DNA of 37,239 nt, from assembly GCA_021297795.1 (NCBI GenBank), contig JAJTGL010000031.1, positions 1 to 37,239 of the forward strand, written 5' to 3'. Positions 1 to 37,239 of the stretch are shown here, one piece after another (the stretch's first letter is position 1; the number at the start of each line of letters is the position of its first letter). Both the position numbers and the translations under genes were made by a program. A model generated the notes under the pieces. That model was given only the letters and a program-made list of their open reading frames with translations. It made no database searches and was not told the DNA's origin. The DNA is from Planctomycetaceae bacterium. GTDB lineage: Bacteria > Planctomycetota > Phycisphaerae > Phycisphaerales > SM1A02.

Positions 1-572
1 TCGCGATCCAGGACGGCCTCGCCGACTTCGCCTATCTCTCGAAGGCCTTCCCGGGCGGCAAGCTCCGCATCGTGCCGTACACGGGAAGCCTCGGGCAGTT
101 CGCGGTCGATCCCAAGCTCGCCTCCCAGTGCTTCATTCCGTCGGAGCCTGCCGCGCTCGAGCTGAAGGGCGTCAAGACGCGCGTCTTCCAGATCGCGGAG
201 GCGGGATTCAATCCGTACAACGCGGTCGTCGCGGCCACACGGTCGTTCCTCGCGAAGCACCCGAAGGAGTGCGCGGCGTTCGTGCGCGCGTCCGCCGCCG
301 GCTGGCGCGCGTATCTCGACAATCCCGAGCCCTTCAACGCGACGATGGCGAAGCTGAATCCCGCGATGTCGCTCGAGGCGATGGCGCTGTGCGCGAAGCA
401 CCAGCAGTCGCTCATCGAGAACGACGAGACCAAGCGCATCGGGTTGGGCGGCATGCGGCTCCCGCGCTGGGAGGAGACCGTGAAGCAGCTGGTCGAGCTC
501 GGTCGCGTGAAGAAGGCCGCCGACGCGGCGACGCTCTTCTCCTGGGACATGTCCGCCGACACCGCGCGCTGA
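1..572 (+). CDS. NMT1/THI5-like ABC transporter substrate-binding protein (3' part only)
   Basis: The reading frame is open from the first base (codons start at position 3) and ends with TGA at 570-572, so the 5' end of the gene lies outside the window. About 189 residues are visible. The segment reads like the C-terminal lobe of a periplasmic substrate-binding protein of the NMT1/THI5 or SsuA type: a hinge-like stretch with 'FNPYNAVVA', then helices with 'KHPKECAAFVRA', 'GWRAYLDNPE' and a closing 'WEETVKQLVELG'. Such proteins deliver pyrimidine precursors, sulfonates, nitrate or similar small molecules to an ABC importer. The ligand cannot be told from this part. It ends 20 bp before dinB. 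Family placement is by sequence feel and is moderately secure. Confidence 0.7.
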   Translation, partial: AIQDGLADFAYLSKAFPGGKLRIVPYTGSLGQFAVDPKLASQCFIPSEPAALELKGVKTRVFQIAEAGFNPYNAVVAATRSFLAKHPKECAAFVRASAAGWRAYLDNPEPFNATMAKLNPAMSLEAMALCAKHQQSLIENDETKRIGLGGMRLPRWEETVKQLVELGRVKKAADAATLFSWDMSADTAR

Positions 573-592
573 GCGCCGAGGAGCCTTCGCGC

Positions 593-1729
593 GTGGATGC
601 TCCGCGCACCATCCTGCACGTCGACATGGACGCGTTCTACGCGTCGGTCGAGCAGCGTGATGATCCATCGCTGCGCGGCAAGCCCGTGCTCGTCGGTGGT
701 CGCGAGGGCCGAGGCGTCGTCTGCGCGGCGAGCTACGAGGCGCGGACGTTCGGCTGCCGCAGCGCGATGCCGATGTCGCAGGCGATGCGGCTCTGCCCGC
801 ACGCCGTGGTGGTCAAGCCCGACTTCGCGAAGTACACGGCGGCGTCGCGTGCGATCCGGGCGATCTTCGAGCGCTACTCGCCCGAGATCGAGCCGCTCGC
901 GCTCGACGAGGCGTTCATCGATGCGACGGCGTCGCTCGCGATCTTCGGAACGGGTCGTGCGATCGGCGAGGAGATCCGCGCCGCGGTGCGTGCGGAGCTG
1001 GCGCTCACCTGTTCGGTCGGTATCGCCCCCAACAAGTTCGTCGCGAAGATCGCGAGCGATCTCGAGAAGCCCGATGCGCTCGTGGACCTGATGCTTGCGC
1101 CCGACGCGCTCGCGGCGCGTCTTGCGCCCCTTCCGGTCGGACGCATGTGGGGGGTGGGACCGGTGACGGCGCAGGAACTCGCCGCGCGCGGGTACGCGAC
1201 GTTCGGCGACCTGCAGCGGGCGGGGGAGAAGCAGCTCGCGCTCTTCTTCGGCGACGCGGGCCGATCGTGGTGGAGGCTTGCGCACGGTCGCGACGACCGG
1301 GTGGTCGAGTCGGATCGGGTGGCGAAGTCGGTCGGCGAGGAGGAGACCTTCCACGAGGACCTCGTGTCGGTGGCGCAGGTGGAGGAGAGATTGCTCTCGC
1401 AGGCCGATGAGGTGGCGCGGCGTCTGCGGGCGAAGGGGCTCTTCGCCAGGACCGTGTCGATCAAGATCCGGTTCAGCGACTTCGAGACGCACACGCACGA
1501 GAAGACGCTTGCGATCGCGACCGACCAGACGGTGGAGCTGCGCGACGCGGCGCGGAAGCTCCTCGCGAACTTCGCGGCGAAGCGGTGGCGCGCGGTACGG
1601 CTGTGCGGTTTCGCGGCGGCGCGCGTCACCGAGGAAGCGGGGCAACTGCCGTTGTTCGGAGACGGGAAGCGCGAGAAACTCTCGAAGCTCGACGAGGTGC
1701 GCGACCGGATCCGCGATAAGTTCGGATGA
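593..1729 (+). CDS. dinB: DNA polymerase IV (Y-family translesion polymerase)
   Basis: A 378-residue Y-family DNA polymerase, which copies past damaged template bases with low fidelity. The GTG at 593 is chosen because GAGGAG at 578-583 sits 9 nt before it; the open frame continues further upstream but overlaps the preceding gene. The palm begins 'ILHVDMDAFYASVE', with metal ligands D11 and D13 and the steric-gate aromatic pair F15-Y16. The second catalytic pair is D105-E106 in 'LALDEAFID'. The HhH region and little-finger domain follow. Near the end, QLPLF (residues 351-355) matches the consensus sliding-clamp binding motif, so contact with the DnaN beta clamp is expected. No LexA-type operator was recognised upstream. 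Length and motifs are normal for the family. Confidence 0.96.
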   Translation: MDAPRTILHVDMDAFYASVEQRDDPSLRGKPVLVGGREGRGVVCAASYEARTFGCRSAMPMSQAMRLCPHAVVVKPDFAKYTAASRAIRAIFERYSPEIEPLALDEAFIDATASLAIFGTGRAIGEEIRAAVRAELALTCSVGIAPNKFVAKIASDLEKPDALVDLMLAPDALAARLAPLPVGRMWGVGPVTAQELAARGYATFGDLQRAGEKQLALFFGDAGRSWWRLAHGRDDRVVESDRVAKSVGEEETFHEDLVSVAQVEERLLSQADEVARRLRAKGLFARTVSIKIRFSDFETHTHEKTLAIATDQTVELRDAARKLLANFAAKRWRAVRLCGFAAARVTEEAGQLPLFGDGKREKLSKLDEVRDRIRDKFG

Positions 1730-1736
1730 CCCCCGA

Positions 1737-1796
1737 ACGGTGCCTGGCACGTGCCATGGGGCGCCTGGCACCAGGCGGCACGTGCCGTGCACCGTC
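1737..1796. repeat. Nested palindromic repeat, copy 1 (pair A)
   Basis: First of six related elements in the window. Outer arms ACGGTGCCTGGCACGTGCC and its near-complement pair with two mismatches and enclose a smaller palindrome around GCGCCTGGCACC. Each arm also contains the self-complementary GGCACGTGCC. It lies between the convergent dinB and HEPN-CBS genes and could fold into a branched hairpin on either strand. Confidence 0.9.
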
Positions 1797-1847
1797 TGGC
1801 GTAGAACGCAAGCAACAGTGCCGCCGGGTGTTGCGCACGCGCGAGAA

Positions 1848-1905
1848 TGGTGCCTGGCACGTGCCATGCGGTGCCTGGCACCAAGCGGCACGTGCCAGGC
1901 ACCGT
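1848..1905. repeat. Nested palindromic repeat, copy 2 (pair A)
   Basis: Second element of the pair, 51 bp after copy 1. The arms GGTGCCTGGCACGTGCC and GGCACGTGCCAGGCACC are perfect 17-nt complements. The inner loop is the palindrome GGTGCCTGGCACC. It ends 5 bp before the stop codon of the minus-strand HEPN-CBS gene, so it may act as a transcript end for both convergent genes. Confidence 0.92.
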
Positions 1906-1910
1906 TCCGG

Positions 1911-2789
1911 CTAGGCGCGTGTCTCGAGCAGCTTGATGAGGTCCGTCGCCGTCGCGATTCCGAGTGGCGCCTCCTCGGCGCGTCCGCGCTCCGTCACGAT
2001 CACCGCCTCGAGTCGGGGGTTCTTCGACCAGAGCGACAGCGCCTCGTCGGCGCTCGCGGTGCGCGGCACCAGCGCGAACTCGTCGCGGCGGTGGTCGCGC
2101 GCGAGCACCTCGCCGACCGAGACCGACGCGATCGCGCAGATGATCCGTTCCCCCTCGGTCTCGGCTCCGGCGGGAGCCTTCGACACCGGCGCGTCAAGCG
2201 AGCCCGCCGGCGCACGCGGCACCTGCACCGACGCGGGGAGCGCGCACGACTCGAGGTCGTGCGACGCGATCCATCGGACCACGCCGCTCGCGGTGAGGAG
2301 CGCCATGATCTTCCCGTCGCGCTTGACCGGGAAACGCACCACGCCCTTCTGGCGGACGAGCGCGAGCACCCGCCCGAGCTTCTCGTCGATCGAGATCGTC
2401 ACGACCTCCCTCGCGGCGAGCGTGCGCAGCTGCACGGGCGAGCGCAACTCCTCGTCGATCGCCTCGAGTCGAGCGACGGTTGCCTCGGTCGGCACCGCGA
2501 TGTACTCGATGTCGCCGAAGCGGTTGTGGACAAGCGCGTTCCGCAGTTCGCCCGCCTCGAGCAGGAAATCAAGATGACGTCCGAAGTGCCTTCGCTCGCT
2601 CGCGATCTGCCGCACGGCCGACGCGAAGCCTCGCCGGCGACCCTCGCGAGGTTCGTCGAGTAGGCGCTGCATCTCGCGGTCGATCCTGTTGTAGGCGCCC
2701 TCGAAGCGCGCGATGCGCGTGCGATCCCCGTCGCCATGGGCGCCGTTGTCGCGGGGTTGCCGCGAAGTACCGTTCGGTTCACCGTGCAT
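1911..2789 (-). CDS. HEPN-like domain protein with two CBS domains
   Basis: A 292-residue protein. After a polar N-terminus, residues about 25-95 are helical and contain R83-N84-A-L-V-H88, which fits the Rx4-6H signature of HEPN domains (often RNases), including the polar residue right after the Arg. Two CBS domains follow at about 121-175 and 222-290; CBS pairs usually bind adenine nucleotides and regulate an attached domain. The ATG at 2789 overlaps the end of the preceding gene by 11 bp, and GGAGG on the coding strand lies 11 nt upstream, so translation is probably coupled to that gene. The CBS assignment is firm. The HEPN assignment rests on one motif and a helical context, and nuclease activity is inference. 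The C-terminus abuts nested repeat copy 2. Confidence 0.8.
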   Translation of the reverse strand: MHGEPNGTSRQPRDNGAHGDGDRTRIARFEGAYNRIDREMQRLLDEPREGRRRGFASAVRQIASERRHFGRHLDFLLEAGELRNALVHNRFGDIEYIAVPTEATVARLEAIDEELRSPVQLRTLAAREVVTISIDEKLGRVLALVRQKGVVRFPVKRDGKIMALLTASGVVRWIASHDLESCALPASVQVPRAPAGSLDAPVSKAPAGAETEGERIICAIASVSVGEVLARDHRRDEFALVPRTASADEALSLWSKNPRLEAVIVTERGRAEEAPLGIATATDLIKLLETRA

Positions 2790-5565
2790 TCGTCGAAGTT
2801 CCTCCGTCCGAGCGTCCCTTCGGTGTCGATCCCGCGTTGCCCGCGGCGCCTTGCGCGCTTCTCGCCGAAGAGCGTGCGGCGTCGATCCTCCTCTTGATCT
2901 CGAGCCCGCCGAGCGCGGGGTCGATCGACTCGAGCCGGTTCGCACGCGCGGCGAGGTCCGCGGCGCGCCGCGCGTCGCCGCGCGCGATCTCGGCGGCGAG
3001 AGTCTCGAGCATCGCCGCCTGCGCGCGCCACCAGAATCGATCACGTGCTGCGTCGCCGATCGGGGCGAGATCACGGAGCACCGCGAAGCCCTCCGCGCGC
3101 TCCTTCGCATCGTCGGAGCGGAGCAGCGCCTCGCCGAGCACCCATGCCGCGCCCCGGTCGTCCGGGCGCGCGGTGACCGCGGCGCGCGCCGCGCTGCGGG
3201 CGGTCGCGTCGTTCGCAAGGAGGAGTCCGAGTGCGCGCAGGGACTCCGCGCGCGGGCCATCGGCGGCGCCCACGAGCGGGCTCGCGAGCGCGGCCAGCCG
3301 GGCGCCGTCGCCGCGAAGTCTCTCGCGTGTGGCGGCGTCCGACGACGTCGCGACGCCGGCATCGCACATGCGATCGATGCGATCCGCAAGCGCTTCCGCC
3401 GCCGCGAGAAGGGCGGCGCGGGTCGCGCCGGAGCGTGCGACGACATCGCCGAGTCGTTCCGGGACCGCGAAGGAAGTCCCGTGCACGCCGGAATCCGTCG
3501 GCGCGCGATCGGACCGATCGGCGACGAGGCTCGTGGCCCACGTGGCGACGGCGCGTTCCGCGGCCTGCGAGGCGGGATCGGCATCGATCGCGCGTGCGGC
3601 GAGCGCGCTCGCCTCGGTGGCATCGCCCGCCCGCTGCGCGAGCGCCGCGCGCACCGCTCCGTTGCGCGCGCGGAGTGCGCCGGATTCGCTTGCCAGCGCA
3701 CGTTCCAGCGTGGTCGCGCGCTCGCGGAGCTCGGCGAGATCCCTGGCCGATGGCTCGCGGATCTCCGCGAGTTCGATCGTGCGCAGCGCGTGGGCCTCGT
3801 CGTCGCGTGCGACGCTCGCAAGCAGCTGGCCGGCGCGCGCGAGATCGCGCTCGCCGAATCGCGGGAACATCGCGAGATCGACGCTCTCGAGAATCCACCC
3901 GTTCCGCGCGGGATCGCGTGCGAAGGCGCGCGTCGCGACGGCAAGCGCCTCGACGAGCCTCGCCTCGTCCTCCGGCGACCGCGCGGCGCGTGCTCGGCGT
4001 TCGTCGAGCGCGATCGCAAGCGCCGCACGCGTCCGCTCGCTCGGCGTCGAGCGCTCCGCGAGCGCAAGCAGCAGCTCGGACGCGCGAGCCGCGTTGGCCG
4101 GATCGAGCCGGACTAGGGCCGATGCGTATGGAATCGCGAACCACGTGGCGATCTTCGGATCGCGCGCAGCCTGGTCGGTCAGCGCGCGGAGATTGCGCGC
4201 TCCGTCCTCCACGAGTTCGACGCGCACGCCGTCCGCATCCGCGCGCAGCACCGAGAGCGCCGCGTAGAGCGGCGTCGTCGACGGCTGTTCGGCGAGCCTG
4301 CGCATCGGTGCATCGAATCGCAGCGCGCATGCGGCCGCCACGGCCGCGAGCGTCTCGCCCTCGTCGCCGGACTTGCTCGCGTCGGACGCCGTGCGCTCGA
4401 GGAGCGACGCGAGCATCGCATCGGATGCCGATGCGCCGCTTGCGAGCCGCTCGCCCGAGAGGACCGCGACTGCGTCACGGCGCGCCACCGCGCACGCCGC
4501 GATCACTGCAAGAGCGCCCTCCGTGCGCGCGACGATGTCGGGGCTGCGGGCTCCGGGCGGGGTCTGCTCGATCGCGGCCACGAGCGCGACCGCGGGATCC
4601 GCCGCACGGACGGCTTCGGCAAGGAGGCGCTCGCGCTCGCTTCCACCGCGCCGGGCGACTCGCGCCCGGGCGAGGGTCAGGAGGTCTGCGATCGCGCGCG
4701 GGAGCGGAAGCTCCGTGCGCGACGCGATCTCGAGAAGCCGCGCGGCCTCGGCACGCCGCTCTTCCGCACGGTTCGCGATCTTGGGGGCCATCGCATCGCC
4801 GGGCGCAAGATCCGCCGCTGCATCGCGCTCCAAGTCCGATTCGGCAAGTGCGAGCACGCCGCCGAGCATCGCCGCGCGGAACGTCGCGGGATCGGTGGCG
4901 ATCGCGTCGGGCTTCGCGGCGAGCACGGCCTGGAGCGCTTCCGCAGGAAGCATCGATCGCGCGCGTGCGAGCATGCTCTCGACGGCGGTGCGTTCGGATG
5001 CGCTGGCGACGCCGAGCGCGAGCGCCGCGTCGCTGCTGTCGGCGGCGAGGCGGCGGAGGAGGAGATCCTCCGCGGCCTCGAGTCGCAGTTCGAGTGCGAG
5101 CGCGCGCTGCGTTTCGGCGTCCCTGCCGACCGCACCCATGCGAAGGAGCTCGAGTCGTGCGGCGGCGAGTTCATCCTCGGCGCGTGCGAGTTCCGCGCCG
5201 CTGCGCGCCGCGGTTCGGCGCGCGACGGCATTTCGCGCAAGCGCGATCCGCTCCGTCGCGAACGCGCGTGCGTCCGCCGGAATCTCGGCGGCATCGGCGG
5301 CGCACGCCGCGAGATCCGATTCGTTCGCGGCGATCTCCGCCCCTCGGATGCGTGCGAGAAGCTGGAGCAAGCGGTCGTCCGAGTGGATCGACCGCATCGA
5401 TGTCGTGGTGGTCGTGGATCTCGCCGTCGTCGCGCGCGTCGCATCGATGTGCGGCGCGGGCGTCGTGGCCGCCACACCAGCGGGATGCGCCGCACCGAGG
5501 CCGATCACGACGGTGCCGGCGCAGAGGGCGTCGCGCACCCGGCGCGCTCGCGGAGTCTCGTTCAC
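2779..5565 (-). CDS. Large exported Ala/Arg-rich helical-repeat protein of the ExbB/ExbD cluster
   Basis: A 928-residue protein with no clear catalytic motif. The N-terminus (basic stretch, hydrophobic 'AGTVVIGLGAAHPAGVA', then a Thr/Ala-rich linker) looks like a signal peptide. The rest is almost entirely short helices rich in Ala, Arg, Asp and Glu, of the kind seen in degenerate TPR/SEL1-like solenoids ('AWVLGEALLRSDDAKERAEG'). The GTG start at 5565 overlaps the TGA of the upstream exbD gene (GTGA), which fixes it within an operon. Secreted TPR-like proteins next to ExbB/ExbD sets are common in planctomycetes, and a periplasmic scaffold role is plausible but inferred. I do not recognise a named family. 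Its 3' end overlaps the HEPN-CBS gene. Confidence 0.82.
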   Translation of the reverse strand: MNETPRARRVRDALCAGTVVIGLGAAHPAGVAATTPAPHIDATRATTARSTTTTTSMRSIHSDDRLLQLLARIRGAEIAANESDLAACAADAAEIPADARAFATERIALARNAVARRTAARSGAELARAEDELAAARLELLRMGAVGRDAETQRALALELRLEAAEDLLLRRLAADSSDAALALGVASASERTAVESMLARARSMLPAEALQAVLAAKPDAIATDPATFRAAMLGGVLALAESDLERDAAADLAPGDAMAPKIANRAEERRAEAARLLEIASRTELPLPRAIADLLTLARARVARRGGSERERLLAEAVRAADPAVALVAAIEQTPPGARSPDIVARTEGALAVIAACAVARRDAVAVLSGERLASGASASDAMLASLLERTASDASKSGDEGETLAAVAAACALRFDAPMRRLAEQPSTTPLYAALSVLRADADGVRVELVEDGARNLRALTDQAARDPKIATWFAIPYASALVRLDPANAARASELLLALAERSTPSERTRAALAIALDERRARAARSPEDEARLVEALAVATRAFARDPARNGWILESVDLAMFPRFGERDLARAGQLLASVARDDEAHALRTIELAEIREPSARDLAELRERATTLERALASESGALRARNGAVRAALAQRAGDATEASALAARAIDADPASQAAERAVATWATSLVADRSDRAPTDSGVHGTSFAVPERLGDVVARSGATRAALLAAAEALADRIDRMCDAGVATSSDAATRERLRGDGARLAALASPLVGAADGPRAESLRALGLLLANDATARSAARAAVTARPDDRGAAWVLGEALLRSDDAKERAEGFAVLRDLAPIGDAARDRFWWRAQAAMLETLAAEIARGDARRAADLAARANRLESIDPALGGLEIKRRIDAARSSARSAQGAAGNAGSTPKGRSDGGTSTNAR

Positions 5566-6113
5566 GATCCGCCTCCGAACGCGACCGAGCGGTATCCGGC
5601 CGCGATCACCGCGTTGAAGACGCCCACGACATCCTCCCAGCGCGCTTCGGGAGCGGCGGCGATGCGGATCGGGTGATCCGCGGGAAAGAGGCCTCCGGCG
5701 CGTGCTTCATCGAAGCGCGCATCGCGCAGGATCCGCTCGAGTTCGGCCACGTCGCGCGGCGTCGCGAGACCGGATGGCAGCGAGATCCGCGCCCGTGCGG
5801 CATCAGGCGAGGGATCCACGCGGATCACGAGCGGCTCCGTGTCGAGCGCGAACGGATCCGGCTCCGCCGCGGCCTCGGCCGTTTCCGGCGGCATCTCGGC
5901 GCGCAGGTTGCGCTCCTTCGCGACGAGCCCCGCGGTCAGCAGGAAGTAGATCAGGAGCTGAAAGACCACATCGATCATCGGCGTGATCGAGAGCGAGATC
6001 CGTGCGCGCTCGCGATCGCCGCGGAGGAGCGCGCGTCGGTCGCGCGACCTGCGCGGGCTCGTGTCCGCGCTCGGCGCGGCGCCCTCGGATCCCCGGCTCC
6101 GGTGCGCGGTCAT
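5562..6113 (-). CDS. exbD: ExbD/TolR-family biopolymer transport protein (second copy)
   Basis: A 183-residue ExbD-type protein: cytoplasmic basic N-terminus, then a single membrane span starting 'SITPMIDVVFQLLIYFLL', whose Asp is the proton-conducting residue of the family, and a periplasmic domain ending 'VVGVFNAVIAAGY'. ExbD works with ExbB in a proton-driven inner-membrane motor that energises TonB-like partners. The ATG at 6113 overlaps the stop of the upstream exbD (ATGA, 6110-6113) and its own TGA overlaps the GTG of the next gene, so the genes are translationally coupled. It is longer than E. coli ExbD (about 140 aa) because of the Arg-rich N-terminal extension. Confidence 0.93.
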   Translation of the reverse strand: MTAHRSRGSEGAAPSADTSPRRSRDRRALLRGDRERARISLSITPMIDVVFQLLIYFLLTAGLVAKERNLRAEMPPETAEAAAEPDPFALDTEPLVIRVDPSPDAARARISLPSGLATPRDVAELERILRDARFDEARAGGLFPADHPIRIAAAPEARWEDVVGVFNAVIAAGYRSVAFGGGS

Positions 6114-6655
6114 CGCGCGCCTCCGGTCGTGCTCGTCGCGGTGGAGCCCGCGGTCGAGGGGGCATCTTCGACGACGACGAGGTTGAGGCGCGGCAGCGCG
6201 TCGCCGCCCGCGAGCATCGCCGCGGTCGTCGTCGCACGCATGGCGGGCTCGATCCACCGGTACATCGACGACCGGTCGGCGCGCAGGTTCACGGCGAGGT
6301 TCGGATTGCGTCGGTAGAGCTCGGCGAGCGACTCCGCGAGACGCGCCACGCCGTCCGGCGTCGCGTCGAACACCGAGCCCTGCATGCGATAGCCGCCGAT
6401 CGCTCCGTCGGAGGCGGGGATCACGTTCAGGATGACGCGCGAGTCCTCGTCGGCCTGCGCGCTGGCGCCCGGCGGCACGCTCGCGAGGTCCATGTCGGCG
6501 CGCTCGCTGTCCGACATCCGCGACACGAGCGCGAAGAAGACGATCAGGAGAAACGTCACGTCGATCATCGGCGTGAGGTTCGCCTCGATCGCGGCGGGGG
6601 GGAACTTGCTTCGATCGCGTGGCATCGCGTCGTCTGCCGATCTCTCGCTGGTCAC
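6110..6655 (-). CDS. exbD: ExbD/TolR-family biopolymer transport protein (first copy)
   Basis: A 181-residue ExbD homologue if the GTG at 6655 is used. An ATG at 6625 would give a version ten residues shorter, and neither start has a strong Shine-Dalgarno sequence. The membrane span 'NLTPMIDVTFLLIVFFALV' carries the conserved Asp. The periplasmic domain follows and ends in a Ser/Thr/Ala tail. It lies 6 bp after exbB and overlaps the second exbD by 4 bp. The two ExbD proteins differ throughout, which suggests a heteromeric ExbD pair rather than a recent duplication. Function as part of a proton-driven motor is from family knowledge. Confidence 0.93.
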   Translation of the reverse strand: MTSERSADDAMPRDRSKFPPAAIEANLTPMIDVTFLLIVFFALVSRMSDSERADMDLASVPPGASAQADEDSRVILNVIPASDGAIGGYRMQGSVFDATPDGVARLAESLAELYRRNPNLAVNLRADRSSMYRWIEPAMRATTTAAMLAGGDALPRLNLVVVEDAPSTAGSTATSTTGGAR

Positions 6656-6661
6656 CCGTCG

Positions 6662-7336
6662 TCAGGACTTCGCCGCGTCGGTCTGCATGGCCTCGTCCTT
6701 CGGCCGGAAGAGCGCGATCATCTCCTCGATCGCGGCGAGCATCTCGTCGGAACCTGCGATCGCGCGGTTCCGCACGAGCGCGTAGGCGCTCGTCGCGGGG
6801 ATCGCGATGAGGAGCCCCCAGAAGGTGGTGACGAGCGCGGTGCCGATGCCGCCGGCGAGCAGCACCGGATCGGCCGCGCCGCCCGTCGACGCGATCGTCT
6901 GGAATGCCACGATCATGCCGTAGACCGTGCCGAACAGGCCGATCATCGGCGCGATCTGGCCGAGCACGTTCAGCCGTTCGAGCGCGCGGAGCCGCGCGGC
7001 GAGGATCTCGTCGGCCGCGGTCTCGGCCGCGTGCGTCATCGCATCGGCGCCGCGTGGAGCGTGGTCGAGCGCGCGCGCGACCACGATCGAGAGATCGCTC
7101 GTTCCTCGACGCGACCGCTCGATCGCCTCTCGGTAGCGTCCCGATGCAAGCAGTTCGCGCATCGTGGTCGCCTCGTCCGCCGGCAGCGTCAAGGCGCGCT
7201 TGTTGGTCGACACCGCGATCGAGATGAGCACGACGTTCGCCACCGAGAGGACGAGCAGCAGCCAGATCATGGCGCTGCCGATCCATTCGAGGCTGCCGTC
7301 GCCGTTGGTCGAGTAGAAGAAGATGCCGCCGTTCAT
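6662..7336 (-). CDS. exbB: MotA/TolQ/ExbB proton channel family protein
   Basis: A 224-residue three-span ExbB/TolQ-type protein. Span 1 is at about residues 18-42. The second and third spans carry the family core 'IAPMIGLFGTVYGMI' and 'GIGTALVTTFWGLLIAIPA'. With ExbD it forms the pentameric stator that converts proton flow into motion of a periplasmic partner. The ATG at 7336 is preceded on the coding strand by GGAAGGA. It follows the VWA gene by 27 bp. The N-terminus is periplasmic-type and short, as in ExbB. Which partner this motor drives is not known; the adjacent VWA protein is the best candidate by context. Confidence 0.94.
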   Translation of the reverse strand: MNGGIFFYSTNGDGSLEWIGSAMIWLLLVLSVANVVLISIAVSTNKRALTLPADEATTMRELLASGRYREAIERSRRGTSDLSIVVARALDHAPRGADAMTHAAETAADEILAARLRALERLNVLGQIAPMIGLFGTVYGMIVAFQTIASTGGAADPVLLAGGIGTALVTTFWGLLIAIPATSAYALVRNRAIAGSDEMLAAIEEMIALFRPKDEAMQTDAAKS

Positions 7337-7363
7337 GCGTGTCGGTCCTTCCGATGTGCCCTG

Positions 7364-8473
7364 TCAGCGCGCGCCGGCGCCTGCGGGATCCGGGACTGGC
7401 GTTGGTCCGCCGAGCGTGGTGGCGTCGCGCGGGATGTAGCGGAAGCCGCCCTCGCCGAAGTGCTCTGCCGCCACCGCGGCGAGGGTACCTCCGGGATCGG
7501 TCTCGAGGAACTGGATGCACTGGATCGTCGCACGCCGCACGCCGTTGCGCGGGTCGCGCGGATTGAGCCGATCGAGCAGCGCGAGCATCGACGCTCGGTC
7601 GAGTTCGTGCCGTCCTGGGCCGGTCACGGTCGTCGAGAGGAGGAACACGCAGTCGGCGCCGGATCGGAGCGCCTCCGACAGCGCCTCGACCGGGCTCGAG
7701 CGACCGCTCGGCACGACCTCGCGCCGGAGCCAGTCGACCGCGGCCGCGCGTTCGGCGCGGCTTGCGGCGTGGAGCGAGGCCGGGGTTCCGCCGAAGGCGA
7801 TCGCGCCGTCGCGGCGGAAGCAGATCAGCGCGAACTGCTGCGTCGGCTCGAGCCGGTCGAGCGAGCGCGCGACCTCGTCGACGATCGCGGGAAAGCTGCC
7901 GACCATCGAGCCCGAGGCATCGACGACGTAGGCGACCTTGGTGGCGTTGCCCGACACGAGACCGGCGAAACTCGCGCCCCCGCGACCGCTCGGGGCGTCG
8001 TCGCCCGAGCCCGATGCGCCGAACCTCCGTGCGAGGGTCTCGAGCGCGTCGTTGCGTACGCCGGACCCGTCGAGCGAGGACTCGAGCGCGCGGAGGCGCT
8101 CGGCCATGGCGTCGGTCGCGTCGGGGGCAGGCTCCTCGCGACGGGTGTGCTCGTCAGGGGTTGCGGCTGCAGCAGGGGCGAGCCGCGGTCGCGGCGGAGC
8201 GGGATCGTCGAAGTCGGCGGTGAGGACGACGGGCGGTGGCTCCTCGCGGAGGATGCCTGTCACGCTCCAGGCCGTTCCGAGGATCGCGAGCGCGATCCCC
8301 GCGTGGATCGCAAGCGAGAGCACGACTCCCGCGCCCGCGGCACCCGCCGTCGTCGGACGAGCGCGGCCGGAGGCGATGGCCGGGCTTGGTGAGAAAGCGG
8401 CGCCATCGGAGTCGCTCCGCGGCAGGGCAGATGCCCCGGTCGGTCGGCTCCCGAGTGGGTCGCTCGCGTTCAT
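7364..8473 (-). CDS. Membrane-anchored VWA-domain protein with TonB-like layout
   Basis: A 369-residue protein: disordered cytoplasmic N-terminus (1-43), one membrane span (about 44-68, 'VVLSLAIHAGIALAIL'), a Pro/Ala-rich linker (about 78-120), a short predicted coiled segment, then a von Willebrand A domain. The MIDAS motif is D185-A-S187-G-S189. The span plus Pro-rich linker is how TonB and TolA are built, but the C-terminal domain here is VWA instead of TonB-C. It is followed closely by exbB and two exbD genes, so an ExbB/D-energised role is likely by context. TAGGAT ends 8 nt before the ATG and no ribosome binding site is visible, suggesting a leaderless mRNA. The Pro-rich linker makes an older, degenerated TonB origin possible. 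Confidence 0.88.
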   Translation of the reverse strand: MNASDPLGSRPTGASALPRSDSDGAAFSPSPAIASGRARPTTAGAAGAGVVLSLAIHAGIALAILGTAWSVTGILREEPPPVVLTADFDDPAPPRPRLAPAAAATPDEHTRREEPAPDATDAMAERLRALESSLDGSGVRNDALETLARRFGASGSGDDAPSGRGGASFAGLVSGNATKVAYVVDASGSMVGSFPAIVDEVARSLDRLEPTQQFALICFRRDGAIAFGGTPASLHAASRAERAAAVDWLRREVVPSGRSSPVEALSEALRSGADCVFLLSTTVTGPGRHELDRASMLALLDRLNPRDPRNGVRRATIQCIQFLETDPGGTLAAVAAEHFGEGGFRYIPRDATTLGGPTPVPDPAGAGAR

Positions 8474-8481
8474 GGGTCCGG

Positions 8482-8487
8482 ATCCTA
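8482..8487 (-). promoter_or_regulatory. -10 box TAGGAT, leaderless promoter of the VWA gene
   Basis: On the minus strand TAGGAT is followed by 8 nt and then the ATG at 8473, so the expected transcription start falls at or next to the start codon. No -35 hexamer is recognisable. One of eight similar arrangements in this window. Confidence 0.55.
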
Positions 8488-8528
8488 CGAGGCCAGCGGC
8501 GGCGCGACGCCGCACGCACGCCGATCGC

Positions 8529-9218
8529 TCATTCTTCCTCGCCGCCATCGCCACCGCCGCGGCGGAAGATGAAGCCATCGAGGCTCCACTTGCCCGGTCC
8601 GGTGAGGAGGAGCCCCGCCGACAGCACGATCAGGCTGTACTGGCTGAGCGCCGTGGCGCGAAGGAAGGCAGAGTTCGGGTCGGTGGGGGTCCAGAGCGAG
8701 CCCCAGGACTGCGCGAGCGTGGCCGCCGACAGCCCGACCAGCGCGATCGACCAGACCAGGAGACCGCCGGCCCAGATCCGGCTGAAGAGCCCGATGAGGA
8801 GGAAGGCGCCTCCGAGGAGTTCGAAGACGGCGACCGTCCATGCCCAGACGTGGGGCTTCGGCAGTCGGAGGTTGTCGAATGCGATCGTGAGTTCGTGGAG
8901 GGCGCGCGTCTGGTAGCCCGCCGCATCGGCCGCGGCGATCGGGATCGGCGGGGTGTCCTGCGGGCCCGGGGTCGGCGTTGGGGCGGGGGATCGGACGAGG
9001 GTGATTCCATCCGGCGCAGGGCGGCCGGGGAACGGCGACGGCATGGTGTCCGACGCGGAAACGATGCCGAGTTCGCGCAGCCGGGCTCCGGCATCGCCGC
9101 CGAAGTTCCCCATGTCCATCGCGTGGTGCCAGCCGATCGGCACGAAGGCGAGGAACAAAATGATCCGCGCGAGAAGCGGCACGAAGTTGGCTGCGGCCTG
9201 TTGGCTGAACTTCTTCAT
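8529..9218 (-). CDS. DoxX family membrane protein
   Basis: A 229-residue integral membrane protein of the DoxX type. It begins 'MKKFSQQAAANF' and has a first span 'LLARIILFLAFVPIGWHHA'. A soluble Pro-rich insertion (about residues 45-100) follows, and then three spans including 'VAVFELLGGAFLLIGLFSRIWAG' and 'YSLIVLSAGLLL'. The Gly-rich core of span 2 is the DoxX hallmark. The family is linked to respiratory quinone or redox-stress functions, but its biochemical role is not settled. The insertion between span 1 and span 2 is longer than in most relatives. The gene lies 55 bp upstream of the VWA gene, on the same strand, but that gene has its own promoter-like box, so co-transcription is uncertain. 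Confidence 0.85.
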   Translation of the reverse strand: MKKFSQQAAANFVPLLARIILFLAFVPIGWHHAMDMGNFGGDAGARLRELGIVSASDTMPSPFPGRPAPDGITLVRSPAPTPTPGPQDTPPIPIAAADAAGYQTRALHELTIAFDNLRLPKPHVWAWTVAVFELLGGAFLLIGLFSRIWAGGLLVWSIALVGLSAATLAQSWGSLWTPTDPNSAFLRATALSQYSLIVLSAGLLLTGPGKWSLDGFIFRRGGGDGGEEE

Positions 9219-9295
9219 GAGAGCGCTGCGCGGTCCGGGGAGGGGGGCTCGGCCGACGGGGCCTTTGGTGGAATCGGCTCAAAGGTCCGTTCTCG

Positions 9296-9301
9296 TACAA
9301 T
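9296..9301 (+). promoter_or_regulatory. -10 box TACAAT of the tRNA-Leu gene
   Basis: TACAAT ends 11 nt before the mature 5' end of the tRNA, which leaves room for a short 5' leader removed by RNase P. No convincing -35 hexamer was found. Confidence 0.55.
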
Positions 9302-9312
9302 CTCGGTCTGCC

Positions 9313-9396
9313 GCGGGCGTGGCGGAATTGGCAGACGCACGGGATTTAGGTTCCCGTGGGGTAAAACCCGTGCAGGTTCAAGTCCTGTCGCCCGCA
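9313..9396 (+). tRNA. tRNA-Leu (anticodon UAG)
   Basis: An 84-nt class II tRNA. The acceptor stem GCGGGCG pairs with CGCCCGC, and the discriminator is A at 9396. The anticodon stem CGGGA/TCCCG encloses the 7-nt loop with TAG at 9347-9349, which decodes CUA and, by wobble, other CUN codons. The long variable arm (GGGG/CCC type) and the TTCAAGT T-loop are as expected for Leu. CCA is not encoded. It is a lone tRNA between divergent neighbours. Confidence 0.97.
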
Positions 9397-9631
9397 TTCT
9401 GGAGCGCGCTCGGCCGACGCCGGATCTCGTCCGCTCGGGGTGCACGGAGACCCGTGGAATCTGGCGTCGCGCGCTCGTTCCCAGGCCGGACGTGCCGCGC
9501 TCCGGGGGGCGCGGGGCGCGGGTCGCCGGGTGCCCGACATCGGGCGTCGGCCCGACGAACGCGCGCCAGCCGTTCCGGGTCGAGGCCTGCGCGCTTTCCG
9601 ATCGTTCGCACGCCACGCACCCCGACCCCGG

Positions 9632-9637
9632 TACCCT
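9632..9637 (+). promoter_or_regulatory. -10 box TACCCT, leaderless promoter of the DAHP synthase gene
   Basis: TACCCT is followed by 6 nt and then the ATG at 9644. There is no Shine-Dalgarno sequence. The 235 bp between the tRNA and this box contain nothing else I can identify. Confidence 0.45.
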
Positions 9638-9643
9638 GCACTC

Positions 9644-11002
9644 ATGGAGTGGACGCCTCGCAGTTGGGAAGGTTTGCCCTGCACGCAGCAGCCCGTCTAT
9701 CCGGACCGGGCGGCGCTCGAGCGCACGCTCGCCGAGATCGGCGCGCTCCCGCCGCTCGTCACCAGCTACGAGATCGAGGCCCTGAAGTCGCAGCTCGCCG
9801 AGGCTGCGCGTGGCGAGCGGTTCATCCTCTGGGGCGGCGACTGCGCCGAGAACTTCGCCGACTGCACGTCGCCCGCGATCGCCGCTCGGCTCAAGATCCT
9901 GCTCCAGATGTCGCTGGTCCTCGTGCACGGGACGCGCAAGCGGATCACGCGCATCGGGCGGTTCGCCGGCCAGTACGCGAAGCCGCGCAGCGCGCCGACC
10001 GAGATGCGCGATGGCGTCGAACTGCCGAGTTTCCGCGGTGACAACGTCAATCGCCCCGAGTTCACCCTCGATGCGCGCACGCCCGACCCGGTGCTGCTTC
10101 TCCGTGGATACGAGCGCAGCGCGCTGACGCTCAACTTCATCCGCGCGCTCGTCGACGGCGGGTTCGCCGACCTCCACCACCCGGAGAACTGGGATCTCGA
10201 CTTCGTGAAGCACTCGCCGCTCGCGACGGAGTACCAGCGCATGGTCGATGCGATCGGCGAGAGCCTGCGTTTCATGGAGACGCTCGCGGGCGGAACCATC
10301 GGCGCCATGCAACGCGTCGACTTCTTCACGAGCCATGAACTGCTCGTGCTGCCGTACGAGGCGGCGCTCACGAGGCGTGTGCCGCGCCGCGAGGGATGGT
10401 TCAACCTGTCGACGCATCTGCCGTGGGTGGGGCTCCGGACGAGCGACCCGGGCGCCGCGCACGTCGAGTTCTGCCGGGGTATCCGCAATCCGGTCGGCGT
10501 GAAGGTGGGTCCGGACACGACGCCCGAGCAGCTGCTCGCGACCATCCGCACCATCTCGCCCGAGGCCGAGCCGGGTCGCGTGGTGCTGGTCGCGCGCTGC
10601 GGCGCGCATCGCATCGGGCGCACCTTGCCTCCGCTCCTGCGGGCGGTGCGCGATGCGAAGCTGCCGGTCGTCTGGATCGTCGACCCGATGCACGGCAACA
10701 CCGAGACGGTGGTGCCGACGTCCGGGGCGTGGGCGGGAAAGAGTGTGAAGACGCGGAAATTCGCGCACATCCTTGCGGAGGTCGAGCAGGCGTTCGAGAT
10801 CCACCGGATGGAGGGCACGGTGCTCGCGGGGGTGCACGTCGAGTTGACGGGCGAGGACGTCACGGAGTGCACGGGTGGCGCGCGCGGCCTGACGGACGAC
10901 GATCTCTCGAGGGCGTACAGGTCGCAGGTCGATCCGAGGCTGAACTACGAGCAGGCGCTTGAGCTGGCGATGTTGATCGCTCGGCGCGCCGCAGGCCGCT
11001 GA
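9644..11002 (+). CDS. 3-deoxy-7-phosphoheptulonate (DAHP) synthase, class II
   Basis: A 452-residue class II (plant/actinobacterial type) DAHP synthase. It condenses phosphoenolpyruvate with erythrose 4-phosphate, the first step of the shikimate pathway. Family motifs are in order: 'EIEALKSQLAEAARGE', 'GGDCAENFADC' with the metal-binding Cys, 'IGRFAGQYAKPRS', 'RGYERSALTLNFIRAL', 'LVARCGAHRIG', 'WIVDPMHGNTE' and 'GGARGLTDDDLS'. Length matches the family (about 450-470). The ATG at 9644 is chosen because the homologous start 'WTPRSWEGLP' begins there, although the frame is open further upstream. It is not next to other aro genes. The stop is followed within 10 bp by nested repeat copy 3. Confidence 0.96.
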   Translation: MEWTPRSWEGLPCTQQPVYPDRAALERTLAEIGALPPLVTSYEIEALKSQLAEAARGERFILWGGDCAENFADCTSPAIAARLKILLQMSLVLVHGTRKRITRIGRFAGQYAKPRSAPTEMRDGVELPSFRGDNVNRPEFTLDARTPDPVLLLRGYERSALTLNFIRALVDGGFADLHHPENWDLDFVKHSPLATEYQRMVDAIGESLRFMETLAGGTIGAMQRVDFFTSHELLVLPYEAALTRRVPRREGWFNLSTHLPWVGLRTSDPGAAHVEFCRGIRNPVGVKVGPDTTPEQLLATIRTISPEAEPGRVVLVARCGAHRIGRTLPPLLRAVRDAKLPVVWIVDPMHGNTETVVPTSGAWAGKSVKTRKFAHILAEVEQAFEIHRMEGTVLAGVHVELTGEDVTECTGGARGLTDDDLSRAYRSQVDPRLNYEQALELAMLIARRAAGR

Positions 11003-11011
11003 CGCCCGACT

Positions 11012-11087
11012 GGTGCACGGCACGTGCCAGCCGGTGCCAGGCACCACACGGCACGTGCCAGGCACCAGCTGGCACTTCCTGGCACCG
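11012..11087. repeat. Nested palindromic repeat, copy 3 with tail (pair B)
   Basis: Arms GGTGCACGGCACGTGCC and GGCACGTGCCAGGCACC (two mismatches) enclose GGTGCCAGGCACC. A 3' tail, CTGGCACTTCCTGGCACC, repeats half of the element. It lies immediately downstream of the DAHP synthase stop codon. Confidence 0.9.
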
Positions 11088-11186
11088 AGGGTTCGATCGA
11101 GCGAGGCTCTTGCGTAAGTTGCGCTTCGCGGTCGGTTTCGAACGGGATACACGCGGTGCTGCGGATCCGGGGCGCGGTTTCCGCAT

Positions 11187-11260
11187 GGTGCACGGCACGT
11201 GCCAGCCGGTGCCAGGCACCGCATGGCACGTGCCGTGCACCGTCTGGCACTACCTGGCAC
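11187..11260. repeat. Nested palindromic repeat, copy 4 with tail (pair B)
   Basis: The best-formed copy. GGTGCACGGCACGTGCCA and TGGCACGTGCCGTGCACC are perfect 18-nt complements around GGTGCCAGGCACC, followed by a tail CTGGCACTACCTGGCAC similar to that of copy 3. It lies 99 bp after copy 3 and ends 27 bp before the TATACT box of the next gene, so it could also affect that promoter. Confidence 0.92.
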
Positions 11261-11287
11261 GGCGCGGAGGCCCACGGCCCGTCCCCG

Positions 11288-11293
11288 TATACT
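11288..11293 (+). promoter_or_regulatory. -10 box TATACT, leaderless promoter of the KS-beta-like gene
   Basis: TATACT is followed by nine nt, mostly C, and then the ATG at 11303. There is no ribosome binding site. It is the best match to the bacterial -10 consensus among the leaderless candidates here. Confidence 0.6.
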
Positions 11294-11302
11294 CCGCCCC
11301 CC

Positions 11303-12628
11303 ATGTCACGCCGTCGCGTCGTCATCACCGGCCTCGGTCCCGTCACCGCCCACGGCGTCGGGATCGACCCGCTCTGGTCCGCCCTCTGCGAGGGGCGTTC
11401 CGCCCTCGCTCCGATCCGCGCCTTCGACGCCTCCGGCTTCACGGCGGCGTGCGGCGGCGAGCTCCCCGCCGACTTCGACGTGAAGGACCTCGTCCCGAAG
11501 AGCTATCGCAAGGCGACCAAGGTCATGGCCCGCGACATCGAGATCGCCGTCGGCGGCGCGCTCGCCGCCGTGCGCGACGCCGGCCTCGCGACCCGCGGCA
11601 CCGATCCCGACAATCCGCCGACGATCCGCGCCGACCGCGTCGGTTGCCATATCGGCGCCGGCCTCATCGCAGCCGAGCTCGACGAACTCACCTCCGCGCT
11701 CACCACCTCGCGCGACGCCGCGGGGAAGTTCGATCCGGGCCACTGGGGCCAGCAGGGGATGCAGGAGCTCACGCCGCTCTGGCTCCTCAAGTACCTCCCC
11801 AACATGCTGGCGTGCCACGTGACGATCATCCACGACTGCCAGGGGCCGTCGAACACGATCACGTGCAACGAGGCGTCCTCTGGCCTCTCGCTTGCCGAGA
11901 GCCAGCGCGTGATCGAGCGTGGCGCGGCCGACGCGTGCCTGTCGGGCGGCGCCGACAGCAAGATGAATCCGATGGCGTACCTCCGGCAGGAGCTCGCGGG
12001 TCGCTTGGCGAACTGCGCGAAGGACGCCGACGCGACCAAGGCCGTCAGGCCCTTCGACGCATCCGCCGCGGGCACCCTCATCGGCGAAGGTGGCGGCATT
12101 CTCGTGGTCGAGGCCGAGGAGACCGCGAAGGCCCGTGGCGCACGCGTCCACGCGGTGCTCTCCGGGACCGGCGCCTCGCAGAGCTGGTGCGAAGACACGG
12201 TCGGCCTCGTTCCCGATGCGACCGGAGAGTCGCTCGCCGACGCGATCCACGCGGCGCTCCGCGACGCCGGGCTCGCGCCTTCGGACATCGATGCGGTCAT
12301 CCCCTTCGGATCGGGGGTCGCGGCCCTCGACGCCCTCGAGAAGAACGCCCTCGCGCGCGTCTTCGGCGCCGATCTCGCGAGGAAGCCTCTCGTCACGCTC
12401 GCGCCATCGATCGGGACGACCTGCGCCGGGTTCGGCGCGATCGCCGTCGCGGTCGCGTGTCGCGCGCTTGCCGAGCAGAAGCTGCCGGCACGCCTGAACA
12501 CCGCGAAGGCCGATGGACTCGATGCGGCCGCCGCTCCGTGCGCGCCGCGCGCCCTGCGCCACATCCTCATCGCCACCCCGAGCCTCGGCGGCCAGAACAG
12601 CGCCGCCGTCGTCTCGCGCGCCATCTGA
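11303..12628 (+). CDS. Catalytically degenerate beta-ketoacyl synthase (KS-beta/chain-length-factor-like)
   Basis: A 441-residue thiolase-fold ketoacyl synthase starting 'RRRVVITGLGPVTAHG', with length and order as in FabF. Every catalytic position differs from an active enzyme. The nucleophile Cys of the FabF 'TAC' motif is Glu190 in 'TCNEASSG' (a Cys lies two residues earlier, at 188). The first His (AHGT in FabF) is Phe335 in 'PFGSG'. The active-site Lys and second His are Pro368 and Thr373 in 'LAPSIGTTCAGFG'. Loss of all four while the fold is kept is the pattern of chain-length factors that pair with an active KS in type II polyketide systems. The active partner follows after 28 bp. Alignments were done by eye. 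No acyl carrier protein gene is in the window. Confidence 0.88.
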   Translation: MSRRRVVITGLGPVTAHGVGIDPLWSALCEGRSALAPIRAFDASGFTAACGGELPADFDVKDLVPKSYRKATKVMARDIEIAVGGALAAVRDAGLATRGTDPDNPPTIRADRVGCHIGAGLIAAELDELTSALTTSRDAAGKFDPGHWGQQGMQELTPLWLLKYLPNMLACHVTIIHDCQGPSNTITCNEASSGLSLAESQRVIERGAADACLSGGADSKMNPMAYLRQELAGRLANCAKDADATKAVRPFDASAAGTLIGEGGGILVVEAEETAKARGARVHAVLSGTGASQSWCEDTVGLVPDATGESLADAIHAALRDAGLAPSDIDAVIPFGSGVAALDALEKNALARVFGADLARKPLVTLAPSIGTTCAGFGAIAVAVACRALAEQKLPARLNTAKADGLDAAAAPCAPRALRHILIATPSLGGQNSAAVVSRAI

Positions 12629-12656
12629 TTCACCGACGCAGATCAAGCCCACGATC

Positions 12657-13988
12657 ATGAGCACCACGAAGAACAACCGTCGCGTCGTCGTCACCGGCAT
12701 GGGCTGGGTGACGCCCCTCGGCCACGACGTCGACAGCGTGTGGAAGCGCCTCCTCAACTCCGAGAGCGGCATGGGGCCGACCACGCGCTTCGACGCGCGC
12801 ACGTTCCCGACCAGCTTCTCCGCCGAGGTGCGCAACTACTCGATCTCCAACTTCGTGAAGGACGCCTCGGTGCACGCGAGCGCCGGCCTCAACTCGCAGT
12901 TCGCGCTGGGCGCGGCCTGTCAGGCGTGGCGACAGTCGGGGCTCGACGGCTTCGCGGGCCTGAACCGAAGGCGCGTCGGTCTCTATCTCGGCGCGGGCGA
13001 GGGCGTCATCGACTTCGACAACTACGCCGCGTCGAACATCGCCGGCTGGAACGCCGAGGAACGGAAGATCGACGGCGTCCGGTGGGCCGAGCACGCGCAC
13101 CGCGCGATGGACCGCATGCGCGAGGTCGAGCAGGAGCCGAACATGCCGCTCGCGCACCTCGCGCGCGAGTTCGGGATCCGCGGACCCGCGCTCAACTGCC
13201 TCACCGCGTGCGCGGCGAGCACGCAGGCGATCGGCGAGGCGTTCAGCCTCATCCAGCGCGGCGACACCGACGTGATGCTCTCGGGCGGCACGCACACGAT
13301 GATCCACCTGCTCGGCGTCACGGGCTTCAACCGTCTCACCGCGCTCTCGACGTCGAAGGGCGATCCGACGAAGGCCTCGCGGCCGTTCGATGCGACGCGC
13401 GACGGCTTCGTGATGGGCGAAGGCTCGGGCATGATCGTGATGGAGGCGCTCGATCACGCGCTTGCGCGCGGCGCGACGCCGCTCGCCGAGGTCGCCGGAT
13501 ACGGCTCGAGCGCCGATGCCTTCCGCATCACCGACATCCATCCCGAGGGCCGCGGCGGGGCGGCGTCGATGGCGATGGCGCTCGCGCAGGCGGGGATCGA
13601 TCCGCTCGCGCGCCGCGCCGATGGACGCGCCTCGATCGACTACATCAGCGCGCACGGCACGGGCACGAAGGAGAACGACTCGATCGAGACGCGCGGCGTG
13701 AAGCGCGTCTTCGGCGCGAACGCGAAGGACATCCCGATGAGCTCCATCAAGAGCATGATGGGCCACCTCATCGCGGCGGCCGGTGCCGTCGAGTTCATGA
13801 CCTGCGTCCTCGCGATCCGCGACGGCATGCTGCCGCCGACGATCAACTACGGCACGCCCGACCCCGACCTCGATCTCGACTACGTGCCCAACAAGGCGCG
13901 CGCGGCGAAGGTCGACATCTGCTTGTCGAACTCGTTCGGCTTCGGTGGGCAGAACGACACGCTCGTGGTGAAGCGCTTCAGCGCGTGA
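12657..13988 (+). CDS. Beta-ketoacyl-ACP synthase, FabF-like, active partner (KS-alpha-like)
   Basis: A 443-residue ketoacyl synthase with the complete catalytic set: Cys185 in 'LTACAAS', His333 in 'SAHGTGT', Lys365 and His370 in 'SSIKSMMGHL', and the Gly-rich 'SNSFGFGGQN' at the C-terminus. It elongates ACP-bound acyl chains by decarboxylative condensation. The ATG at 12657 begins 28 bp after the KS-beta-like gene, so the pair is almost surely one transcript. A heterodimer of the two proteins is inferred from this arrangement. Housekeeping FabF is less likely because no fab genes flank it and because of the degenerate partner. No strong Shine-Dalgarno sequence is visible before the start. 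Confidence 0.93.
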   Translation: MSTTKNNRRVVVTGMGWVTPLGHDVDSVWKRLLNSESGMGPTTRFDARTFPTSFSAEVRNYSISNFVKDASVHASAGLNSQFALGAACQAWRQSGLDGFAGLNRRRVGLYLGAGEGVIDFDNYAASNIAGWNAEERKIDGVRWAEHAHRAMDRMREVEQEPNMPLAHLAREFGIRGPALNCLTACAASTQAIGEAFSLIQRGDTDVMLSGGTHTMIHLLGVTGFNRLTALSTSKGDPTKASRPFDATRDGFVMGEGSGMIVMEALDHALARGATPLAEVAGYGSSADAFRITDIHPEGRGGAASMAMALAQAGIDPLARRADGRASIDYISAHGTGTKENDSIETRGVKRVFGANAKDIPMSSIKSMMGHLIAAAGAVEFMTCVLAIRDGMLPPTINYGTPDPDLDLDYVPNKARAAKVDICLSNSFGFGGQNDTLVVKRFSA

Positions 13989-14213
13989 CCTCCGGTGCCG
14001 GCTTGCGCCGCGCTTCCGCCGCCTTCGTTGGGCGGCCGCAGCGACGACGGCGCGCCTTGGTTGGCGCCCCGGCGGTCCCTCCGGACCCTCGAAACCCTTC
14101 GGGCTCCCTGAGGCATCCCGCTGCCCCTCTGCGGGCCTTTCCGGGCTGGAGGCGTCGACCGTCCGCGAATCTGGGCTCGGGCTCGCACTCGTCGACCTGC
14201 CGCGACCGCGTCG

Positions 14214-14245
14214 GAGGCTTCTTGTTCAGGAAGCTTCGGCGTTTT
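14214..14245 (+). terminator. Rho-independent terminator-like hairpin after the KS pair
   Basis: GAGGCTTC (14214-14221) pairs with GAAGCTTC (14230-14237) with one G-U, over an 8-nt loop, and is followed by GGCG and TTTT (14242-14245). It sits 226 bp after the KS-alpha stop, in a 370-bp stretch with no gene. A second hairpin, ACCGGA-AAGC-TCCGGT (14284-14299), lies in the likely leader of the next gene. Nothing else was recognised there. Confidence 0.5.
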
Positions 14246-14358
14246 CACTTGCGGCGTGCGCGCGGGCGGTGCAACATTGGAGGACCGGAAAGCTCCGGTG
14301 CGTCTCGAGCCCGGTCCGGCCGCGACGGCGTCCAAGCGCAATGACCAGGAGAGAGACC

Positions 14359-15264
14359 ATGCGAAAGTCCCCCGCGATCGAGAATCTTCGCTCCGCGTTC
14401 CATGTTCCCGTCGTCGTCGTCCTCGCGGTCGGCGCCTCGGCGCACGCGGGAGTCGTCGACATGAACGGCGGCTCGTCCTGGTCGGGTTGGGATTTTATCT
14501 CGAACGGCCAGACCTCCGGTGTCTGGGTGCAGGGACAGACGAACCGCACGTTCGACATCTATCGCACGCAGTTCACCCTCGACGCGGGCCAGGTGCTCGG
14601 AGGCAATCGCCTCGCCGACGGCGCGGCGGGCAACGGGCTCGACTACACGGGAGATAGCGGATCGAGCCTCTTCTCGGGATCTTGGCAGGCGGGTGACCGC
14701 ATCATCGGCGTCGGCGTCAACTACACCGGTGGCACGCGATGCACCACGGCGTATCTGCAGATCGATGTGTTTGGCGACAACATCGCCCCGGCGTCGACCT
14801 TCGGCGCGTTGGACGGCGCGTTCAGCCACGACGTCGGCGACACCGCTTCGTACATCACGAGCATGCCTTGGAACCCCGGGCGCTTCCAGACCAAGCAGTA
14901 CACGATCTGGACCGGTCCGAGCAGCGGGGGTGGCGCGGGAGAGGGCAACTTCATCACGCCGTACGGCGCGACTCCGACCCTTGACATGCCGACGCGGAGC
15001 TTCGCGATCCTCGAGTCGGGTTCCACGCTGCGCGCGCTGAGCCTCCAGATGTTCATCAACGTCGATGCGATCCTGCGGTCGAACGGCGGAGCGACGTACG
15101 GCGACGGCAACTTCTTCGCGCCGGGCACCCGCATCGGCTTCTACGAGGGTGACCAGACCATCTCCGATTTCGCATCGACGAACCAGATCTTCGCGATTCC
15201 CGCGCCGGGCGCCCTCGCGCTCCTCGGTCTCGCCGGCCTGGCCGGCCGTCGCCGCCGTCGCTGA
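14359..15264 (+). CDS. Exported protein with PEP-CTERM-like C-terminal sorting signal
   Basis: A 301-residue protein with an N-terminal signal peptide (hydrophobic 'VPVVVVLAVGASAHAG', cleavage likely after AHA) and a C-terminal tripartite tail: Pro-Ala-Pro-Gly, a hydrophobic Ala/Leu/Gly segment and six Arg within the last eight residues. That is the Phycisphaerae version of the PEP-CTERM signal, processed by an exosortase in other bacteria. The mature part is rich in Gly, Ser, Thr and aromatic residues and is probably beta-rich; no enzymatic motif was found. The ATG at 14359 is preferred over the one at 14341 because AGGAGAGAG stands just before it. Surface or extracellular location is inferred from the signals. 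Confidence 0.85.
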   Translation: MRKSPAIENLRSAFHVPVVVVLAVGASAHAGVVDMNGGSSWSGWDFISNGQTSGVWVQGQTNRTFDIYRTQFTLDAGQVLGGNRLADGAAGNGLDYTGDSGSSLFSGSWQAGDRIIGVGVNYTGGTRCTTAYLQIDVFGDNIAPASTFGALDGAFSHDVGDTASYITSMPWNPGRFQTKQYTIWTGPSSGGGAGEGNFITPYGATPTLDMPTRSFAILESGSTLRALSLQMFINVDAILRSNGGATYGDGNFFAPGTRIGFYEGDQTISDFASTNQIFAIPAPGALALLGLAGLAGRRRRR

Positions 15265-15367
15265 TCGTTGGGATTCCGCGCCTTCCACCTTCATCGAACA
15301 TGGGGTCGCGCGGAAGATCTCGGGAGCGTGTGCCGTTGGTCTCCGTCCTGATGATCGAGCCGAACAG

Positions 15368-17539
15368 ATGAGCGACCACAAGTCATCCACTGCGGGTTTG
15401 TTCGCCATACTCGCCCTCACGGGTTCGGTTTGGTCCATGGGCGACCGTTCCGCCTTCGCGGGCGAGACTCCGCCCCGCGCGACCCCCGGCACTCTCGCGT
15501 CGTTCGGCTTCGTTGGATTTGCGAACATCCGGAACCTCGATCGCGTGGTCGATGTCGCTGCGGGCGATCGACACTCGATGGCACTTCGCACCGATGGAAC
15601 CGTCGCGTGTTGGGGGCAAGCAAACACCGGCGCGTGCCAGCCTCCCGACGCGGCGGTCGACATCGTGGCCATCGCGGCTGGGTCGTTTCACTCGATGGCG
15701 CTCCGCTCGGACGGCGCGGTGTTCTGCTGGGGATTGAACGACTTCGGCCAATCGACCGTGCCGGCGGGGCTCGCGCCCGCATCGCGCATCGATGGCGGTG
15801 GCACGCACTCGCTCGCTGTCTTGACGAACGGTCAACTCGCGTTGTGGGGCGACAACACGAACGGGCAGACGACGGTGCCCGCGGGGCTTGGTGGGCTTGG
15901 CGAAGTATCCGCGGGTGGCGCGCATAACGCGGTCGTTCGCGCGGACGGCACGGTGTTCTGCTGGGGGAACAACGCAAGTGGTCAATGCACTGTGCCCGCG
16001 TCGATCGGAACGGTGACCGATGTCGCTGCCGGCCTCGCGCACACGCTCGCGCTGCGCACCAACGGGACCGTCGCGCATTGGGGGGCGACCGAGTCGCAGC
16101 CGCAGACGCTTCCCGCTGGGCTGCGTGGGGTCGTGGAGGTCGTCGCGGGTGGCAATCGCTCGTACGCGCGCCGCGCCGATGGCAGCGTGGCGGTGTGGGG
16201 CGGAGGCAATCGCGTGCTTCCCGAGGGTGGCGCGGTCACGCACCTCGCTGCTGGACCAAATCACTCGTTGTGGCGATTGCCTGATGGCCGGTTCGCGGGC
16301 ACTGGCAGCAACATCAACGGCGAATTGCGCATTCCGCGCGGGCTCGATGAGATCGACTTCGTAGCCTGCGGGCGAACGAGCTACTTCGCGGCGACTTCCG
16401 CGGGGCCCGTGGTCGCATGGGGCAGCGCGGAGTTCCCCGAGCCGACCATCACCCAATTGCCAAGTGACCTTGTCTCTCCGCGGGCGATGGCGCTCACGAG
16501 CAATTTCGGCGTGGCGATCGAATCCGACGGCGACTTGCGTTGGTGGGGCGACGTTTCGCCGCCCACGCTGCCCACGGGCTTTGGACCTGTGCGCACGATT
16601 GCCGCGAATTTCAGCGCAGTGGTTGTGGTCGCGCAGTCGGGCGCGCTTTTCCAGTATCCGTTGGGCGGCGTGATTGGTCCGGGCCCTCCGGCGAATCTCG
16701 GCGCGGTGCGCGCGGTCGATGGCGGCTTCCGCGCCTTTGCGGCGGCTCGTGCGAATGGCACCTGCGCGGTGTGGGGCGGGCTCGACGCACAGAACATGCA
16801 GCCGCCCGCGGGGCTCGGCGGCATTCTGACGGTTGCCTGTGGCGACTACCACGCGCTCGGTCTTCGCCGCGACGGCTCGGTCGCCGCGTGGGGAAGAAAG
16901 GCGTACGGCGTCATCGATCTTCCGGCGGATCTTCCGCCCGTTGAAGCGATCGCCGCTGGCGAACTTGCGTCGTACGCGCTTCTTCGCGATGGCACGATTC
17001 GATTCTGGGGTTCGACCTATCCCGGAAACGCGCCGCCTGCGGGCTTCAACTCGAGTCTGAAGGCTTGGGGCCGTGCGGCCGCGTTCTGGCGTTGCCCGAC
17101 CTCGGATCTCCCCGCAGGTTCCTTCGACGATTGCAACGCGAACGGCGTTGACGACTTCTGCGAGACTCGTTTCGGCCTCTTCGACTGCAACGCGAACGGC
17201 GTTCCCGATGCCTGTGATATTGCAAGTGGCTTCGAACTCGACGCGAACGTCGATGGTCGGCCCGATTCCTGCGACAACGACTGCAATGCGAACGCGATCA
17301 ACGACGCGGTCGAGATCGCGGGCGGAGCAGCGGATGTCGATGGTGATGGTCGCCTCGACGCCTGTGAGCGGGCCGCTGGCGATGGCAACCTCGACGGCAT
17401 CATCGGACCCGAGGATCTCACGATGCTGCTCAGCGCGTGGGGGACACCCGGAGTTCCGTTCGGCGATCTCGACCTGAACGGTACGGTCGCGGCGAGCGAT
17501 CTCGCGGTGATCCTCGCCAACTGGGGCTCGCGGCTCTGA
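15368..17539 (+). CDS. Secreted RCC1-repeat protein with DCNANG repeats and dockerin-like C-terminus
   Basis: A 723-residue exported protein. The signal peptide is about residues 1-32 ('GLFAILALTGSVWS', then 'AFAGE'). Residues from about 55 to 565 form RCC1-type blades: 'VAAGDRHSMALRTDGTV', 'WGQANTGACQPP' and many variants of 'xxWGxNxxGQxxVP', a beta-propeller. Then come Cys-rich motifs of the form DCNANGVDDFCE and DCNANGVPDACD, typical of Phycisphaerae. The last 60 residues hold two EF-hand/dockerin-type loops, 'DGNLDGIIGPEDL' and 'DLDLNGTVAASDL', each followed by a hydrophobic helix ending in a Trp-Gly step. No catalytic motif is present, and adhesion or recognition is inferred. The ATG at 15368 has only a weak ribosome binding context. 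Confidence 0.88.
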   Translation: MSDHKSSTAGLFAILALTGSVWSMGDRSAFAGETPPRATPGTLASFGFVGFANIRNLDRVVDVAAGDRHSMALRTDGTVACWGQANTGACQPPDAAVDIVAIAAGSFHSMALRSDGAVFCWGLNDFGQSTVPAGLAPASRIDGGGTHSLAVLTNGQLALWGDNTNGQTTVPAGLGGLGEVSAGGAHNAVVRADGTVFCWGNNASGQCTVPASIGTVTDVAAGLAHTLALRTNGTVAHWGATESQPQTLPAGLRGVVEVVAGGNRSYARRADGSVAVWGGGNRVLPEGGAVTHLAAGPNHSLWRLPDGRFAGTGSNINGELRIPRGLDEIDFVACGRTSYFAATSAGPVVAWGSAEFPEPTITQLPSDLVSPRAMALTSNFGVAIESDGDLRWWGDVSPPTLPTGFGPVRTIAANFSAVVVVAQSGALFQYPLGGVIGPGPPANLGAVRAVDGGFRAFAAARANGTCAVWGGLDAQNMQPPAGLGGILTVACGDYHALGLRRDGSVAAWGRKAYGVIDLPADLPPVEAIAAGELASYALLRDGTIRFWGSTYPGNAPPAGFNSSLKAWGRAAAFWRCPTSDLPAGSFDDCNANGVDDFCETRFGLFDCNANGVPDACDIASGFELDANVDGRPDSCDNDCNANAINDAVEIAGGAADVDGDGRLDACERAAGDGNLDGIIGPEDLTMLLSAWGTPGVPFGDLDLNGTVAASDLAVILANWGSRL

Positions 17540-17604
17540 CGCATCCCGCCGCGTTTCGGCAGCCCCGACGCCGCCGGATCCGGGAAACGAGAGACGCGCC
17601 TTGT

Positions 17605-17610
17605 TACGCT
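17605..17610 (+). promoter_or_regulatory. -10 box TACGCT, leaderless promoter of the 230-aa membrane protein
   Basis: TACGCT is followed by 6 nt and the GTG start at 17617. No Shine-Dalgarno sequence is present. TTGTTACGCT gives a weak extended context only. Confidence 0.4.
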
Positions 17611-17616
17611 GACGAC

Positions 17617-18309
17617 GTGCGATCGGCGTCCCAGTCTTCGGAAACATCGACACGGCTCGTGCGGCGGGGATTGCTCGGTGCGACGCTCCTCGCGGTCGGA
17701 GCGGTGACCGCACTGGCTGTGCTTGCGCTGATCCCGCCCGCTGCGCGGCCGATGCTCCCGGGCGACGCCATCGCCCGTGGCGAGGCACTGGAGCAGGCGC
17801 TGGTCGCGGCGGTCACCAAGGTGCGCGATCCGGCGGGGGAGACGTGGGCGATCGCGATCGATCCGGCCGACGTGAACGCGTGGCTCGCGACACGGCTTCC
17901 GAAGTGGATCGAGCACGACCCGTCGCTTGCGCCCTTCGAGCGTGCAACGACCGTGCGCATCAGCGCGGCCGATGGTGCGCTGATCGTGGATGCGCCGGTT
18001 GGCCCCGAGGCGCTTGGTTTGGTCGGAACACTTCGGATGCCAGTTGCGCTCGACGACTCGCCCGGCGCAAAGTTGACGGTCGACATCGGGGCCACGCGCA
18101 TTGGCCTCCTTCCGGTGCCGATCTCGGATGCCGGCTGGGAGGTCGCCGGGGCGTTGGCGGACGAACTCGCGCGCTTCGAGGCTCGGTATCCCGAACGCCG
18201 ACTCCGTCTCGCCGACGGCCGACTTGTCGAGGTGCGCGCGATCTCGTGCGAGGACGGCCGGATCAAGATCCGCTTCGCCACGCTTCCTGCGGCCGCATCG
18301 GGCCGGTGA
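17617..18309 (+). CDS. Membrane-anchored protein of unknown function
   Basis: A 230-residue protein with one N-terminal span (about residues 18-40, 'GLLGATLLAVGAVTALAVLAL') and an extracytoplasmic domain. The domain begins with a helix containing 'EQALVAAVTKVRD' and the phrase 'WAIAIDPADVNAWLATRLPKW', then alternates short strands ('TTVRISAADGALIVDAP') with loops. This layout suggests a LptC- or AsmA-like lipid- or peptidoglycan-facing domain, but I do not recognise a family. The GTG at 17617 is chosen because it gives a basic N-terminus before the span and lies at leaderless distance from TACGCT. It is followed directly by a 9-bp microrepeat and then nuoG. Confidence 0.75.
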   Translation: MRSASQSSETSTRLVRRGLLGATLLAVGAVTALAVLALIPPAARPMLPGDAIARGEALEQALVAAVTKVRDPAGETWAIAIDPADVNAWLATRLPKWIEHDPSLAPFERATTVRISAADGALIVDAPVGPEALGLVGTLRMPVALDDSPGAKLTVDIGATRIGLLPVPISDAGWEVAGALADELARFEARYPERRLRLADGRLVEVRAISCEDGRIKIRFATLPAAASGR

Positions 18310-18343
18310 CGCGGCCGACGCGGCCGACGCGTCCGACGCGGGA
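18308..18343. repeat. 9-bp direct microrepeat (GACGCGGCC), four imperfect units
   Basis: Units read GACGCGGCC, GACGCGGCC, GACGCGTCC and GACGCGGGA. The array begins inside the stop codon of the preceding gene. It looks like slippage at a gene end. Confidence 0.7.
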
Positions 18344-18427
18344 GACCGGGGCACGGATCGGGCGCCATCCGAGTGCCCACGTGTTTCCAGCGGGTTCTTT
18401 CGCGGACACCGGGAGGGGGCCTTCCGC

Positions 18428-18433
18428 TACATT
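18428..18433 (+). promoter_or_regulatory. -10 box TACATT, leaderless promoter of nuoG
   Basis: TACATT is followed by 9 nt and the ATG at 18443. There is no ribosome binding site. Its presence suggests nuoG is transcribed alone and not from an upstream nuo promoter. Confidence 0.5.
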
Positions 18434-18442
18434 GTCCTCTCT

Positions 18443-20104
18443 ATGCCAGAGCTCACGATCAACGGCAAGAAGTATCCCTTCAAGCCCGGGCAGTCGATCC
18501 TGCAGGCCGCCCTCGACCAGGACGTCGAGGTTCCGCACTACTGCTACCACCCGGGCCTCTCCGTGGTGGCCAACTGCCGCATCTGTCTCGGCGAGGTCTG
18601 GCAGCCGAACGCGAAGACCGGCAAGCTCGAGCCGTTCCCGAAGCTCGTGCCGACCTGCCAGCAGCCCGCCGCCGACGGCATGGTCGTCTACACCGACAGC
18701 CCCAAGGCCGTCGCCAACCAGAAGGCGGTCATGGAGTTCCTGCTCATCAATCACCCGGTCGACTGCCCGGTGTGCGATCAGGCCGGCGAGTGCCACCTGC
18801 AGGACTACTCCTACCAGTACGGGCGCGGACAGAGCCGCTTCACCGAGGCGAAGAACAAGCAGCCGAAGAAGGACGTCGGCCCGCATGTCCTCCTCTACAG
18901 CGACCGCTGCATCATGTGCACGCGCTGCGTGCGGTTCACGCGCGAGGTGACCGGCACCAACGAGCTGATGGTCGACGGCCGCGGCTCGACCGAGCAGATC
19001 GACGTGTTCCCGGGCATGGCGCTCGACAACGAGCTCTCGGGCAACGTCGTCGATCTCTGCCCCGTCGGAGCGCTTCTCGACAAGGACTTCCTCTTCCAGC
19101 AGCGCGTCTGGTTCCTCAAGAAGACGCCGTCGATCGACGGCATCACGAGTTCCGGCGACAACATGTCCGTCGAGCACAACGACGGCCGCGTCTACCGCGT
19201 GAAGCCGCGTCAGAACGACGAAGTCAACAAGTGGTGGATCACCGACGAGGTGCGCTACGGCTGGAAGTTCGTCCACTCGGACGCGCGTCTGTCGCTGCCG
19301 TCGATCAAGGGCCGCGACGCGTTCGATCCGCTCAGGCCGGTCGAGGCGTGGCGCGAGGCGGTCGCGGCGGTCGATGCCGCGATGACCGCGTGCCGCTCGG
19401 TGCGCAAGAAGAATCTCGCGCTCCTCGTGAGCCCGATGCTCTCCTGCGAGGACGCGTATCACCTGGCCAAATACGCGCTTTCGGTCGATCCCGACGCGAT
19501 GCTCGCGGTCGGTCCGGTGCCGTTCCACGGCGAGGACAAGACGTTTCCGGGCGGCTTCACGATCCGCGCCGAGAAGGCGCCGAATGCGCGCGGTGTGCGT
19601 CGCGTGCTCGAGGCGCTGGCGGGCGGGAAGCCCGTTGCGAACGCGCAGGGCTTCGAGCAGGCGCTCGCGAGCGGCAAGTACGGCGCGGCGATCGTGACCG
19701 GCAACTACCCGAGCGAGTGGATCACCGCGTCGCTCGGTTCGGCGCTCAAGTCGGTCGAGACCGTCGTCGCGATTGACACGCTGTCGAACACGCTGACCGC
19801 GATGGCCACGATCGTCCTTCCGGGTGCCGTGTGGGTCGAGAAGGCGGGTTCCTTCGAGAATGCGACGGGTCGGCTCCAGGGCTTCGAGCAGGCGATTCAG
19901 CCGGTCGAGTTCGCACGCAGCGAGTCGCAGATCGCGCTCGATCTCGCCGCGGCGCGCGCGGGCAAGGTGGCCGCGGGCTACTGCGCGGTCGCGACACGTG
20001 CCGACATGGCGAAGGTCGCGGGCCTCGAGTGCATGGCGAACGCGGTGCACGCGCCCGAGAAGGCCGAGACCGTCGAGAGCGACATGGTGATGGTCGAGCT
20101 CTGA
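18443..20104 (+). CDS. nuoG: NADH-quinone oxidoreductase subunit G (short form)
   Basis: A 553-residue complex I subunit G. The N-terminal ferredoxin-like domain carries a [2Fe-2S] site (C34, C45, C48, C72), the His-Cys3 [4Fe-4S] site (H104, C108, C111, C117) and a further [4Fe-4S] site (C156, C159, C162, C206 in 'DLCPVGAL'). A shortened molybdopterin-oxidoreductase-like domain follows, so the protein is much smaller than E. coli NuoG (about 900 aa) but like short forms in other phyla. It would pass electrons from the NADH module towards the quinone module. No other nuo gene is within the window on either side, which is unusual. The start is fixed by homology ('PELTINGKKYPFKPG') and by the promoter box. 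Confidence 0.95.
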   Translation: MPELTINGKKYPFKPGQSILQAALDQDVEVPHYCYHPGLSVVANCRICLGEVWQPNAKTGKLEPFPKLVPTCQQPAADGMVVYTDSPKAVANQKAVMEFLLINHPVDCPVCDQAGECHLQDYSYQYGRGQSRFTEAKNKQPKKDVGPHVLLYSDRCIMCTRCVRFTREVTGTNELMVDGRGSTEQIDVFPGMALDNELSGNVVDLCPVGALLDKDFLFQQRVWFLKKTPSIDGITSSGDNMSVEHNDGRVYRVKPRQNDEVNKWWITDEVRYGWKFVHSDARLSLPSIKGRDAFDPLRPVEAWREAVAAVDAAMTACRSVRKKNLALLVSPMLSCEDAYHLAKYALSVDPDAMLAVGPVPFHGEDKTFPGGFTIRAEKAPNARGVRRVLEALAGGKPVANAQGFEQALASGKYGAAIVTGNYPSEWITASLGSALKSVETVVAIDTLSNTLTAMATIVLPGAVWVEKAGSFENATGRLQGFEQAIQPVEFARSESQIALDLAAARAGKVAAGYCAVATRADMAKVAGLECMANAVHAPEKAETVESDMVMVEL

Positions 20105-20137
20105 CATCCAGACGGATGTCCGACGCGTGAGGCAGGC

Positions 20138-20191
20138 GGTGCACGGCACGTGCCAGGCGGTGCCTGGCACCGAGCGGCACGTGCCGCGCAC
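20138..20191. repeat. Nested palindromic repeat, copy 5 (pair C)
   Basis: Arms beginning GGTGCACGGCACGTGCC and ending GGCACGTGCCGCGCAC (one mismatch) enclose GGTGCCTGGCACC. It starts 33 bp after the nuoG stop and could end the nuoG transcript. Confidence 0.9.
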
Positions 20192-20244
20192 GCGATGACG
20201 GAGTCGTTCGGAGCCATGTGGAACGGATTTGCGACGGCGCGCGC

Positions 20245-20301
20245 TGGTGCACGGCACGTGCCAGGCAGTGCCTGGCACCAAACGGCACGTGCCGCGCACC
20301 G
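20245..20301. repeat. Nested palindromic repeat, copy 6 (pair C)
   Basis: Arms GGTGCACGGCACGTGCC and GGCACGTGCCGCGCACC (one mismatch) enclose AGTGCCTGGCACC. It lies 53 bp after copy 5 and ends 24 bp before the MATE start codon. Confidence 0.9.
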
Positions 20302-20325
20302 TCTCCGGAATAGGGACGAGCAACG

Positions 20326-21819
20326 ATGACCTCGCGCGCGGCGCACAATCCCTCTGGCCCAACCGGCCTGCGCGCCGACATCGCCGAGGTCTGGACGCAG
20401 GCATGGCCCACCATCGTCGCGATGCTGAGCTACACGCTCATGCAGTTCGTCGACAGCCTGATGGTGTCGGTGCTCGGGCCGCTCGAGGTCGCAGCGCAGG
20501 GAAACGGCGGCATCTGGACCTGGGCGCCGATCTCGGCCGCGTTCGGCACGCTCGGCCTCGTGAACACGCTCGTCGCGCAGCGGGTCGGCGCCGGTCGTCG
20601 CGACGAGATCGCGCGCTACGGATGGGCCGGTCTCTGGATCTCGCTTGGCTACTGGCTGCTCGTGCTGCTCCCGTTCGCGCTTGTCATTCGCCAAGCCTTC
20701 GAGGCGATGGGCCATGAACCCGCACTGGTCGGCCTCGAGACGTCCTACGCACGCGTTCTCCTCGGCGGCGCGTGCATCACGCTTGCCGCGAAGGCCCTCT
20801 CGAACTTCTTCTTCGGCCTGCAGCAGCCGAAGGTGGTGACCATCGCCGCGATCGTGGGCAACGTCGTGAACGTGCTCGCGAACTACGTCTTCATCTACGG
20901 CGAGCGCGGACTCCCCGAACTCGGACTCCCGGGAATCCCCGGCATGCCGAGCCTCGGCGTGACGGGCGCCGCGATCGGCACGCTGGTCGGCACATTCGCC
21001 GAGTGCTGCATTCCGCTTGCGGTCTTTCTCTCGCGGCGGCTCGACCGCGACTACGGCATTCGCCGCGCATGGCGCCCCGACCGGGCGGCGATCGTCGACA
21101 CCATCCGCCTTGGCTGGCCGGCCGGGCTCCAGTTCGCAAACGAAATGGTCTGCTGGGCGATCTTCATGACCATCCTCGCCGGCGGCTTTGGCAGCGAGCA
21201 CATGACGGCGGGTTGGGCGGCGATGCGCTTCGTGCACATCTCGTTCATGCCGGCCGTCGGGCTCTCGACGTCTGCCACGAGTCTCGTGGGCAAGCACATC
21301 GGCGAGGGCAACCTCGACCGTGCCGCGCGCTCCGCGCACATCTCGGTCGCCATGGCCGTCCTCTGGATGGGCGTCTGCGCGCTGGGATTCGTCCTCTTCC
21401 GCAACGAACTGACCGCCGTCTTCATCGACGCCGACACCGCGGCCGACAGCGCGGCGCGCATCCGCGCCATCGGTGCCGGCATCTTCATCTGCGCGGCCGT
21501 CTTCCAGCTGCTCGACGCGGTCGGCATCGTCTACACCGGTGCCCTGCGCGGCGCGGGCGACACGCTCTTCCCCGGCGTCGCGACCGTCGTTCTCTCGTGG
21601 GTGCTGATCGTGGGCGGAGGGTTCGTGATGACCCGCGCCATGCCCGAACTCGAGTCGGTGGGGCCATGGATCGCGGCCACGATCTACATCGTCGCCCTCG
21701 GAATCGTGCTGGCCGCGCGCTTCGAGCGGGGCGGTTGGCGAAAGCTCCACCTCCTCGCGGCGCGCCCGGCGGACGACGCCGCTCCTCCTCCGTCCGCCGA
21801 AGCATCGGGTACCCGCTGA
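20326..21819 (+). CDS. MATE family multidrug/cation antiporter
   Basis: A 497-residue integral membrane protein with about 12 spans in two homologous halves, as in MATE (NorM/DinF-type) exporters. Recognisable segments are 'AWPTIVAMLSYTLMQFVDSLMVSVLG' (split in the middle of span 1-2), 'ALSNFFFGLQQPK', 'GWPAGLQFANEMV' opening the second half, and 'LLDAVGIVYTGALRGAGDT' near the end. These proteins export organic cations or drugs using Na+ or H+. The ATG at 20326 is preceded by AGGGACGAG; the AGGGA at 20312-20316 overlaps the ribosome binding region and also fits the CsrA target pattern ANGGA. The substrate cannot be inferred. It lies just after nested repeat copy 6. Confidence 0.93.
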   Translation: MTSRAAHNPSGPTGLRADIAEVWTQAWPTIVAMLSYTLMQFVDSLMVSVLGPLEVAAQGNGGIWTWAPISAAFGTLGLVNTLVAQRVGAGRRDEIARYGWAGLWISLGYWLLVLLPFALVIRQAFEAMGHEPALVGLETSYARVLLGGACITLAAKALSNFFFGLQQPKVVTIAAIVGNVVNVLANYVFIYGERGLPELGLPGIPGMPSLGVTGAAIGTLVGTFAECCIPLAVFLSRRLDRDYGIRRAWRPDRAAIVDTIRLGWPAGLQFANEMVCWAIFMTILAGGFGSEHMTAGWAAMRFVHISFMPAVGLSTSATSLVGKHIGEGNLDRAARSAHISVAMAVLWMGVCALGFVLFRNELTAVFIDADTAADSAARIRAIGAGIFICAAVFQLLDAVGIVYTGALRGAGDTLFPGVATVVLSWVLIVGGGFVMTRAMPELESVGPWIAATIYIVALGIVLAARFERGGWRKLHLLAARPADDAAPPPSAEASGTR

Positions 21820-21871
21820 GTTATCGGTTCCGGCCTGCGGGGGTGGGGCTTTCGGCGAAGGGCCGAACGGC

Positions 21872-21877
21872 TACACT
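21872..21877 (+). promoter_or_regulatory. -10 box TACACT upstream of the TPR-alphaCTD gene
   Basis: TACACT lies 86 nt before the ATG at 21964, giving a leader of about 80 nt. TTTCGG 16 bp upstream is a weak -35 candidate. GGAAG stands 9 nt before the start codon. Confidence 0.4.
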
Positions 21878-21963
21878 CTGCCCCCTGCGCGGTGGTGGCG
21901 GAGTATTCCGGGCCGCGCGATGTACAGGCACTTCATCAACGCTGAAGGCTGGAAGAACACCCG

Positions 21964-22881
21964 ATGAGCGGACTCGACACGGTGATTGGCGGCAAGGCTG
22001 GAAACCCCGAGGCGGTCAAGAAGCACCTCGCCGAGGCGGCACGCCTCGAGAAGGCTCGTGATCGGGACGGCGCGGTGGTGGAGCTTCGCGCGGCGCGCGA
22101 GCTCTCCGACGATCCGAACATCACCTTCAAGCTCGCCTACCTCCTCGACCTCGCGGGCGAGGAGAACGAGGCGGTCGCGCTCTACACCGAGCTCACCAGC
22201 GTGAAGAAGCCGCACCTCAACGCGCTCGTCAACCTCGCGGTCATCTGCGAGGATCGCGGCGAGTATCTGCGCGCCGAGCGCCTGCTCACGCAGGTCGTCG
22301 AGACCGACCCGAACCATCCGCGCGCGCGCCTCTTCATGAAGGACGTGGTCGCGAGCAAGGACATGGAGGTCGAGACCGACCCCGCCGCGAGCACGCTCGG
22401 CAACGCCGTCCTCGACACGCCGGTCACCGACTTCGAGCTCTCCGTGCGCGCGCGCAACTGCCTCAAGAAGATGCAGATCCGCACGCTCGGCGACCTCCTC
22501 AAGATCACCGAGGCCGAGCTCCTCAGCTACAAGAACTTCGGCGAGCAGTCGCTCATCGAGATCAAGGGTATGCTCGCGTCGAAGGGCCTGCGCCTCGGCC
22601 AGGGCCTCGAGGGCCAGGGCCGTCCCGGCGTCCGCAAGGACATCCTCGACGAGCTCAAGGCGACGATCCCGGAGAACATCCTCAACAAGCCGATCTCGTC
22701 GCTCGAGCTGTCCGTGCGCGCCCGCAAGGCGCTGCAGCTGCTCGGGATCTCGACCCTCGGCGAGCTCGCCTCGCGCACCGAGGCCGAGCTCATGGGCGTC
22801 AAGAACTTCGGCGCGACCAGCCTCCACGAGATCAAGGAGCGCCTCGCCCAGCACGGCCTCGCGCTTCGCACGCTGACTTGA
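21964..22881 (+). CDS. TPR protein with two RNA polymerase alpha-subunit C-terminal domains
   Basis: A 305-residue protein. Residues about 15-128 form tetratricopeptide-like helices ('EAARLEKARDRDGAVVEL', 'ITFKLAYLLDLAGEENEAV', 'LVNLAVICEDRGEYLRAE'). Two alpha-CTD modules follow, about 152-210 and 243-300. In the first, 'ELSVRARNCLKKM' keeps the equivalents of E. coli alpha R265 (R162) and N268 (N165), and 'KNFGEQSLIEIK' keeps the G296/S299/E302 segment. In the second, 'ELSVRARKALQLL' keeps R265 (R252) but has Lys at the N268 position. The alpha-CTD binds UP-element DNA in the minor groove and activators. There is no alpha N-terminal domain, so this is not RpoA. A transcription or DNA-binding role is inferred. 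It is transcribed with its own leader. Confidence 0.9.
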   Translation: MSGLDTVIGGKAGNPEAVKKHLAEAARLEKARDRDGAVVELRAARELSDDPNITFKLAYLLDLAGEENEAVALYTELTSVKKPHLNALVNLAVICEDRGEYLRAERLLTQVVETDPNHPRARLFMKDVVASKDMEVETDPAASTLGNAVLDTPVTDFELSVRARNCLKKMQIRTLGDLLKITEAELLSYKNFGEQSLIEIKGMLASKGLRLGQGLEGQGRPGVRKDILDELKATIPENILNKPISSLELSVRARKALQLLGISTLGELASRTEAELMGVKNFGATSLHEIKERLAQHGLALRTLT

Positions 22882-22939
22882 GATCCTGCTTGAAACCCGC
22901 GCGCGGCGCGGGTGGCCTGGCATCACGGAAGGAGCTTGC

Positions 22940-24448
22940 ATGGACTCGCAGGCCTTCGATCGGAACAGGCGCACCTTTCTGCTGACGGCCGCGGTACTCG
23001 CGGCCGGCGCGGCGGCATCGTGCGATCAACCTCAGGGTTTGAAGCGCGCTCGGAGCTCGCGCCCGCTCGACGGCGACGAGGCGAGCGGCACGTCGGCTGC
23101 GAAGGACGCCGCCGCGGCGTCCGGCGCCAAGCCGACCGATGCCTCCGCGAAGAAGACCGATGCCGACGCGAAGGCGAACCAGGCCGCGGCCGAGAGCGTG
23201 AAGCCGAAGCCGGCGCCGCCGGTCGAGCGGCCCGTCGCTCCGTCGACCGAGCCCGCGATCCGCGTGAAGAGCGGGGGACTTCCGAAAGCCGATCCCAAGA
23301 TCCAGATCGACGGGCCGGGTGCACATCTCTGGATCATCGAGCCCGGTGGCACCCAGCCCGGAACGGTCGGTGTGTCGCCAGTCGAGTTCCGCTGGACCGA
23401 TGCAGGATGGAAGGCGACCGAGGCCGCGGGCACTTCGCGCGCACGTCCGCTCGCGCTGCCCGCGCGCGCCACGCTCGAGGTGATGGCGTTGCGCGACGAG
23501 CCGCAGCGGCTTCGGTTGCGTGGAATCGAGTGGCCTGGAAGCGTGCGACTCGTGCCGCAGCCGACCGATCTCGCCGAGCCCGTCGACATCGTGCACGAGG
23601 TGCCGATGGAGGCGTACCTCCCCGGCGTGCTCGCGCAGGAACTCTTCAACAAGTGGACGGTGAACATCCACCGAGCGCAGGCCGTTGCCGCGCGCAGCTG
23701 GGCGCTCTGCGAGATCGCGCAATGGCGCGGACGACGCCACTTCGACGTGGTCGCGGGCGAGCTCGGTCAGGCGTGGGTGGGCGCGACGAAGCACCAGCGC
23801 AGCATCGATGCCGTCGCGGCGACGCGCGGCGAGGTGCTCCTCTGGGGCGGCCGGGTCGTTCCCGCCTACTACTCGAGCTGCTGCGGCGGTCAGCGAGCCA
23901 GCGCGCGCGATGCGATCTCGTCGTCGATCGTGCACGACATCCCGCCGCTCGTCGTGAACGCATCCGACGGCCGCGACTGCTGCTCGGCGGCGCCCACGTA
24001 CCGCTGGCAGTCGAAGTACGACCTCGCCACGTTCGCGCGCACGATCCCCGCATGGGCTCGCGCGGAGGGCTATGCGTCGCTCCTCAAGCTCGACGGCGTG
24101 CGGCGCATCGAGACCAGCGCCCGCAACGCGGCGGGCCGGCCCACGCGCTTCGCGATCACCGATGCGAAGGGCATGCTCTACGAGGTTCCCGCCGAGCGCC
24201 TGCGCTTCGCGTTGAACACCGATCCCGCGCGCCCCGGGGAGCTGCGTCCATCGAAGGAGCGCCTCAAGAGCGCGTTCATCGACCCGCTCATCGTGGGCAA
24301 GGAACTGGTCGTGTCGGGGCGTGGTCACGGCCACGGCGTCGGCATGTGCCAGTACGGCGCGGAGGCGATGGCGAAGAAGGGTGCGAAGCCCACCGCGATC
24401 CTGGCGCGCTACTACCCGGGCGCCGATGTCGTGAAGTCCTACGCCTGA
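22940..24448 (+). CDS. SpoIID/LytB-domain protein (putative peptidoglycan amidase-enhancer or lytic factor)
   Basis: A 502-residue exported protein. The N-terminus 'RNRRTFLLTAAVLAAGAAASC' has a twin-arginine-like RR-T-F-L motif and a possible lipobox Cys28. A low-complexity Ala/Lys/Asp linker (about 40-115) follows. The SpoIID domain spans about 220-500: 'VPMEAYLPGVLAQEL', 'HRAQAVAARSWAL', 'PAYYSSCCGGQ' and 'GRGHGHGVGMCQYGAEAMA'. SpoIID-type proteins cut or help cut peptidoglycan glycan strands. In a non-sporulating planctomycete a cell-wall remodelling role is likely. GGAAGGAG lies 7 nt before the ATG. Cys pairs (CC in the YSSCC and DCC motifs) suggest disulfides and export. Confidence 0.92.
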   Translation: MDSQAFDRNRRTFLLTAAVLAAGAAASCDQPQGLKRARSSRPLDGDEASGTSAAKDAAAASGAKPTDASAKKTDADAKANQAAAESVKPKPAPPVERPVAPSTEPAIRVKSGGLPKADPKIQIDGPGAHLWIIEPGGTQPGTVGVSPVEFRWTDAGWKATEAAGTSRARPLALPARATLEVMALRDEPQRLRLRGIEWPGSVRLVPQPTDLAEPVDIVHEVPMEAYLPGVLAQELFNKWTVNIHRAQAVAARSWALCEIAQWRGRRHFDVVAGELGQAWVGATKHQRSIDAVAATRGEVLLWGGRVVPAYYSSCCGGQRASARDAISSSIVHDIPPLVVNASDGRDCCSAAPTYRWQSKYDLATFARTIPAWARAEGYASLLKLDGVRRIETSARNAAGRPTRFAITDAKGMLYEVPAERLRFALNTDPARPGELRPSKERLKSAFIDPLIVGKELVVSGRGHGHGVGMCQYGAEAMAKKGAKPTAILARYYPGADVVKSYA

Positions 24449-24496
24449 ACCGAGCGGCAACCCGCGCCCGCCCCGCGCGTCCGCCGCGACGTCGGC

Positions 24497-24502
24497 TACA
24501 TT
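24497..24502 (+). promoter_or_regulatory. -10 box TACATT, leaderless promoter of the lyase pseudogene
   Basis: TACATT is followed by 7 nt and the ATG at 24510. The promoter-start arrangement is intact although the gene is broken. Confidence 0.5.
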
Positions 24503-24509
24503 CCGCGCC

Positions 24510-25264
24510 ATGCACGCAGTTCATCCCGGTCGACGCCTGCGCGATGCCATGTCGCGCGGCACCGTGCTCGTCCCCGGCGCCTTCAACGCGCTCGTCGCCC
24601 GCTCGGTCGCGCGCGCCGGCTTCGAGGCGACGTACATCTCGGGCGGCGCCACCGCGAACGTGTCGGGCTACCCCGACATCGGTCTCATCACGCTTTCCGA
24701 GATGTGCCGAACGATCCGCGAGATCGCCGACGCCTCCGGCATTCCCGTGATCGCCGACGCCGACACGGGCTATGGCGAGGTCGAGTGCTGCATCCGCACG
24801 ACAAGGTCGCGGCGATGGCGCGCCACCGCCTGTCGCCTGATTTTGTCCTCATTGCGCGCACCGACGCGCGCCACGTGACCGGCTTCGACGACATGGTCGC
24901 GCGCGCCAACCTCTACCGAGAGGCGGGTGCCGACGTGATCTTCCCGGAGGGGCTGCACGACGCGGACGAGTTCGCGCGCTTCATGAAGGCCTCGCCCGGC
25001 GCGACGCTCGCCAACATGACCGAGTTCGGCAAGACGAAGCATCTCACCGAGGCCGAGTTCCGCGCGCTTGGGATCGCGATCGCGATCTATCCGCTGTCGC
25101 TGATGCGCATCGCGATGAAGTCGGTCGAGGAGGCGCTGGTCTCGTTCCGGCGCGACGGCGGGTTCCACGGCGCGCTCGAGCGCATGCAGTCGCGCAAGGA
25201 GCTGTACGAGCTGCTCTCGTACAAGCCCGGCGACGAGTGGCGCTATCCGGCGAATCGCCGCTGA
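24510..25264 (+). pseudogene. Isocitrate lyase/PEP mutase family protein (methylisocitrate lyase-like), broken by an internal deletion
   Basis: Residues 1-92 read as a normal N-terminal half of the family ('VPGAFNALVARSVARAGFEA', 'YISGGATANVSGYPD', 'IPVIADADTGYGEVE'). At about 24786-24790 the frame changes. The downstream frame resumes with 'HPHDKVAAMARHRLSPDFVLIARTDAR' (split HPHDKVAAM and SPDFVLIARTDA) and runs normally to TGA at 25262-25264. Compared with E. coli PrpB about 40 residues are missing, including the segment with the 'EDQ' metal-binding residues and the catalytic 'KRCGH' loop. The product cannot be active even if the frameshift were bypassed. No other stop is present in the two halves, so the loss is recent or is an assembly error. 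The citrate synthase at 28435 may have been its pathway partner. Confidence 0.88.
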
Positions 25265-25285
25265 GCGACGCGCATGGGCGCTCCC

Positions 25286-25369
25286 GCGTGGTTGCGGTCG
25301 CGTGGTTGCGGTCGCGTGGTTGCGGTCGCGTGGTTGCGGTCGCGTGGTTGCGGTCGCGTGGTTGCGGTC
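25286..25369. repeat. Six perfect tandem copies of a 14-bp unit
   Basis: GCGTGGTTGCGGTC is repeated six times without change. The last two bases of unit six lie within the stop codon (TGA, minus strand, 25370-25368) of the DUF1570 gene, and the array starts 21 bp after the lyase pseudogene stop. The unit has no internal symmetry. Perfect identity suggests recent expansion by slippage. Confidence 0.97.
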
Positions 25370-26807
25370 ACTTGGCCGGCGGCTTCGGTGCCTTCGGCTG
25401 CTTCGGCGGCGCGGGTGCTTCCTTCGGCGAGAGCAGGTCGTAGTCGAAGTCGTCGCCGGCCTTGTTGCGTGTCCACCGGAGGACCAGTTCGCGTGGCGCA
25501 AGCCCGCGCGTGTGGATCACCGCGGGCGTCGGATGCTGCTCCTCGAGGCGTTGCTCCTTCTTCGTCTGCCTCGCGGGCTTCGCCGGGATGAACTCGAACA
25601 CGGGCTTCGTCTTCGCGAGCGGATCCTGGGGGATGTCAAGGATGGTGTCGTCGGCGCGCAGCACCTGCGTGCGGCCGTGCACCGAGACCTCGATGCTGAA
25701 GTCGCGCTGACGCAATTTCGCGAGCAGGTCGTCGATGCCATCGGTCGAGATCCCGTCGCGCGAGAGTGCGCGGAGGCCCTCCGCGAGGAATGTGAGCCGC
25801 ATGGCGGCCGTGCCGAAGGCGGTCGGCCGCATCGCCTTCGCCCATTCCTTCCAGGCCTTCTCGAAGCTCGCGATGTCGTCGGTGCCGAACGCCTGCACGA
25901 ACGCGCGTTCGCTGGGCATTCCCGCGTGGAGCAACTTCAAGTAGCCCTCGAAGCGCGGTTGGTAGCGCCCGCCTTCCGCGGTGCCGAGGAACTGGATCAT
26001 CGACCACGACTGCATGTACTGGATCGACGCGTTGCCCGAGGCGACGTTTGCATTCCACTCGTCGGGCGTCATGCGCAGGAGGCGAAGGAAGTCGAGCGTG
26101 GCATCGCGTTCGATCGCGCGCTTGATCGACTCGACCGGACCGGGGCTCGCCTGTCCGAGGATCACGCGCCCATCGACGACGACCGCCTCGCCGAAGAACT
26201 CGGCGAGTCCCTCGTTCACCCACATCGGCAGCGTGTTGGTGAAGCGGCTGAAGGCGTACTGGTGGAATCCCTCGTGCTGGATCACGTGGAAGACACGCGT
26301 GCGCGGAAGGCTCTCCACGAAGAAGGCGAGCGCCGCGCCGCGCGGCGACATGAAGAACATGCCGCCCGAACCGGTGGCGTTGATGGCGTAGGTGTTGCGG
26401 AGAACGTCGAGATAGTCGCGCTCGCGCGAGAACATCAGCACGAACGGGACTTCCGGCGCCTGCTGCGGCAGATGCGCGAATCGCCGCGCGTACTCCTCGT
26501 AGAAGAGATCGAGATGCGTGGCGTAGGTCTTGGTCTCCTCGGCGGAGAGATCGCTGAGGATGCGGTAGTGCTTCGAGCGCTGCTCGCGCCCGGCGCGCGC
26601 GTAGAAGTCGGCGTCCGCGGGCGGGGACTTCGACTGTGCGCCCGACGGCGCAGGTGCGTGCGATGCCGCGGGAACCGGTGTGGACGCCTGGGCAGCCGCC
26701 GCCGATGTCGTCGCGAGGAATCCTGCCGCGATCATGAGGGCGCACGCGGGCACGCGCGCCGCCTGCAGGCGGAAGAGGTGTTGCAAGTGCCGATCGCAGC
26801 GGGGCAT
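25368..26807 (-). CDS. Exported DUF1570-type putative zinc peptidase
   Basis: A 479-residue protein. It has a long basic n-region and a hydrophobic 'ACALMIAAGFLATTSAAAAQA' that makes a signal peptide cleaved near residue 40, then a Pro/Ala/Ser linker. The core has 'HYRILSDLSAEETKTYATHLD' (split HYRILSDLS and ETKTYATHLD), 'VFHVIQHEGFHQYA' with the zincin motif H178-E179-x-x-H182, and 'WVNEGLAEFFGE' with the likely third ligand E199. This is the gluzincin-like pattern of DUF1570, a family abundant in planctomycetes; proteolysis is inferred. The C-terminus is Lys/Pro/Ala-rich. The ATG at 26807 stands 6 nt after a TAGACT box, with no ribosome binding site. The 3' end touches the 14-bp repeat array. 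Confidence 0.88.
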   Translation of the reverse strand: MPRCDRHLQHLFRLQAARVPACALMIAAGFLATTSAAAAQASTPVPAASHAPAPSGAQSKSPPADADFYARAGREQRSKHYRILSDLSAEETKTYATHLDLFYEEYARRFAHLPQQAPEVPFVLMFSRERDYLDVLRNTYAINATGSGGMFFMSPRGAALAFFVESLPRTRVFHVIQHEGFHQYAFSRFTNTLPMWVNEGLAEFFGEAVVVDGRVILGQASPGPVESIKRAIERDATLDFLRLLRMTPDEWNANVASGNASIQYMQSWSMIQFLGTAEGGRYQPRFEGYLKLLHAGMPSERAFVQAFGTDDIASFEKAWKEWAKAMRPTAFGTAAMRLTFLAEGLRALSRDGISTDGIDDLLAKLRQRDFSIEVSVHGRTQVLRADDTILDIPQDPLAKTKPVFEFIPAKPARQTKKEQRLEEQHPTPAVIHTRGLAPRELVLRWTRNKAGDDFDYDLLSPKEAPAPPKQPKAPKPPAK

Positions 26808-26813
26808 GGGTGC

Positions 26814-26819
26814 AGTCTA
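26814..26819 (-). promoter_or_regulatory. -10 box TAGACT, leaderless promoter of the DUF1570 gene
   Basis: On the minus strand TAGACT is followed by 6 nt and the ATG at 26807. On the plus strand the overlapping TCTAAA (26816-26821) is a weak -10 candidate for the structured RNA that begins just to the right, so the two may be divergently transcribed from one site. Confidence 0.5.
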
Positions 26820-26828
26820 AATGCCGAC

Positions 26829-27305
26829 CGTCTGTTTCCCCGGGCATCGAAGCCACTGTGCGCGCTGTGGGGAACGCAAGGTGCGATAAGTCTTCAGGGC
26901 CGGAAAGTCCCGCACTTGCGCCGGGCAAATTCGCGGAAAATCGAGACTTCCTCGACCAACTCGGGCTCGGATGCGGAACAATGGACGCGTCGGAGAAATC
27001 CGACCCCGCAGACCGTTTAGGGACAGTCTGCGTTCGCAAGTCCTCGGGTTGAGGGACCTGAGGACGGGCGGAGGTAAAAAGGGACGGCGACTCGGAATCT
27101 AGACCAAGTCGCCAGTGAACGGCGGAAAGGGAACCTGCCGCTCACAAGCTCACGTCTGGGGACGCCTGGACGTGAGATTTCTCGGAGGGCCTTTCACGAC
27201 GCAAGTCGCGAAAGGAACGGGATAGGACCCATGCGCCGGGAAGCGCAAGGGACCGAACAAGGGAACGCGCCGCGTGTCGAAAGGGACACGCGGCGCGTTG
27301 TTTTT
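26829..27305 (+). ncRNA. Large structured RNA, candidate CsrA-titrating (CsrB/RsmZ-like) sRNA
   Basis: No protein frame is convincing here, but the plus strand folds into a row of hairpins: 26875-26885/26911-26920 (10 bp, one bulge); 26941-26945/26951-26955; 26989-27004 (6 bp, GAAA loop); 27007-27013/27026-27032; 27040-27050/27055-27065; 27086-27092/27107-27113; 27115-27145; 27149-27156/27169-27176; 27190-27215 (GCAA loop, one mismatch); 27228-27251; then a 15-bp terminator. GGA occurs about 25 times, TCC about 5. AGGGA, a match to the CsrA site ANGGA, occurs at 27019, 27052, 27080, 27128, 27248, 27260 and 27282, several in loops; GGGGA is in the loop at 27158-27162. The 5' end is uncertain. 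The CsrA link is inference. It lacks the conserved cores of RNase P, tmRNA, SRP and 6S RNA. Confidence 0.7.
27264..27305 (+). terminator. Strong Rho-independent terminator of the structured RNA
   Basis: AACGCGCCGCGTGTC (27264-27278) pairs perfectly with GACACGCGGCGCGTT (27285-27299) over the loop GAAAGG, followed by G and TTTTT (27301-27305). The loop and first base of the descending arm carry an AGGGA motif. Confidence 0.93.
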
Positions 27306-27322
27306 AGCGCTCGCGTTTCTGA

Positions 27323-27583
27323 GCGCTCGCGACTGGCGGGCTGCCGAGGCTTCGCCTCGGGTGCCCGCTCTCGCTCGCTCCGGCGTGGATGGCGTCGAAC
27401 GCAGCGCTCGCGACTGGCGGGCTGCCGAGGCTTCGCCTCGGGTGCCCGCTCTCGCTCGCTCCGGCGTGCATGGCGTCGAACGCAGCGCTCGCGACTGGCG
27501 GGGCGTGCATGGCGTCGAACGCAGCGCTCGCGACTGGCGGGCTGCCGAGGCTTCGCCTCGGGTGCCCGCGCTCGCTCTGGCGC
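27323..27583. repeat. 81-bp direct repeat array with internal hairpin, four units
   Basis: Units start at 27323, 27404, 27485 and 27524. Units 1 and 2 are 81 bp and almost identical (one change, GGAT against GCAT). Unit 3 is 39 bp, lacking a 42-bp block. Unit 4 is cut short near 27583. An extra partial start (GCGCTCGC) is at 27308. Each full unit contains CCGAGGC-TTC-GCCTCGG, a 7-bp hairpin. The array fills the space between the RNA terminator and the 3' end of the CpcT-like gene; no gene is seen in it. Confidence 0.93.
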
Positions 27584-27610
27584 GAACAGACGACCGGCGG
27601 CTTCGCCCGA

Positions 27611-28285
27611 TCACTCTCCCACGCGGTCGAACACGTACGGACCCTTCTTCGCGCCCCAGACCTGTGCATCCGTTGCATCAAAGCCACGGTCCCACGTGCG
27701 CAGCACCGCGCGTGTCAGCCACACTTCGCTCGTCGCGTACGACGCGCCGCGCAGCAAGCTCGCGCAGTTCGAACCAACCGTCGCACCGCTCCACGAGCCG
27801 TCGGCTGCGGGTGAGAGTTCGATCGAGCATCCTTCGCGCGTGACAAGAGCCTCCGGCGTGTCGGTGGCGAACCGCGCCGGATCCGCCCACGCACCCACAC
27901 GGTCCGCCGCGTTCGGCAGTTCGAACACCTGGCTCTCGACGCACGTCCGCTCCGCCGTCGAGCGGTCGACCAGACGGTAGATGCGCTGTCGGTAGGGCTT
28001 GTCGAGCGCGGTCGCCATCGCCTGCTCGACGTAGAGCCACGGGCCATCCCGGCGATCGGTCCAGATCGGGGCCATCCGGAGATGGACCTCGAAGAACTCG
28101 GGGTCGGACTTTGCCTGCGCGGCGCTCGTGAAGTGCCCGGTGAGGAGCGAGGCCACCTCGCGGGTCTTCGGCTCGGGATCGCGCGCGAGGCCTGCACAAC
28201 CCCCGCAGGCCAGGACAAGCAGGGCGGTGGCCGCACGGAGGGCGTGGCCGATCGAACGAGGCGCGCGACGGAGTGCCGAATGCAT
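27611..28285 (-). CDS. CpcT/CpeT family lipoprotein
   Basis: A 224-residue protein with the CpcT/CpeT fold pattern: 'VASLLTGHFTSAAQAKSDPEFF' (split SLLTGHFTSAAQA and DPEFFEVHLRM), 'WTDRRDGPWLYVEQAMA', 'PYRQRIYRLVDR', 'LREGC'-like 'VTREGCSIEL', 'SLLRGASYATSEVWLT' and 'WDRGFDATDAQVWGAKKGPY'. In cyanobacteria the family attaches bilins to phycobiliproteins; homologues in non-phototrophs have no known substrate, so bilin lyase activity should not be assumed. The N-terminus has a signal with lipobox V-L-A-C27, indicating a lipoprotein. The ATG at 28285 follows a TAGATT box at 8 nt; an open frame extends further upstream but has no support. Confidence 0.88.
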   Translation of the reverse strand: MHSALRRAPRSIGHALRAATALLVLACGGCAGLARDPEPKTREVASLLTGHFTSAAQAKSDPEFFEVHLRMAPIWTDRRDGPWLYVEQAMATALDKPYRQRIYRLVDRSTAERTCVESQVFELPNAADRVGAWADPARFATDTPEALVTREGCSIELSPAADGSWSGATVGSNCASLLRGASYATSEVWLTRAVLRTWDRGFDATDAQVWGAKKGPYVFDRVGE

Positions 28286-28293
28286 GGGCCGGG

Positions 28294-28299
28294 AATCTA
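28294..28299 (-). promoter_or_regulatory. -10 box TAGATT, leaderless promoter of the CpcT-like gene
   Basis: On the minus strand TAGATT is followed by 8 nt and the ATG at 28285. There is no Shine-Dalgarno sequence. Confidence 0.5.
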
Positions 28300-28332
28300 T
28301 CCGGTGTTTCCGGCGGCATCTCTCCGCGCCGC

Positions 28333-28348
28333 GCGCCCCCGGGGGCGC
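28333..28348. promoter_or_regulatory. 16-bp perfect palindrome between divergent promoters, possible operator
   Basis: GCGCCCCCGGGGGCGC lies between the CpcT-like gene's -10 box (28299-28294) and a TAGACT box (28360-28365) upstream of citrate synthase. It covers the place expected for the -35 of the latter. A repressor or activator site is plausible, but a chance GC palindrome cannot be excluded. Confidence 0.35.
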
Positions 28349-28359
28349 CGCCGACGCTG

Positions 28360-28365
28360 TAGACT
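28360..28365 (+). promoter_or_regulatory. -10 box TAGACT upstream of citrate synthase
   Basis: TAGACT lies 69 nt before the ATG at 28435, giving a leader of about 60 nt that ends with a weak CTGGAG ribosome binding sequence. Confidence 0.4.
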
Positions 28366-28434
28366 CGCCGTTTCCGCGCGCGGCCCGTTTTCGGTTCCGC
28401 GGCGTCGGCACGCAAACCCGACTGGAGTCCAGAG

Positions 28435-29595
28435 ATGAGCACCGCGCCCGCCCCGTCCGCCAAGCCCGTCGACACCCGCGGCCTCGCCGGCCAGACCGTC
28501 GGCGAGACCTCGATCTGCGCCGTGACGCAGTCGGAACTCATCTACCGCGGCTACGAGATCGCCGACCTCGCCGAGAACGCGACCTTCGAGGAGGTCGCGT
28601 TCCTGCTGCTCGTCGGTCACAAGCCGTCGGCCGCCGAGCTCGCCGCCTTCAAGGCCGAGGTCGCGTCGATGCGCGCGATCCCCGCGAGCGTGCGCGACGC
28701 GATCGTGCGCGTCGCGAAGGAGAGCCCGAACGCGCACCCGATGTCGATCCTGCGCACGGGCGTGTCGCTCCTCTCGCACCTCGACCCCGACTGCGAGGAC
28801 AACTCTCCCGCCGCCGAGCTCCGCAAGTCGAAGCGCCTGCTCGCGCAGATCCCGACGATCGTCGGCGCGTGCCAGCGCACGCTCGACGGGCAGGCGCCGG
28901 TCGATCCCGACCCCTCGCTCGGTCACGCGGCGAACCTGCTCTGGTCGATCACGGGCAAGAAGCCCGACGAGCTGGCCGCGCGCATCATGGACGTTTCGCT
29001 CGTCCTCTACGCGGAGCACGACTTCAACGCATCGACCTTCTCGTGCCGCGTGATCTCGTCGACCGAGACCGACCTCCACAGCGCGGTCTGCGGCGGCATC
29101 GGCGCGCTCAAGGGCCCGCTCCACGGCGGCGCCAACGAGATGGCGATGGAGATGCTCAAGGACATCGACCGCGACTGCGCGGGCGGCAAGATGACCGTCG
29201 ACGCGTGGATGCAGCGCGCCTTCGCCGAGAAGCGCAAGCTCATGGGCTTCGGCCACCGCGTCTACAAGAACGGCGACCACCGCGCGGGCATCCTGCGCCG
29301 CTGGGGCCTCAAGCTCGCCGAGAAGCAGGGCGCGTCGAGCAAGAAGTGGTTCGACATGGGCGACGAGGTGCAGGCGATCATGCTGCGCGACAAGAACATC
29401 CACCCGAACGTGGACTTCCCGTGCGGCATGACCTACTTCATCATGGGCATTCCCGTGCCGCAGTACACGCCGATCTTCGTCGCGAGCCGCATCACCGGCT
29501 GGTGCGCGCACATCATGGAGCAGCACGCGAACAACCGCATCATCCGCCCGCTGGCCGAGTACAAGGGCCAGATGCACCTCAAGTGGAACGGCTGA
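28435..29595 (+). CDS. gltA: Citrate synthase (or 2-methylcitrate synthase)
   Basis: A 386-residue single-domain-type citrate synthase, the short Gram-positive/PrpC-like form. Catalytic residues are His230 ('GPLHGGANE'), His274 ('GFGHRVYKNGD') and Asp327 ('HPNVDFPCG'); 'LYAEHDFNASTF' and 'IMGIPVPQYTPIF' are also family signatures. It condenses acetyl-CoA, or in PrpC propionyl-CoA, with oxaloacetate. The two substrates cannot be separated by these motifs. A broken methylisocitrate-lyase-family gene 3 kb away hints at a former methylcitrate pathway, but the gene also serves well as the TCA enzyme. The N-terminus is about 10 residues longer than usual and disordered. It converges on the 546-aa gene with 43 bp between stops. 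Confidence 0.93.
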   Translation: MSTAPAPSAKPVDTRGLAGQTVGETSICAVTQSELIYRGYEIADLAENATFEEVAFLLLVGHKPSAAELAAFKAEVASMRAIPASVRDAIVRVAKESPNAHPMSILRTGVSLLSHLDPDCEDNSPAAELRKSKRLLAQIPTIVGACQRTLDGQAPVDPDPSLGHAANLLWSITGKKPDELAARIMDVSLVLYAEHDFNASTFSCRVISSTETDLHSAVCGGIGALKGPLHGGANEMAMEMLKDIDRDCAGGKMTVDAWMQRAFAEKRKLMGFGHRVYKNGDHRAGILRRWGLKLAEKQGASSKKWFDMGDEVQAIMLRDKNIHPNVDFPCGMTYFIMGIPVPQYTPIFVASRITGWCAHIMEQHANNRIIRPLAEYKGQMHLKWNG

Positions 29596-29638
29596 TTCCG
29601 CGCGTCGACGCCGCGGGCTGCGAGGGCGCCAACGCCGA

Positions 29639-31279
29639 TCAGGTCATCGTGTTCGGCAGGTGCTTGCCGCAGTGGCCGATCACGAAGTGACCGCGTTCCT
29701 CGTCGTGCCACCAGTGGATCGAGAGACAGGTGTTCTGATTGCGCGATCCGAGCGTGATGTGCTGCGAGAGGTCCACCTCCCGGCCGCGGTACATCATGTG
29801 GTAGAAGCGGTGGTGACGCTTCATCGTCTTCTTCGAGCAGGGCTTCTTGGCGAAGCCGCGCTGCTCGAAGACGTCGTCGAGCGGCTGGCCATCCAGCGAG
29901 CCCGCCGCGAGATCCCTCGCGATGCCATGCAGCGTCTCGAAGAACTCGAAGACCTCGTTCGCCCGGCGGAAGGGCGAGCGCTCGGCACTGTCCTCCGCCC
30001 GGTCGGTGAACACCAGCAAGTCTGCGAAACGCTGTCTCGCGCGCTCGAAGGCATCCGCAACCGACTCGATGCGATCCTCCGCGGAGTCCTCTTCTTCCGC
30101 GGCCTGCTCCTGCCCCTGCGCCGTTGCGGCCGCCGTCCGCGTGTTCTCCCGCGACTCGTCGGGTGCATCGATCACCTCGAAGCCGTCGAGTGTCGCGTCG
30201 ATCCGGCGCTGCTCCTCGGTCGTGATCTCCTGGTCGAGGCGGAGCCCCGACTCGATGAAGATCTCGAATCCGCCCTCCGCGCGTCGCCGCGCCCACGATC
30301 GAATCGTCTCGAAGGCGAACTGCTGGACGCCGCAGACCGCGAGCGCCGATGCGCCTCGGCAGTGCTTCCGGCGAATCCAGGAGTACACACCCTTCTGCGC
30401 CAACGCCGCGCAGCCGATGCGGTCCTTGAGTTCCGCCATGTCGTGGAGCGTGAGTTGCGTCGTCCGACGACCGGCGAACCAGCGCTCGAGTTCATCGAAA
30501 GCCCGCGCGAGCAGCTCGTACCAGCGTTCGACGACGCGAAGTTCGCGTGGCTCGTGCCCGACGAGCGCCCTCGGCTCGGCCGTCCAGTCGTTGAGACAGG
30601 CGTCCGCAAGCCGCTCGCTTGGCGGCGGAGTCCCATGTCCATGCGCCCGAGCTCGGCGTGCCAGCCGGAGGCGCTTCGCTTGCGCAGTCGCCGCGGTGGA
30701 CACCTGACGGGCGACGTCCGCCTCTCTGAAATAGGGCGGCGTGGTCGCTGGAGCCGACGCGGCAACGCGCACGCCGCTCAGCCCGCCGCCCTTGCGGTTC
30801 GGGTCGTACTTCGCGAGGAGCCCTGCGAGGCCATGGTCTCCACCCTCACGCGCCTCCGCACTCGAGTCGATGGAAACCGTCGATTCACCCGCGTCGTCGG
30901 GGGCGACGACGGGAGCCAAGGCCGTGGCGACCGTGGGCGGGAGCTCGATCGGCGTGGGGTTGGGAGCCGATGCCGGCAGGGGGCTTGCGGCGTCGGTCTC
31001 CGCGCGCGGCGCGATGTTCGGCGCCTCAGCCGGCGAAGCCGGAGTGTGTGATTCGTCGTGGGGCGATTCGCGGGACTCGTCACGCGGTGCTTCAGTTGCG
31101 GGAACGGCCGACCCGCTGCCCGCCCCGGTGCGATCAAGCGCGCCTCGCTCGCCGAGCACTGCGCGAAGCAGCGTCACGATCGCCTCGACGATCTCGGGGC
31201 GTTCGTGCGCGAGTCTTGCAAGCAGCGTCAGCAGTTCCGCAGCAGCGCGGGCGTCCTGCTTCTCCTCCGAACCAGACAT
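29639..31279 (-). CDS. Protein of unknown function, 546 aa, with conserved-looking His/Cys-rich C-terminus
   Basis: The ATG at 31279 is well supported by GGAGGAG five nt upstream on the coding strand. Residues 1-45 form a helix-rich acidic head ('AAAELLTLLARLAHERPE'). A long Pro/Ala/Ser/Thr-rich linker runs to about 150. A globular middle part includes 'VERWYELLARAFDELERWFAG' (split VERWYELLARAF and ELERWFAG), 'QKGVYSWIRRKHCRG' and 'QQFAFETIRSWARRR'. An acidic linker follows. The C-terminal 60 residues are dense in His, Trp and Cys: 'KRHHRFYHMMYRG', 'RNQNTCLSIHWWHDEE' and 'FVIGHCGKHLPN', a possible metal-binding or nuclease-like module. No signal peptide is present, so it is cytoplasmic. I do not recognise the family; ICEs or phage are not indicated by context. 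Confidence 0.82.
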   Translation of the reverse strand: MSGSEEKQDARAAAELLTLLARLAHERPEIVEAIVTLLRAVLGERGALDRTGAGSGSAVPATEAPRDESRESPHDESHTPASPAEAPNIAPRAETDAASPLPASAPNPTPIELPPTVATALAPVVAPDDAGESTVSIDSSAEAREGGDHGLAGLLAKYDPNRKGGGLSGVRVAASAPATTPPYFREADVARQVSTAATAQAKRLRLARRARAHGHGTPPPSERLADACLNDWTAEPRALVGHEPRELRVVERWYELLARAFDELERWFAGRRTTQLTLHDMAELKDRIGCAALAQKGVYSWIRRKHCRGASALAVCGVQQFAFETIRSWARRRAEGGFEIFIESGLRLDQEITTEEQRRIDATLDGFEVIDAPDESRENTRTAAATAQGQEQAAEEEDSAEDRIESVADAFERARQRFADLLVFTDRAEDSAERSPFRRANEVFEFFETLHGIARDLAAGSLDGQPLDDVFEQRGFAKKPCSKKTMKRHHRFYHMMYRGREVDLSQHITLGSRNQNTCLSIHWWHDEERGHFVIGHCGKHLPNTMT

Positions 31280-31345
31280 GGGGCTCCTCCAACTCGGGCG
31301 CATGATAGCCCGGCCGTCCCGACCAGCCGAGTCGAAAGCAGAAAC

Positions 31346-31373
31346 GGGGCGCACCTCCGGAGAGGTGCGCCCC
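31346..31373 (-). terminator. Terminator hairpin downstream of the subtilase pseudogene
   Basis: GGGGCGCACCTC and GAGGTGCGCCCC form a perfect 12-bp stem with a 4-nt loop, followed on the minus strand by a T-rich GTTTCTGCTTTC. It lies 47 bp after the minus-strand stop at 31420 and upstream of the next gene's ribosome binding site. Confidence 0.85.
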
Positions 31374-31419
31374 GCGGAAAGAGAAGATCACGGCGAATCG
31401 TGACCCGCGCTCCGCCCGG

Positions 31420-33679
31420 TCAGGGGAGGAGGTGGATCGCGTTGATGTTGGCGGTCGTCGGGATGCCCCGCAGCGCCGCCTCGAAGAACGTGGCGAACGT
31501 CGCGGCGGTGTTGGTGCCGATCGTCGTCACGGTTGCCTTGAAGGCGTCCTCGTCGGTGCCGGTCGCGCCGGTGACGCTGTACGCACCGATCGTCGAGAGC
31601 GTGAGGATGTTGCCGGTGGCCGCGTCGAGCGCATCGATGTCCTCGTTGGTGCTCGTCGAGAGGCCGACGTCGGAACCATCGAAGTAGTACGCGTAGGTGC
31701 CCGAGGTGACCGAGCCGAGACCGCCCGCGCTGAACGCGATGACGTCCTCGTCGGCAAGGCCGGCGAGTCCGGTGACGCTCGGGTCGCCGAGCGTCGAGAT
31801 GCCGATCGCACCGCTCGGCAGGATCGAGATCGCATCGATGTCCTCCGCGGTCGTGGTCAGGCCCACGTCGGATCCATCGAAGTAGAAGCTCCACGTGCCC
31901 GCCGTGGTCGCGCCGAGCGAGGTCGGCGTGAAGCGGATGATGTCGGAGTCGTCGACGCTCGTGCCGCTCGGCCCGCCGGTGAGACCGGCCACCGTGCCGT
32001 CGAGGTCGATCGAGATCAGGATGTCGCCGCCGGGAAGGACCGCGAAGGCATCGACCGCATAGCTCGCGAGGCCGACGTCGGATCCGTCGAAGTAGAGGCT
32101 CCAGGTGCCGGTCGCGCCGTCGTATTGCGCGATGTCTTCGTCGGCGACGACGCCCGCCGCGCCGAGCGTGGGCGAACCGAGCACGCTCACGAGCACCTTG
32201 CCCGAGAGCGGCGGGGTGCCTCCCGACGTGTCGTTCGTCAGCGCGCGGAGGAGGTTGACGCGGAGCGATGTAGTCGCCCGCGTCATCGGTGTGCACGTGG
32301 TAGGTCGAGTAGATCGCGACGCCCGGGGCCGAGATGTCGACCCACGAGCCGTAGCTCGAGAAGCTCGCCTTCTTGTCGGTCTGGTCGAGCGCGGCGACCG
32401 AGTAGACGTCGGTGCGCGTGCACATGTAGTCGGCGGTCGAGGTGTTGGCGTTTCCTGCGGCCTTGAAGATCAGGCCGCCGGCGGCGACGAAGTAGTCGCA
32501 GGCCGCGGCGATGCCGCCCGAGTTCGACGAGCCCCACGAGCAGCTCGCGATCTTCGCGCCGTTGTTCGCGGCGTACTGGAGCGCGGCGGCGGCGAAGTCC
32601 ATGCGGACGTAGCCGACCTCCTGCGCGCCGGATTGGGCGCTGTGGCCGATGCGGAGGCACATCACGCGCGTGCCGTCGCCGCTTGCCGTGAGTGTGCCGC
32701 TGCCGAAACCACCGGCAGGGCTCGCCACCGCGTAGGCGTTGTTGTTGAGCGCGCCGACGATGCCGGCGCAGTGCGTGCCGTGACCGTTGAAGTCGCGCGG
32801 ATCGTTGTCGGCGCCCGTGCAGTCCTCGCCGGTCCAGCAGGTCGCGATCGGGGCGGACACGAAGTCGTAGCCCACCCAGTCGTCGATCACGCCGTTCGCG
32901 TCGTCATCCACGCCCGCGACGCCCGCCTTCTCGGCGTTGTTGATCCAGATGTTGCCGGCGGTGCCCGACGTGTTCGACGTCGAGGTGTTGAGTCCGCCGA
33001 GATCCTTGTGGTAGTAGCGCACGCCCGAGTCGAGCACCGCGACGACGACAGAGGGATCGCCGTTCTGGATGTCGAACGCCTCCGGTGCGTCGATGTCCTT
33101 GTCGCTCGTCTGGTTCAGGTGCCACTGCGAGGCGTAGTTGCCGTCGTTCGGCGGCGCGTAGAGGGGATGGATGCCGATCGTCTCGACGTGCTTCACCAGA
33201 GGATCGGCCGCGAAGTCGGCCATCGCCGCCTCGAGGGTGGTCGCGTTCAGATCAATGCGCACGACCGCGTAGCCGGAGAGGTCCGGCAGCGGGGCGTCGA
33301 TCAGGCGCTTCGGCAGTGCGCGCGTGAAGAGCGGGCGGATCTCCGCGACGCCGTGCTGCTCGCAGATGAGGTCGAGGATCTCGATGCCGGTGCGTCCTTC
33401 GGTGCCGAGGGCGGTCTCCTCGAGCGAGATCCGGGCGTCGTCGGCGAACTCGACGATGAACTCGTCCTCGACAACCCACTCGGCCTGGCCGAGCTCGAAG
33501 AGGAGCTGGTTTGCCGGCGCCGCACCCGAGGCGGCGAGGTAGGAGTCGTTCGGTCCGGACGCGACCTTGCAGAGGCCGGGCGGCGCGACGGCCGCGAGCG
33601 CGGTCGACGCGGTTGCGACGAGGAAGCTCGTGAAGGAGCCGGTGAGAAGGACAAGCGATGCCAACCCGGAATTACGCAT
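31420..33679 (-). pseudogene. Exported subtilisin-like (S8) serine protease, catalytic Ser region deleted with frameshift
   Basis: The first 471 residues are a normal S8 precursor: signal peptide (about 1-30), propeptide-like region (about 65-170), catalytic Asp217 ('VVAVLDSGVRYYH'), His300 ('NGHGTHCAGIVGA'), oxyanion Asn410 ('KAAGNANTST') and 'VDISAPGVAIYSTYHVHTD' (split VDISAPGVAIYS and TYHVHTD). The 'GTSMAxP' nucleophile segment should come next, but at about 32255-32270 the frame breaks. The other frame continues for about 280 codons as three to four repeats with 'YFDGSDVGL' and 'DEDxIxF', ending '...NAIHLLP' and TGA at 31420. The original frame runs on to 31388 as meaningless Arg/His-rich sequence. 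The serine is absent from both frames, so the product is inactive. An assembly fault is an alternative. Confidence 0.85.
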
Positions 33680-34333
33680 GCATGCACTCCGTGCGAGAGC
33701 GGACGGGAACAGGGACTGCCGCGCGCGGGTCCGCGCCGCGCGAGATGCAGGGGTGAGAAGGCGGGGTGGGGAAGTGACGCGAGAGGGTGGGGTGAAGCGA
33801 TGGGGCGCCGGGGCGAGCGAAGCACGCCGCCGTCATGCCGGATCGAACCACGCCGCCATCGGCGCCCATCCATGCGGATGCGGCGTTCGGCGGCCAGGCC
33901 GAAGGAACCGGAAGCCATGCTGTGCTTCGATCTGCCAAGCGAGAGTCCATCGCGGCGCTTGCCGCACCAGTCGATCGGGACCAGCCAGAGCCCGAACGCC
34001 AGCACAGAACGACCCTGTACTGCACCACCACTACGTGGCCACGCTAGCGGCGGCGACTTGCCTTGCAAGCGCCGAATGCCGATTCGGGCCGACTTCATGG
34101 CGAAATCGCCCGAGCCCCGTTTGCTACAGTCTCGGTCCGCCCGGCGGCGCATCCGCGGGCTTCGGCATCGGCCGACAGGTCGCGACGGGTGCGCGTTTCC
34201 GAATGGACTCGGGGCGGGCGGCGCTACCCTGAATCGGGTCGTTCCGACGCCCCGGCCAGCGAGCGCCGCGCAACGCAACGCAACATCCGACGTACCCAGC
34301 TTCCGCACCGCAACTCATCCGATCCAAAGTCCC
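33680..34333. other. 654-bp stretch without a recognised gene
   Basis: It lies between the divergent subtilase pseudogene and the 3-hydroxyacyl-CoA dehydrogenase gene. Short open frames on both strands have compositions typical of shadow translation (runs of Arg, Ser, Pro). A TACAGT box at 34125-34130 (plus strand) could start a leader of about 200 nt for the dehydrogenase, and TACCCT at 34225-34230 is a second option. I see no repeat, tRNA or terminator here. Confidence 0.5.
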
Positions 34334-35197
34334 ATGTCGAACGTCAAGACCATCGCCGTCATCGGAGCCGGAACCATGGGTTCCGGCATCGCCCTCACCG
34401 CCGCGCAGACCGGCTTCAGCGCCATCCAGATCGACGTGAGCCAGACTGCGCTCGACAAGGCGAAGGCCGGTCACGCGAAGAGCCTCGCGCGCCTCGTCGA
34501 GAAGGGCAAGATGCAGCAGGATGCCGCCGACTCGGCGCTGAAGCGCGTGTGCTACGTCACCTCGATGGGGGAGGCGAAGGGCGCCGACTGGGTGGTCGAG
34601 GCGGCCACCGAGAACAGCGAACTCAAGAAGAAGATCTTCAAGGAGATGCAGGCGACGTTCCGCGAGGACGTGGTCCTCGCGACGAACACGTCGAGCATCT
34701 CGATCACCGACATCGCGAGCGTGGTCGGCAAGGACGCGCCGCGCGTGATCGGCATGCACTTCTTCAACCCGGTGCCGATCATGAAGCTCGTCGAGGTCAT
34801 CAAGGGCATCGCGACGAGCGAGGAGACGACCGCGCGCACCATCGAGCTTGCGAAGGCGATGGGGAAGACCCCGGTGCCGGCGAACGACCGCGCGGGCTTC
34901 GTGTCGAACCGCGTGCTGATGCCGATGATCAACGAGGCGTTCCACGCGTGGATGGAGGGCGTCGCCAAGCCCGAGGACATCGATCAGATCATGCTCCTCG
35001 GCTGCAACTTCCCGATGGGCCCGCTGCGCCTCGCCGACTTCATCGGCCTCGACGTCTGCCACGACATCATGATGGTGCTCCACAAGGAACTCGGAAATCC
35101 GAAGTTCTTCCCGTGTCCGCTGCTGCGTCAGCTCGTGCAGGCGGGACGCCTCGGCGACAAGACCGGTCGCGGTGTGTACGAGTATCCGGCGAAGTGA
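34334..35197 (+). CDS. 3-hydroxyacyl-CoA (3-hydroxybutyryl-CoA) dehydrogenase
   Basis: A 287-residue NAD-dependent dehydrogenase of the short monofunctional Hbd/PaaH type. The Rossmann motif 'IAVIGAGTMGSGIA' is at residues 7-20. Catalytic residues include Ser119 region ('NTSS'), His142 ('GMHFFNPVP') and Asn192 ('GFVSNRVLMP'). It ends 'GDKTGRGVYEY', the usual C-terminus. It oxidises 3-hydroxyacyl-CoA in beta-oxidation or butyrate metabolism, or runs in reverse. The ATG at 34334 is set by homology, since the frame is open far upstream. The TGA overlaps an ATG in the next frame (TGATG) and the neighbouring gene starts within 30 bp, so the two are probably co-transcribed. Confidence 0.95.
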   Translation: MSNVKTIAVIGAGTMGSGIALTAAQTGFSAIQIDVSQTALDKAKAGHAKSLARLVEKGKMQQDAADSALKRVCYVTSMGEAKGADWVVEAATENSELKKKIFKEMQATFREDVVLATNTSSISITDIASVVGKDAPRVIGMHFFNPVPIMKLVEVIKGIATSEETTARTIELAKAMGKTPVPANDRAGFVSNRVLMPMINEAFHAWMEGVAKPEDIDQIMLLGCNFPMGPLRLADFIGLDVCHDIMMVLHKELGNPKFFPCPLLRQLVQAGRLGDKTGRGVYEYPAK

Positions 35198-35226
35198 TGC
35201 CCCGTCGGATCCGAAGGAGATCTGCC

Positions 35227-36417
35227 GTGTCCGGCCTTCTCGTGCGCCGAATCCGCCGTGATGTCCTCGCCAGCCTCGTGGCGACGATGTCCATCGCGAT
35301 GGGCGCGTGTGCCGTCGCCGGCTGTGCGCCGAAGGCCGGGTCGGCGGGCGGCGGTGCCGACGGCTCCGCCGCACCGCGCGCTCCGCGGATCGCGTGCGTG
35401 TTCGAGCCGACCGGTGCCGTGTCCGAACTCGATCGCGCCGCGCTGAAGGGCGCGATGCTCGCGCGCGAGGAGCTTGGTGGAACATGGTGGGGCATCGACA
35501 TCGTGAGCGTCGCGAGCGCGGCGTCGTCGGCCGAGGGCGCGATCGCCGCGTTCGGCTGCAGCGATTCCGACGAACTGCGCGCGGCGTTCGCGCCGTTCGC
35601 GGCGAAGGGCGCGCCGTTCCTCGCGGTCGGTGCGACCGATCCATGCCTCGCGCGTCTGCCGGGCGGCGAGCGGCTGTCGTTCGCGTGCTATTCGGATCCC
35701 GCGCAGGGGGCCGCGATGGCCGAGTTCGCGCACGGCGAGCTCGGTGCTCGGCGCGTGACGGTGCTCTTCGAGGCGCCGGGAGACTTTCCGATCGCGGTGA
35801 GCCAGGCGTTCGTCGCCGCGGCGCGCGCGCTCGACGGCATGACCACGACGAGCGTCGCCTTCACGGACGCGCGGAATCCCTCGGTCGACGAGGCGCTCCG
35901 GGTGCGCCCCGACGCGGTGTACCTCGCGTGCCTGCCGTCATCGGTCGTGCCCGCGATTGGTGCGCTCAGGGAGGCGGGGTTCGATGGCGCGATCCTTGGC
36001 CCCGACAGCTTCGACGTACCCGATGTCGCGCAGGCGTCGCTCGGCGCCCCGCGCTACTTCTCGACGCACGCGTGGTTCGGAAAGGGCGCGGGATCCGCGC
36101 AGACGCTCTTCGCAAGCCTCTATCGCGCGAAGTTCGGAGAGGAGCCGAGCGCGTTCTCGGCGCTCGGCTACGACGCGATGCAGGCGATGGCGCGCGCCCT
36201 CGAGGCGCTGCCGCGCGAACGCCGCACGCGCGACGGGGTCGCCGACGCGCTCCGCGCGCTTGCGCCGCACGATGGTGTCTCGGGCGAGATCGTGTTTCCG
36301 AAGGCCGGGCACTTCGCGTCGAAGCCGGTCTTCATCGTGAAGGCCGCGAACGACGGCCGCAGCCTCGCGAGGCGGCTGTCGCCGGCGCGTGTTCCCGAGC
36401 CGAACTGCGCGCGATGA
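35227..36417 (+). CDS. LivK-like (Peripla_BP_6) substrate-binding lipoprotein
   Basis: A 396-residue type I periplasmic binding protein related to branched-chain amino acid receptors. The GTG at 35227 is chosen because GAAGGAGA lies 6 nt before it; an ATG at 35197 would add ten Arg-rich residues. The signal ends in the lipobox V-A-G-C ('AVAGCAPKAG'). Two-lobe features are 'ALKGAMLAREELGGTWWGI', 'PFLAVGATDPCLARLPG', 'VTVLFEAPGDFPIAVSQAF', 'DAVYLACLPSSVVPAIGALR' (split DAVYLACL and VVPAIGALREAG) and 'FSALGYDAMQAMARALE'. No permease or ATPase genes accompany it; instead it is linked to an acyl-CoA enzyme. The ligand is unknown. Its stop is 3 bp from the convergent helicase gene's stop. Confidence 0.88.
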   Translation: MSGLLVRRIRRDVLASLVATMSIAMGACAVAGCAPKAGSAGGGADGSAAPRAPRIACVFEPTGAVSELDRAALKGAMLAREELGGTWWGIDIVSVASAASSAEGAIAAFGCSDSDELRAAFAPFAAKGAPFLAVGATDPCLARLPGGERLSFACYSDPAQGAAMAEFAHGELGARRVTVLFEAPGDFPIAVSQAFVAAARALDGMTTTSVAFTDARNPSVDEALRVRPDAVYLACLPSSVVPAIGALREAGFDGAILGPDSFDVPDVAQASLGAPRYFSTHAWFGKGAGSAQTLFASLYRAKFGEEPSAFSALGYDAMQAMARALEALPRERRTRDGVADALRALAPHDGVSGEIVFPKAGHFASKPVFIVKAANDGRSLARRLSPARVPEPNCAR

Positions 36418-36420
36418 CGG

Positions 36421-37239
36421 TCACGCGCGCGTGGCGCCGACGATCCGCTCGATCGCCTTCGCCTCGTCGCGCAGGATGTCGATCACGCTGACCTGCACCG
36501 TGCGCCATCCGAGCGCCGTGAGCACTCCTGTGCGAACGAGCTCGCGGTCGACGACCGTCGGCGCCGTGCGGTGGAACGCGCCGTCGAGCTCGACGCCGAG
36601 GATCCACTCGTCGGGCGCCTCGGGCAGCGCGAGGGCAAGCGACACGCGGTAGTCGCGCGAGCGCCCGACATGCAGATCGACGCGATATCCGCGCGCCTCC
36701 AGTGCGCGCGCGAGCCTTCGCTCGATCGCGGAGACGTCGATCGGCGCGGTCGTGTCGCACTCCTCGCGCGCGGCGGGCACTGTGCCGAGTTCGGCGAACG
36801 CGAGGTAGTCGCGCAGGTCCTGCGCGCCCTTCGACGTGCACTTCCGCGGATCGAGCTCCGACGCCCGCACCGACGAGAACACGACCACCTTCTCTCGGGC
36901 GCGGCTGACCGCCACGTTCAGGCGGCGCTCGCCCCCGGAGAGGTTGAGCGGGCCGAAGTTGTGATGGAGCGCGCCCGATGCGTCGCGGCCGTAGCAGATC
37001 GAGAAGAGCATCGTCGCGCGCTCGTCGCCCTGCACGTTCTCGAGGTTCTTGACGAAGACCTCCTCGCCGGCTTCCGCAGCCGCGGCCATCCGCTCGCGCA
37101 GCTTCGCGTCGGCGTCGAGCGCCTCGTCGAGCAGGTCCTGCACGAGCGACTGCTGCGCCACGCTGAAGGTGACGACGCCGATCGAGCGGTTCGCGCTTAC
37201 GGCGTCGTCGGTGAGCAGTCTTCGGCGGATCTCGGCGAC
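36421..37239 (-). CDS. Superfamily 1 helicase C-terminus fused to a REase-fold nuclease (5' part outside window)
   Basis: The frame is open to the right edge, so only the C-terminal 272 residues are seen. They begin with SF1 (UvrD/Dna2-Upf1-like) helicase motifs: 'SIGVVTFSVAQQSLV' (motif IV-like region), 'VFVKNLENVQGDERATM' (motif V) and 'LNVAVSRAREKVVVFSS' (motif VI, with the arginine finger). The last 100 residues form a small PD-(D/E)XK-like domain of the MTES_1575/DUF559 sort: 'IERRLARALEARGYRVDLHVG' (split IERRLARALEARG and YRVDLHVG), 'WILGVELDGAFHR' and 'GWRTVQVSVIDIL'. Similar long proteins with DUF4011/DUF3320 are found in defence settings. Repair or anti-phage action is inferred. Confidence 0.88.
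   Translation of the reverse strand, partial: VAEIRRRLLTDDAVSANRSIGVVTFSVAQQSLVQDLLDEALDADAKLRERMAAAAEAGEEVFVKNLENVQGDERATMLFSICYGRDASGALHHNFGPLNLSGGERRLNVAVSRAREKVVVFSSVRASELDPRKCTSKGAQDLRDYLAFAELGTVPAAREECDTTAPIDVSAIERRLARALEARGYRVDLHVGRSRDYRVSLALALPEAPDEWILGVELDGAFHRTAPTVVDRELVRTGVLTALGWRTVQVSVIDILRDEAKAIERIVGATRA

Follow-up and report, generated by a model that had tools for sequence, protein, structure and literature searches.

The recognition consensus of CsrA is A-N-GGA, which AGGGA fits, and the E. coli RNAs CsrB and CsrC carry about 18–22 GGA motifs. CsrA belongs among the proteins known to bind GGA presented in hairpin loops (PMC4894983), and RNAs that titrate it are described as widespread in Gammaproteobacteria (PMC7652899, PMC4894983). 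A survey states that BarA-UvrY, the activator of these RNAs, is unique to Gammaproteobacteria and strongly anticorrelated with fliW, and proposes that Planctomycetes are among the groups that may use FliW (PMC4682653). A 2020 review describes the joint use of FliW and sRNAs in any species as undetermined (PMC7652899). Our search of the open-access literature found no report of a CsrB-like or CsrA-sponge RNA in planctomycetes, of a noncoding RNA motif in Phycisphaerae, or of a CsrB-like RNA alongside FliW since 2018.

Here we examined a planctomycete contig of 37,239 nt (the window), in which the original prediction had placed a CsrB/RsmZ-like, CsrA-sequestering RNA at 26829–27305. The comparisons reported below support that candidate, and neither the Rfam search, the search for csrA nor the covariation analysis refuted it. 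Like RsmX, RsmY and RsmZ of Pseudomonas, the planctomycete RNA is short, with several hairpins, A(N)GGA at their tips and in linkers, and a terminator hairpin; unlike them, its sites are AGGGA in an A-rich context, it has two long invariant blocks (the linker and hairpin 5), and it has no covariance-model match, the RsmY model giving 18.2 bits against a cut-off of 57. With CsrB and CsrC it shares a design seen in CsrA-titrating RNAs, namely hairpins that carry multiple GGA, but it has fewer sites (2–9 AGGGA among 24 transcripts) and no Rfam match, and its genus also has FliW (16 of 16 genomes). The FliW-CsrA system of Bacillus and Campylobacter has its counterpart in fliW beside csrA1 in the planctomycete genus; in that system, however, the antagonist is a protein, whereas the planctomycete RNA is present also in a genus without a csrA1-level or fliW match (g5).

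A scan with the CsrB, CsrC and RsmX/Y/Z models and all of Rfam revealed no match at gathering score for the window RNA (only tRNA elsewhere in the window) and none among the loci of 20 relatives. Membership in a known Rfam family, including CsrB, CsrC, RsmX, RsmY and RsmZ, was therefore rejected, and no other RNA class was matched. A phage origin was likewise discarded, with no match in a phage collection. We think that the RNA is CsrB-like in its working, without detectable homology to CsrB, and it appears to be a CsrA sponge that evolved independently.

Composition and extent of the locus

Exact counts in 26829–27305 gave 25 GGA against 5 TCC, confirming the strand bias first reported, together with 7 AGGGA and 0 TCCCT. 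Dinucleotide shuffles of the same stretch contained 0.95 AGGGA on average and 0 of 2000 reached seven, in agreement with the earlier expectation of about one or fewer. When the whole window was scanned, no other 316-nt stretch on either strand held more than two AGGGA, and all five AAGGGA of the plus strand fell within 26829–27305. The fold of this stretch was unusually stable (z = −7.9; 0 of 100 shuffles equally stable).

The RNA locus is intergenic, conserved and single-copy. Identity among 16 relatives, calculated per 30-nt bin, was 0.23–0.45 at 26790–26969, 0.56 at 26970–26999 and up to 0.96 in the core. Because identity is low there, the 5′ ~150 nt of 26829–27305 lie outside the conserved RNA, and the low identity before 26970, together with promoter-like blocks just upstream of 26985, places the transcript start most likely at ~26985. 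These blocks (26955–26984, plus strand) align in 16 genus sequences and comprise a −35-like CCAACTC, often GCAACAC in relatives, and a −10-like GGAACAATG; similar blocks (GGAACAC and GCGAATATG) occur in genus g33. Since they do not match the sigma-70 consensus, the promoter is a putative one, with transcription expected to start near 26985–26990. Of the features of a free-standing transcript, the locus shows a terminator of its own and promoter-like blocks that are conserved, albeit without a sigma-70 consensus match. The transcript probably spans ~26985–27304, rather than starting from 26829. Of the ~480 nt with ~10 hairpins and a 15-bp terminator originally proposed, the terminator stands, while the extent is reduced to a start near 26985 and to eight hairpins plus the terminator.

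Structure and covariation of the RNA

The predicted RNA of the window (26985–27304, plus strand, ~320 nt) is the long form, folding as eight hairpins and a terminator hairpin, and is conserved in all 16 genomes of the genus. All elements below lie on the plus strand. Hairpin 1 (26989–27004) has no conserved GGA, and every one of its stem pairs varies, 6 of 6 being changed on both sides. Hairpin 2 (27008–27031) bears AGGGA at its tip (27019), within an invariant TTAGGGA (16/16), above a stem in which 4 of 5 pairs are double-changed. The tip of hairpin 3 (27033–27072), GAGGGAC (27052), is also invariant, and of its 12 pairs 3 are double-changed and 7 never vary. The linker that follows (27073–27085), GGTAAAAAGGGAC with AGGGA at 27080, is invariant in 16 of 16 sequences, and its GGA has an unpaired probability of 0.68–0.84. 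Hairpin 4 (27086–27113) is variable, with 7 of 10 pairs double-changed and no conserved GGA. In hairpin 5 (27115–27145), the 9-nt loop AAAGGGAAC, which contains AGGGA 27128, and 8 of 10 stem pairs are invariant in the genus; an alignment of 10 genus sequences with 12 from g33 shows its GAAAGGGAAC to be invariant in the latter as well. Hairpin 6 (27149–27176) carries GGAC in its loop, with 10 of 11 pairs double-changed and the loop GGA kept in 15 of 16 sequences. Fold and alignment place two further hairpins in the long form only: hairpin 7 (27180–27222) and hairpin 8 (27225–27254), with the loop CGGGAA and AGGGA 27248 in its 3′ arm. The RNA ends in an intrinsic terminator (27264–27304), with AAGGGAA (27260) upstream, a 15-bp stem (27264–27299), a GAAAGG loop (AGGGA 27282) and the T-run GTTTTTAG; AAAGGG also stands at the terminator tip in most sequences from other genera.

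Each of the 16 genus genomes examined has one copy of the RNA. The long form, with extra hairpins and a later terminator, occurs in 11 of 16, including the window; in the short form (L012, L015, L016 and L018) a T-run directly follows hairpin 6, and L014 has a different terminator immediately 3′ of that hairpin. The long and short forms thus differ by whole hairpins. All 16 carry four core AGGGA sites (hairpin 2, hairpin 3, the linker and hairpin 5), with 4 to 7 AGGGA per sequence before the first T-run.

We scored covariation on a structure that we specified ourselves, using alignment A2 (16 sequences, 54 pairs, 858 cells). Of these cells 96.4% pair, against 30–45% for slid partner structures. 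Changes on both sides occur in 30 of 54 pairs, giving 109 double-changed cells versus 32.2 in shuffles, with 0 of 500 shuffles reaching 109; most of this signal comes from hairpins 1, 2, 4 and 6. Every one of the 20 AGGGA columns is invariant, compared with 65 of 189 other columns. In hairpins 3 and 5 the stem, too, hardly varies, so that conservation of the loop alone is not separable there, and hairpin 5, in which 8 of 10 pairs never vary, is neutral as covariation evidence. As judged from these alignments, the locus is a conserved structured RNA with covarying stems and invariant core AGGGA, which is the outcome of the comparison with homologues that the original prediction had called for.

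Accessibility of the GGGA sites

The original prediction had put AGGGA sites in hairpin loops (27019, 27128, 27282) or next to stems (27080, 27260). Folding of the window sequence with RNAfold upheld this for 27128, a fully open loop, and for 27080, an open linker. At the tip sites 27019 and 27052, the GA is paired with the preceding UU, leaving the GGA at 27021 and 27054 partly paired; 27282 lies half within the terminator loop, and 27248 and 27260 are largely paired when the window sequence alone is folded.

We then considered 24 transcripts from 10 genera, whose ends were placed by eye. The mean unpaired probability was 0.57 for GGGA; for G overall it was 0.30, and GGGA in shuffled sequences had 0.37. 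GGGA was more open than in the transcript's own shuffles in 23 of 24 cases, L139 (g42) being the exception. The largest number of AGGGA in a transcript was nine, in L160, where 1.16 were expected. Enrichment was weak in g8, g9, g36 and g35, with 2–3 sites and 9–31 of 200 shuffles as high. Several GGA motifs on tips and linkers beyond chance were therefore found for the RNA, weakly in these four genera. In the g33 consensus structure the GGG at the tip of the terminator is base-paired; for this genus the terminator may therefore not serve for binding.

Distribution within the family

Searched over 181 family genomes, a model built on the genus RNA (R1) matched, outside the genus, five diverged relatives in g33 and one doubtful locus in g12 (L072), which was rejected as a terminator-like hairpin with only 26 positions matched. 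By blastn, the RNA was found in 15 of 16 g33 genomes. When 400 genomes of the order were searched with a g33 model (R2), 56 matches had E ≤ 0.05, two of them marginal and outside the family (L171 and L172, in G225 and G211); both were terminator-like, without an AGGGA cluster, and were rejected. A third model (R3), of the 3′ module, was searched over the 181 family genomes and its matches outside the genus accepted at E ≤ 1e−3, yielding 62 in 10 genera: g5 (17/19), g8 (3/3), g9 (1/1), g19 (2/2), g33 (16/16, against 13 by R2), g35 (1/2), g36 (6/8, including two weak matches at 3–5e−4 counted on score alone), g42 (12/14), g44 (3/3) and g45 (1/1). Left out were matches in G150 (g39; 7.3e−4) and elsewhere in G008 (g1; 5.6e−4), an opposite-strand echo in G055, and all above 1e−3. 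The second matches in G000 (L019) and G009 (L020), both short, were not AGGGA clusters and were discarded.

The 16 of 16 in the window's genus (g1) bring the total to 78 of the 181 family genomes, in 11 of 45 genera; the RNA was undetected in 34 of 45 genera by the R1 and R3 searches of the 181 genomes. R3 over 397 genomes from the class returned 13 matches at E ≤ 1e−4, of which 12 lay inside the family; the one outside, in G225 and at another place than its R2 match, was marginal and partial and was rejected. Neither R2 over the 400 genomes of the order nor R3 over the 397 of the class found a convincing homologue outside the family. By these homology searches, the RNA is carried by many members of one mostly uncultured planctomycete family.

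Members of all 11 RNA-bearing genera were examined in part. Between genera, stems, lengths and hairpin numbers change, and AAGGGA-type sites mostly recur, the repeated loop in g8 being CGGGAA in place of the AAGGGA type. In a comparison of g1 (10 of 16 aligned) with g33 (12 of 15), 18 of 24 invariant columns lay in AAAGGGAC and GAAAGGGAAC.

By Pfam, the divergent neighbour in the window encodes a DUF1570/peptidase MA-like protein (25368–26807, minus strand) and the convergent one a CpeT/CpcT family protein (27611–28411, minus strand); a SpoIID gene lies at 22940–24448. Outside the genus, neighbours were checked at four loci. The DUF1570 gene is the divergent neighbour in g42 (L139) also, a PQQ_2 gene stands downstream of the RNA in g33 and g42, and in g44 the downstream gene, on the opposite strand, is SpoIID. 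As gene order indicates, these shared neighbours (DUF1570, PQQ_2, SpoIID) link the RNA loci across genera.

Two other elements adjoin the locus. Just past the terminator, at 27322–27541, is an 81-bp GC-rich palindromic unit (GCGCTCGCGACTGGCGGGC...GCCTCGGGTGCCCGC) in 2.2 copies that are 99% identical and contain overlapping sub-repeats of 39 bp. In L004 and L005, too, the RNA is followed by similar units. On the other side, TAGACTGC (26805–26819) lies 4 nt upstream of the divergent DUF1570 ATG on the minus strand, and CAGTCTAAA recurs in several relatives, as expected of the −10 box of a leaderless mRNA.

CsrA1, CsrA2 and FliW

A csrA gene (PF02599) was found in 16 of 16 genus genomes and 177 of 181 family genomes, so the protein that the original prediction depended on is present. 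Among RNA-bearing genomes 77 of 78 have a csrA match, the one without being G040 (83% complete), and in 33 of 45 genera a csrA match is present with the RNA undetected. Because csrA is near-universal in the family, its co-occurrence with the RNA is not evidence.

The family has two CsrA types. CsrA1, at ~84 bits, is a standard CsrA and adjoins fliW; in the window's genome, FliW lies at 8000–8353 and CsrA at 8490–8645 of contig C29. The diverged CsrA2 (~53 bits, ~70–86 aa) falls below the NCBIfam csrA equivalog cut-offs in the two sequences tested, and was examined at 28 loci from several genera (27 genes: L002, L039–L051, L209–L221, L223). It is homologous to E. coli CsrA (1y00, 8.6e−8), with a 4-residue insertion, and keeps the VHR segment, which includes the RNA-contacting arginine. 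In g5 (G022–G040), 18 of 19 genomes have a CsrA2-level match and 17 of 19 the RNA, and none of the 19 has a CsrA1-level or fliW match, five of the CsrA sequences having been examined directly. G125 (g35) and G180 (g45) have a CsrA2-level match only. Retention of the RNA in g5 and the CsrA2-level matches of these two genomes point to CsrA2 as the common partner, its sharing by the RNA-bearing genera being based for most genomes on csrA match counts and not on each sequence.

The 60 nt upstream of csrA1 (L001, L024–L038) contain GGGC-A[CT]GGA[AT]-GCCC just before the SD in 15 of 16 sequences, and AGGAC in the other; RNAfold forms this hairpin in 14 of 16. The element is a probable CsrA autoregulatory site, and its loop suggests both autoregulation and the reading of A-N-GGA loops by the CsrA of this group. 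In g1, the csrA2 leaders have AGGAGG between short arms (for example GGAC/GUCC and UGAC/GUCA), and RNAfold often does not form this hairpin; an autoregulatory hairpin there is suggestive and is given little weight.

A probable CsrA-titrating role and its alternatives

In our judgement, the locus quite probably encodes a CsrB/RsmZ-like, free-standing sRNA that titrates a CsrA-family protein, most likely CsrA2. The RNA would have a promoter and a terminator of its own, the repeated (A)AGGGA on hairpin tips and the linker would bind CsrA dimers, and titration of CsrA would release the mRNAs that CsrA represses. CsrA2 would be a likelier partner than the flagellar CsrA1, although both might be bound.

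Among other readings, the RNA could serve another RNA-binding protein, one with AAGGGA as its recognition site, as a decoy or scaffold, CsrA being uninvolved. AAGGGA, with three Gs, is more specific than the GGA of CsrA, and the sites in the csrA leaders are ACGGA and AGGAG rather than AGGGA. However, AGGGA conforms to the A-N-GGA consensus, and a csrA match accompanies the RNA in nearly every genome that bears it, though csrA is near-universal. A further point against such a protein is that GGA in hairpin loops is what the CsrA family is known for (PMC4894983), and we regard this reading as unlikely.

The MATE gene had been named as one possible target. Its AGGGA, at 20312 and 14 nt before the ATG, occupies an ordinary SD-zone place. 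We also examined 250 gene leaders from 400 kb of a relative's genome (G015), in which gene calls are rough. AGGGA was not enriched in these leaders (12 vs 8.7 shuffled), AGGGA hairpins numbered 1 vs 0.75 and AGGA hairpins 9 vs 4.75 (sd 2.0), and an excess of A-N-GGA at −20 to −11 (26/60) coincided with SD-like AAGGA/AGGAG. Since AGGGA is not enriched, a broad AGGGA regulon and targets including MATE are unsupported, and MATE was dropped as a target.

The same leaders bear on the idea of a base-pairing sRNA, whose repeated G-rich seed loops would pair with UCCCU in many mRNAs. Identical exposed loops can serve as repeated seeds, and TCCCT occurred 19 times versus 13.0 in shuffled leaders, but this excess is small and in kind no larger than that of AGGGA, and an identical motif in both linker and tips suits a protein site better, which makes pairing very unlikely. 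Slightly less probable still is a divergent housekeeping RNA, such as RNase P RNA, 6S RNA or others. A single copy of ~320 nt in every genus genome would suit such an RNA, and for 6S RNA no clear match was obtained elsewhere (0 of 16 genomes above cut-off, weak matches in 4 of 16). The weak 6S matches nevertheless lie at places different from the RNA's, and a chain of separate hairpins in variable number is unlike 6S RNA, a long rod with a bulge. RNase P RNA was located elsewhere in 15 of the 16 genomes, with 14 matches above cut-off; both identities were rejected, and the lack of an Rfam match and the many family genera in which the RNA is undetected speak against a housekeeping role in general. 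Hardly credible is a role in cis as the leader or trailer of an adjacent gene, or an origin as a cluster of GC-rich hairpins formed by chance: repeats directly follow the RNA in the window, and in g33 (L074) and g42 (L139) the next gene downstream, PQQ_2 (BamB-like), is on the same strand, so that a leader role past the terminator may be possible there, but both flanking genes in the window and the downstream SpoIID in g44 (L151) are on the other strand, and the RNA has its own terminator and covarying stems.

Returning to the CsrA-titrating RNA, we see an even chance that this one family has two parallel systems per cell, in which FliW would control the flagellar CsrA1 and a CsrB-like RNA that evolved independently would control the diverged CsrA2, with RNA and CsrA2 persisting where CsrA1 and FliW were lost together. 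In genomes with fliW-csrA1, csrA2 and the RNA, the question of whether FliW and sRNAs act jointly becomes directly testable. If the titrating role is true, the sponge design arose at least twice.
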